Position numbers and translations under genes: made by a program
Notes under the pieces: generated by a model
Seen by the model: the letters and a program-made list of their open reading frames with translations, nothing else
The model's database searches: none
Told to the model about the DNA's origin: nothing
Shown: one piece after another, positions 1 to 64,000 of the stretch
Numbering within the stretch: the stretch's first letter is position 1
Layout: the number at the start of each line of letters is the position of its first letter
Origin: Dermatophagoides farinae
Taxonomy: Eukaryota; Arthropoda; Arachnida; Sarcoptiformes; Pyroglyphidae
Reading direction: 5' to 3'
DNA: 64,000 nucleotides
Assembly (NCBI RefSeq): GCF_024713945.1
Contig: NC_134677.1
Span: forward strand, 8,268,001 to 8,332,000

Positions 1-129
1 GATGTTGAAGAAGATCATAAACGTAAAGATCGTATAATGGTCGAATTTGTCATAAGGATTCATAAACAGTATAAATCTTTACGAATGGAACAAATTAAGA
101 AAAAAACATCTATTTCATCAGTAAATTGA
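1..129 (+). CDS. 3' end of an unidentified protein gene (partial)
   Basis: An open frame runs from the first base of the window to a TGA at 127-129 and encodes 42 residues rich in Lys, Arg and Glu (beginning DVEEDHKRKD, with VEFVIRIHKQYKSL in the middle). The gene starts outside the window. Its end lies 115 bases from the end of the SMC3-like gene on the other strand, so the two are convergent, as is common in this window. The charged, helix-prone composition does not identify a family. It could be a terminal exon or, less likely, a chance open frame. Confidence 0.45.
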   Translation, partial: DVEEDHKRKDRIMVEFVIRIHKQYKSLRMEQIKKKTSISSVN

Positions 130-244
130 TTATTGAAAATAAAATTAATTTATTCAATTGTCGAAAGAATGTTGATATGTTGGATATAATAATTGATTTT
201 AATTCAATTGTTATTCAGTTGTTCAGTTATCGGTGATAAAAATT

Positions 245-3200
245 TCAAAGCCGATTCTTTGCTAATACGTTGTACTTGACTAAGCTATTTTTTAAAAAAA
301 TATGCAAAAAGATAAAATGATTATACAATTTGTCAATTATACAATCCAATATAATAATTACCCCATTAACATATTTGACACCGAAACATCGATCAGAATG
401 TTCAACCAATTTTGTTTTAAATGTAGTCACAATGAATTGTTTATGTCGTTGTTGTGGTTGTGGTGAAACCTGTGTTTGAATCATGTTTGCAATAAGTTCA
501 GTACTTTGTGGATCAAGATTTTGATCCAATTCATCAAATATGTAGAATGGTGTTGGATCAACTTGTTGTAATGCAAGAACAAAAGCCATGGAAACTAGCG
601 TTTTTTGACCACTTGAAAGCGACATTAAATCCTGTTTTGGTTCGTTCTTTTCCTCAAACGATACCAAAATTTCGATGCCAGCGAATGAATCAACACTGTC
701 GATGATTGAGGATTGATCTTGTTCAAAGAAATAAATGTAAAAAAAAGAATGAAATAAGGAGTATAAATTACCTGCTGATGATCCCAAAGAACTTGAATTG
801 AATGATGATGACAATGATGATGGTTCCGTCAATGTTTCACTTCTCATAGTAATCTCAGTTGAATTATTTGAGGTTGATGAAGTTTCGATTGTTGTTGATG
901 ACATATTTTGATCAGTATGATGACGAGTGATGAATTGTAAAAAAGCTGCACCATTTGGTACAAATCGTTTGAAAATTTCTTGAAAATAAAAATTAACCTG
1001 TTTATAGGTACGCATGATGATTTCATTCTTTTGGCCTTCAACCATTCGCATTAGATGATGGATTTTTTCTGCACTACGAATTTGATTTTCTTTTTCGCTT
1101 TTCAAATTATCAATCGTTTGACGATGTTCATGATATTCTCCCAATAGACTATGGTTGATTTTTCCACCTGGAATCAAATCATTTAATTGACGATTCAAAT
1201 TTCTTACTGCTTTATTCATTTGGCTTGTAGTGTTTAAATTACGATATTGACTATCAAGATCTCGTAAAAAATCTACAATGAACAAAAAATATTAACAAAT
1301 TATTTGCATGCAAAAGTGAGAAAACAAAATCATACCATTTGAAAACAATCCTGCTTGTTCTATATCGACCATAATATCTTGAATCTGTGAATCAATATTT
1401 TTACAGCCATCTTCTTTAGTCTGAAATGATTTTCGTAACAATTCCACTTCATACATTGCTTGTTGCCATTCCTGTTCCAAATGTTCAATTTCATTGTCAA
1501 GTTCAAATTTCATTTGTGTTTTATTCGAAAGTATCTCGTTGAATTGAGCAATTTTTCTATGAAGCGATTCAATTTGTTTAGTCCATTGTTGTTCTAATTG
1601 GTCAAATTTTTCGCATTTTTTTGCCGATGCTTGTAAATTTGATTGATAATATTCTATTTGCTCTATTTTTGTTTTCAATCTTTGTGTTGATAATTTTAAA
1701 TCTTGAATCAATTCTTCCGTTATTTTATGTTTATGTACAGTATGATGAATTTCAGATTCCAAAGTTTCAATTTGTTCATTAAGTTCTTGAATTTCTGGCT
1801 GCAAAACATTTGGATCCGATTGTATTGATTGGATTTTATGTTCCCAAAAATTTTTCTCTTCAATCAAACAAGACATTCGTGTTTCATTTGAACACAGACA
1901 TTTTCTTTCCATTTCAATTTGTTGATCAATCTGTTCGAGTTTTTTCGCCAAAACAGATTCCGATTCAATATCATCGTTTTGCCTTTCAAACCCATCTTGT
2001 AATGAAGCCAATTCTTGTTTTTTCAATGTTTCTTGACGATGAATTTCAAGATTTTCATCCATGATTCGATCACGATCAGATTCTAATTGTTGGATTTGTT
2101 CACGAATTTCTTTCAAACGTTTTTGACTGTCAGACAATTTTTGATACATTTCAAATTTGGTCAACTTATTTCGATCAATTTTCCTAATAACACCATGACG
2201 ATCAATCATTTCACCATTGAGTGTGGCAAAGTCACAATGCCGGCTCTTTTGAAACAATGTCCAACAATCATGAAATGATCGACCAATGTATAAGCAAGCG
2301 AAAATATGACGAAGAACATTTCCCATTTCAACATTGCCGGGATCTTTGTTACGGATACAATTGAAAAGTGGTTCACATAATTTATTTACACTTTGTTCAA
2401 TCGATGATTCATTTGTTGATGTTGATGGTGGTAAGCGATTAATCGCTAGAAAATGAAATGATCCAATCAAATTTAATCGTGAAATTTCATTCAATATTTC
2501 AATGGAAACATTTTCATTCGAAACAACATGTTGAAACAGATTATTCTTCAATAATGCTTCCATAGCATAATTGACCGGTTTGATTAAATCAATAAAATCT
2601 ATCACTTGGCCATGATAGCCATCAATTACGCGTTCAGCACGTTTTCGTTCTTCTTCATCAACATCTTCATTTGAATTCAATTTTGATTGAAATGATTCCA
2701 ATACTTGTTGAATGTTACGTTTTGTTGTTATTGCCATACTACAATGATCAAGTCGATTTTCCATTTCTTTAACATCGTTAGTGATTGAAATTGATTCTTT
2801 TTGTAGCTTTGTCAATTGGCTCATAATTTCGCTATATTGAATAAATAAATGAAATCAATTTTTCAACGAAAAAAAAAATAAAAATAAAAATCATCAGATA
2901 CAAACCATAACTTGATTTTATTCGATTTTTTCGCGATGATCAAATCAGCCAACTCTTGTTTCAACGGTTCTAAACGCTGTAATCGTGACGTTTTTTCTTG
3001 TGAAATTTTCTTCAATGATTTTTCAAGCATCAATTTTTCCGATTTCAAATTAGCCAATGTTTCATTTCGTAGATTAGCAATGCATTGTTGTAGTTGTTGG
3101 ATTTGTTCATCCAAAGGTTTCAAAAATCGTTGAAAAATCAATGAATTTCGTTCATTTGAAACAACTGACGATTGCATCAATCGGATCCAATTCAAATAAT

Positions 3201-4392
3201 TCATACGTTTACTTTCCAATGATTTCAATTTATCATTCAATTGTTTTTCCATATTGGACAAGTTTTGCAATTCATGAATTTTATCATTCAATTTTTCATC
3301 ATCTTGCAGCAATTCATTTTTCAATGAATCTATTTGTTCTAAATCAGTATCGGTAACAGCAACCTGTTCCAATGATTGTCGTTGTTGGCATAGATCACTC
3401 AATTCATTGTGCAATGTGTCCATTAAAAGTTTTGATGAATCAAATTTGGTTTTCAAATCACCGATCTCTAGGCGTATTTCTTCACGTTTTTGTTTTTTCT
3501 CTTCCAATCGTTCCTGAATATTTGATAGATTTTCCTGATTATGTTCCAAATTCTCAACATTTTGTTCATATTCTTGTTGACGATCTTGCCGAGTTTGCCG
3601 TAATTCTTCTAGCCCTTTTTGTTTTATTCGACTTGTTAGATATTTTTTGATTTTCGAAAGTCGTTCATATCGTTGAATGATTTCAGGATCAATATTCAAC
3701 ATGGAAAGTTTTTCTTCCATTAGCTGAATTTTCAATTCAATCTGTTTGATAAAATAATCATTTTCTTTGAGAATTTCCATTGTTTGAATTTTTGATTGAT
3801 CAAATTTCTTAGCACCACTCATTGTACGTAATATATCGAGAATTTTACTTGGATTGCTTGTGGCAACGTCTGAAACGAGACCTTGTTTCACCAGGAAATA
3901 GGAATTATCACGAGAAAAACCACCACTTTCCAGAAAGGCTATCAATTCATTGTTTTTAGTCAATTTACCATTGATAAAAAAATTATCATTTGTACGGGTG
4001 ATATGTCGTTTGATAATGACCAATTTTTCATTGATGGGAAAAAATTTATCCTCATTATCGAAATGTATTTCGACAAATGCTTCAATTATTTTAGCAGATT
4101 CATTAATCGATCGATTTTGACATATCAATAATAATCTTTGTTCTTCATTCAGACGATAATAATTGTCTGTCAATACAAATTCTAATGCCATTATTATATT
4201 CGATTTTCCTGCACCATTTGTGCCCACAATTATATTCAGACCCGGTGATAGATCATTGATTAGACAATATTTATAGGAACGAAATCCTGAAATAATAATC
4301 TATATGGATCGAAAAATCGAATTGCATCATTCACAATCATATGATAAACAAAACAATCAGAAAAATTATTTATCTACCTTTTTGATGAACAT
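245..4392 (-). CDS. SMC3-like cohesin ATPase subunit, divergent
   Basis: Five exons in consistent phase (4378-4392, 2906-4299, 1336-2831, 772-1272, 245-717) give about 1292 residues; human SMC3 has 1217. The start MFIKK followed by IIISGFRSY matches the SMC3 N-terminus, and the first coding exon is only 15 bases. Visible parts: Walker A VGTNGAGKSN near residue 30, Q-loop VKQG, coiled coil, a hinge near the middle, second coiled coil, signature LSSGQ, Walker B YIFDELDQNLD, and a C-terminal FGVKYVNG. SMC3 is the ATPase arm of the cohesin ring. Three features depart from the family: the two lysines acetylated by ESCO/Eco1 are Thr and Asn, the signature is LSSGQ instead of LSGGQ, and the hinge lacks the GALTGGYYD stretch. 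The tail after GVKYVNG has no recognised counterpart and could be intron read-through. Either a fast-evolving SMC3 or a second paralogue. Confidence 0.88.
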
Positions 4393-4631
4393 TATTTTTG
4401 GTAAGGGGGGGCTTAAATCAGTAAACAATCAATAACGAACAAACAAACAAAAAAACCGAATGATAGAAAATAAAAAACAAAGCAGACAAAAAAAATGGAT
4501 TCTTTTTTCCGCTCAAAAAAGATTGTCCCATTCATAAATAACCGTACAGAATTATTGAAATTCAAAACGAAAAAAAAATTTTATTCAAATTGACAAACAA
4601 AAAAAATTTTTTTTTTTATTCAATACAAAAA

Positions 4632-5021
4632 TCAAATTTCATCATATTTTTTTGCCAATCCATATACTTTCTTTACTGGATATTTACGATCATTTTGTTC
4701 CATTTTCATAACGACTGCATTAGCTAAATCAATATGACAATCATTGGACAGTCTGACCAGATTTTCCACTGTTTCATTGATGGCCATCGCCAATGATTTA
4801 CGATTTTCATTTGTCCATTTAGGCAGTCCAACCTGGCAATCATCATCAGTTTGTTTACGAAATTGTGATGATATATTTGAAACACTATCGACTAAATCAA
4901 GGAATGAATTACGTGGATTTTGATTGACATTTGATTTTGTTTTTCGAATAACTTGTTGACGAATATCCTCTAATGATATGGTTGAAGATTCAAATTTAAA
5001 TCCATCAAATTTATCATCCAT
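4632..5021 (-). CDS. DCTPP1/MazG-like protein, probably catalytically dead
   Basis: A single-exon frame of 129 residues. Blocks SLEDIR, NPRNSFLDLV, LVRLSNDCHIDLANAV, KMEQNDRKYP and the ending AKKYDEI line up with animal dCTP pyrophosphatase 1 (about 170 residues), which hydrolyses dCTP and modified dCTPs with Mg ions held by two acidic pairs in an all-alpha MazG fold. In the ungapped alignment made by eye, the first pair (GEVGE in human) reads DSVSN here, so both Glu are Ser46 and Asn49; in the second pair (EELSD) the Glu is Ala80 and the Asp is Glu83. The frame is intact and the fold blocks remain, so it looks like a retained pseudoenzyme, not a decaying gene. It lies 239 bases upstream of the SMC3-like start on the same strand. 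Confidence 0.75.
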   Translation of the reverse strand: MDDKFDGFKFESSTISLEDIRQQVIRKTKSNVNQNPRNSFLDLVDSVSNISSQFRKQTDDDCQVGLPKWTNENRKSLAMAINETVENLVRLSNDCHIDLANAVVMKMEQNDRKYPVKKVYGLAKKYDEI

Positions 5022-5454
5022 ATTTTTTGATTATATTTTTTTCGATCGCTACAGAAAAAAAAACTAAATTCGAAATCATTAGATCACGTGTTCAATAAAA
5101 CTCAATAATAATATTTTGATTCGTCCATCACTTCTATGTAAAAAAAAAACAAGCATGCATTCATCGTGAAACGTAAAAAATCTAAAATTTTGATTTCGAA
5201 TAAAAAAAAATTGTAAGTTTTGTATCACTGAATCTTTTAAAATTCACTTTTCGTGTTCTTTGAACCTGCATTTGATAATTGATAAAATCAAATACAGGTC
5301 AAGCAAAACACGGTAAATTAACAAAAAAAAACCGGCCTTAATCGTACTGATTTGGTAGATGATCATCAATGTTTATCAAATAATTTTGTTTTAATGGTAC
5401 AATTTTTTTTATTTTTCTTGAATTTATAGATCAAAAAAAATCAAGTTCGGAAAC

Positions 5455-5784
5455 ATGGTATGTATATGTTTTTTCAATTCTATTGATTACATCGAATGTG
5501 CGTATTCTCATTACTTGAAAACTTTTTTTTTGTTCATGGTTTTCAAGTGTAGTTTGGTACGCTAAATCAATGTCCGTAAAATATTTAACACGTCAGCAAT
5601 CATGAATTTATTTTCAGAATTTTATGATTGTATCATTTCTAATTTTTTACATTTTTTTCCACCCATTTTCTAGACATCCCTGACAAATATATATGGAATT
5701 ATGCCAACAATGATCAATGAAATTATTAGAAACAATAATTCCACTTGTGTATTGATTGTTTATTGCAATACTTATTTAACATGA
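5455..5784 (+). CDS. possible tiny spliced gene (weak)
   Basis: An ATG at 5455-5457 is followed at once by a good donor (gtatgt, 5458). A pyrimidine-rich acceptor ends at 5673, and the next exon 5674-5784 stays open for 36 codons to a TGA at 5782-5784 (MTSLTNIYGIMPTM..., with a short hydrophobic stretch CVLIVY). I recognise no family. The ATG-at-splice-junction arrangement and the open second exon are the only support; chance is a fair alternative in AT-rich DNA. The rest of 5022-5799 shows nothing beyond A/T runs. Confidence 0.15.
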
Positions 5785-5799
5785 ATTTTTGTTTTCTAA

Positions 5800-7138
5800 T
5801 CATTCACCACCATCAATTAATTTATGTGGTTGAATTGATCGACGAAGTGCTTGTTCCCATGTAGCACCATGTTTAAGATGTAATAGAATTTCGAATGTAC
5901 CACGAAAACTGAGAATACGTTTGACCATTGGTTTCAATCGAACATATTGATGTATAGGAAGCCGTAAACATTCTATTTCTTGTTCACGTGCTTTGTCCCA
6001 GGTTAATGTTGATTTCTTTGTTTTTGATACTAATGCACCGATTATATATACAGCATGTGGATCATATTCATCCATCAATTTGTGTGCATCTGGACTTAGA
6101 TAAATGAATCGTTCGTTTGGCAATAATTGTTGATATGATTCACGATGTATATTCAAATGAAATTCTGGTCTATCAATAAAATCTTTCATATTTTTACATA
6201 ATGATTCATATGTACGATTTTGATTTGGATCCATTTCTGTGAACATTAATCGAAATGGATCCTTACTATAACGATTTAGGTGATAAATTTTTGATATTTG
6301 TCGTACACATGATAATATTTCATAATGGGCCATTAATTGTTCAAGTCCACAATCGATTATTAATGGTTGTCCATATAGTTGTGCTCTTCGCAATGGGCCA
6401 AGCGTTTGACGATGACGAGCGTATTGAAAATATCTGGTAAACAAACTGTTACGCCAATAACCATATTGTAATTGATTTGTTTTCATATCAAAACAGCCAA
6501 CATCTTCGAAATAATCTTCCTGTTCGGCCAATTGTTTTAATTGGGATTTTTTCTCCGCTTCTTTATCACGACGCCATGTATCAAATTCACGAATAAAAAT
6601 AAAATTTACATAACGTAATCTTGAACTATGGCCATCATAACGTGATAACATTCTTTCCATATCTAATGTGTGATCAAATTTTCAATTAAATAAAACAATA
6701 TAATAACATATATCACTCACCTTCGAATGGAATCGATGAAGGTGCAAACAATGAATATCGTAAAACATCATTATAATACAACAATATCATTTCGATATTT
6801 TTCCGCAGTGTTTCTCTTTGATCAACATCTTGTTCACGTAGCCACAATTCAGCATATTGATCCAAATCGATTGGATCAAATCCTTGTGGATATTGTATTA
6901 AACGTTCGTGAATAAATTCACGACTATATTCGGGTTGATGACAAAGTTTAAATGGCAGTTTTAAAAGTGGATATAATTGATCAAAATTTTCTCTTGTTTC
7001 AGTTCTTCGTAATAGACGTTCATTGTCAAGATCAGGTGCAATAACATTTACAAATCGACTAGATAATTTCAATATTTTATTGTTATTATTATTATTACGA
7101 TTATTCACAACAAATCGATAACATTGGCGGAATAACAT
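5800..7138 (-). CDS. TRMT10C: tRNA methyltransferase 10 homologue C, mitochondrial RNase P subunit 1
   Basis: Two exons (6721-7138, 5662-phase-matched exon 5800-6662) give 426 residues; the human protein has 403. The start MLFRQCYRFVV followed by an Asn run looks like a mitochondrial targeting region. The C-terminal half carries the TRM10-type SPOUT fold: FIYLSPDAH, VYIIGALVSK, LRLPIHQYVRLK and FEILLHLK. The family member TRMT10C, with HSD17B10 and PRORP, forms protein-only mitochondrial RNase P and methylates position 9 of mitochondrial tRNAs. The Asp expected after the Val of the GAMVD motif is Ser here (6025-6027), which may bear on methylation more than on tRNA binding. It follows VIPAS39 on the same strand, 121 bases after that gene's stop. 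Confidence 0.88.
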
Positions 7139-7259
7139 TTTTTTTTCGTTTACTTTATATAAATAATAATTACAAAAATAATCGAACAACAGAAAAAAAA
7201 ACATGACAATCACATGTTCAATACACACACACACACAGGCATGATGTTCATTCATGTAA

Positions 7260-8864
7260 TCAATTACGCCATTTAATTGTCGATGCAATTAAAGCATTAT
7301 CAATATAACGTTGAACATGATCCATTTCGAATTTTGTGCTTATCAATGATCGTAATTCAGTTAGCCGTTTACGATCACGTAGTTTTATTAAAATCTAACA
7401 AAGGAAAAGAAACAAATTTTTCAATCAACGAAAAAAAAAATCACAATTATATACTTACATCGGCAGCATATTTATTCATATGAAATTCTTTAGCCAATTG
7501 TAAACGATTTTCAATATCATCGACAAGATCAAGATATTTTTCCAACATTTCTTGTGGTGCTGAATTCTTATACAATACTTGAACAATATCATAATTGGTA
7601 TGATATTGCGACGAATTTTACGACTACCAAGCCATGACTGAATTGGAATCAAATTCGATTAGAGATTTTAGATTACATCGATCAACATAAATACCTTATA
7701 TTCAAAAAGATTATCAATCTCTTGCCAACGCATTGTTTTGGCCAATGATTGTAATGCGATCCATAAAAATTGTCGATCACTAATCTGAAATGTTTTTTTC
7801 AAATGGAACGGTGATGCAAAATTATTATCAGGTAAATGATGATGATAAAGATGACAATAATGAAGTGTTTCCATCAATGAAAGTCCAATTAAACAAGGCC
7901 GTGGCTGATGTATCACAAATAATTGATTGTCTTCAACGTTCGATTCGACATGATTCGATTGTTGTTGTGGTTGTTGCACTATTCGTAACACCTCATCACA
8001 ACGGCGTCGATCATCCGATTCGATTGGTAATTGATGTTCCAATAATGTGATATGTTCTTTTATCAATGAATGATATTGAGTTAGCTCAATACCACCGGTA
8101 GTAAAATTTAATAAGGCACGTTCTAATGCACGAATTTGTTGTTGTTGAGCATCAGTATTTGTTGATTTTGTAGCCACACGTGAATAAGTTGCAAATGCAG
8201 CATCTTCATATCGACCCATCATATTCAACATGTTCATCTGTTCATCTAATCGTTCGGTTGAACGTAAATAGATTAGATAATGATCAGCAGCAATTGGACG
8301 ACGTATCAATTCATAAAGTATTATGGATGGTTTCAACGTTTGTTCCAGAAACTGTATCACCAATGTTATCGTATATTTATCTCCATTAAGTATTGCATAA
8401 TCTAATAATTCAAGTTTTTGTTCTCGTCCTCGAAACAAAGATAGATTGACATGATCAAGATCACCGGCTAAAATTCTATCTACAGCTTGTCGTGTAGATA
8501 ATTTCGTCATGTTCATTAATGATTTCGTGGTCGTCGTCGTTGTTGTTGTTGATGTTGTCGAAACTAAATTCGATTCGATTAATTTGGCTATTCGTTGATC
8601 AATGTCATCATCAATGAATTCTATGATGAATTTACCATCATTTTGTGAACAGTCATTTTCAACACTTGATGAAGTAATTGATTTATTCACATTTTTCTGT
8701 AATGATGATGATGAAAAATCTTCAGTTGTTTTCGTCGATAAAAATATTGAATTTTCTTCTTCATCTTCATAATCAAAAAAATTGGCTGCACCTTGTTTTC
8801 GTTGTTGTTGTACAATATTCAATGATTGTTGTTGATGATGATCAACATCGTTTGTTTGTTCCAT
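7260..8864 (-). CDS. VIPAS39: VPS33B-interacting protein VIPAS39 / SPE-39, with an apparent frameshift
   Basis: Three exons (7695-8864, 7459-7637, 7260-7394). The N-terminal third is low-complexity (Gln, Ser, Thr, acidic). The conserved part includes FRGREQKLELLDYAI, VIQFLEQTLKPSIILYEL, SPFHLKKTFQISDRQF, then WLGSRKIRRN, VLYKNSAPQEMLEKYLDLVDD-like sequence and the terminal IKWRN, matching human VIPAS39 (ending IRWKN). The protein binds VPS33B in the CHEVI complex, which controls endosome-to-lysosome and secretory-granule traffic. Exon 2 has phase-0 borders on both sides but is 179 bases long, and its two halves read in different frames with the switch near 7588-7600. All the rest looks intact, so a base lost in the assembly is as likely as a real lesion. 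It is a single-copy-type host gene. Confidence 0.88.
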
Positions 8865-9133
8865 GTTTCAATGGACATATTTTTAATTGACTTGATTTTG
8901 GAAAAAAAATTTATTAAATTGAAAAAAAAACTTGTGAAACGTCGTCTTCACAATGAATCCTTTCACAAAGGGCGTTACAAGATTCTCAAATTTCAATTCA
9001 AATCACAATTTTTTTTTTTGGAAAAAAATTATTTATATTTACAGTAATAATCTCCTGTATAAATGATTTTTGTTGTATATCATCATCATAATTACAAAGA
9101 AAATAAAATGTCTCATAAAATGAATTTTTGTGT

Positions 9134-10332
9134 TCAGTAAAAACGTTTTCTCGAAACTTCTTGTCGTTTTTGGTAGATTAACAATCCAATAACACCGGCA
9201 ATAACAAGAACAATGATGGTTAAAAATAGATAAAAGAAAAACCGTAGCCAACTCATCCGTCCGGATGCTGAATGATCATCATCAATATGATCACGTGGAT
9301 GTGCCGAACCTAAGGCGTGTGGAATGATCATAGCTCGTTGATCTAATTTATCCATCAGATGAATAGGTGTTTCTAGACGATAAGTTTTTATGGAAATGAT
9401 ATCATGATTATCACTAAGATCACCGGTTGCAGCCGTTATGCCTAGATAAAGACCAGTTGGAAGATAAACACCATTCGAAATGAAACAATCGGTCCATTCA
9501 CCACTACCATCAACATCGGTCATTACAGTCAATGTATCATTATAATATCTAATGGCAATGTATGTATCATGTTCAGCTGTACGAAGTTTAGCTTCACATC
9601 CAGCCAATTCAGTGTGTGTTCCATCACGATCATGATCATAGGCCATTGTAGCATTATTAACCATAGCCGAAATGTATGGATGTGTATGAGCGTGTGCACC
9701 ATTTTGATTGGCATAAGTATCCAAAAATATGCCTAAACCCCAGAAAAAATCAGCACTACCAAATACATTGCCTGTTACAAATAATAATGAAAGATGAGCA
9801 CATCAAAATCATGAATTCAGAGAAAATAAAAATTTACCTGGCTGCATTGGATGTTTGACATACCAAAATGCCATACCATCACCAAACAAATCTTTACCAT
9901 GGCCGGTAATTTTAAATTCCAGATGTACTTCCCAATATGGAAATGTGATTGGCTGAAAAAAAAATCCATTAGAATTTAAATTAGAATTTCGAATAGTAAT
10001 TAAAATCGATTAAAACATACGACTTTATTCCATAAACCACCATGTCTTGATTGTTGATCCGGTGTAATACGAATAAAATTACTGGACACTATTGTATGAC
10101 CAATTATATCCCAATTAGGTATTGTCATACCGGTACCTTGATATGGTCTCATAAGTGAATGTTCTTTTTGTGGATAAAAACCAAGATCTTCATATTCAGT
10201 ATGAGTTCCATGTACAGATTTTATCAATAACAAACAAATGGCACAAATCATGAAATATATGATCGACATATAGATGGTCTTTCCCATTTTGGCAATAAAA
10301 GTGTGCTTTATTTCAGAAGAAAATTGAAACAC
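9134..10332 (-). CDS. LMAN2: VIP36/LMAN2-type L-type lectin cargo receptor
   Basis: Three exons (10021-10332, 9838-9952, 9134-9771) in phase give 354 residues from the first Met. The second Met at 10287 is a better start because a signal peptide (MGKTIYMSIIYF...SVHG) follows directly. The luminal legume-lectin domain shows YQGTGMTIPNWDIIG, GDGMAFWYVK, PYISAMVNNATMAYDHDRDG, TELAGCEA and GDLSDNHDIISI. The Ca and mannose-binding Asp, Asn and His residues are visible. A single membrane segment (FFFYLFLTIIVLVIAGVIGL) and the cytosolic tail QEVSRKRFY end the protein; KRFY is the trafficking signal of VIP36. The family cycles between ER, Golgi and intermediate compartment carrying high-mannose glycoproteins. 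The luminal stretch before the membrane is His/Asp rich. Confidence 0.93.
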
Positions 10333-11036
10333 TTGGAAACACTTTTATAAAAAAAAAATTAATTTCAAATTGTTCGATGTTTAAAGGCATATATCGAACA
10401 ATTTGAATTTGATGATCGATCGATCGATCTCAGAACAACAACAAGGAAACAGTATGTACCGAAAAAAAAAATTTTTTTTAAGGAAAAAATTTCTCAATCA
10501 AACATCACCATATGATGATGATTTCAACGATACGTCAGTTTATTTTTTTTTATCAAAAAGTAAAAAAAAAATGTTGCTTCCATCCATAAACAATGTATAT
10601 ACATGAGAACATGATCACGTGATCATCCTAAATAAAAATCTTGTTGCTAGCACACAAGTTTGTATAGTAGCACTGATATTAGGTAGTAGTAGTGGCAATA
10701 GAATGCATTATGCAATTTTGCCAACATTACAAAAAACATTTGTGATTTTTGTTATTTCATTTGGCATTTGATTCGCGTTTCACACTCTGTTTGTCACGAA
10801 TTGTCAACCAAAAATTCTATTTCAATCAAAAATCCTAAAAAAAAATCGGAAATTGTCGCCATGATTTGATTGCCATCAACATTGCCATTGTGTGTTCATC
10901 TATGTTCATCTATAGATGACTTTATCATCACATCAGTGGAAACAATTTTCTTTTTAAAATTCCATATGGATCACAAATAGTTTTTTTTTTAAAAAAATTC
11001 AACTTAATCCGTTTATTTTAAGAATTCAAAAAAAAA
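10333..11036. promoter_or_regulatory. intergenic region between divergent LMAN2 and PAM
   Basis: About 700 bases between two diverging gene starts, so it probably contains both promoters. It holds A/T runs and a short GATC-repeat patch (gatcgatcgatcgatc around 10413-10430). I see no gene, RNA or clear core promoter motif. Confidence 0.4.
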
Positions 11037-14000
11037 ATGATGACAATGAATCATACATTCGAATTATTTGTATTGTTTTTCATTACATTTTTTCTTTCAT
11101 CAACTACAATGGTTAAAATGAAAATTGTACCAAAAAAATCATTATCATCAATGGCCGATTTTTATACATTGGAATTAAAAATGCCACAAGTATTACCGAA
11201 AAATGATGATGAATATTTGTGTACTGCTGTCAATATAAGTAGTGAAGAAATTTATATTAAAAAATTCGATCCAAATGCCGATTCAAATCGAATTCATCAT
11301 ATTATCATATTTGGTTGTAAAAATTTACATCGTACACAATTATATCCAAATAATTGGTAAGAATATTCTTCTTTTGTAAATGATAAATTAAATTTTTTGA
11401 ATTTTTTCAATTCTTCGATTGATAGGCATTGTTCACATGCACAACTTTGTCCAGGAATGCGTGTCATTTATGCTTGGGGACGTAATGCACCATCCTTACA
11501 GCTGCCACAAGATGTTGGTTTTCGTGTTGGTGGCGGTTTATCGTCCGATATAAATTTTCTTATACTTCAAGCACATTATGCTCATCCATTAAATGAACAT
11601 GATTCTAGTGGTGTTCGTCTATTATATACAATTCAACCACAACCATATGTTGCTGGAATATTTTTGCTAGCATCACTAAACGGGATAATACCACCGCATA
11701 AATCACAAAATCATGTAGACATTAATTGTCGTCTTAATCGTGATCCAATCACTGTATTTGCTTATCGTGTACATGCTCATGCTTTAGGCACTGTTGTATC
11801 CGGTTATCGTTATTCACATAATCGAAAAAAATGGGATCTAATCGCTAAAGGTAATCCACAATGGCCACAAGCATTCTATCCAATGGATAATGCAATGGAA
11901 ATCGATAGCCAGGATATTATTGCAGCACGTTGTACTTATAATTCTACTACACGAAATACATTGACCCTAATGGGTTCAACTGTTGGTGATGAAATGTGTA
12001 ATCTATATCTGATGTATTATTCAGAAAATACAAATCGAATGATCAACAATGGTGATGATTCAATGTCACGATCATTTTTCTATTCAGTAGATGAAAGAAA
12101 AGAAAGACGTTTAGATATGGAATCATGTGAAGATGTTGAATTTGAATCAGAATTTTATCGAAATCTTCCTGAAGGAAATGATCAACCATTACCACGTAAT
12201 ATAACTATGGAACAATCTGCATTAGACCAACATTCGGCTCATAATCATCCTCATCATCAACAGTCAAACAACATTGATTCACGTTTTGATGTGACTGAAG
12301 GAAAAAAAATTGAATTTTTTCAAGATCTTAATTGGCCTTCAAAAAATTTTCATTTCGGTCAGATTACGGCCGTTGATTTTGATTCAATGGGAAATATAAT
12401 CATTTTTCATCGTGGAAAACATGTATGGAATGAATTATCATTCGATTTGGAAAATAATTATCGTCGTATACAGAATGGACCTATTGCAAAGCCGACAATC
12501 ATAACTATTAATACAAAATCGCAGAAAATTATTGATAGTTGGGGTGAAAATCTTTTCTTCATGCCACATGGTTTAACTGTTGATCGACAAAATCATTCCA
12601 TTTGGTTAACCGATGTAGCTATGCATCAAGTATTTCGATATTCATTAGATAAATCTGATGTTAAAAATTATCGAAAAGCTATACTTGTGCTTGGTGAACG
12701 TTTTAAACCGGGCGATGATGATAAACATTTTTGTAAACCAACATCAGTAGCCATTGATTATAGTAATGGTGAATTCTATGTTGCCGATGGATATTGTAAT
12801 AGTCGTGTGATTCGTTTCAGTTCAGATGGTCGTTATCTTAATCATTGGGGACATAAACCAATTATCAATGATCTTCCATTTCGTCCATCACCAAATTCAT
12901 TGAATGTTCCGCATAAAATCTTATTGATTGATAATAATGATGTTGATGGTGGGGAGAAACTTGCCTGTATAGCCGATCGTGAAAATGGACGCATCGAATG
13001 TTTTCTTGCCCCATATGGACAATTTCGTTTTCAAATACATTTACCACAATTTAATGGACGATTATTTTCGATTGCTTATTCGAAACATGATGATATATTG
13101 TATGCAGTGAATGGACCTTCATTATGGCCACAAATGACCGATGTCAAATCTCGATCACCTGATGTTATGGCATTTGCATTCGATTTTCATACACAACAAC
13201 CATTGGCTACATTTGCACCAAAATTAACTGGAGTATGTGATGATTGTTTCGCAAAATTTGTGCAATTTGAAATTTATTTTGTTTTTTTTTCTCCAATTTC
13301 AACAGACATTCAATGAACCACATGATATTGCCGTGTCACCAACTGGTGATGAAGTGTTTGTCGTCGAAATTAGGCCAAATAATATTTGGAAATTTACCAA
13401 TTGTAAATATACCATTTTCTATGCTAATTATAATTAATTTGTGAATTTTATCTTGAATAGTTCGACCTATAGAATCAATGAAACAACAGCAACATGTCGT
13501 TGTCGATAGTGGCCGATTGAAAACACTGCAACAACAAGAAACAAGTTCAATAAAAAACGCATCATTAGACATGAATATGATGAATTTGCCGATCAAATCA
13601 AAAATAATTGAAAAAAATGACCAACAAAAAAATATTACAATTTCAAATCTAAATTTTTCATTCGAATTATTACAGATTCGAACGAAAGAATTTCGTGAAA
13701 AAGTATGGTCCAATAATGTTTTGTATTTTGTTCTGTTAGCATTGTTTATATTCATCATGATCTTAAATGTCCATCATACATCATCAACATTACGATTTTG
13801 TTCAATATTATTATCAACAACGGTAAATTTATTGAAAAGAAAACTTACTTTTCGTTCTTCATTGAAAAATAGTGAACGTATACGTTTAAGTGATGTATTA
13901 AAATCATCAACAAAAAAACGTAAATCATCATCACGTTCAGATAATAAACGATATGGTGGTTTTAATCGTTTACCACAAAATGAAGAAGAATCTGATCTAG

Positions 14001-14101
14001 TCATTGTCACTGATGATGATGATGATGATGATAATGATGATTCGGATGTTCTTGAAGATTTTAGTCTTTCACAACAAAAAAACAAAAATCATGTTATTTG
14101 A
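11037..14101 (+). CDS. PAM: peptidylglycine alpha-amidating monooxygenase, bifunctional membrane form
   Basis: Four exons (11037-11356, 11426-13232, 13306-13402, 13461-14101), 954 residues. After a signal peptide comes the copper monooxygenase (PHM) domain: RIHHIIIFGC (CuH His pair), LQAHYAH, the His-x-His copper site in YRVHAHALGTVVSGYRY, and the methionine ligand in GDEMCNLYLMYY. The lyase (PAL) domain follows: HRGKHVW, MPHGLTVD, YVADGYCNSR, PHKI, CIADRENGRIECF and EPHDIAV, which include the Zn-site His residues and the catalytic Arg and Tyr. One membrane segment (NVLYFVLLALFIFIMIL) precedes a basic-then-acidic cytosolic tail with GFNRLPQNEEE, like the GFSRL tail motif of vertebrate PAM. 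Together the domains convert glycine-extended prohormones to amidated peptides in secretory granules. Drosophila splits PHM and PAL into separate genes; here they remain fused. All metal-binding motifs appear intact. Confidence 0.95.
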
Positions 14102-14380
14102 AAAAAAAATGGAAAAGTGCTTTCTTTCTATCCACCACTTACCACCACTATATAAATATATATTACTCATCGATCATTTCATTATTGATTTTTAATTTTT
14201 TTTTTTTCACTGGCAATCATTTATTGTTTCATCGATTTATTATTATACATACATTTTTTATTTTATTTGTTGTATTGTGTGTATGATGTGATGATTTGTT
14301 TTGCAAATAATAAAACCAAAGATTTTTTTTTCCATTCGTTTTCCATTTTATAGATTTATAGATTTATTTATATATATAAA
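14102..14380. promoter_or_regulatory. PAM 3' region and upstream region of the next gene
   Basis: A likely polyadenylation hexamer (aataaa) lies near 14308-14314, after the PAM stop. A TATA-rich string (tttatatatataaa) ends directly before the ATG at 14381, which would leave almost no 5' UTR if it were a TATA box, so the real promoter may be elsewhere. Confidence 0.3.
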
Positions 14381-15199
14381 ATGGCAAGATATACCAAACA
14401 ACATCGACAATTACCGGCTAATGATCAACCATCATCTGGATGTATAGCCAAATTGTTGATGACAAACATTTTATTACTATTAATCATTTTGCTCATTTAT
14501 TTGATTACAACATTTAAATCGAATGATGATGATGATGTTTTAAATCAAAATTACAACTGGATTACAAAATCATCAAATTTTTTTACGGCAAATAATATTA
14601 GCCTGAAAGAATCGCTGGAATTTTGTCTGCCCGGTAATAATAATCGGATAAAACATGAAGAAGAAGAAGAATTGTTAAACGAATTTCGCCAAAATAATGT
14701 ATGCAAAGAAATTGATTGGCAAAAATATTCCGATAAACTTCAACATGAAAATTCTCAATTAGAAATTCAAATCCATCGTTATAATGAAATGATGGATGAA
14801 AATGATGATGAATATAATCATAATCGTATCAATTTGATTGTTTTAATCAAATTTATTCTAGATCATCATAATAATCATCATGTTCGAAATTCAATACGAA
14901 TAATCGATATGGAACAAACAACAATGAATCGATTTAGATATATTGTACAGATTGAAAACAATTTTCCTGGTGATGATGATCATGATGAACAGCAACAACA
15001 ACAACAACAAATGGATTATCATTATTCTTATGATGAAAATATTATCATGTCAACACGATTAGAATATTGGGCAAATCGTATTTGGTTATTGAATCTAACG
15101 ACAATGGCATTGTTTCGATTTGATGATGATGAAAAAATTGATCATATTTGTCTGATTAATTACTATGGCAATCATACAAATCGATGGGAATGTTTGTGA
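14381..15199 (+). CDS. unrecognised type II membrane protein
   Basis: A single open frame of 272 residues. A short basic cytosolic N-terminus (MARYTKQHRQLP) is followed by a Leu/Ile-rich membrane segment at about residues 25-43 (LLMTNILLLLIILLIYLITT). The remaining 230 residues are hydrophilic with Asp, Glu, Gln and His runs and several possible N-glycosylation sites (NIS, NLT, NHT), which fits a luminal or extracellular domain. Cys residues near FCLPG, VCKEI, ICLI and WECL could form two disulfides. I recognise no family. It follows PAM by 279 bases on the same strand. It may be lineage-restricted, and splicing into the downstream frame cannot be excluded. Confidence 0.6.
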   Translation: MARYTKQHRQLPANDQPSSGCIAKLLMTNILLLLIILLIYLITTFKSNDDDDVLNQNYNWITKSSNFFTANNISLKESLEFCLPGNNNRIKHEEEEELLNEFRQNNVCKEIDWQKYSDKLQHENSQLEIQIHRYNEMMDENDDEYNHNRINLIVLIKFILDHHNNHHVRNSIRIIDMEQTTMNRFRYIVQIENNFPGDDDHDEQQQQQQQMDYHYSYDENIIMSTRLEYWANRIWLLNLTTMALFRFDDDEKIDHICLINYYGNHTNRWECL

Positions 15200-15545
15200 A
15201 TTTTTTTATTTTTTTAAAAATCGAAATAAATATCTGGCTGTGTCTATGTTTTTTTTTTGTTCCGAGGAAAAAAACCATTATGAATTGAATGGAGAAAATC
15301 GAAATTTCCATTCGAATCGAAGCACCTCCTACTCCGTTTTCTTTTCGTCGTTTGTGGTTTTTCTTTTGATCATCTTCATTTGTAAAATGGTTAGGTTATG
15401 ACAAGCAGCAACCAACCAACCAATTCATTTCATTTGCAATTAATTTTTTTTTCCATTTCGAAATTATTTCCATTCTGTCTGTGTCTTGTCTTGTATTTGT
15501 AAATCAAAAAAAAAAAAAAAAAAAAATTTTTTCATTTCATTCAAC

Positions 15546-16203
15546 ATGATTGAATCAATTCAATTTTCAAATGTAAATAAAATTTCTTTTTTTTCATTAG
15601 AAATGCGTATCGATTATCATTTGGAACGAATTATGAAACATAATCGATTGATAAATTTTAAAAATTCTATCCGTTCATTTTCCATTTATGAACGAATTCT
15701 AGAATGTTTATTGGAAATAACCGTAAGTTGTAATGTTATTGTTATATTGAATATCATGTAAAGAATGTTTTTTTTCCAACAACAACAACAACAAAAAGAC
15801 TTCCACACAGAATATTATTGGTCGTCGACAAAATCTGATTCGAAATGGCCATCATTTTTGTCATTTATTATTGGCAATAATTCATTCGAAAAATGATCGA
15901 CATTGGAAACAACAGATATTGATTGAATTGTTTCCATTTTTCAAAGAAATCTGCACAAATCTTGGCCAATTAATATGGGCATTAAATTCGAATAAAGAAC
16001 ATATCCGTTATGTTTGTAAAGTGTTTGCTTTGCCTGAATACTATTTCCGATGTACATCGTCAACATCATTATACGGTGGTGAATTCATACCGATCAAAGC
16101 CATAATAATACAAATGAATCGTAATTGTTTGATGACCATCCATGAATGTGAAACAATTCGAATGAATATTCATCATATGGTAAAAGAAATTTATTTTAAT
16201 TGA
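15546..16203 (+). CDS. unrecognised conserved-looking protein, two exons
   Basis: Exon 15546-15722 (59 codons) ends in a good donor (gtaagt) and joins exon 15811-16203 in phase 0, giving 189 residues. Composition is balanced, with no homopolymers, unlike random translation here. Segments include YERILECLLEIT, GHHFCHLLLAIIH, LIELFPFFKEICTNLGQLIWAL and KVFALPEYYFRC, which look like amphipathic helices with Cys and aromatic residues. There is no signal peptide or membrane segment. I do not recognise the family. The upstream limit is uncertain; more exons 5' of 15546 are possible because the frame before it begins just after a poly-A run. Confidence 0.55.
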
Positions 16204-17105
16204 TGATCATTTTTTGTTTTCTGGAACAACAATCATTCATTTTATCAAAATTATTCAATTTGAAAACTTTTTATTTTATCAATTTTTTTTTTTGGTTTTG
16301 TTTTGCAATCACAAATTAAAAATGAATTTAAAATTTCGAAATTTTCAAATCTTGGCCATTTGATTACAAATGTTCATAAACGACGACGACGACGACGATG
16401 AGCGTAGTTTACAAATACGAATAAAATCCTGGGCGCGCATACTCGCGAATATTTTTTTTTTTTTTTTAATCGAAACACCGAATGAACTGAACAATTTTTT
16501 TTTGTTGTTGCTTCGTTCGTTCCTTGTCTTCTTCTACTACAAAATTTCAATCGTGTATACATTGTCTGTCTGTGTGGTTGTGGTGGTATTTGTTGTGTTG
16601 TGCTGTGTTTGTTGTTGTTGATGATTAATTTATCTTTCTCTTTCTTGCAAAAAATTCAATTAAATACAAAATTAAATATTGATCATCATCATCATCAATT
16701 TTACAATTTTGGTTGCATTTGATCGTAATGATGTTGGGTGCTACAATCTAGATGTTTGTTTTCAATTCTTAATTTTTGATTTATTGATGGTTGAAAAACA
16801 TTCGAAAGGTTTGATTCTTGTGTTCTCTGTGTGTGTGTGTGTGGATTTGTTGCCTCTATCTACAACATTTATCTATCGAATTTATTTTTTCATTTGGTTT
16901 TGATTTGAAAAATTCATCAAGAAAAAAAAAGTAACTGAAAAGCGATTTTTTTTTCTTTTGAATCATTCATTATCATCATTATGTTTTAACAACAACAACA
17001 TGATTGACGAAAAGTCGACAAATCGAATCTTTTTTTTTTGGTCAAATCAAACAACAACAACAACAACTATCTTCTAGTTAATTTGAAAAAAAATCTTTTT
17101 TCATC
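16204..17105. other. gene-free interval before attractin
   Basis: Poly-T runs, a short CGA repeat (16380-16400), a TG run (16830-16842) and CAACAA stretches. It presumably carries the attractin promoter. No coding or RNA signal seen. Confidence 0.4.
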
Positions 17106-20100
17106 ATGAGTTCTTTAGTGACACTTTTGTTTATAATTAAAGCTAAATTTCGTAGAAAATACATTCGAATATCACATCTATTATTATTATCATCATTTAT
17201 GATCATGTTCACCGGTTTTTCAAATATTTCACAAATAAAATGTTGGTCATTATCCGGTGTATATCCAAAATTGAATACACCAGAATTGTTTTGCGATAAT
17301 TCCGAATGTATTCATGGTTCATGTATGGGTGAACATTGTGTTTGTGATTTTGGTTGGCGTGGTACGGCTTGTGATCAATGTGGTGGTCGTATTAGGTACA
17401 TTTTTTTTTGAATCTATATTTATCTTTTGTATGAATTTTTCAAATTCATTTTTTTTCTTTCTTTTTTTTTTGTTTAGAATAAATTCAACATTCGGTTATA
17501 TAACCGATGGTAGAGGAAATTATAGTTCCGATTTACAATGTATATGGTTAATCGATAGTGAAACCGAGAATGCTACGATACGTTTACAAATTGATTATTT
17601 TGAAACCGAATGTTCATGGGACCATCTTTATATATTCGATGGTGATTCAATACATTCACCAATGTTAGCTGTATTGAGTGGTTCACTTATAAATGATAAA
17701 CAATATTCAAATCGAATTGCCGAAATAACAGCAAAATCTGGTCGTGTTTACATTTATTTCTATAGTGATGCCGCATATAATATGAGTGGCTTTAATATAT
17801 CATTCAGTATTGATTCCTGTCCAAGGAATTGTTCCAATCATGGTGTTTGTGTTGGTGATCAATGTACATGTGATGCTGATTATAAAGGTTTGGCATGTGA
17901 TAAACCTATATGTCCCAATGATTGTTCTGGTAATGGTGTTTGTGATCGTAAAGAACATAAATGTAACTGTTATTATGGATTTATTGGTATCGATTGCAGT
18001 CAGATTAAACATGAAGGATATTGGTCATTAATAACCACAACAAATACACCAAATGGCCGTGCACTTCATCAGGCTGTGATTTATGAAGACACAATGTTTA
18101 TTATTGGTGGTGAATATTTTAATTATGATGAACATTTCCTCATAAAATATGATATGAAACAGAAAAAATGGGATAATGTTGATGCCACAAAACAACAACA
18201 ACAACAACAGCCACAACATGGCCATCATCATCATCATCACCATCATCATATACCTGATGATCGATTTGGTCATTCGGTTATTGTTTTCAATCATACATTA
18301 TATGTTTTTGGTGGTATCTTACGTAATGGTACCATTGTTTCTGAATTATGGACATATAATATTTTGTACAATAATTTTTGGCATCGAATCGAAGGTCAAT
18401 CAATAACAAATTCAGAATTTTGCTGTCCAATTGCCACAATGGGTCATACAGCAACATTGGTCAATAATATAATGATTATTATATTTGGTTATAATCCAAC
18501 TTATGGTTATCTAAATCATGTACAACATTTCAATATTGGTAATTATGGATTGATTGTAGTGAGAAAATTTTATAAAAAATTTTTTTATATTTTCTTCATA
18601 TAAACAGATACAAATGAATGGAAACTTGTAAAAACAACAGGTGCTTCGGTTAAAGGTGGCTTTGGCCACACAAGTACCTATGATCATATAACTCGTCTTA
18701 TCTATGTATTTGGTGGATATCATTCATCAAGTTTTGCTGATAATGTACTCGTTGATTTTCTGTATAGTTATGATCCTAAAAAAGAAACTTGGTAAGATTT
18801 TTTTTCTCCTAAATGCATAAAGAAAATTAAAAATTTCATTTCATTTTTACTAGGATGCTATTATCACCGAGTAATCAGCCTAGATATCTACATTCTGCCT
18901 CATTAATCAATGGTTTATTATTAATATTCGGTGGTAATGGTCATAATTTAACCGATGAAAATACAAGTATCACTTGTTTCTCACCACAATTTCTTGCCTA
19001 CGATATTTCCTGTGATACATGGTCAACATTAGAAAATCCTATACTCACCAATTCATATGATTCAACAATAATTGGCCGTTATGGTCATTCATCCATTGTC
19101 TATGAAGATTCTCTTTATATTTTCGGCGGTTTCAATGGACTTATGCATAATAAACTAATGCGATTCATTCCGGGTAATTGTTCAAATCTTGAAACAATGA
19201 AAGATTGTTATTCGAAAAAAATTGGCACCAAATGTATTTGGAATAAAGAAAAACGCCTTTGTCAATCATATAATCAGATTAAATCATCATTCCAATATTG
19301 TGATGAAAATTTACGTGTCAATTTCACTGAATTATGTCAAAAACAATTCATTTGTTCTAGTTGTCTTCGAAATTCATATGATTGTGTTTGGTGTGGTGAT
19401 CATTGTACATATAAAAAATGTAATTCACACTTGAAGCCTAAAGAATCATCATCATCGTCAACATCATCGTCATCATCATCGTCATCATCATCAATATCAA
19501 CATCAACATTTATGAAAAGTATCAATGATGCTAAAATGTGTGAATCACGCGATGTTCATATATCAAATTGTGATAAAATGCATAATTGTCATTCATGTCA
19601 AAGTGAACATTATTGTTCATGGCAACGGGATAGAAAATGTGTTAGTATGATGTATGAAAAATGGTCTGAAATGAAATTGGATAGCATAAATTTGGCTGAT
19701 AAATTACAGGTGAATTGTGCATTACCGTGTCATAAACGTAATAGCTGTGTGAATTGTACCCAAGGTTCATGTATGTGGTGTAATTCACAACAACGTTGTA
19801 TTGAATCAAATGCTTATTCAATTATCTATCCTATTGGCCAATGTATGGAATGGACAACACATCCGGATAAATGTTTAGTGATCTCATGTTCCGATATAAA
19901 AACCTGTGATGGTTGTATGAAAAATCCTCAATGTGGCTGGTGTGATGATGGTACCGGTAGTGGCGTTGGTCGCTGTATGGAAGGTTCATTAAGTAGACCA
20001 AATATTAATTCTACTTCCTGTCCACAATGGTATTTTACCACCTGTCCAAAATGTCGATGTAATGGCCATAGTCGATGTCGATTGGTTGATGATGTTTGTG

Positions 20101-21532
20101 ATAAAAATTGCCAACATAATACAGGTAACCTAAAATAACCTAACCTAACCTAATCTAACCTAACCTTAACCTAAACTACAGAAGGGGAACATTGTGAACA
20201 TTGTCGGCCAACATTCTACGGAAATCCAATCAATGGCGGTGTATGTCACCCATGTCAATGTAATGGGCATGGTGATAATTGTAATCCTGAAACTGGACAA
20301 TGTAGTTGTACAACAAAAGGAATTATTGGCCATAATTGTGATAAATGTGACGAACGTGATTATGTTGGTAATCCACAAGATTTGAATGGTTCCTGTTACT
20401 ATAATCTATCCACAAGTTATACATATACATTCAATATGTCAAAACCAGATGATATACATTATACTCGTATCAATTTCATTAATACACCATTATCACCTGA
20501 AATTGACATTGAATTCTCTGTACAATGTCAAGATAGTGCTATGGTCAATATTTCTGTGGGATCTAGTTCGAATTCAAGTAAGTTTTTTTTCATTCATTTG
20601 TTTTTTTTCATTAATTTTTTTTATCAATTACAGGCATGGTCATCATAAGACGTCTATATGAAGGTATGCGATGTGGTAATATTAAATTACGTTTTGCATA
20701 TACCGATTTGGGTATAAAGAATGCAACATTTTTGGTCAATGTATACTTATTTCGTACACCATTCCTATTGCAAATTTCATTCTCACAACATCGAAACATT
20801 GATATTTTACATTTTTTCTTGACCTTCTCCGGGTTAGTGAACTTGTTTTTTTCATTTGTTTGTTTGTTTTTTTGTTTGTTTGTTTGTTTAATCGATAATT
20901 TTCAATGTCTGTGTGTTTTTTTTTGTTGTTGGCAGTTGTTTTCTGACCTTGCTTATTATTGCAGCCATCTTATGGAAAATTAAACAAAAATATGAACTCT
21001 ATGTTCGAAGACAGGTGATTATCATTTTTTTTTCTTTTCTTTTCTCCTTTATCGATTATTATTTTCAATGATTAATAATTATTGAATTTTCAACTAGCAA
21101 CTTTTTGTCGAATTGGAACAAATGGCATCAAGACCATTTGCTGGTGTTATTGTACAGATGAAAAACAATAGTAATAATGATACAATCAATTTGAATCCAT
21201 CACCAATAGCATTGGAACCATGTTCAAATGGAAAAGCTGCTGTACTGACTTTGTTGATTAAATTACCAACTGGTAATCAATCTGTACCACAACCAGGTAA
21301 ATATCAGTGATAAATTAATATTTAAAAATCGATAATGGATTCTCTTTTTCAATGAAAAAAAAATTCAGGCCAAACTGGAATCGCATTGGCATCAGCATTA
21401 GTGACACTTGGAAATGTTTCATTGGATCAAAATTGTCGAAAAGAAGAAAAGGAAAAAAATAGTATGCAGAAATTATCGGCAAATTCCATAAAAATAACGG
21501 ATAATAATTCATCATATTCGGCTGGTGTTTGA
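17106..21532 (+). CDS. ATRN: attractin / distracted orthologue
   Basis: Nine exons in phase (17106-17395, 17478-18538, 18608-18791, 18854-20124, 20182-20577, 20634-20832, 20936-21014, 21098-21296, 21369-21532), 1280 residues; human attractin and ATRNL1 have about 1380-1430. Order: signal anchor, EGF-like (CIHGSCMGEHCVC), CUB (from INSTFGYITDG), two EGF modules, Kelch repeats (RALHQAVIYEDTMFIIGG onward), PSI/Cys-rich region, laminin-EGF modules (CRCNGHSRC, PCQCNGHGDNC), beta domain, membrane segment (LTLLIIAAILW) and a cytosolic tail. The tail keeps MASRPFA, PIALEPC and KAAVL, the most diagnostic attractin motifs. In vertebrates attractin supports agouti/melanocortin signalling and MEGF8-related ubiquitination; in flies distracted is the orthologue. 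A His run sits in the Kelch region and a Ser run in the PSI region. Intron 4 is made of telomere-like repeat. Confidence 0.94.
20125..20181 (+). repeat. CCTAA telomere-like repeat filling a 57-base attractin intron
   Basis: The fourth intron of the attractin gene consists almost wholly of imperfect CCTAA units (taacctaaaataacctaacc and onward). On the other strand this is TTAGG, the ancestral arthropod telomere repeat. At least six perfect units remain, with a few changed or single-base-extended units. Flanking splice sites are cag/gtaacc and tacag. The unit CTAAC also fits the branch-point consensus. It is internal to a gene, so it is an interstitial tract, not a chromosome end. Confidence 0.8.
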
Positions 21533-21743
21533 AATTGGTTTTTTTGTTGTTGTTGTCGAATAGAATAATTTTATAATTTTTTTTCGAAAAACTCATGTAT
21601 GTATAAAAAAAAATATTTTGTACAAATTATATTTTAAAAAAATATACATATTGTTTATGTAAAAAAAACTTTTATATGTAAAAGCGCACTAGTCTGCTAA
21701 ACATTTTTTTTGACAATTAAAACAATGATGACAATGAAAACAT

Positions 21744-22539
21744 TTATGAGCTGATTATCGATAAATTATTGATTGTATTGAATAGCTGTTGTTGTTCAGA
21801 ATCGGTTGGACCAATGAATAGTTCATGATTCGATTGATCGATGGTGGATAAATTCAATCCTGAATATAAAATACCAGAACAAATGAATGCAGCAAATGAT
21901 GGTTGAAAGTAATCGATACGTTTCTCAAGAAAAAGTGGTAATTCTCTTTCCAATGTTTGTCTTAATGATTTACGATCCTTTTCGGATTGTTTCAATAATG
22001 CTTCATAACGATTTTGTTTGACAATTACATTCGATGTACGATCCAAACGTTTTAATTCTTGCAATTTTTGGCTACATTTATTGCATTCATTTGTTAATTG
22101 TTCATAACGTTTTATTGCACTTTTCATTTCATGGAAAGCAATTTGAAATTTTTTCATTGGTTCACCGACCGTATGATTAATACTGATGGCCAAATCTTGA
22201 CGATTTTCCAATGATTTTTGCAACAATTCATTCCAACATTGAATCAATTGTGTAAATTTTTCATCTTCTCTATTCAATGATGATAGATTGTCGATGAATT
22301 TCTTTTCAATGGAATTTAAATCATATAAACATTTGATTATTTTTTTGATATCATCACAAATATTTTTTCTTGTTTTTTCATAGCTGCAAAATGAACAGAA
22401 AAACAAACATTTTAGAATATGCGAAACAAAAAAAAAATCAATTTTCAAAATGAACAAAATCTAACCTGTTTATCGATGCAATATGATCATTAAGATCATC
22501 ATTTGGATTATTATTAATACTAGATGATCGATTGAACAT
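21744..22539 (-). CDS. BIN3: BIN3-type BAR-domain protein
   Basis: Two exons (22466-22539 and 21744-22383) give 237 residues; human BIN3 has 253. The helical body has NREDEKFTQLIQCWNELL, GEPMKKFQIAFHEMKSAIKRYEQL and the most telling block LPLFLEKRIDYFQPSFAAF, matching RFYGSRLDYFQPSFESL of BIN3. This is an N-BAR/BAR family related to yeast Rvs161, which bends membranes and helps organise actin and cytokinesis. The N-terminus is short, and no SH3 domain follows, as expected for BIN3. The gene converges with attractin, leaving 211 bases between stops. Confidence 0.82.
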
Positions 22540-23924
22540 TTTTTGTCTGTTTTAATTTTCAAACAAACAAACAAAATATACAAAAAAAAAAATTTTGTGA
22601 TAATTTGAGCCTATGACGATTTCTTTATGGAACGTGCATTGAGCAATATTTGTTTGTTTTGTTTTGGATAAAAGTGTTGCCATCTATCGATGATTTATTG
22701 GTATTTCATATGGAAATTTTTTTTTATTCAAAAAAAAAAAAAAAAAATTAAATCAGCCACAGGTTGTTGTTGACGAGTGTGTAGATGAACGCAGCACTAA
22801 CAAAATAGACATTTGAAATAAGGTGTGTAATGGACAATGATCATCACGATAATTACGATGATGATTATTATCGTATAATGATGGAAATGATTTCTAAAAT
22901 GACCAAATAGTGGTGCCTAATCAAGATTGATGATGATGATGATTATAGTTGAAAATTGTTTCGATAATTTATGAATCAAAAAAAAAAAAAAAAAATTCAA
23001 GAAAATTACCAGAGATAAAAATATCATACATACTTCCGGTGATTGGATGATGGAAATGAAATACGTTTTTCGTTTGTTGGATTTTTTTTTCGTGTACTCA
23101 TCATCATCATGATTAATTGATTAAATGGAACAATACAACAAAGATTCGCTTATTTTCTTTGATGAATTTTTTTTTGCATCTATCTAATCCTCTTATTGAT
23201 AAATGCGAATGTTAATCAAACAATAATTCATTTCTAGGCGTGTGTGAGTGTTTGTTTGTAAAATGAGATCATCCGATTATTATTGTTTTGTGAAATAGCC
23301 AAACAAATAAACAAACAAAAAAACGTCCATTCTCTTGTGTTTAGATAGCATCTTTTTAAATCATTTTTAAATGTCATTAATCAATGGCTTTTATTCGTCT
23401 TGGCAAGTTTTAACAACAACGACAACAACAACAACAACAAAAAAAATGTCATTTCCAAGGACATCATTCAAATGAAATGAAGGTGAGTGACGATGATGAT
23501 GATGATGATAATTGAAAACAAAACAAATCAAGAGAAAAAAAACATTACAATGATGATCCATATTGTCCGTTTTTAGCGGCAGCAGCAGCAGCAGCATATA
23601 CAAATCCTTCAGCAATTCATCACCATGACCATCATCATCATCATCATCCTCATCCTAAATAAGCTTCTTCTCTTTTTTTTTTTTGTTAATTTATAAATTT
23701 TCATTATTTTTCATTTTCTTACACATTAGACTATTATTTTTGGTGAGCCTTTTTCTTTCTTTGAAATTCATCCCCGAACACACACACACAAACACGGTGA
23801 ATGAAAAAAATGATGTTTTTAAATGTCAAGTGAAAAGAGATAAACGTATTTGGAATTTATGGAAGAGAAAGTGTTGTCGTTTTTTTTTCTTTATTGTTGA
23901 AAATGGCTATGGAACATCGATGGA

Positions 23925-23959
<35 letters not shown>

Positions 23960-24493
23960 ATGATTCAAACTGGCTTACCTTGCGCGCGCCTTAGTCTTTC
24001 TTTCTCTCTCTATCTATCTAAATCGTTCCATAATAATTTGAAAAATCTTATAGTTGCTATAACTGGCTCTTTGAACGGATTCAAAAAGATGTTTATAATG
24101 AACACAAACACAAACTGTGTTGTGTGTGTGTGTGTATCTCGGTTATTATCTACGGTTCATCATCATCATGAATGAATGAATGAATTCATTTCAATAAGCA
24201 CGTTTTTTTTTATTTTTTGGACTGTTGTAAAAATTTACTAAACCGCAGCAACTAACTACAACACCATCATCATCGTGAATAATGTAAAAAAGCATATAAC
24301 ATGTGAAATTCTCATCATAAATGTGTGAATTTGTCTGTGCATGTATGTATGATGATGATGATCATGATGACTGATTAATAACAATCTGATAAACTTTATA
24401 TTACAGCTAAAATTTTCTTCTTTTTTTTTGTTCAATGCTATTTGGTGTACTACCATTCTTTATTATCATTCATCACCGTTTATTGAAATAATG

Positions 24494-24522
24494 AACAACA
24501 ACAACAACAACAACAACAACAA
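24494..24522. repeat. (CAA)n microsatellite
   Basis: About nine uninterrupted CAA units in the intergenic interval. Confidence 0.85.
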
Positions 24523-24592
24523 AGGATTGGCTATCACTGCCATTTTCATTCATTCATCTACAACAATTCATCTATTCTAAGAATATATTCCT

Positions 24593-24596
<4 letters not shown>

Positions 24597-24630
<34 letters not shown>
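24597..24630. repeat. (TG)n microsatellite
   Basis: Fourteen or so TG dinucleotides, ended by a tgcgtg variant. The longest dinucleotide run in this interval. Confidence 0.9.
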
Positions 24631-24633
<3 letters not shown>

Positions 24634-25975
24634 TATGTGGTAAGATGACAAATGAAATTCAATGCATAATAATAATGATGATTATGATAAGAAAACATGT
24701 CTATAAACATGTGATTGATTATTATCATCATCAACAACAGCAACAACAACAACAACAGTGTCATTATTATGATCATAATCATCGGCAAACCATCATTCGA
24801 TAATAACAACAATCAGTGATCAACAATATCACTAAAATACATTTTGTGTTTGGTTGAAAAATGTGAATGAAAAATTTAAAAAAAAAATCCTTTTCATATC
24901 ATTTTACCTATTTGATTATTAGTTCAGTGTAATTTATATATTTTGGATGAGGTGATTGATTATTTTTTTCTGTCATAGTTTCAATCATCCATAGAAAATT
25001 CAGAAATTTTTTTTTACGTGCCATACATACCCATCATATATAACCAAGAAAAACAGGATGTCAATGAATATGTAAGTTTTTATTTGTTGTTGTTGTTTTG
25101 ATTGAATTATTTTATTATTATTTGAGAAAAAATTTTTTTTTTTTTTTGTTTTGTTTCTGGCCATAACTAACGTGGAAATATGTCTTTTTTTCCACTGTTG
25201 TTGTTGTTGTTTTCGTTGTTGAAAATGATTCAAATACGTGGTGATTAACCACGTTATATCAAATGATGATGATGATGATGGCCAAAAAAACCCATTCATC
25301 TAGAATAGAAAGCGGAACAACAACAACAACAACAATAGTTTCATGAAATGTTTTGATATTATTGTTTCTGTGTGTGTGTGTATCTGTATTTTAGTGCAAA
25401 CAACTTTTATTGGAACGCATAAAAAAAAACAAATTCAATTTTTTCATTTTTTCATTTTTTTCTTGGTTCCAAACGAAAATTTCCAAATCAATAATGATGA
25501 TGATAGTGATGGTGATTGTTAATAACGAAATTGATATACATTACGATGATGATGATGATGATGAGTTTAAAATGAATAATAAAAATAAAAAACTAGATGC
25601 TTGAATACCGAAATAAACAATGGATGGAACATGTATATAAAATCAAACAAACAAACAAACACTCGTATACTCACTACTCAAACACACAGTAGTGTCATCA
25701 GAAAAAAAAAATTTTTTTTTTTCATTTCTCAAAATAAAAATCAAACGAATGAATCAAGTAATGATGATGATGATGATGATTTTTTATTTTTATTTTTATT
25801 TTCATTGAACATACACACACACACACACACACAAACATGTGATTGCGTGAAATGCAAAATGAAACTTACTTGCAATATACTGTTGTTGTTGTTTTTTTTT
25901 GCATCATTTTTCGTTCGTTTTTATGATGATTATGATGATTTAAGGGCTAGGAATTCCAATTTTTCTTCCGATTTC

Positions 25976-26011
25976 ATCATCATCATCATTATTATTATTA
26001 TTATTATTATT
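25976..26011. repeat. compound (CAT)n(ATT)n microsatellite
   Basis: CAT units grade into ATT units. A 25-base poly-T tract follows at 26075-26099. Confidence 0.85.
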
Positions 26012-26287
26012 GCCGAGAAAAAGAAATGGTGATGGAAATATCATCACAATTGTGTTTTGAATTCAAATTCAAAATTTTTTTTTTTTTTTTTTTTTTTTTG
26101 AAGGCCAAGCGGAACAATGAATAAAAAAATGATGTACATTGTATGTGTGTGCGTGCAAACAACTCACATGATTAATGTGAATTGTTTTTTCCCATTGAAT
26201 TAATTGATATATAGAATCTTTATCTTTTTTTTTTTTAAATTTCACTTTTCATTTTTTCAATATGATAATATTAGATTTTTATCCAAA

Positions 26288-29200
26288 ATGTTCATCAAAT
26301 CAATACAAAACGTATTGATAATAGCCATATTAATAATGATAATCGATATCGATAATCAAAAATTGTTCACCAATGCCAATATACAAACATGGACAATAAA
26401 TGGCATTACAACAAGAACTTCATTTCAATTATCTCAACGTGATAAACGCCAACCACAACAACAACAGCCAAAAGTCAATCGATCCATTTTAAACAACAAT
26501 AATAGTAGCAATGGAAAATTTATTTTTGATGTAAGAATTTTTTTTGTTTGTCACCATTTTCATTTTTATTAATAATAATAATTTTATTCATTCATTCATC
26601 ATTTTATGTAGACAAATTTTAATTCACAATTTTTAGATTTTATACAACCACCATCAATTAATAATGATAGATTTCTATCCAGATTAACCGGTATGAATCT
26701 TAATCATATAATCGAATCGGCAACAAAAAAAGTGAATAAACGTTTCGATGTGATTGAGCCAAATATCTATAAAAATAGTAAGTATATGATCGATGAATTC
26801 GTTCGTTTGTTGTTGTTATGGTTGTTGTAATTATTATTTTTTTCACAAAAAATTGAATAAATAACAACAGATGCAGCTCAAAAGCCAGGTTCGATTGGCT
26901 GGCTAGTTGGAGCATCGACAGCATCGAATACAATTGTTAAGAATTTATCACGTGCAGCATTAATAGCGGAAGAAGCTACCAATATGATTGTTGAAAAGTA
27001 GGTAAATATTTCATTTTTTTAATCAAATCGATTGGCTCAATTTGTTCATTTTATTTATTAAGATATAAACTAAATCTAGATCAAATTATGTTCAGCCTAG
27101 CTGATTTGAACATTCAATCAACATCATTATGGCGTGATTGTCCTGTTCATAAAAAAACTAATCCACTAGTCTGTTATCCTGGCCAATATCGTTCCTACTC
27201 GGGTCATTGTAATAATGTTGAAAATCCTGATTGGGGTTGTGCCAATTTGCCATATAAAAGAGCACTGGTACCACGTTATGGTGATGGTGTTTCAAAAATT
27301 CGCCGTTCAATTACCGGTTCAGAATTGCCATCAGCTCGTGATGTTTCATTAGCCGTTCATCAAGGACATGAAAGTCCTTTTTCTCACATTACAACGATGA
27401 CATCGTTTCTAGGTCAATTTATATTTCATGATCTTTCTAGTGTGGCCCAGTCTATCGGTTTTAATGGCCAACGTATTCGTTGTTGTGGCCTAATGAAAGC
27501 TGAGCTCATACATCCTGAATGTCATCCGATTAAAATAACATCAAATGATCCATTTATGCAAAGATTAAATCAAAAATGTATGGAATATGTACGATCAAGT
27601 CCAACGATTAGAAATCGTTGTAGTTTAGGTCCTCGAGAACAAATCAATCAAGTAAGATCATCGAAAATTATTGCTATTCAAGTTTTTACATTGTAAAACA
27701 TATCCAATACACATACAGGTCACTTCATTTCTCGATGGATCAACTATTTACGGTTCGTCAAAGGAGAAAGTATTATCATTGAGATCGATGAAAAATGGAC
27801 AACTCAAGAGCATCAAATTATCGAGTAATTTTTTCTTTGATTGCATTTTTTATGCCGTTTTTATTTGTCAATTTGTTTTTTTTCTTGTTATTTATTTCCG
27901 GCAGAAAAAAGTAAAGGGTTGTTGCCTATTCAAGATGGAAATCATTCGCATGATTGCAAAATGAGCGGCAATAATCATAAATGTTTCAAATCAGGAGACG
28001 ACAGGTTTCTCTTTTTTTTATTTATTTTTTTTAAATCAAAAAAAATTTTTGTTTTTGAATTAGTTAGGTCGTCATCGATTAATTAATCTTGTTACTAAAT
28101 ATTCATATCGTTTCGTTTTCTTTTTTTTTTACTTCGTTTCTCTCTATTAGAGTGAATGAAAATCTTGGCCTGACCATCATACATACATTGTTTATGCGTG
28201 AACATAATCGCATTGCACGTAAACTTTCTGCATTGAATCCACATTGGAATGATAATGAAATATTTGAAGAAGCGCGTAAAATTGTTGGTGCACAAATACA
28301 ACATATAACATATAATGAATTTTTACCAAACGTATTGGGTGAAGAAACTGTTGATAATTATGGTTTACGACTATTGAATGATGGCTACTATCGTGATTAT
28401 GATATGAATTTTAATCCAACCATTGAAAATGCTATTGCAAATGCTGTTTTTTATTTCCTATTCACAACAATGCCATCGGCAATGGAACGTTATTCAAAAG
28501 AATTACATATGATCGGTTTCACTAAGATGACTGAATCATTTTTTAATCCAAGTGAAATGTATACAAACAAATTGGATGAATATCTAATGGGAATGGTTAG
28601 CCAAAATGCTAAAAGTTCGGATCCATTTGTTACCGATGAAATGACCAATGGTTTGATGAATAATAATAATGATTCTAAAGAGGCATTTGATTTTGTTGCT
28701 TTTGCCATACAAAGAGGTAGAGATCATGGACTTCCTGGATATGTTGAATATCGACGGGCTTGTCAAATTGAACCATTAATTAATCGTTTCGAGGATTTAT
28801 CCACAACGATGAGAAATGATGTTCTAAAACGTTTATCTAATCTTTACAAGTAAGCTGTATTAATTAGTTGAAAAAAAATTTTCTGTGTTTGCACTGTATC
28901 TAATTAGACATGTTTTTCAACACAGAAATGTACGTGATATTGATTTATTAACTGGAGGCTTAGCTGAAAAGCCAGTACGTGGTGGTCTTGTTGGTCCAAC
29001 ATTTGCCTGTTTATTGGCCAGACAATTCAATGCATTAAGACGTGGTGATCGATTCTGGTATGAAAACGATATGCCACCATCATCATTCAGTGTTGAACAA
29101 TTGACAGAAATACGAAAATCATCATTAGCACGTATTGTTTGTGATAATGGTGATCAAACTGAATTTGTGCAGCCATCACCAATGATTGCATCGGATATTT

Positions 29201-32157
29201 ATCTAAATGCTTTTCAATATTGTAGTACGGAAATTATACCACAAATAAATCTGGATAAATGGCGAACAAACAAAGCCAGATTAAGTGCACCATTATCTAT
29301 TGATGATGAATCAATAAGAAAAGCAATACATCGTGCTAAAAGAGAAATTGATTCATTGTATGAAAGAGAAAAAACACTACTACCATCTAACAATAGTGGA
29401 TTATCACAGGCACAAAAAATGCATTATAATCGTGGCAGGAGAATCAAACGACAAACATTCAATAATCAATCATTGATTTTAGAAAGAGCAACACATGGTA
29501 TATTGAAACAAATTCGAAACGGTAGAGATCGTGAAGCAAGTAATGATGTATTGGATGATATACAAAATCTAGTTACATCATTACCACAACATGAACTTGG
29601 TGAATATCTAAAAAATCAGATACTCATACAAAATCAAAATGTCATTGAACAATGTCAAGATTATTCGCTACCATGTGATCATACATCAAAATATCGTACA
29701 ATCAATGGATGGTGTAATAATTTACATAATCCAGAATATGGTACTAGTATGCGTTTGTTTAATCGTTTTTTATTGCCCGTTTATGAAGATGGTATTGGTG
29801 CGCCAAGAAAATCGTCAGCAAAAAAGAATAAAAATCTACCATCACCACGTTTAGTATCGGTTGTGGTGCATGGTGATACCCATTCACCACATGTTCGTTA
29901 TGTAAGTATCGAGTTTTTTTTTTTGCTTTTTTATCAATGTTGCCAAAATTAAGCTTTATTTTTTTATTTTTATTTCTATTCAGTCATTGATGACAATGCA
30001 ATGGGGACAGGTAAGTGCAAAATACTTAGGCACATTTATAGCTCTTTTATATTTATTTATTCAAAATAACCAACCAGTTCCTCGATCATGATTTAACATT
30101 CACGCCAATGTATTTAACATCGAATGGACAATTATTGAATTGTAAATCATGTAATTCAAGAAAGACAGTACATCCTGAATGTTGGCCAATTACCATTCCG
30201 AAAAATGATCCATTTTTCAAGAACAGTAAAAATCATTGTTTACATTTTGTACGTTCAATGAATGCCCAAAAAACATTGGGTCCACGTGAACAAATGAATG
30301 ATCTGACTTCTTTTATTGATGGTTCACAAATTTATGGATCAAATTATTGTGATGCACATCGATTACGAACATTTAGACGTGGAAAACTTAATACAACTAG
30401 ACATGCTATTCGTAATATGAAAGATTTATTGCCACAAACTATTGGTAATATTGAATGTAAAGCACCATCAGGATTTTGTTTTGATGCTGGTGATCATCGA
30501 GCCAGTGAACAGCCAAGTTTAGCTTGTAAGTTGTCTTGTTTTTTTTTTATCCAATTGATAATGTAAATGAATGTGAAATTTATTTTTATTTGATTCTCAA
30601 GGCATACATACGATCATTATACGTGAACATAATCGAATAGCCGAAAAACTTTCTCAACTTAATATTCATTGGGATGATGAACGAGTCTATCAAGAGACAC
30701 GTAAAATTATTTCCGCTTTTTTACAGCAAATTACCTATAGAGAATTTTTACCACGATTACTTGGTAGAGATTATATGACAAGATTTGATATAAATCCATT
30801 AGATAGTGGCTATTATAATGGTTACGATGATGATTGTGATGCAACGATTAAAAATGAATTTTCAGCTGCCGTTTTCCGTCTTGGTCATACATTGTTAAAA
30901 CCATCATTTGAACGTCTTGATGTCAACTATCAGCCGATTAAACAGCCAATGAAATTACGTGAAGGTTTTTTCAATTCAGATATGCTCTATGAACGTAAGT
31001 TGAACAATTCAAATTCAAATTCAATTGAATAAATTGAGATCGTTTTTTTTTGCATCACTAAATAAGCATTTGCAACCGATGAACTATTACGTGGTTTAGT
31101 CACATCTAGTATAGAAAAATTTGACAATTCAATTACGGAAGAAATAACAAATCATTTGTTTGAAGATCTAAAAAAACCATTCTCAGGAATGGATCTTATA
31201 TCATTGAATTTACAACGTGCACGTGATCATGGTATACCATCGTATAATCAATATCGTCGACTATGTAATATGACGGTAGCGAAAAATTTTGAAGATTTAA
31301 GCAATGAAATACCGATGCCAGTGATAAAAAAATTAAAATTAGTTTATGAGTAAGTTGAAACATTGTAAAATTTTATTCATCATCTTCATCATTTATGTTT
31401 TAATTACAACAAAGACATGTAGATGACATTGATCTATTTACTGGTGGTATAGCTGAAAATTCATTACACGGAGCATTGGTAGGACCAACAATCGGTTGTT
31501 TACTTGGGCTACAATTTCGTTCATTACGTAAATGTGATAGATTTTGGTATGAAAATGCAAATGTGTTCACACGTTTCACATCGGAACAATTGGCCGAAAT
31601 ACGTAAAGTAACATTATCGAAAATAATCTGTACAAATAGTGATCAGATTTTGCATATACAAAAACAATCTATGGATCTACATGATTTATTTTTGTAAGTT
31701 TATTTTTCGATCAATTAGTGAATGAAATTTAATCAATTAACACCAATTTGATTAGAAATCCACGTTTACCTTGCACATCGTTACCGGAGATGGATTTGAA
31801 TAAATGGAGAACCAATGATAAACATTGTATGATAGGTGGCCAGATGATATTGCTTGGCCGATATGGTCGTCTAAGTCCATGCGTGAATTGTCTTTGTAGT
31901 GTTGAAGGGGTAAGGTTTTTCAATTCTAAAGTTTATAATAATATCCATATAACAATTTTCTAATTTCATTTTAGTCGATTTGTCAATCGATACGTGTGGA
32001 AAATTGCCAAGATTTAACAACGAGCTTTACAGTGCAACAAATTTTAGCTGATCAATCATGTGTAGTACAATGTGCATATTCGATTCGTAATAATCAACAA
32101 CAACAATTACAAACATCAACACGAACGTTTATGTCAATGTTACATTTGAATTTTTAG
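26288..32157 (+). CDS. secreted animal haem peroxidase with two peroxidase domains, the first lacking key haem residues
   Basis: Fifteen exons, all in phase, give 1590 residues. The first three exons encode a signal peptide (FIKSIQNVLIIAILIMIIDID) and a 150-residue propeptide region. Domain 1 runs from CPVHKKTNPLVC (about residue 190) to about 800; domain 2 from about 920 to the end. The linker holds a basic site GRRIKRQ that could be cleaved by a furin-like protease. Domain 2 has the full set: MQWGQFLDHDLTFTP (distal His, ester Asp), TSFIDGSQIYGS (Ca loop), IIIREHNRIAEKL (catalytic Arg and haem-linked Glu), FRLGHTLLKP (proximal His, 30886-30888) and LNLQRARDHG. Domain 1 keeps REHNRIARKL and TSFLDGSTIYGS but reads GQFIFHD, FYFLFTTMP and FAIQRGRDHG. 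A 27-base exon (29984-30010) encodes SLMTMQWGQ. Chorion-peroxidase-like; likely roles are tyrosine cross-linking of cuticle or eggshell, which is inference. Confidence 0.92.
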
Positions 32158-32321
32158 TTCATCGGTTTTTTTTATTATTGTTTTATTTAGTGATCAATCA
32201 TTTATTTTTTTCCTTTGTAAATTTTATTTTTTTTCTCATCATCATAGTTCATTTTTGTTGATTTTTTTTGATTAAATTTGTTCATTATTATTACATATCA
32301 ATCATCGAAAACATTGTTTTA

Positions 32322-33767
32322 TTATGTTGATGTTATACGAATTAGTGTATCTGTGGCCACAGTGGCCAAAAAATAAGATCCAAGTAATAAATGACCTATA
32401 AAATAGATTGAACCAAATATTGGCCACCATAGTTTACGATATAGGAAGATAAATGATAAAAATCCATAGCCAAGAAAATAGAATGTATAAAGACGGCCAA
32501 TAATCCAAATGATTAAATTTGATCCATATCCATTGAATGAATATTGTTGGCGACATTTTTCCAGAAATGGAAAGCAATTTTTCTCAAAAAATGACAATAG
32601 AAATTCGATGAAAAAAGCCATATGATATCCACTTTCAAAACCATGCCATATTGATAGAAATGTTAATGTTATTATTTGACTTAAATAGACATTACCAAGA
32701 AATTTTAATCGTCGATAAATATATTTGAATGCAAATGTATTTGTCGATATATTGTATGATTTGATTATACTGGTGAATGATGTGGCTGTTTCAAAGGCAA
32801 TATAATTGATGTTACTATAGGTACCTATTCCATCTTGTTGTGCAATACCGGTCACTAGACATGATGATTCGGCAATCAACCAGCAAAGAATATATTTATA
32901 CATATAAATTTTGGTTACAATTGCTATCGATGTCCATTTCCAGACAAAGCAAGAATTCTGATAATCTTCACTAAGCAAATATTCTACAGGCCAATATTTT
33001 GAACCAATAAAATAGATGATTGTGACAAAAAAACTACCAATTAGACGAATGATGCTTGATTGTATTTTTTGTTGTACATCATAATCGTTTGTTTTCAATA
33101 ATTTTTCATATGAAACATACGTTATCAATGGACCGACAAAAAATGAAGCAGGAAAATAACAATAAGATAAATAGTTGACAAAGTTTGGTAGATTTATGAT
33201 CGATGTATTTATGTGACGATAGTTGCCAGTCGAATCCTGTTGATGTAATAGAAAAAAAAATTGTTTATTTTATTCATATGAATAAGATGGTGATAAAAAA
33301 TAGAATAAATAAAATACCTTTTTATTGGTCTTTAATTTATTTGTTTGTCCATCCAATATATCAAATGAGAATGCAATCAAACGTAAAGTTAGAATACATT
33401 GTGGCATGGTCCATGTAAGTGAATAATTCCAATCCACTTGAGTCAAATAATATCCATAAAGAAGATATGCCATTGTGAATAACATATTCATGGTCAATGC
33501 AATTCGTTGTGGTAAACATTTCAAGGTTAGATAACAGAAACAACAATTGATAAATGAATGAATGGTGTTTGATCCATAAGCCCAAATGGTCAATAATAAA
33601 CCAGTGATGAGAAAATAAAAACTTTTAAAATGACTAGATTTAGATTGCATAAGCAATGCAAATACTAAACAAATTATATAAGTACAGATGACTGCCGTGA
33701 ATAAAACGATGGCATCAAATGGTATTTCTAATTGTTGACTAATTGATCGGACTAGATTAGTTAACAT
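32322..33767 (-). CDS. LPCAT3: MBOAT lysophospholipid acyltransferase 5 (LPCAT3/nessy type)
   Basis: Two exons (33318-33767 and 32322-33236) join in phase 0 and give 454 residues; human LPCAT3 has 487. It is a multi-pass protein with hydrophobic segments throughout. Diagnostic MBOAT blocks: NYLSYCYFPASFFVGP, the Asn region in NISTNTFAFKYIYRRLKFLGN, and the catalytic His region FLSIWHGFESGYHMAFF. The family re-acylates lysophosphatidylcholine and related lysolipids in the ER, favouring polyunsaturated chains. The C-terminus is short and lacks an obvious KK retrieval signal. It converges with the peroxidase gene (164 bases between stops) and diverges from WASHC2. Confidence 0.9.
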
Positions 33768-34035
33768 TTTTGTTTTGTTTTTAGTTTTTTTTTGTTGATG
33801 ACTTGTATATAATTAATTAATACATGATTGTAAGTAAATAAGAATCTAAAAAAAAAATTTCTATAACGGCCACTATTCAATTCATTCAAGTATAAATGGT
33901 ATATATCTACTCAAATAGTTGAATCGGTTGGAATAGATTTATATATATATATTTTTTTTTGGATTAAAGTTCCAAACACCCTAATTTGATTTTTGATTTT
34001 TTTTAATATTCCAAACAAATAAAATTCATTTCAAT
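33768..34035. promoter_or_regulatory. shared divergent promoter region, LPCAT3 / WASHC2
   Basis: Only 268 bases separate the two start codons, so both promoters and 5' UTRs must lie here. It contains a TATA-rich string (tttatatatatatat near 33939-33953) and A/T runs. Confidence 0.55.
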
Positions 34036-36366
34036 ATGTCTGAGGTAATTTTTTATTGTAATTAAATTTTTTCTCTTTATTCATTATTGTTTTTGGTTTT
34101 ATTTCTCAATGCAATGTAATTATAGAACCAAGATGAAGCATTCAAATCGATCAATGAATTTGAACAGAATAAATCTAAATGGAATCTAATTTATGATCTA
34201 AAAGTAATTGATTCGAATGATTTTGTTTTTTCACTATTTTGATGTTGTCGTTTTTTTCTTCATTAGCTTTTAGGATTACTGAAAAATACTGGTGATGGAT
34301 TTTTGAATAAAATTCGACAAAGCTTACAAGAAATTGAAAATTTATCACATAAAACAAATGTATGTTTATTTTGTTTTTTTTTTTTTTTTTTTTTTTTGGT
34401 TGAAAACAATTATTTTATTCAAAGTTTTCTTCGTAGACATCTGCAAATAAAATCAACAATCTAATCACAAGTATTTTAATATTAACAAATGTAAAATTCA
34501 TTGAAAATCGTGTTTATGATGAAGATATTAAAGACATTACATCGAAAACGAGCAACAATTCAAATCGAATCACTTCATCATCTGCCATCATACAACCACC
34601 ATCAAAAGATAATGATGAGGATGAAAAGAAGCTTATAAATCGCCTTGAAAATTCTATTGATGATGCATTGAAAAGATTGACATCGAAATATAAAATCTCT
34701 CATGAAGATTTCATCGGAAACAATGGCTACAATCTTCTACATAAATTGTATTCACAGAAAAATTCGTATGTACATAGAAATTTGCCTTATCTGATTGGAA
34801 GTGATGAATACTTGAAAGATACATTTGTTGGACTGAAATCTGACGATAGTCAACATGACACTGTGATAAATCTAACCAATGATGGAACAGATTCAATGTT
34901 TGACAATAAAGAAGATATTGTGGATCATGCAAATGTCTCGAAACGTTTTGAGGGACAAAATTTTTCACCATCAATATTTCCAAACAATGCTGATGATGTT
35001 GATCCAGTAATCGTGTTTCCTAGTACTTCCAAACCATTCGAACCGCCACCAATTGACAAAAATGTGATCGATATTTTCAATCATACAAAAAATGATTCGA
35101 TATTCGTGGCCGAAAGCAGCGATGATGATGATATTTTTGTCCGTCCAACCATAACCAATAATAGGCCTTTATTATTCGATGACCATGATGTTGACGATGA
35201 TGGTGGTGAGATATTTCCAACAGCATCAATATCTACATCACATCATGATGATAAAGGTAGTTTATTTGGAAATGATAATCTGGAAAAAAATCAAAGTGAA
35301 GTAAACAATGAAGAAAAATCTAAAATCAAGAATATTGATGAAAAATTTTTACAAAGCGATTCCGATAATGATTCTGTTGATATATTCACTACGAAAACTA
35401 GTCGAAAATCTGCCTTAAAAACCACTTTAAAAGAGTTCATATTCTCTTCTGATGATGATGACGATGATGATTTATTCAATAAGCTAATATCAAAAGCGCC
35501 AAATAAAATGGAAAAACAACCAGATAGTAATTCACTTATAATCAATGAAACTATCGATGATGATCCAACATTATCACCAGATGATTCAGTTTCAACGACA
35601 AAAATTCAATCAAAACCTACATTGTCTAATGTGATCAAAGAGCTTAATTCTGTTATTCAAAATAAAGTTTCATCATCAACAAATCAAGCAACAACAATCA
35701 TTCCTTCTTCATCTTCCTCTTCTGCTGTTCCCGATATGATTGAAACGAAGAAAGAAACCAGTGAAATAATAATCGATACACAAGATGAATTAAACTCGAT
35801 GCTTAAACATAAATTGAATCTAAGTTCGAATCGTCAACGTAAACCACCATCCAGAAATGTTTTAAGAGCATCGTTATCAAATCCTCAATCGTTATTCAAT
35901 GATCAGCATGATAATGATGACAATCCATCATCATCAGTCACATTAAATTCGGAAAAATCCGCAAATGAAGTAAAAACAAATGAAAAAATAGAGCCTACAA
36001 CAACACCATTAGAAAATTCAACTCATAAACCACATCAACCATCATCTGTTAAAGAGCCATCGAAATCACTATTTGATTCATCTGACAGTGATGATGATTT
36101 ATTTAAAAAGCCAAATCTAATTCAACCTAATCATCAACAGAAACAGACAACGATTACGAAAAAAACAAACATTCTATTTACCGATAGTGATGATGAATTA
36201 GATTTTCAACGGCCAGTAGTTGTATCCAAAACCACCACGATAAAAAAGAAGAGCATTTTTGATGATGACAGCGATACTGATGACGGTAAGTATATATTTG
36301 TAAATGATAAAATTACAAGTCTAATACGAGATGCATTTTTTTCATACAGATTTATTCAAATTTTGA
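34036..36366 (+). CDS. WASHC2: WASH complex subunit 2 (FAM21)
   Basis: Five exons (34036-34044, 34126-34203, 34267-34359, 34437-36285, 36350-36366) give 681 residues; vertebrate FAM21 has about 1340. The first coding exon is nine bases (Met-Ser-Glu). The N-terminal head that binds the WASH complex is clear: WNLIYDLKLLGLL, ILTNVKFIENRVYDEDI and NLPYLIGSDEYLKDTFVGL match FAM21. The rest is disordered with repeated acidic-LF motifs (DDDLFNK, SLFDSSDSDDDLFKKP, NILFTDSDDEL and the terminal DDDLFKF), which in FAM21 bind retromer VPS35. The role is to recruit the actin-nucleating WASH complex to endosomes. The tail is about half the vertebrate length but ends on an LF motif, so it is probably complete. 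The stop is 46 bases from the BRAP stop on the other strand. Confidence 0.88.
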
Positions 36367-36412
36367 ACATGAAATAAAAATGTTATTTATTTATTTTATC
36401 TTGAGAAAAGTC

Positions 36413-38185
36413 CTATTTCTTATTTGTCTTTTTATTACGGCCAGATTTTACAGATTTACTACTTGTTGGTTGTGATTGTTGCTGTTGTTGTTGTTGTTGA
36501 ATAAAGATTGTACCGGATTCAATTTCTTCTTTCAATGTTTCATCTGGTACATTTTGTATCTTATCTTTGGCTTCCAAAAAGAACATCAAATCTCTCATCT
36601 GTTCTGCGAGTTCGCCTATTTCGCCATCTTTTTCTATTTTATAATCCTGAAAATTTTTTTCCGTTTCATTCAATCTTTTGGTGTATTCATCCTGGTTTTT
36701 CCGTAGACATTTATTCAATTCTTTCTCCTCTTGTAGATCTGCTGTAGTTTTTTGTAATTTTTGTGTCAATTGATTCACTTTCTTTTCCAATTGTTGTTTC
36801 GATCTTTTCAGTTCATCAATACAGTTGATTAGGTTTTTATTTTCATTCGTAAGACGGTCATTTTTGTCGATTAATTCTTGCATTTGTTTTTCTTTATCTT
36901 TCTCCAAATGATTGATAGTTTCTTCATAATAATGGCGTTGATTTTCCAATTGATTTGTTAGCAAATAAGTGTATTCAAGTTGAACAGAATCGATTTTTTC
37001 ATCTTGCATTAATTGATTATTCTGGCCACTTTGATTAGCCTTCAATTCGACTGGTTCACCATCTTTGTTTTGTAACAATCTATGTACATAATTATCACCG
37101 GCATAATCCCAAACACGATTATTATGACCTAATTGCATGGCATAAGTATGTCCAGTATCTTTATGATGTGTAGATGCATGACCTTTTAAATATCGGCCAC
37201 ATCCAATATGCCCACAAATTAAACATATCCATAATGAATCTTGAGCTGTCGATTGTGAACCACATTCAGAACAACGGCTATCAGGCATTGCTTCAGGTGT
37301 TTGACAATAACGACAAACCGGACAACTGGAATCAACCCATTGGTCCAAACACTTTCCATGGAATGAATGATTACAAAGAATGGTCAAAATACCTTGGACA
37401 GATTCATCCATTCTTTCCAAACAAACCGGGCAGGTAGGCAATTCGGTAAAACCAGATATTGGTAATTGTGATGATGTTTTTGAATCATCAAGTACTTCAA
37501 TCATGGCAACAAAAGCAAGATGACATACTTCTGGTTCGATTGAATTATAAGTGGAGCCATTGAATGAATTATAAAATTCATCTGCACTTCGTTGACTATG
37601 GAATTTTAATAGAACCTAAATAAATTTATAAAATAAGTTATCAAGATTTCGAATATAGAAAAAAAATTACCATATATTGATTGGGAGTGGAATCACGAAT
37701 AATCTGAATATGTTGTATATCTTGACTGAATGGAGCGGTAAATTGTAGAATATCATGAATCGATTTATTCGCATTCACCGATAACATACAAATTATATCA
37801 CTACGCTCAGATTCTTCACCCAATGGTGTTAGTTTGTTTTCCTTGAAAAGATAAAGTATACCCTGAATGGTTTCGACATTATGATTGCCTATACAAAATG
37901 GTATCTGATATTGTTCGATTGTTATATCATGTGGTTCTCGAAGATCGAATGTTTTCACTTCATTCAAAGATGATTCATTCGATGATGGTGGTTGTTGTTG
38001 AGGATTGGACATTGCAGCTAAATGTAGATATTTATTGGCTAAATAAATTTGAAAAAAATACAGAAAGTAAAAAACATTATAATTCATTCATTATAACCAA
38101 ATTTACCAACAAAATCAACTTTATGTTCCAATTTCTGTGACGACTTTGATAAAACAATTTTGATTGCAATCAAAGAAATAGACAT
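36413..38185 (-). CDS. BRAP: BRCA1-associated protein (BRAP/IMP), RING and UBP zinc-finger E3 ligase
   Basis: Three exons (38107-38185, 37671-38038, 36413-37615) in phase give 549 residues; human BRAP has 592. The start MSISLIAIKIVLSKSSQ matches human MSVSLVVIRLELAEHSP, which decided the first exon. In order: BRAP2 RRM-like domain (IQIIRDSTPNQYMVLLKFHSQRSA), RING (CPVCLERMDESVQG...CNHSFHGKC...CPVCRYCQ), UBP zinc finger (CSECGS...WICLICGHIGCGRYLKGHA), a coiled coil and a basic end with GRNKKTNKK. A Gln run lies near the C-terminus. BRAP damps Ras/MAPK signalling through the KSR scaffold and retains nuclear localisation sequences in the cytoplasm. It diverges from PTCD3 with 276 bases between starts. 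Confidence 0.95.
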
Positions 38186-38461
38186 TCCCGAACAATTGGT
38201 GTTTTTTTATTTTTCATTTATAGAAATTTTTTTTTGTGATGAAAACAAAAATCATGGAAACGAAATCGATTTGTTGTTTATCATAAACACACACACACAC
38301 AAAGAAAAATATAATTCAGAACGTCATTTGGAAATTCTGTGTTTCTTGAATAAAGATGGCGCTTAAATCTAATATATTCGGAAATCACATGTCCGAAAAA
38401 TTTCGATTCCGAAATTTTTGTTTTTTATTTTTGTTTTGTGTAAAAAGAATTCATCATAAAG
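38186..38461. promoter_or_regulatory. shared divergent promoter region, BRAP / PTCD3
   Basis: 276 bases between start codons of diverging genes. Includes a short CA run (38285-38301) and poly-T tracts. Confidence 0.55.
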
Positions 38462-40858
38462 ATGCAATCAATGTTTGTACCGGCGTTGAATTTATCATTT
38501 CAGAATGTTCTTCGTATAAGTTGCGTGAATAAACGGTTGGTTAGCATTGCAAAAAATAAAAAATCGCTTGATGAAATTATTAAGATACCGAAAGCTATTC
38601 CAAGGTTTGTAATATTTGATTTTAATTCATTTTGCTAAATCGATTGGTTGTAGAGGACCTACGGACATTCTAAAAGCATTAGCTTCGACTGTCGAACAAG
38701 ATAATACCGGTCCAGGTTATCAATATATTGATGATCCATATTTAACGCCAATGAACAATGTTGATAAGGTTTGAATGTTTTTTTGTCTGTTTATAATTTT
38801 TCAACTCTGATCCGAAATTTTCTTCGCTCAATCAGCGCACTTATTCTATTTCAAAAGAATCGGGAAGAAAAACGGCCAGATATTTTATTGAAAAATATCC
38901 AGAATTATTTATACGTGATATGTCTGAGCCAAAAATCGAAGCATTCACTCATAAAGAAATCTATGATGAATCAATGGAATTTGATGAAACAGATCTACAG
39001 AAATCGATTATTCGTTCTGAAGTGATTAATTCAATTGTTTGCTATGAAAAACTGATCAAAGATGGTAAATCAATCGGCCAGGAAACTGTTTATGATCTAT
39101 TAGATTTAGTCTGTTTTTTCAATGGTGAAGATCAAAAAGAACATTATGTTGAAGAAGATTTCTTTCAGAAATCGGCGAAAAAACAAAACCTCACCACATG
39201 GAAGGATAATGGTTTCGCTGAAAAATTATTCGAATCTATTGAACCGAAAAATGATCGTGCTTATTCCACAATCATAATGGGTATGGCTAAACATAATCAA
39301 TTTGAAAGAGCATTCTCTTTATATCAACAAGCAATTGATCTGAATTTCAAACTTAATACTGCAACTTATAATGCATTGATCAATATTTGTAATGATCTAT
39401 ATTCATCAAATGAAGAACGTTGGAAAACGGTCGTAGATTTATTGAAAACAATGAATGCAAATCAAATTGCACCAGATATTGGAACATTGAATAATGTTCT
39501 TAAACAGATTTCTAAATTTAAATTTTTCAATCAAAGTACTGAACTTGTATTGAAAACATTGAATGAATTTGCATATAAATTTGGAATTCGGCCTAGTTTA
39601 GGTACCTATTATCATTTACTTAGTAGTTTTTATCGATCACGAAACAATAAGAGCCCGTTTATCTATGAAATTATTGATAAAATTAATGATGAAAAATTCG
39701 AACCACAAGATATGGATGATGGTAAAGAGATTGTTATAACTACTAGTTTTAAGGCTAACATGATGTTTTTTCTTCTTTAGTTTATTTTTTTGCAACTGCC
39801 ATGGACATTACATTCAATCTGAATGATGTACAACTTGCCTATAAGATTAATAAAATTGCTAAACGGAATCCAAATTTACTTGGTCCTAATTCTAGTCAAA
39901 ATGTTTACTAGTAAGTTGTGTATTGTCAATTGTGTATTTTTATTCCGTTTTTTTTTGTTTCAATGAAATTAGCTACAAATTCCTGAAACTTTCATGTCTA
40001 TCCGAATCGATTGAAAATTTTATCGCCTTATATAATGAATATGTTCCACACATGTATTCACCAAATGTTGATCTAATGGATAATCTGCTCAAAACGATCA
40101 AAGTTTATAAAGCCATGAATTATTTACCACAAATCTATGATGATTTACGATTATTATATTATCTTTATAATATGGATATATTACAATCTTTATTATTGGC
40201 AATGAATGAAATACAGAAAAATGATCCACTATTATCCAAATTCAATCAAATAGGTTTGTATTAGTTTCATAATTTTGAATACACATAATACTTACATTTT
40301 TTTCTATCATTTTTTCTAGTGATTGATTTATTCAACAAAGTTAATTTGAAAATTTCAAAAAACATTGAAATGGGCTATGATCCAAGTCTTCAATGGACTG
40401 GAAAAACATTATCATTATGTTTATCCATATTGAATAAATGTGAAGATTTAGATATGGGCTATACAATATTGGAAAAGATGTATTCATTAAGAAATGAACT
40501 ATATGATCAACCAGAGTGAGTATATAAACAAAAAATAAAAATAAATCTTTGAATGATTCGAAAAGTTTTTTATAATTTTTAATTTTCAAATATACAGATC
40601 ACAAGCGTTAACTGATTTTGCAAACATGGCTTTTCAAAACAAACGATATGATTACATCTTATTCTGTGTGCGATTATGTAAAGATTTTGGTAAAAAAGAT
40701 GTCATTGATATTATTCGACAGGAATTTGAAAAATCAGAAGCCAATATACTGGATGAGAATTTAAGGTAGAATTTTTTTTTAATTTGATTTGATTTGATCA
40801 TTTATTTTGTTTTTTGGTTTTTTTGTTCAGGAATAAACTCAAACGATTGCTCGTTTAA
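38462..40858 (+). CDS. PTCD3: mitoribosomal small subunit protein mS39 (PTCD3)
   Basis: Eight exons (38462-38604, 38654-38768, 38836-39721, 39781-39910, 39973-40253, 40320-40515, 40598-40765, 40831-40858) give 648 residues; human PTCD3 has 689. The N-terminus is basic and hydrophobic, fitting mitochondrial import. Diagnostic blocks: DILKALASTVEQD, DDPYLTP, SGRKTARYFIEKYPELF, AYSTIIMGMAKHNQFERAFSLY (PPR-like helix pair), TYNALINICND and IRPSLGTYYHLL. PTCD3 is a pentatricopeptide-repeat protein at the mRNA entry of the mitochondrial 28S subunit. The last exon is 28 bases (NKLKRLLV and stop) and lies wholly inside the coding sequence of PDCD2L on the other strand. The acidic Ser/Asp tail of the human protein is missing. 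Confidence 0.88.
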
Positions 40859-41815
40859 TGTTGGACAATTTTCTTTGAATACAAATACCTGTTCTTCATG
40901 AATATTATCAGTCCGATTGCAATTTCTACCACAAGTATAGAACAATATTGTTTCAAAATCCAATGATGTATCATCATCATTTTCAATCGTTTTCTTTTTG
41001 TTATTCCATAAAATATTGATCAACGATGGCATCAATTGAACTTCAAAAACTCTTGTTGATCCACAATTTTTACATGGTTCAGATGTTTCAATGTTTGCTT
41101 TGTTCGATGGTTTTAATGGTTTACCTGACCATTCATATCGCATTATTTGTTCGGGACATTTACGTAACTGTTTATAGAATCTATAATTATCTTTATCATT
41201 TTTAAATGCTTCTGGATAATGTTTTTCATATTCTTCAGTGACAGAATTATTTTCTTCAATAATCACTATTTGTTTAGCTATTTTTTCATATTTTTCTTTA
41301 TCAATCGATTCATTCGATGGTTCATCTATGACAGAAATATAATGTGGAATGAAATGTGAATATTTTTCAAAATCCCAATTTATCGTAATGATACTTTCAC
41401 TTGAAGATTCTGTTAAAGTTGAATCATTGATCAATGATTGACCATCACCCCAATCATCGTCGAATAATTTTGTTTCCATTTTTTTCATTGTTTGTTTCTC
41501 TTTGGTAACAATACGAACTAATCGACATTGTTTGTTTGAACAATTTTTGTTTACACAGGAAAAGAAATATAAAATTCGATCATCATTGGAATCGTCTATG
41601 GGACAATAAATTTGCAATATAAACACCATATGATTTGAACATTCGGTACATTGAAATCGATCATTTTCCATTAATTTTGTTACATCAAAATCAGGGCTAA
41701 AAATAGGTTGGCCACCTATTTTATTGTCCATCCAAGAACATTGTTCATGCTGATCGATGATTTTAATTTTTTCATCAAGAATTCCAAGAAATGCCATGAT
41801 TTTTTTTTGGTTCAA
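40802..41815 (-). CDS. PDCD2L: PDCD2-like protein (PDCD2L)
   Basis: A single exon of 337 residues; Met7 at 41797 (MAFLGILDEK) fits the family start better than the first Met. Two halves of the PDCD2 fold are visible with zinc ligands: CTECSNHM and CVNKNCSNKQCRLVRI in the N-terminal part, then PEQIMRYEWSGKPL, EPCKNCGSTRVFEVQLMP and FYTCGRNCN in the C-terminal part. PDCD2L is a shuttling adaptor that helps small ribosomal subunit maturation with RPS2. The C-terminal 19 residues overlap, antisense, the last coding exon of PTCD3. It diverges from MED28 with about 140 bases between starts. Confidence 0.9.
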   Translation of the reverse strand: MNQKKIMAFLGILDEKIKIIDQHEQCSWMDNKIGGQPIFSPDFDVTKLMENDRFQCTECSNHMVFILQIYCPIDDSNDDRILYFFSCVNKNCSNKQCRLVRIVTKEKQTMKKMETKLFDDDWGDGQSLINDSTLTESSSESIITINWDFEKYSHFIPHYISVIDEPSNESIDKEKYEKIAKQIVIIEENNSVTEEYEKHYPEAFKNDKDNYRFYKQLRKCPEQIMRYEWSGKPLKPSNKANIETSEPCKNCGSTRVFEVQLMPSLINILWNNKKKTIENDDDTSLDFETILFYTCGRNCNRTDNIHEEQVFVFKENCPTLNEQSFEFIPEQKNQKTK

Positions 41816-41954
41816 ATTAAAAAACGTGTAAAGAATTTTTCCGTCAATTTATTTGTTGGAAAACATTCCAAGGAATGTTTTTTTTTTTTGATCGAACAAA
41901 AACGCTTTTATCACAATTCGTGGATTTGACAATTATCAATATTTTTTTTCAAAA
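41816..41954. promoter_or_regulatory. very short divergent promoter region, PDCD2L / MED28
   Basis: Just 139 bases (157 if PDCD2L starts at 41797) between diverging start codons. Contains poly-T tracts and no TATA-like box I can recognise. Confidence 0.55.
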
Positions 41955-42727
41955 ATGTCATTGATCGATGATTTTGAAAATTCATTCCAGGTTCGTATAT
42001 ATTTTTCAAGGACGATGAGAGCATATAATAATAATAATTTTTATTTTTGGAAATTAATCACCAGGCTTGTATGGCTCCAATCACAAATCCAATATCATCG
42101 CATGTATTGGATAATGATGAATTGAAAGCCAATGTGGATAATATTCAGCGGTTTTTAGATATATCACAACAAATTGAAAGTTTTTTCATCCGTAAACGAG
42201 CAATACTTTCGGAACAAAAACCTGAAATCACTTTGAATGAAGAGATAAATGAACTTAAATTGGAAATCAATCGTAAAGATGTGCTGTTGAATAATTATTA
42301 TGAAAAATTGAATATGTGGTCCAATATGGTTAATGAAGCATTGACTGGCAAAATAATGCATCCAAATATTGGTAATAATAATATGATGATGACGGAAACT
42401 GTTAATAAAATTATACCAGGACAACAACAACCACCACCACCAATGCGTTTAGGTCCGACAGCAATGTCGATTCCAATGCCGATGAATCCAAATAGTATGC
42501 AAAATGTACCAAGTCCTTTGATACGATCACAACAAAGTGGTGCTGGTAGTGCCGGTACATCAGGCATGATGTTAAGTAATGTTCCTCAAATGGGACCAAA
42601 TACATCACATCTTCAATCATCAAGTGGTGGTGTATACAATCCAATGCAATATGCATCGAACCAAAATCCATTGGCTAATTTGGAACGTACAACCGCACAT
42701 ATTGGAATGAATGATAATCGTAGATAG
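41955..42727 (+). CDS. MED28: Mediator subunit 28
   Basis: Exons 41955-41990 and 42065-42727 give 232 residues; human MED28 has 178. The 12-codon first exon (MSLIDDFENSFQ) continues as ACMAPI, matching VDELESSFEACFASL. Next come NIQRFLDISQQIESFFIRKR, LSEQKPEITLNEEINELK and EINRKDVLLNNYYEKL, the helical core that sits in the Mediator head/tail junction. After this the protein has a low-complexity tail of about 110 residues rich in Pro, Met, Ser, Gln and Asn, longer than in vertebrates. The stop is 73 bases from the LAP3 stop on the other strand. Confidence 0.9.
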
Positions 42728-42800
42728 ATATGTAAATAGATATGATTGTATTCAATAATCATTTTTTATTAAAATTAAATGATCAAATTTATTATTATAC

Positions 42801-44727
42801 TCAAAATGCTTTGTTTTCAAAAATTTCTTCAATAAATTTGACCAATGTACGTAATGGTCGGCCAGACATTCCTTTGGACAAGTAAGCTACCTCATCTTTG
42901 TTATCCATTACACCAGCAATATCGAAATGTACCCAAGAATTACAGGTAACAAATTCACGAAGAAAAGCGGCAGCAATACAACTACCACCTTGTCCAGCAT
43001 ATTTGCCAATATTACAAAGATCGGCCAATTGACTGTCGGTTGTCTGTTTGGTAAAATGATTGAATAATGGCATACGCCACATACGATCACCAGTTTCTAC
43101 ACCACATTTTTGTAACATTGTCCAATATTTGTTTGATGTGGAAAACACACCGGTAGCTGATGAACCTAATGCAACACTAATGGCACCGGTCAATGTTGCA
43201 ATATCCATGATTAAGAATGGTTTGAATTGATGTGCGTAACAAAGACCATCGGCCAAAATCAAACGTCCTTCAGCATCGGTATTATCAACCTGAATAGTTT
43301 TACCATTCATTGCAGTGACAACATCACCAGGTTTGTTGGCTCGTCCGCTTGGCAAATTTTCACATAATGGCATCAGTCCTAAAAATGTGACGATTTTGTT
43401 TAATATTAATGGATCAAGATTTTTTTGTTTGGATAAAATTCTCACCGATAATGTTGACCGGTGATTTCTTGCTGGCCAATGTATATATGGTACTTAAAAC
43501 ATTAGCAGCACCACCCATATCAGCACGCATTTTATCCATATTGGATGATGATTTCAATGATATTCCACCACTATCGAAAGTGATACCTTTGCCTACAAAA
43601 ACAAGGGGTTTTGTATCAGGTGCGTTATTATAATGAACCTAAAAATGAAAAAAAATGTGTTTGAGAAAAGAAAATGGCTTGATTAACGTTCATTACTTCA
43701 AGGAAAATTGGTGGTTCATCTGAGCCTTTTGCAACACTCAAAAATGAACCCATTTTCATCGATTCAGCCCATGCTTTATCTCGAACATGTACGGTAACAC
43801 CTAATTTGGACAAAGTATCGCTTGCAATTTTCGCAAATTTGGTCGGTGTCATTATATTTGCAGGATTTTCCATCAAGTTACGGCAAAGATTCTGACCATT
43901 CGATAACAAAACACCGGAATCCCATTGACTTTCATCGGAAATTTCATTTGATAGTAAATGAAGTTTAACTTGTGATTTTTTCAATGCAGCTGCTTTCAAT
44001 TCATCGAAATAATAAAGACCAAGATTAGCACCTTCAGATGCTGCTTTTGGATTCAAGCAACCATCAACGTTAATTTCTTCAACGGATCCAAGATCACGTA
44101 ATGATCGTACACCAGTAGCTATAGCTGAACGAATATTTTCAGCTTTTTCATCCAGTTCTTCCAATTCATTGTAAGCAGCATTTTCTGGGCCAAGACCAAC
44201 AACACCAACGATAGGTAATTCGGGACTGACATCATAGAGGATACGAACTTTGCATTTTTTCACTGGTCCAACACTAAATTTAAATTTAAATTATCATATC
44301 ATTACAACGAAAAACAAAAACAAACAAACTCAGACATACATATTCAATTGTTTTTCAATGATTCCATCAATCGATGAATTGATCTTTTCGGCGCTTGGTG
44401 TAAATACGAAAGCATCTTTATTGTTGCTGTTTTCAAACACGCCAATAAGTGTAGCCTTGTTTTTCTGTTATCCATCAATCAATCAATAATCAGATGAAAA
44501 TCATTATTTTACAATGGAAAAAAACTTACCATTATTAACGATGATGTAGTAGTATGGATAGCAAATTTTTGATTGTTATTCAATTGAATTATTGGTCTAA
44601 TATTAAGGATTTGTCGACAACATAGAAACAAATGAGAATTTTGTATCGTAAAATTTCTTTTAAATACTAATGGTTTGATTATTGCATCAATCCGGTTCGA
44701 ACTTTGTTTAAGCAGGCAATTCAACAT
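42801..44727 (-). CDS. LAP3: M17 leucyl (cytosol) aminopeptidase
   Basis: Five exons (44530-44727, 44340-44464, 43697-44273, 43446-43638, 42801-43378) in phase give 556 residues; human LAP3 has 519. The first 66 residues are basic and Ser/Thr/Asn rich and could target mitochondria. The catalytic domain is intact: [11 protein letters not shown] (Lys and Asp metal ligands), [24 protein letters not shown] (Asp, Glu and the catalytic Arg), MDIATLTGA and the end [12 protein letters not shown]. It is a two-zinc/manganese hexameric exopeptidase removing N-terminal Leu and other residues in peptide turnover. Introns fall between conserved blocks. Confidence 0.95.
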
Positions 44728-45790
44728 TTATCGGCTTGTTGTTGTGTATGTAGAAAAAAAAAGAGTGAGTGAGAAAGAAAGACACTTCAAATTTTACATG
44801 CAGAAACAGAAAAAGAAAAATTTTAATTTGTCTCTATATTTCGGGATTTAAGTACTAGGCGTGTATATAAAAAAAAAAGTTTTATATATGTTAGTATTAT
44901 CATAGAAATGAAAAACACGCCAGACTTTACATTGTCGGGCATCATCATTCATATATCTGTTACAATAAAAATGGTTCGTCATGCTTATCAAGAGATAAAT
45001 TATAAAAAAAAAATCAAAATGGACATGGCGACAGATAGATAGATATAGTGAATGTCTTTGTGTGCATGAGTGTTTTTTTTACATGTATGATAATGCATTT
45101 AATACATTACATTACATATATCATCATCATGAAAAAATATCTTACCAGAAAAAAATGATTATTTGGTTAATGATCAAAATTTCAATGAAATGATGATGAT
45201 AATGGACAATAGACGGCAAAGATTTATATCAATTGTTGGTTTTTTTCGAGTGTGTTCAATTTTCAGTGCGTGTTCGATGATGATGCTAACGATGTCTATT
45301 TCTGTCTTATATGGTTCTTTTGTTTAAATTGTATATGAATGTGTAATTAACACTTGAATTGCTTGATAATTTTTTTTGACAATTGTTCGTCTATTGACTA
45401 CCAAATAAATATCTATGAAATAGTATTAAAAGTGTTAAATTAATTAAGAACGTTTTATATGAACAACTTGGTTTATTACTTTTGGATTAAATCATTAAAA
45501 TATTGATTATTCATTGGGAAAAATTTTCAAATAAAAATATACGAAGAAATAAACGATAAACGAAATTAATTAATATTTTAAAAATTATATATCAATAGAT
45601 TTTTTGTACAACGCAATTATTATTCATTTTCACTGTCACATGATTTATGGATGAATCTGGTCTTTGATTGAGCATTGATTCTTTTCGGTTTTTTTCACAA
45701 GAAAACAGAATTGTTTTTATTCTTTTGCTAAATATTTGATTTGATTATTTGACATTTTATATTTTTTATTTCAAGTTATTTTAAATCGAC
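44728..45790. promoter_or_regulatory. 1.06 kb interval between divergent LAP3 and BRD8
   Basis: Contains A/T runs, a GATA-rich patch (gatagatagatat near 45034-45047) and a short interrupted inverted repeat (ggcgtgt near 44858 and acacgcc near 44914). No open frame with protein character and no recognised RNA gene. Presumably the two promoters. Confidence 0.4.
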
Positions 45791-48176
45791 ATGGCTTCAT
45801 ATGATAGACAAAGTAAGTTTATTCAGTATTAAATCATTTATTGGCAACACAATCTTAATTTGGTTATTTTGATAGGATTACGGCTGAAACAAGAGCCAAT
45901 TGATAATTGGTCAACAAGGGAAAAACTTGCATTGGCTACCGGTGTACAGAAGATTGGAAATCAAAATTGGTACACTGAATTTGTTAACTGTTATAATCGA
46001 TAAATATACTTTCATGGTTTTTTTTGTTGACAAATAGGGGTCCCATTGTTCGTCATTTGAAATCATTTTCCGAAAAAAATCGACCATCAGATTGGTTTAA
46101 TCCTAAATTCTGTGCACTTCAATACAATGACATGTTTGATAAGATTGAAGCTCCAAAGTAAAAAAAAAAATTTGTTTTCATTTTTTTGTATTTAAAAATT
46201 ATTCATTTTAAATAATTTATTTATGTAGACGTAAACGTGGAGAACGTGGTGAAGAAACTACACAAGATTTAATAGTAAAAAAATATACAACCGAAAGAAT
46301 GGAAGAATTGCAACAAGAAATGAAACAAAAATTTCGAGAGATTGTCAATTTAAATAAAATTTTAGAAAAATTAAAATCCTCAAATTATGATAAAAATTAT
46401 CTACGAGAATTATCATCAGATATCAAGAAAAGAGAACAACAAAAGAAAGATGATGAAGCAGAACATCAAAAATGGTTATCTGAACGTGAAATGAAATTGT
46501 CACAAATATCGATGAAATTCCGGACTGGAACAACGCCCATTAGACAATCAGCTATCAAAAGTGATTCGGTGATTTCCAAAGATAAACAAACAGCAACAAT
46601 AGCCACTGAAAAAACTAATGATGTAATTGAAAAAGAAAAATTACCCGATAATGAAATTTCTGACAACAACACAGTATTGGACGATAATAAGAATGAAAAT
46701 ATAAATGATGTTTCGATAAACAATGATACATTGTCCGTTCCTTGTAGTGAAGAAAAGCAAGTTACAGTTCTTTTACCGAAAATAGAGAACAGTTCTGAAG
46801 AATATGTTTTGGATAATACTAAGAATGAAGACATCAAACAATCGATTGAAATCGATGAGAAAACAATGGAAAATTCTGAAATGAATAATGTGACGAAAAC
46901 TGATTCAAATACAATCGAAACAGTAGCCGTCGAAGTCGAAGTCGAATCAGATTCAGCATCAATTAGTAATAATAAGGATAGTGTTGAAGTTATAAACAAC
47001 GAACCTCCTACAAGCATCACTTTGGAAATGACAAATGAAGAATCTTGTGAAACCAACGAAACAGTTTTTGATGATGGAGTTGCTTCCTCATCAGAAACTA
47101 AATTGGAAGATAGTGGTAGAGTTTCATCTATGGAATTAAGAGATCAGAAAATTGTTCATACTGAAATCAAACATGATCCTCATAATGATTCATCAATGGA
47201 TAACGTTGAAAGTCCTGCAACAAATAATAAGGATAATAATGAAAATTCAATAAAAATCGATTCCGAACAAAATGAAGAGAAACATACGGTAAAAATTGAA
47301 CAACAACCACAACAAGATCAAAATATGGAAGATATTTCTACACCGTCTACTGTTACAAATGATAAGGGTAATAGTAGCCGACGAAAACGACGAAGACTTA
47401 ATACTAGTGTAAATAATAATGTTATTCAAACACGTTCAACGCGTTCTACTGCTCATATTGAACAACAAAATGAACCAATTGTTACATTGAAAAAAGAAGA
47501 TGAAATTATAAAACAAACAACAAAGAAAAGAACCTCTTCGACCAATGAAGAATCATCGAATACATTTGTAAATTACAGTGAAGAATCGAACGATTCAAAA
47601 AGTGTTACTTCGGAACCAGTTGGATCAACACGAACATCAGATACGAACGATAATGATGCCAAATGGAAGAAAGCATCTTCGGCCATAATACGAGCTATAC
47701 AAAATCATCGATTGGCTTCATTGGTTTTAAAACCATTCGAAAATAATGACGAATATCGAGATGCCATCTGTCAAGATATAGATTTGAATGCAATCAAAAA
47801 ACGTATCGAAATTGGACAAATTCGTAATGAATCAGAATTTAAACGTGACCTAATGTTAATGTTTACCAATGGTATTATTTTGAATACGGAACCAAACGTA
47901 ATCAAAAGTTTATTGGAATTTGCTAAAGAAACAATAGATCTTTTTGAAACGAATGAAACAGCTAAAATTAAGACACGTGATAAATATCACAATAATACAC
48001 TTGAAGTATGAATGATTTATTTATATATAGTAGCCATTAATTTGTATAAATTGAAATTTTTTTTATTTTTATTCTTAAAAAAATAGGTAGATAAAAATTT
48101 ACGAAGACAAACAAGAGGTTCTGTAATGAATGAAAATGAAAAATTGTCAAGATCTGGAAAAAAGATGCCAACATAA
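45791..48176 (+). CDS. BRD8: bromodomain protein BRD8 (NuA4/TIP60 complex)
   Basis: Five exons (45791-45812, 45876-45969, 46038-46157, 46229-48005, 48087-48176) give 700 residues; vertebrate BRD8 is larger. The first coding exon is 22 bases. The N-terminal module EPIDNWSTREKLALATGV...NRPSDWFNPKFCALQYNDM followed by KRKRGERGEE and IVKKYTTERMEELQ matches BRD8 (EPWSIREKLCLASSV, PPDWFSQKHCASQY, PKRKRGEKGE). A coiled coil and a 350-residue acidic, disordered middle follow. The C-terminal bromodomain shows WKKASSAIIRAIQNHRLASL, AIKKRIEIGQIRNESEFKRD and LMFTNGIILN, with the acetyl-lysine Asn retained. A basic end NLRRQTRGS follows the last intron. BRD8 is a subunit of the TIP60/NuA4 histone acetyltransferase complex. 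Confidence 0.9.
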
Positions 48177-48294
48177 TCGAATTATATATGATGATGATGA
48201 TGATATGAAAATTTTATTGGACCATTTTATTTTATTTTATTTTATCTTTCATATATTTGCATGTTTCAAAATATTTTCAATCGTCAAATTCTAA

Positions 48295-48874
48295 TTATAA
48301 TTTCTTCATAATATTTTTAATTTTTTCGATACGTTCAATCTGAATTTTTTTCGACATTTCAAAATATTGTTTCTGTATGTAAAATAATGATTTGATTATT
48401 TTTTATATTAATAAAATGGTACGATCTTTTTTGTTGTTGTTGTTTCTTTACTTACAATTTTAATCGAATTTTTTTCATCAACAATTTCCATAAATTCGTT
48501 AGGTGTTAAATTCGTTTGTGGTTTGTTTAATTTGGCAAATAAACAATCTGGATTCGCTTTCTGGTGTTCAACATTCGGATCATCATTTGGTTGCCATTCA
48601 TAGATATGGATGTCACAGAAAACACATCGAACCAGATCATAGCCACCATTATCGATATGATCAGGTTGATGATAAAATCCATTTTTGGCCATCTTTGTTT
48701 ATTAGTTGAAAAAAAATGAATTTCTATTCAATCAATTCTATTGTATTTACTACAAAATCCACTCACCACTTCTTTTGTAATGTTTCCCGTATCATGTGGC
48801 CAATTTTCAAAGGATTTTATTCGATTTTTTTCATTATACATTTCTGTGTCCATTACATCATTTGATGAAGACAT
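48295..48874 (-). CDS. BIRC5: survivin-type BIR protein of the chromosomal passenger complex
   Basis: Three exons (48767-48874, 48456-48692, 48295-48372) in phase give 140 residues, very close to human survivin (142). The BIR domain reads RIKSFENWPHDTG, MAKNGFYHQPDH, then CVFCDIHIYEWQPNDDP, EHQKANPDCLF; the zinc ligands Cys, Cys, His, Cys are all present. LTPNEFMEI and a short basic helix (KKIQIERIEKIKNIMKKL) correspond to the C-terminal helix that pairs with borealin and INCENP. The protein directs Aurora B to centromeres and midzone. The residues that read phosphorylated H3 Thr3 in human survivin differ. It diverges from INTS8, 276 bases between starts. Confidence 0.92.
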
Positions 48875-49150
48875 GATCAACAATGATTGATGTTTGCAAA
48901 TTAGCGGTTGAATTTTTCCAGCTTTCACATGTCAATGTATGGTGGACCGTTCATAAAGGTAATGACTTTTGTTACGATTCACAATGATTTTATTCAAGCA
49001 TGTGACTGTGTTTATATACAAGAGTTTATGGTTCATCCATAAAGGACGTATGCTTAGACATTTTCATGCAACAACATTGAATTCTGTTAAAATATATTGA
49101 GCAATTATATAAACGTTTTACTTTTTCAAATAGATCAATTCATTGTTCAC
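48875..49150. promoter_or_regulatory. shared divergent promoter region, BIRC5 / INTS8
   Basis: 276 bases between the survivin ATG and the preferred INTS8 ATG. A possible acceptor (caaatag, ending 49133) hints at a small 5' UTR intron of INTS8. Confidence 0.5.
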
Positions 49151-51874
49151 ATGGCTCCAATAGAATCATCAAACAATAATCAAAATATGGATACACTTTG
49201 GGGTACCCATAGTTTATGGATCAATCTAGTGATTGATCCACAAAATTTGAATGATGAATTCATCCGAAATCATAGTGAAAGTGAAATATTCGATCTGATG
49301 GTATATCTCATACATAATGGAATCACAATACAAGTTTCAATCGTATCATTACATGGTAGTACGAATGCTGATGATATACAAAAACGTAATATTGAAATGA
49401 AAAAATTGTATACGATAAAATTTCTTTTATTCAAATTATTATCACATTTTCGTTGGCGTTTACCTACCATTCATACTAATTTGCCAAGTGTTCATCAAGA
49501 ATTTTGTTTTACTGAATTTAAAAAATTTTGTGAACAAGAAATCAATGTACCAGAAGATTGGCGAATGTTTGCCGATTTAATCTATCATCGATGGATTGTT
49601 TATTTTGAACAAAAAAGTACATATCCAACCAAAAATAGTTCAAAATCCAATAATCTGGCAACGAATCCAACGAATCTGGATCCATATACTGTACCGGCTG
49701 AAATGCAAGAAAATATGTTGAAAAAAGTTCAAACCACTTGCCATTATTCGGTGAATGAAATTGAAAAATATATCAAACAGTTGGAATATAATAATTTCAT
49801 TCAGATTAATGTACCAACATTCGATTGTTTCATGGTAGATAATAATGATCAGGAGAAAAATTTTCGATTTTTCAATCATCAAAACGTGACCATAATGGAT
49901 AAGAATAAATTTCTCGACATTATCTATTATGAGCTAGCAATATGGAATTATATTCACGAAGATTATGTTAAAGCCAATGATTATTTCACCAGAATCAAAG
50001 ATAAATCATCACAAGAAAATTGTCACGACTATCTTCACATAACATCATGTATGACAATGAAAAAATATCGAATTAATGATGAAAAAATCAATGAAACATT
50101 GGAGAAAAGATTGACAAAATTTCTAACATTTTATGTTAAACAAAATTTTAATGAAAATCATATTTTTCTTGAAAATTTTGATTATCACAATAATGATCCG
50201 AAAAAAATGGCTCAAATTCTGAAAAATTTCCATCAAACATGTAAAAATAATCGCGAAGAAATGCAACAATTAAAACGGCTGTCAATATATTTAAATTTTA
50301 AATGTAAAGGTTTATTGGAAAATTTAGATGCAAATTTTCGTGCCACAATATTGAATGCAGATCAAAAACAGGATTCTAAAGAAAAACTGGACAATGAATT
50401 TATAGAAGAAGGAGAAATTCATGATGAAGATGTTGGCGTTCAAATGGAAAATGATCCTGAACTGTGTATGTTACAAGCTACTGATCCGGAAATAATTCTT
50501 GGTCTAATTCCTTCCATTCAACGTATACCATCATTGATTAATAATAGATGGAATTTGAATAAATTTGAGCCCATTTTGGCCAATTATAATACTACACTTA
50601 GCCAGGCTGATTTAAGAAAAATTCATATAATTCTGGCTAAAGCTAATGAACTAAGGCAAGCAAAATATTTTCATGAATCAAGAGTTCTTTATCTTTCATT
50701 ACTAGAAGATATACAAGCATCGCAGCCAATTTTAGCTGAAACAATTCGTTATGAATTATTGCAAACTGATCTTGAACGATTCTTTTCTGTTGATCATAAA
50801 ACAAAAACAAAATCCACTTCACAACATCGTGATTTAGAAGGCAAATGTATTGAATTCTGTCGTTATATTGATAAACAAAAATTTGTTTATTTCACCGAAT
50901 TATCTGAATTGGTTTGTCTATTTTTAATCGAATACAATTATAGCAATTCAATGTTGGAAATGATTAATCATCCTGTGGATATAATACGATTCGCTTCATT
51001 ATTATGTCATTTAACCATCAATTCTGATTCACGTGATAATAAAGCAAAAGAATTTTGGGATTTTTGTCTCGGTTCATTCATATTACCCACATCAAAATAT
51101 GCAAATAATTTTCCTCGTATTAATTTTGCAATTTCATTGGCCGATTTTATTTGTAAATTGAAAAACAATACAATAGCCATAAATATGATATCGGCCAGCC
51201 TAATCAAACTTTATTGTACGATCAAAGAACATTCGATACAACAAATAATGTCCATTTGTCCAAAATTTTATGATCTATTTCCTTCGTCAATGTCAACAAA
51301 TTTAATTAATTCAATTGATGGTCAATTGTTGAACATTACGATTGATCAAACATTTCGTACATATATACGTGTGCTACCACAAGAAATGCCCATTGCCAGA
51401 TATTATGCGGAATTTTTAATGAATGAAAATCAATATACACAGGCATTGAAACATTTTATCGAAATAATTATGTATCAAACAAATTATTTCACCTGTTTTG
51501 ATAATAATGGTATTAATGAATCAATCATTCATCAGATGATTATTTGTTCGAAAAAATTGGATCATCATATTCTTGCCGGTATATTATATCAATTGATGGC
51601 CAATCCAGATTATGGCCATGCATTTAAAGATTTATCACAGAATAATTTTATCGATTCATCCGATGATCTTTATGATTGTATTTGGGATGTAACATTGTTG
51701 GAATATTTAATTAATTATCATACACGTCGTGGTGAAGATGAACGAAAACAAAAAGCCATACATTTGATATCACAATTGGATATTAATTCAAATAATAATA
51801 TCAATATTCTACGTGAAGCGGCAAATCTACGTAAGAATAAATTATTCACTATGTTAGCCAAACAATATCTTTGA
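49151..51874 (+). CDS. INTS8: Integrator complex subunit 8
   Basis: One exon of 907 residues from the Met at 49151 (MAPIESSNNN); an upstream in-frame Met at 49097 would add 18 residues but crosses what looks like an intron acceptor. Human INTS8 has 995 residues. The C-terminal block decides the identity: LAGILYQLMANPDYGHAFKD, SSDDLYDCIWDVTLLEYLI, RRGEDERKQKAI and AANLRKNKLFTMLAKQYL match human INTS8 closely. The body is TPR-like helical. INTS8 belongs to the phosphatase module of Integrator and recruits PP2A to RNA polymerase II at snRNA genes and paused promoters. A probable polyadenylation signal (aataaa) is at 51903. Unusually for this window the coding sequence is not interrupted by introns. 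Confidence 0.9.
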   Translation: MAPIESSNNNQNMDTLWGTHSLWINLVIDPQNLNDEFIRNHSESEIFDLMVYLIHNGITIQVSIVSLHGSTNADDIQKRNIEMKKLYTIKFLLFKLLSHFRWRLPTIHTNLPSVHQEFCFTEFKKFCEQEINVPEDWRMFADLIYHRWIVYFEQKSTYPTKNSSKSNNLATNPTNLDPYTVPAEMQENMLKKVQTTCHYSVNEIEKYIKQLEYNNFIQINVPTFDCFMVDNNDQEKNFRFFNHQNVTIMDKNKFLDIIYYELAIWNYIHEDYVKANDYFTRIKDKSSQENCHDYLHITSCMTMKKYRINDEKINETLEKRLTKFLTFYVKQNFNENHIFLENFDYHNNDPKKMAQILKNFHQTCKNNREEMQQLKRLSIYLNFKCKGLLENLDANFRATILNADQKQDSKEKLDNEFIEEGEIHDEDVGVQMENDPELCMLQATDPEIILGLIPSIQRIPSLINNRWNLNKFEPILANYNTTLSQADLRKIHIILAKANELRQAKYFHESRVLYLSLLEDIQASQPILAETIRYELLQTDLERFFSVDHKTKTKSTSQHRDLEGKCIEFCRYIDKQKFVYFTELSELVCLFLIEYNYSNSMLEMINHPVDIIRFASLLCHLTINSDSRDNKAKEFWDFCLGSFILPTSKYANNFPRINFAISLADFICKLKNNTIAINMISASLIKLYCTIKEHSIQQIMSICPKFYDLFPSSMSTNLINSIDGQLLNITIDQTFRTYIRVLPQEMPIARYYAEFLMNENQYTQALKHFIEIIMYQTNYFTCFDNNGINESIIHQMIICSKKLDHHILAGILYQLMANPDYGHAFKDLSQNNFIDSSDDLYDCIWDVTLLEYLINYHTRRGEDERKQKAIHLISQLDINSNNNINILREAANLRKNKLFTMLAKQYL

Positions 51875-52248
51875 TGAATATATATACAAATGTGTTTTGT
51901 GTAATAAAATAATCACGTTGTTGTAAACCAAAAAATGAATAAAAATGTAAAACAAATATAAAATTTGGTTACCATTTCTAACGATAGACGGCAGCACCTG
52001 TTTTGCGAAACACATTGCGATTGCGAAAAATTTCAAAAATTGAATAAACATTGAACCAACATTCAGAATAATTTTTAATCTTTATCACAATTCAATATAT
52101 TATTAATATTAATAAAAATGGAATGAAAACAAAAATGGTAGTATGATAAAATGTGAATAAAAATGTGTGATGAATGAAGGCTGTAACACAGACAAACAAA
52201 AAGTGTAGTAGTATTATCAGCATCATTGATAAAAAAAAATAAATGTCA

Positions 52249-53293
52249 CTAAATTGGTGCATGTTCAACAACAACAACAACATTATTTTGATGATGATTC
52301 CATTTTTTATATAGGCTAGGGCGTGGCCTATGTACAACTTTTAAATGTCGATGCATATTACCCGATTGTGAGAATGAACGAAAACAGGCAGGACATTGAT
52401 ATGGTTTCTCACCTGTATGTGTACGACGATGTTTTGTATAGGTGGAAAAATCACCAAAACGTTGATCACAAATAGAACAATGATACGGTTTTTCACCCGT
52501 ATGTATCCGTATATGGGTACGAAGACTGGAACGTTGTACAAAATTTTTTTGACAAATATTACATTGATATCGGCCACTTTGTTTGCTTTCATGTCTTCGT
52601 ATATGTGCACGATAACGAGAATTTGATTCATAAACTTTATTACAGCTTGGACATACTAATCGTTGTTGTTGATTTTTGCTTTTGTCCACGGCCATCATCA
52701 TCATTTGTTGTAGATGTGATGATGATGATGATGATGATGATGACGATGATGATGATGATGATGATTGATGATGAATGATCATACTTTCATCATCAATTAT
52801 TGTTTCAGAATCTTTTTGGGAAATATGGAAAAAAATTTAATAAAAATTTAATCAGAGAAAAAAATGCATAAAACTTACCGGTACTAATTGGTGACGCAAT
52901 CGGTGATTGTTGATGATTATGATATGAAAGATCCAATGGTTCAATGGTCATAGATTGTTCGGAAAATCCACTATCTAATGAACCAGTTTCCGATGTTGTC
53001 GGTGATGGCGATGGTCGATATCCTGTATGATAATCAATCTGATAATTAAACAATGATGATGATGATGATGATGATGAACATGCAAAATTAGCATAACGAA
53101 TAATTCTCTTCTTCAATGGTAATCGATCCATTTTCCATCCAATATGATGATTTTCCGTCAACATCAATGATGATGATTGGTGATGATCATACATGATTGA
53201 TTGATTGAATATCGAATTGTGGTGTGTGTGTGTGTGTGTAATGATCGATGGACAGTTTATGATTGATTTCATTTCCCAATGACCATTGGCCAT
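52249..53293 (-). CDS. C2H2 zinc-finger transcription factor with a CtBP-binding motif
   Basis: Exons 52879-53293 and 52249-52811 join in phase and give 325 residues. The N-terminal part is His/Ser/Thr rich with GSLDSGFSEQS and EPLDLSYHN; PLDLS is the classical CtBP co-repressor docking motif. A Ser run, encoded by an ATG/CAT repeat (52717-52764), comes before four C2H2 fingers: CPSCNKVYESNSRYRAHIRRH, CNICQKNFVQRSSLRTHIRIH, CSICDQRFGDFSTYTKHRRTH and CPACFRSFSQSGNMHRHLKVVH, linked by TGEKPY spacers. I cannot name the orthologue. The last finger resembles the last finger of glass, whose gene lies 2.5 kb away and diverges from this one. Confidence 0.85.
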
Positions 53294-55824
53294 TTAAATA
53301 CATATCGGTGGTGACCATTTATTATATCGTTGGAATTTTTTTTATCATTTACCCTTTTTCCATTCCATTTTATTATTACAGCCAGTGTATGGCTAATATA
53401 ATATTTACTATACTACTACTACTACTACCACAGCTATTATTCTTATCATCATCTCAAATACACCCTTCAGCACTTTCTCAAGAAACCAGAAAAAATTTTG
53501 TTTTATTTTATTTTATTTTTTTTTTTTTTTTTTGAAAAAATCACCATGGTATTATCGTCTTGAAACGTAATGTCGTCGTCGTCGTAGTTGTTGTGTGTGG
53601 GTGTGTGTGTGTGTGTGAATTATAGAAAAAAAAACACTTGTGTCTGTATTATATTGGTCAAATATGAACAAAACAACAAAAGATGCTCATAATCGTCACG
53701 GGTAAAGGATAGTGTTGTTGGGATAAAAGTTTCATGATATACCATAAGGGCCATATCATAATCATGGCAGACTGACCGACTGAAAGAATGAATAAAGTAA
53801 GTGAGTGAGTAATGATGATGACACATTCTTACACCGCGATTGATTGACTCATCATGTGTGTGTCTCTAGGTCTAGGTCTAATTACTTGAAAGGGATAGGT
53901 CACACACACACACACAACATATTTAACCTGAACCAACAACTGATAATGAAAAATAAAGTAAAAACAATGTAGAAAAAACTTTAAATGATAAAAGCCGAAC
54001 TTTCTCACGATTCCATCATCATCATCATCGACATATAACAGTAATAAACGAAAAAAAAAATTATCGGGTGTTTTGTTTTTGAGGTGTGAACCAAAACCAA
54101 CCAATCTGATTAGATCAAATAGATCAGATCAGTGCATTTTTTTTTTTGATAAAAGAATCCAGTCAATTTCTTCTTCAAGCATTGGCTGGCCTAAATTCTT
54201 TTTATTTTTATGCACAGAGAAACAAAATATATACCGAAGCAAAGTTGAAATGAAAGAAAAAAAAAATTCAAACATGAAACAAAATTTTTTTTTTAAATTA
54301 GTACAAACAAACTTGACATTGAACTTTGTCACTATTTTTTTTACTGAGCTGATTAAAATTTTTTTTTTGTTTAATCAATCACAACATTGATTAGTGGTTG
54401 TCGTTGTTGTTGTTGTTGTTGTTGTTGATTCAAATAATTTAAATCAACAAACAAACAAACAATATCCATGTCGAATGACCATTATGATACGTGATATTGT
54501 TGATGATGATTGACCGATGATCATCATCATCATCATCATCGTATCGTATGAATAAATATTTCAACAAGAGGATTATCTTTGTCCATTACTTTATCTATCT
54601 ATACAAATTATTTTTAGCTATGTAGTAGCTGGCTTTAAGTATGTTAAATCAATCACTCAAAATCAATACATTATCAACACATTATCATGGACAAGTAAAA
54701 TAGCCAGAAAGAGAGAGAGAGAGCGAAAACATAATCAACTATTCTAGCATGAGTAATAGGACAAACAATGGCAACAATAACAACAACAACAACAATAGCG
54801 AAAAAAAAATGAATGCCAACAAGCCACTCTATATACCCTATAATAATTGGCTACCATATATATAATATAACGTTCGTAGTATTTTGAATATTCAATATGA
54901 ATCATCATGATTTGATGATTATCGAATCATAATGATTCAGATATCGATAATAATAATGTCCATATATATTAATCATCAAATTTTTTCAAAATTGAAATGA
55001 ATCATCATATATAACTGATGAAAACTGGGGCCAATAAAATTTGATCATATGATTAATGCATAACAAACATCATCATCATCATATTGTAATCGATACACAA
55101 TTGTAATGTGAAACTTTTCAAATCAAATCAATCAAACAATCAATCAATCTATAAATCTATATATCAATATAGTTCATCCATTCATTTGTGTTTTCAATCG
55201 CGATGCACCTGCAAACATTGAAAACATGAAAAGAAAAAAAAAATCTGTGTAAAGAATATTGAGCCATTGAAAAATGATCAAAATTTTATCAAATGAAAAA
55301 AATCAGAAAAAAAGGAAGAAAAAAAATTCGTAGAGAGAATTGGAACAAAAAAAAATAGAGAAAAACAGAATTCAATTCAAAAACATAGCAAGAATCGGCA
55401 GAATGGGTAGAAAGTGTACAGCACACTACTGTTGTTTTTCTTTTTATTATCGAGATTTATTTCTTCTTGTTGTGATATTTCAATGAAATAATTGACTTGT
55501 GATTATTGTCATCATTATTATTATATTCCAGTCTGTTCAAAATGAAACCTTACAAACCAGAAAAAAAGTAGAATTTTGTGTGTGTCTCTCTCTCTATATT
55601 TGATGAATGTTTGACATTAGTTGTTGTTGTTATGATGCTCATGATGATGATTGTGTGTGTGCTTTTTTCTTTTTCCCAAATAGTGCCAAAAAGAATCAAA
55701 TGAAACTCTAGCACGATTGAAAAGGTATAATATAACCTAGACTAGATGAATGGGAAAATGTTAGTCATAATCATAGAATCATTCAGTGTCATTCATAAAC
55801 ATCAAAACATCACTGTAGATTGTG
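53294..55824. promoter_or_regulatory. 2.5 kb intergenic region between two diverging zinc-finger genes
   Basis: Contains TG/CA runs (53221-53240 edge, 53596-53618, 53902-53917), CAT/ATG, CAA/GTT, GAGA (54712-54722) and poly-A/T tracts. No coding or RNA gene seen. Its length, large for this compact genome, and the developmental type of both flanking genes suggest cis-regulatory content. Confidence 0.45.
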
Positions 55825-58726
55825 ATGAATACGAATCGAATGGACGCAGTTAATGATAATGATGATGATGTTATGAATCATAATAATAATTATTATTATA
55901 ATCCGAATAGAAGATATGATGATGATGATGATGATGATGATGAAAATTGTCAATTTGATAATGGAATTTATTATGGTAATTATTATTATCATGATAAAAT
56001 TTTTACCCGAACACCGAAATGTTGTTCATCACAACAACAACAACAAGAATCATCAAATGAAATTGTTAATATGACAAATATTCCTATTCATAATCATTAT
56101 CATTATTATAATCAAATCCATTCACAGCAACAGCAATCATCATCAGTATATGAATTAACCGAATCATCAATACCATGTCCAATGATGATGATTGAGGACA
56201 ATAACCTTAACAACAACAACAACAACAACAATCCAGAATGGACAAATTCAATAAATGATTGGCATACAAATTGTCATCATTATCCTGGTCATTTTAAATT
56301 TAATAATCACCACCATGAAACAATAACAAGTAATTATCCACATAATGAATCACAAATATCATCTGTACGACAACAAGAAATTTCTACCATAGATTTATAC
56401 AGTGATTCTTCAAATGATACGTCGACAAATATGGCGACGATAATGACAACAACAACAACAACAACGACGACGACGACGACGTCGTCATCGTCGTCTACGA
56501 CAACACCGGCCATCAACAGGTAAGAATCATAATCATCATCATACCTTATGGTTTTAATTTTCTCACAATTAAAATATAATACATACACATGTCGTTTTTC
56601 TTTAAGTTCAACGAGAGAAAAAAGACTGAATACACATGTTTCATATTCAGACTATTTTTTTTTTTTTTTTTGATTATTTATTCTCTCAAATCGACAGAAT
56701 GGCACCAAAAGTTGTTTGAACTTTCCAATGAATCCACTTAACTTGTTCAGTTTCATTAGGATGAAAAATGAAAATAAAAGAATCATCATCATCATCATTA
56801 TATTCTGTATTAGAAAACAACAAAACAAAGCAAAACAAAAAATTACTAAACATTCACAGTATTTTGTCACACTGTCGCGCAAGTTATGAATGTATGGCAT
56901 ATATGAGAAAAGAGCGGCTAGTCTTTTTTTTTCTTGTTTGTTTGTTTCGTGGGTGGCTTATGTTTTTTTTTATGTCTCTGAACCAATTGGTTTGGCTACC
57001 AGTCACACATACACTGCTAATAGGTTTTATTATTTGTATTTTTTTTTCACGGGACAAAGCCCATATATAGACAATAAAACATTGACTGTCTCTATCGATT
57101 TCTATTATCTATATATTACCTGATAAATGATGAAATCTCTCTCTCTCTCTCGCTCTCTTTATATCTAGATCTTTTGATCAATCTTCTGATTATTATACAA
57201 CATTTGGATCTACCTATCATAATCATCATCATCATCATCATAGATCTGATGATCATCATGAGAATCATTATCAATTTGATCCATATGATCAACAAAATAT
57301 TCAAACATCAACAAGTTATAGTAGCTATAATACGAATAATAATAATAATGATGATCAGATGGCAGTTGTTTATGAAAATCACCATCATCATGAATTAAAT
57401 TCACCATTATCATCAGTTATTCATAATTTTAATCGAAACGATACATATGAATCATGTGAAGATGTTATGGGCGATTCGTGTTTCAATAATAGCAGTATAT
57501 TACCGATGCCAATCACTTATGATCATTTTGATAGAATCAATACACATCAAGTATCAAAAATAACTACCAATCAATTTTCATTCAATCATCATCATCATTC
57601 TATTGATGAAAATAATAATGATAATCTAATGATGAGTGTTAATGTTGAGACTGTGAAAGATTTACCAACAATAATGACAAATTGTAAAATGATACCAAAT
57701 ACGATCACATCATCATCAACATCATCATCACCAACGACAATTATGCATACATGTTCATCATCTAAATATAAATTAATGACAAAATTAAGTGAACATATTA
57801 CAATTGAAAAACATGATTATACAACCGATGTATATCATCATCATCATCATCATCAATCAATTAATCATAATTCAAGTATTTGTAAAACGAAAACATTATA
57901 CAGTAGTAGTAATAGTAATAGTAGTAGTAGTAGTAGTAGTGAAATGACAAAACATTTCCAAATCAATGCTCATCATCATATGAATAATAATATCAATCAA
58001 TCACTTACTTTGAATGGCCATCATTATCATCATCATCATCAGAATAATAAACGTCGTTTGACGGTGGTCGTCGGTACAGGCGGCAATAAAGACATACGAA
58101 CAAATAACATTTGTTCTCAATTAGTGGATAAATACAATATTTGCTATATTTGTGGGAAAAATTATGCCCGGCCATCAACGTTAAAAACTCATCTACGTAC
58201 ACATTCAGGAGAGAAACCTTTTAGGTATTGAATTAGATAAAGAATTTTTTTTACAAAAAATAAAAAAATTAACATTACCCTTGATTGTTTGTTTTCATTA
58301 TTATATTATAAAATTAAATCAGATGCCAGGTATGCAATAAAGCATTTTCACAGGCCGCTAATTTGACCGCACATAATCGTATACATACAAAAGAAAAACC
58401 ATTTCCATGTCCGATTTGTCAACGTAGATTTTCACAATCATCATCGGTAACAACACATTTACGTACACATACAAAAGAACGTCCATATAATTGTCATCAT
58501 TGTAGTAAATCATTTTCGGATTCATCAACATTAACAAAACATATGCGAATACATTCGGGTGAAAAACCATATAGGTTAGTGATGATGATGATGATGATGA
58601 TAATGATGGAAAAAAATTTAATTTTACTTTCATTTCATTTATTTCTCTTTAAATAGATGTCGAATGTGTTTGCTAAGTTTTTCACAATCTGGAAATCTAA
58701 ATCGTCATATGCGAATCCATAACTAA
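55825..58726 (+). CDS. gl: glass orthologue, five-finger C2H2 transcription factor
   Basis: Four exons (55825-56519, 57169-58224, 58323-58574, 58657-58726) give 690 residues. The first 560 residues are low-complexity (Asn, His, Asp, Thr, Ser runs). The five C-terminal fingers match Drosophila Glass almost position by position: [68 protein letters not shown] and [18 protein letters not shown]. Glass drives photoreceptor differentiation and opsin-pathway genes in insects. Introns 2 and 3 both cut in the Arg codon just before the first Cys of a finger (fingers 2 and 5). Intron 1 (56520-57168) is the longest in the gene and contains a CT run near its end. The stop follows one residue after the last finger, so there is no C-terminal extension. 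Confidence 0.94.
57137..57155. repeat. (CT)n tract near a glass splice acceptor
   Basis: A CT dinucleotide run ends about 13 bases before the acceptor of glass exon 2 and probably serves as its polypyrimidine tract. Confidence 0.7.
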
Positions 58727-58873
58727 TGACTCAAACAAACATTCGTGAATTCGAACATGAAATGAAAATCTAACAATCGATTAATCGATCAAAGTAGTGA
58801 AGAATCGATTGTTTCGCATGTTTTTATTTTATTTTTTTTTGTTTTCTCTTCTAGTCAATTTTCTAGTTATTAA

Positions 58874-59335
58874 ATGATTACTGAACAATTAAAATTGGTA
58901 AAAATTCATGAAAACACCCATTTAATCGATTCATGTATACAAATACTCAATGAAGAATGGCCCAGAGAATCTGGTAATCGTATGAAAACAATGAAACGTT
59001 CATCGGATAATTTTCCAATTTGTTTGGCATTGATTAATGGCCACGAAAAAGTGCTTGGATTTGTTAAATTAACCAGTGAAAAACCATTTAATCCGGTAAT
59101 CTTTGTTGAATCATTGGTAGTACGAAAAGACTGTCGTGGTAAAGGAATCGGCCGATTTATCATGGAACAAGTAGAACGGATTGGTAAAGAATTAAATTTC
59201 ACCAAAATACATCTAACAACCATTGATCAGCAAGGTTTCTATTGTAAATTAGGATATTACAATGTATCACCAAAAATGAATATCTGTATTAATCATAATG
59301 GAAATAATAAAATCTTAATGTGTAAAAATATCTGA
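58874..59335 (+). CDS. NAA80: N-alpha-acetyltransferase 80 (actin N-terminal acetyltransferase)
   Basis: A single exon of 153 residues. The blocks ILNEEWPRESGNRMKTMKRS, DNFPICLALI, VESLVVRKDCRGKGIGRFIM and KIHLTTIDQQGFYCKLGY match animal NAA80 (NQQWPRSRASRLHSL, FPLCLML, RGRGFGRRLM, LHLTTHDQVHFYTHLGY). CRGKGIGR is the acetyl-CoA pyrophosphate loop of the GNAT fold. NAA80 acetylates the mature acidic N-terminus of actin after processing and is actin-dedicated. It is compact here: the proline-rich region of human NAA80 that binds profilin is missing. It starts only 147 bases after the glass stop on the same strand and ends with aataaa downstream (59359). Confidence 0.88.
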   Translation: MITEQLKLVKIHENTHLIDSCIQILNEEWPRESGNRMKTMKRSSDNFPICLALINGHEKVLGFVKLTSEKPFNPVIFVESLVVRKDCRGKGIGRFIMEQVERIGKELNFTKIHLTTIDQQGFYCKLGYYNVSPKMNICINHNGNNKILMCKNI

Positions 59336-60343
59336 ATCAAACGAAATTGAAAAAAATGAATAAATAAATCATTGCAAAACCGATTTCCTCATTAAATTCA
59401 ATTGAATTTAATTTGTATTCAATTAAGGCAATTAACATTTTTTTTTTTTTTTTTATTATTTGCAACATATCCATCCGGATTTATCCATTCGGTCTCATAA
59501 TGATGACACGTGTCATCATGATTGGTTAAATCAGAAAGAAATGATTTATAATTGGTTTCAATTAACCAAAAAAACAACAAACTTTTTTTTCAAAAAATTC
59601 TTCATGGATTTCATATATAAAGCATCCCAAAAATGAAATAATGATCATATTCATTTCACACATGATCAAATTTCATTCATTCATCCATCCAATTTTTTCA
59701 CATGTTGCATCCTGAACCTAAATAAATAAGAAAAAAAAATCGAGCATTTGGTACTAAGTACTAGCGCCGCAGGAGTGTTTTTTCAATGGATTATTCCATA
59801 AAATAAACGAACATACTGGATCGATTTCATCCATCAATAATTCTCTCATCACTCCTGCAGTACTAGTGCTTATTGCTACATGTTTTCATTAAAATCATCA
59901 GTTTTTATTTCCAATGGAATCAGTAAGTAAAAAAACCGGTAAGTAAATTTTACAACGAAAAAAAAAAAATATATGAATTTCTTTTATTTGTTCACATTTT
60001 ACATTTTGTAAATCAAAAAAAAAAAAAAAAAAATTCATCATACCAATCAAACGCAAAAAAAATATTTACAATGTAAAGAAAAAAAAATGATCACTTGTCA
60101 TTGATTTGAATGTCATTGATTTTGTTTCATTAATCAAGAATTTTCGGTTTGAAAAAAATAAATGTTTTTTCTACTGTTTTGTTTTTGTGTTTTATATAAG
60201 CAAAAAAAAAAAGATTTAGCAGTATCAGCAGCAGTGGAATTCAATGTGTGGCTAATGACAATAATCACAGATATATAAACGAAATAAAAATGTTGTGTAT
60301 GGTGAATTATAATGAAAATAAAACGAAAATGAAATTTTCAAGC
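59336..60343. other. intergenic interval between NAA80 and TRC8
   Basis: Apart from the mir-252 hairpin it holds poly-A/T runs (59439-59454, 60013-60032), a palindromic patch atgatgacacgtgtcatcat (59499-59518) containing the E-box/bZIP-like core CACGTG, and A/T-rich sequence. No coding potential seen. Confidence 0.45.
59749..59878 (+). ncRNA. mir-252: microRNA precursor of the mir-252 family
   Basis: The 5p arm at 59754-59775 begins CTAAGTACTAG and continues CGCCGCAGGAG, matching the deeply conserved protostome miR-252 (seed TAAGTAC) at all or all but one position. The 3p arm at 59850-59874 (ctcctgcagtactagtgctt) folds back onto it: over 23 bases there are 19 Watson-Crick pairs, two G-U pairs and two mismatches, and pairing continues at the base of the stem. 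The loop is about 72 bases, long for an animal pre-microRNA. It lies between NAA80 and the convergent TRC8 gene, probably as its own transcription unit or in a long 3' UTR of NAA80. The family is identified from memory of the mature sequence. Confidence 0.85.
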
Positions 60344-62648
60344 TCAAATATATAATGTTTTATGACATAATGGACAAATGTCTTGTAGATAAAGCCATTT
60401 ACGTAGACAAACACTATGAAAATAATGATTACATTTTGTAATACGTGCTGTTGTTAATTCTTGATAACAAATAGAACAAACATCATCAAATTGTTGTAAT
60501 TGTTCTGGTGATGCTTCAGGTAATGAATTGATTTTACGTAATGCTTGATATCGTTTGAAAAATGTTTTAAGACCTAATAATTGATTGATTAGAATGGTTA
60601 AATGAGTGAGTGAGTGAGTGAATGAAAAAAAAAACATCATATACAACCACATACCTGCAATTGCTTGACACCATATATTGAAATAAGCATGAATGCACAT
60701 CATCAATGCACGTATTGTACCACCAGATTCAAAAATAAGAATCCATGTACCATTAAGGAAAAGAAATATACCAAAAACAAACTCAATTAAATTACCAATA
60801 GTACGAACATAATAAACATAATCATCCAATTGTTCCCACATTGATGTACGGAAAGCATCAATCATAAATAATGTATAAATCAACAATGTAATTATGACCT
60901 ATTGTATGATGTATGTGAAGATAGTGATGAATAAATTATTCAAAAATTTAAATTATTGATATACATACTTTAACAATAACTTCAATACCAAATGCTGAAA
61001 CGGCCAATAGCCATGTAGAAATAGTATGATGGGTCCAAAGATAATTAAGAAACAAATATGGTGATATAATTAAAAATGAACAAACAGATAAAGCTCGTAA
61101 ATGTCGATTTAGTGACATATTTCTTGAGGCACTCAATGAAAACAATAATGGACTGACCATATTGTGTATGAAATGTAACATGGCCGTAAATAATAGGCAA
61201 AAATTTCGATATAAACGTAAAAATCGTTTCTCCGGTTCCATCGATGTTAGGCCATTTTGTAATGCAAGTATGAAAAACATTATTGCCGATATTGATCCAA
61301 TCGAACGATCATCAGGATCATCAAGTACTAAAAATGATTGCATCATACAGCCAATTTGATGAGTGATACCGGATAATACCGATGTCATTCCAAGTACAGC
61401 AATAATAGTTTCACATCCACGAACCATCAGATGTTTAGCATTATCCAATACAGCCGTACCATTGAATAGTATGGATGAATCGGATGTTTCGGTGGGATAT
61501 TTCTCCATCATCAAATACAATGCCTGTTGTGTTATTCGTGTAATCCAGAATACACGAAATATCTGTTGGAAAAAATAACAAATGAATATAAGTTATATTT
61601 TCCATTGGAAAACAAATCAAAACATACTTGTGGTACATGGAGACGATTCCATTCTGATTCAATCAATGCAAATAATCCTAAATCTCTCATATAGGATTTT
61701 ATCCATACAAATTGTAAATATAATGCCTGTATTATATTCTTTATGTCCAATATTAATGTGACCAGTATATATATCAAAGAGATGACCAATGTGATTGATG
61801 GAAAATAGACCAAATATTTGTTAGAAATAAACATTGTCAAAAAGAATGCATAATATGGTAGAATGAAAAAGAATGCAGCAACAAATGGAATGATAGATTT
61901 ATATATTCCGGTTAAATAGATGAATGATATGGCTAATACCATCTAAATTAATAAATAAATAAATTGGTGGTGATTCGAGATCCAAAAAAAAAAAAAAACA
62001 AAACAAAACATACTTGACAAATATAGTTTGTAATAAACATATAATGTATGCCATTTGTTAATGATAATTGTTGTTGTAGATCAATGCCATTGGCATCATT
62101 ATTGGTAAACATTAATGTTACATAATGATCATTAAGAATATAGGATAATAATGCCGTCACAATGGATAATATCCATTTATAGAATTGAAATAAATATTCG
62201 GTTGGTAATAAAAATAATGTCATTGATGCAACAAATACTGGTGTGGTTCATGAGGAAAAAAACAAATAAATAAAATTAGAAATAGAAATAATTCTCATTA
62301 TAATCAATATGGATAATAATCACCTAATGCCATAATAATTGCAGATGCATTATTCAATATTGCCTGAAATTGTATGGAATTAAGATTCGAATCATGATGA
62401 TGGCTAGTCAATGTTGTTGTAATCATTGATTGTTTATCATATAACAGATGAAAGACTGTTGAATTTGTTGAGTTTGTATTAGTGAATATTAAATTGAATA
62501 ATAATTCTGGAAATGGTACGATTTTCATATTGCTTAAAAATATTGAATCCATTATAAATAATGGTGGTACACGAAGTATAATATCCATTATACGATATAA
62601 ACGGCGTCTAATTGGTGAAGACATCATTACATTTATTGTACTGGGCAT
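60344..62648 (-). CDS. RNF139: TRC8/RNF139-type multipass RING ubiquitin ligase
   Basis: Six exons (62324-62648, 62014-62237, 61628-61942, 60969-61562, 60655-60898, 60344-60573) in phase give 643 residues; human RNF139 has 664. N-terminal RVPPLFIMDSIF, then many membrane segments including CETIIAVLGMTSVLSGITHQIG, FFILALQNGLTSMEPEKRFLRLYRN, TLFMIDAF, MWEQLDDYVYYVR and LMMCIHAYFNIWCQA, matching TRC8. KKTFFKRYQALRKINSLPEA-like linker leads to the RING-H2: CSICYQEL, CNHYFHSVCLRKWLY, CPLCHK. TRC8 is an ER ligase that acts in sterol-regulated and US2-type ER degradation. The protein stops four residues after the RING, so the acidic C-terminal tail of the human protein is absent. Confidence 0.92.
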
Positions 62649-63687
62649 TTTGTTTAGTCTAGTTCAAAAGTTCTTCAATCCAAAGTTTTTTGTTTTGCTG
62701 CTAAAGATATTATATAAAATTTCGTTTTTTTTTCTCTCTCTTGTCACAAAATTTTAATCGTTCGTTTACAATGTTTTTTATTTGATGAATTTAAACACAG
62801 AGATATTGATCGATTTATTGATGACAAAGTGAAGAAAAAAAAAAGCCAAAAACACATGTTCACACACACACATTCTTTTGTTCAATTCATGGCCGATCAT
62901 TATTATTATCAACATAAATTTCAAAATCAATCAATCAATATAACGATAACAGATCCGGAAAAAAATATTGATAAACTTATCATTTTTATTTTTGGAGAAA
63001 AAAAAGAATCTTTTTGTGAAGAAAAAAAAATTTATAACACGAAATAAACGATCAACAACACATCAACAAAACATCTGGTATGAACAGCTTTTTTATTTTT
63101 CCTTTTTTTCAATATTGTAATGGTGTGGTAGTGGCAATATGAGCAACATATAATCATTATAATATGATGATTGACCAACACTAGATGGCGTAAGATTCGG
63201 ATTGTTTTTTCGAAATTTTTTTTTCTTTTTTCCAAAAAATGTGAAATCAGAAAATGTTTATTTTTTTCTTCTTTAAAAACTATCAAAATTTATTCATTTA
63301 AATTAATTAATTAATTAGTAAATAACTTGTGTTTACATTCATGAATATTCATACACACATAAATTTAAATTTAGGCTAAGGCAAAAAGTGAAAGTTTTTT
63401 TCTTTGAGAAATTAATTGAACTTTTTTTTTTCTCTCTCTCTCTCTCTCCAGTGCTGTGCACATAAATAAGTGATTGAAACAAGCGAAAATCCGTGATGAA
63501 TCGAATGAGAAGACAACCAGGAATGTGTGTGGAACCAAAACGAAGAAGAAGAAGAAAAAAAAAATGCGAAAATCTAGATGACGGTATCGAATTTTTGAAA
63601 TTCAGCTAGCCTATTTGAGTCCTTTTGGAAGAATGAAATGAAAATCAATCAGATAAATGGCTAGACAAGTGTGAATTGAAAATTTAC
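62649..63687. other. intergenic interval downstream of the EF-hand gene
   Basis: Poly-A/T, a CA run (62858-62872), a TTAA tetranucleotide run (63300-63318) and a CT run (63431-63449). A possible last exon of the EF-hand gene (acceptor ending near 63613, giving Ala-Ser-stop) cannot be confirmed. Otherwise nothing seen. Confidence 0.4.
63431..63449. repeat. (CT)n microsatellite
   Basis: About nine CT units in intergenic sequence. Confidence 0.8.
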
Positions 63688-63899
63688 TTTTTTGCACCAA
63701 TTAACAAATTCTTCGAATGATATTAATCCATCTTTATCGAGATCAATTTTCTATTTTTTTTGGTGGGAAAAAAAACGAAAAAAAAATGATGAAAAAAAAA
63801 AAATTTCCAATCCATTCAAAATACTTGTACTTACATGAAAAAATAAATCTGCATGTTCTTTTGCATTACGAATATCACTCAATGGTATTGCGCATTCTC
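63688..63899 (-). CDS. EF-hand calcium-binding protein, 3' exons (partial)
   Basis: Two exons are clear: 63835-63899 (ECAIPLSDIRNAKEHADLFFH) and 63688-63750 (KIDLDKDGLISFEEFVNWCKK), joined in phase 0. The second holds one canonical EF-hand loop, DLDKDGLISFEE, with Asp, Asp, Asp, a Gly, Ile and terminal Glu at the expected places. The pattern resembles the last EF-hand of neuronal calcium sensor or Kv-channel-interacting proteins (FFQKMD.NKDGVVTIDEFIESC). The gene starts outside the window. After CKK the frame either reads on for eight residues to a TAG or splices to a tiny exon upstream of 63613. Confidence 0.7.
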
Positions 63900-64000
63900 C
63901 TGGGTTTTTTTTGTTTGTTTGAAAAAAAATCAATTATCATCATCATCATGTTGTTATTGTTATTGTTATTATGGTGAACATATATGAAATACGAACCCAA

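Follow-up and report, generated by a model that had tools for sequence, protein, structure and literature searches.

The minus strand near the start of the window (the whole 64,000-nucleotide stretch of Dermatophagoides farinae contig NC_134677.1 analysed here) encodes an SMC3-like protein, SMC3L, which raises the question of whether this lineage runs cohesion without the ESCO acetylation switch, or whether SMC3L is an additional SMC3 paralogue with a specialised role. In passages of PMC10656103, the switch that blocks cohesin release is described as the acetylation of two lysines in SMC3. The preliminary description of the locus had both lysines replaced by Thr108 and Asn109 without gaps, and two alignments agree with it. 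The minus-strand bases 3996-3988 read CGT ACA AAT, encoding R107, T108 and N109; phmmer against human SMC3 (6wg3_B) placed T108/N109 on K105/K106 with no gap nearby, and MAFFT with the human, S. cerevisiae, S. pombe and the genome's own SMC3 gave the same placement, so that neither alignment restored a lysine at either site. SMC3L thus lacks the KKD loop with its acetylated lysine pair that marks a canonical, ESCO-regulated SMC3. The signature, also given earlier as LSSGQ, was indeed read as LSSGQK. The features are collected in Table 1.

Table 1. Features of SMC3L, numbered within the window, and of the second SMC1 elsewhere in the genome.
Feature	Position	Strand	Remarks
SMC3L gene	204-4392	minus	6 exons, 5 GT-AG introns, 1280 aa, full-length open frame
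SMC3L exon 1 (MFIKK)	4378..4392	minus	next intron after codon 5, phase 0, as in canonical SMC3
SMC3L exon 2	2906..4299	minus	ATPase head N-lobe and start of coiled coil
SMC3L exon 3	1336..2831	minus	coiled coil and hinge
SMC3L exon 4	772..1272	minus	C-terminal coiled coil, start of C-lobe, Ser/Thr-rich insert
SMC3L exon 5	362..717	minus	ATPase head C-lobe
SMC3L exon 6	204..284	minus	C-terminal tail LSQVQRISKESALKFL..., aligned with canonical SMC3 VSHIEVVTKEEAQDFV
Walker A GTNGAGKSN	4198..4224	minus	kept, single S to A change
ESCO-acetylated lysine pair replaced by T108-N109	3988..3993	minus	human K105/K106, yeast K112/K113
Q-loop YFLVKQG	3880..3900	minus	kept
Hinge interface motif GEMIDRHGVIRKI	2177..2215	minus	GX6G kept, GG of GX6GX3GG lost
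ABC signature LSSGQK	602..619	minus	one-residue departure from canonical LSGGQK
Walker B and D-loop FYIFDELDQNLD	512..547	minus	kept
SMC1L (L021)	C1:5960743-5964769	minus	8 exons, 1203 aa, open throughout

SMC3L belongs to the SMC family (Pfam SMC_N, 126.5 bits; SMC_hinge, 33.7 bits; both above cut-off) and has the layout of a split-head ATPase, with Walker A, Q-loop, signature, Walker B and a central hinge. Within the family it is of the SMC3 type, since the best 10 of 19 N-lobe matches in the PDB were SMC3, as were all six hinge matches and the best 10 of 28 C-lobe matches. In architecture, head motifs and three intron positions it agrees with canonical cohesin SMC3, from which it differs by the missing acetylatable lysine pair, the signature LSSGQ and the lost hinge GG. 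Three of its five introns match the canonical gene, which has six, in position and phase, including the intron 3' of exon 2 at the identical position 469.67, and this favours a DNA-level copy over a retrocopy. A foreign origin of SMC3L was considered and rejected, as the gene sits in a 9.17 Mb contig (C1) and has introns in common with the canonical gene.

We also weighed the reading that SMC3L is a decaying duplicate heading to become a pseudogene, which would fit its very long branch, its non-canonical signature and its retention of just 49 of the 79 N-lobe sites that are identical in four SMC3s (30 are altered). However, the protein retains Walker A, Q-loop and Walker B, and all 1280 codons are open across the five GT-AG introns, whereas neutral drift simulated from the SMC3L coding sequence, down to 38% amino acid identity and without indels, produced 62-95 stops in each of 50 runs. 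Decay or misassembly of the gene, including a misassembled exon 2, is therefore unlikely, and the pseudogene reading in particular has only a slim chance of being correct.

We then searched the genome (G000; 62.4 Mb in 22 contigs) for cohesin genes. A search for a second SMC3 with the lysine pair did find one, a canonical copy on contig C2 that has the segment GLKKDQYY and an intact hinge GDQVSHKGSLTGG. When the SMC3L head was used as a protein query, 10 places were recovered and all were scored; among them the canonical SMC3 was the best match after the window itself (39% identity). Outside three foreign-looking contigs (C15, C18 and C21), these two were the only SMC3-type places of the 10, and the remaining matches were either of SMC1, SMC2 or SMC4 type or located on those three contigs; the locus names such as SMC2 and SMC4 come from reading the sequences themselves. 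The corresponding search for regulators yielded one ESCO acetyltransferase match above the curated cut-off and one WAPL gene, in two pieces. Since a canonical SMC3 with the lysine pair, ESCO and WAPL occur in the same genome, the lineage retains the ESCO switch, and the option that it does without the switch falls. The sharper form of that option, in which the whole lineage dropped the switch and SMC3L is its only SMC3, accounts for the absence of both lysines from the window protein, but the canonical SMC3 and ESCO genes refute it unless their contigs are foreign, WAPL also speaks against it, and we give it almost no credence. Of the second option, a specialised SMC3 paralogue, the paralogue beside a normal SMC3 stands, and the specialisation is our inference. 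Judged by its sequence, SMC3L is outside the ESCO switch of its own lineage.

The two SMC3s have changed at very different rates. The N-lobe of SMC3L is 38.3% identical to that of the genome's SMC3 (85/222) and 37.8% to the human one (84/222), while the canonical copy and human share 78.5% (175/223). The corresponding values for the hinge are 27.8% (52/187), 24.7% (45/182) and 54.6% (100/183), and those for the C-lobe 40.6% (84/207), 41.6% (79/190) and 72.6% (138/190). In a tree of concatenated segments (588 columns; eight sequences, five SMC3 and three SMC1, hence few taxa and long branches), the SMC3L branch measured 1.54 and that of canonical SMC3 0.165, about a ninefold difference. With 30 of the 79 invariant N-lobe sites changed, the probability of losing both lysines at SMC3L's own rate is about 0.14, so that the loss alone is statistically unremarkable; it exceeds chance only partly and lies within the general divergence of the protein. 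What counts about it is that a functional site is affected and that an intact paralogue stands beside SMC3L.

The residues at the site can be compared with yeast alleles. Release is abolished by Smc3 K113T, K113N, K112Q K113Q, D114Q/Y, S75R, R107I/S and G110R/V/W, according to the portion of PMC10656103 concerned with such alleles. In SMC3L the residue at the yeast K113 position is N, those at K112 and G110 are both T, and R107 and D114 are unchanged; N109 is thus the K113N residue at the aligned site, and the G110 position is altered as well. Since K113N, K113T and G110R/V/W each abolish release in yeast, the T-N pair together with the T at G110, itself not a listed substitution, favours a head that would be release-resistant, or "pre-locked". 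SMC3L differs from the yeast alleles in having lost the first lysine as well and in many further changes. In addition, yeast with Asn at both Smc3 lysines is inviable, whereas K112R,K113N lives without Eco1 (as given in a section of PMC7242910), so that T-N may not act like K113N. The yeast S75 position, which is E in SMC3L, provides no evidence for pre-locking, because the canonical copy also lacks the serine and has I.

We next examined the hinge. The preliminary description had the GALTGG stretch missing, and this was confirmed: the GG is gone, and the GX6G half is still present. The full GX6GX3GG motif, described in parts of PMC12239626 as essential for dimer stability, occurs in all four canonical SMCs of the genome (SMC1, 2, 3 and 4) and in neither SMC3L nor a second SMC1, SMC1L, while both of these keep the GX6G half; one alignment puts a TG of SMC1L, behind a three-residue insertion, opposite the GG. 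SMC3L therefore lacks the canonical hinge dimer interface motif. Conserved hinge sites are retained at 33 of 100 positions in SMC3L (5 of 10 for the conserved glycines) and at 51 of 116 in SMC1L, and with retention so low in both, their common loss of the GG could be coincidence. An alignment-free structure prediction of the hinge was of poor quality, with a mean pLDDT of 48.3.

SMC1L was located through a hinge family search and again in the SMC3L-head search; an SMC_N profile search of the genome, in which 13 of 72 candidates were scored, did not include it among the scored ones. It carries Walker A GPNGSGKSN, signature LSGGEK and Walker B FFIMDEIDASLD, among PDB sequences it matches human SMC1A best (362 bits), and its N-lobe is 32% identical both to the genome's SMC1 (77/239) and to human (72/227). 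At residues 123-130 (RNKSYLYY) it has a lysine where the KKD loop lies in SMC3, which may be chance; neither human SMC1A nor the genome's SMC1 has one there in the alignment. The genome also contains two kleisin N-domains. The second kleisin, on contig C7, aligns with human RAD21, and five of its seven PDB sequence matches are RAD21, the other two being cyanovirin chains that we judged to be chance; over 152 columns, intron read-through included, it is 31% identical to the N-domain of the genome's RAD21. The Pfam model for the kleisin C-terminal domain found no match in the C7 gene, and matched on C3 only. The C7 kleisin thus appears RAD21-like, and it may be a REC8, as no REC8 chain was among the PDB matches listed. 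Each of the three core ring subunits is present at least twice in the genome.

Taken together, we propose, with a probability of about 0.57, that SMC3L is a functional second SMC3 that arose as a DNA-level duplicate, changed fast, became release-resistant and forms a ring with SMC1L and the RAD21-like kleisin, plausibly in the germline or meiosis. SMC3 would have been duplicated at the DNA level, after which the SMC3L copy changed much faster than the normal one. Not being acetylatable at the usual site, its cohesin would escape switching by ESCO. Its likeliest partner would be SMC1L, which has diverged as strongly and likewise lacks the full glycine motif in its hinge, and the second kleisin could close the SMC1L-SMC3L ring, giving an alternative cohesin beside the normal one; this pairing is suggested by the fact that the two SMC proteins diverged, and lost the motif, in parallel. 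A role in the germline or meiosis seems most plausible, on the model of vertebrate SMC1beta and RAD21L. The vertebrate meiosis-specific SMC1beta, RAD21L, REC8 and STAG3 are likewise paralogous subunits of alternative cohesins, but the paralogues named in the relevant part of PMC4230521 are of SMC1, kleisin and SA, none of SMC3, whereas here SMC3 is duplicated.

The fuller form of the proposal is a complete second cohesin core of SMC1L, SMC3L and the RAD21-like kleisin, in which the hinge glycine contact is replaced on both sides and the SMC3 is acetylation-independent and release-resistant, so that ESCO-switched and permanently locked cohesins coexist. This we put forward tentatively, as less probable than not. 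A fully separate complex is less supported, because the search gave a single STAG match (one of two candidates). Alternatively, SMC3L could be specialised and still pair with canonical SMC1, in a minor cohesin with a regulatory or repair function, with a separate role for SMC1L: the retained GX6G half could dock on SMC1, and the tree position of SMC1L suggests another age for its duplication. The glycine motif fails, however, in SMC1L and SMC3L alike, whereas all four canonical SMCs checked retain it, and the two paralogue branches are similarly long (1.41 for SMC1L in the concatenated tree), which makes pairing with canonical SMC1 unlikely, although far from negligible. If the proposed second cohesin is real, an animal SMC3 without the switch, intact next to a normal copy and joined by a second kleisin and a second SMC1 that shares its hinge change, would be a natural experiment on the purpose of acetylation and of the hinge glycines.

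As for origin, the concatenated tree joined SMC3L and the genome's SMC3 as sisters at 79%, and the tree of the N-lobe only (216 columns) left the position of SMC3L unresolved. None of the alternative placements was rejected (AU 0.06 and 0.19 for the concatenated data, 0.23 and 0.51 for the N-lobe), and the root is unsure, because the SMC1 sequences attached beside budding yeast Smc3 in both unconstrained trees. SMC1L lay outside human and the genome's own SMC1 at 98%, and its placement as sister of the latter was disfavoured (AU 0.056 and 0.045), so that the SMC1L and SMC3L duplications may differ in age.

A divergent SMC3 paralogue as such is not a new kind of gene, as there are precedents in Daphnia and Anopheles. 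Passages of Schurko et al. (2009, PMC2680839) report SMC1B and a divergent SMC3B in Daphnia pulex, and a duplicated SMC3 of Anopheles that groups with the Daphnia SMC3B outside the metazoan/fungal SMC3 clade. Like SMC3L, these copies are divergent, have long branches and accompany a normal SMC3, and Daphnia, like the genome studied here, also has a second SMC1; the likeness is one of description, those passages of PMC2680839 mentioning neither the acetylation site nor the hinge glycines. SMC3L might accordingly descend from such an ancient arthropod duplicate instead of a duplication in its own lineage, a reading that concerns its origin and not its function. The grouping of the Daphnia and Anopheles copies and the AU value of 0.19 for SMC3L outside the animal-fungal SMC3s speak for this, but the 79% sister grouping does not, nor do the 42 sites that SMC3L has in common only with the genome's own SMC3 against 31 only with human (three segments summed); we regard the ancient origin as a real but lesser possibility. 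Our literature search found no mite SMC3 paralogue at the level of titles and abstracts, and no divergent SMC3 copy in the parts of PMC6759200, PMC7339416 and PMC5023733 covered. Together with Daphnia and Anopheles, the case would allow a test of whether a separate, perhaps germline, cohesin evolved several times in arthropods or was inherited by them.

Finally, further SMC genes lie on the small contigs C15 (426 kb; L022), C18 (315 kb; L010) and C21 (250 kb; L012 and L028), which we tentatively attribute to a second, non-mite eukaryote, be it a symbiont, a parasite or a contaminant. In this set, with assignments that are themselves tentative, the SMC1-type and SMC3-type proteins lack GX6GX3GG and the SMC4-type protein has it; for the SMC2-type gene on C18, the motif was absent from open frames of at least 60 aa, and the hinge was not located. 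Within the window, a small minus-strand open frame (4632-5030) just upstream of SMC3L presumably encodes a protein resembling a dCTP pyrophosphatase of the MazG type, and the neighbouring genes at 9134-13316 appear to encode an L-type lectin, on the minus strand, and, on the plus strand, an enzyme resembling peptidylglycine monooxygenase.
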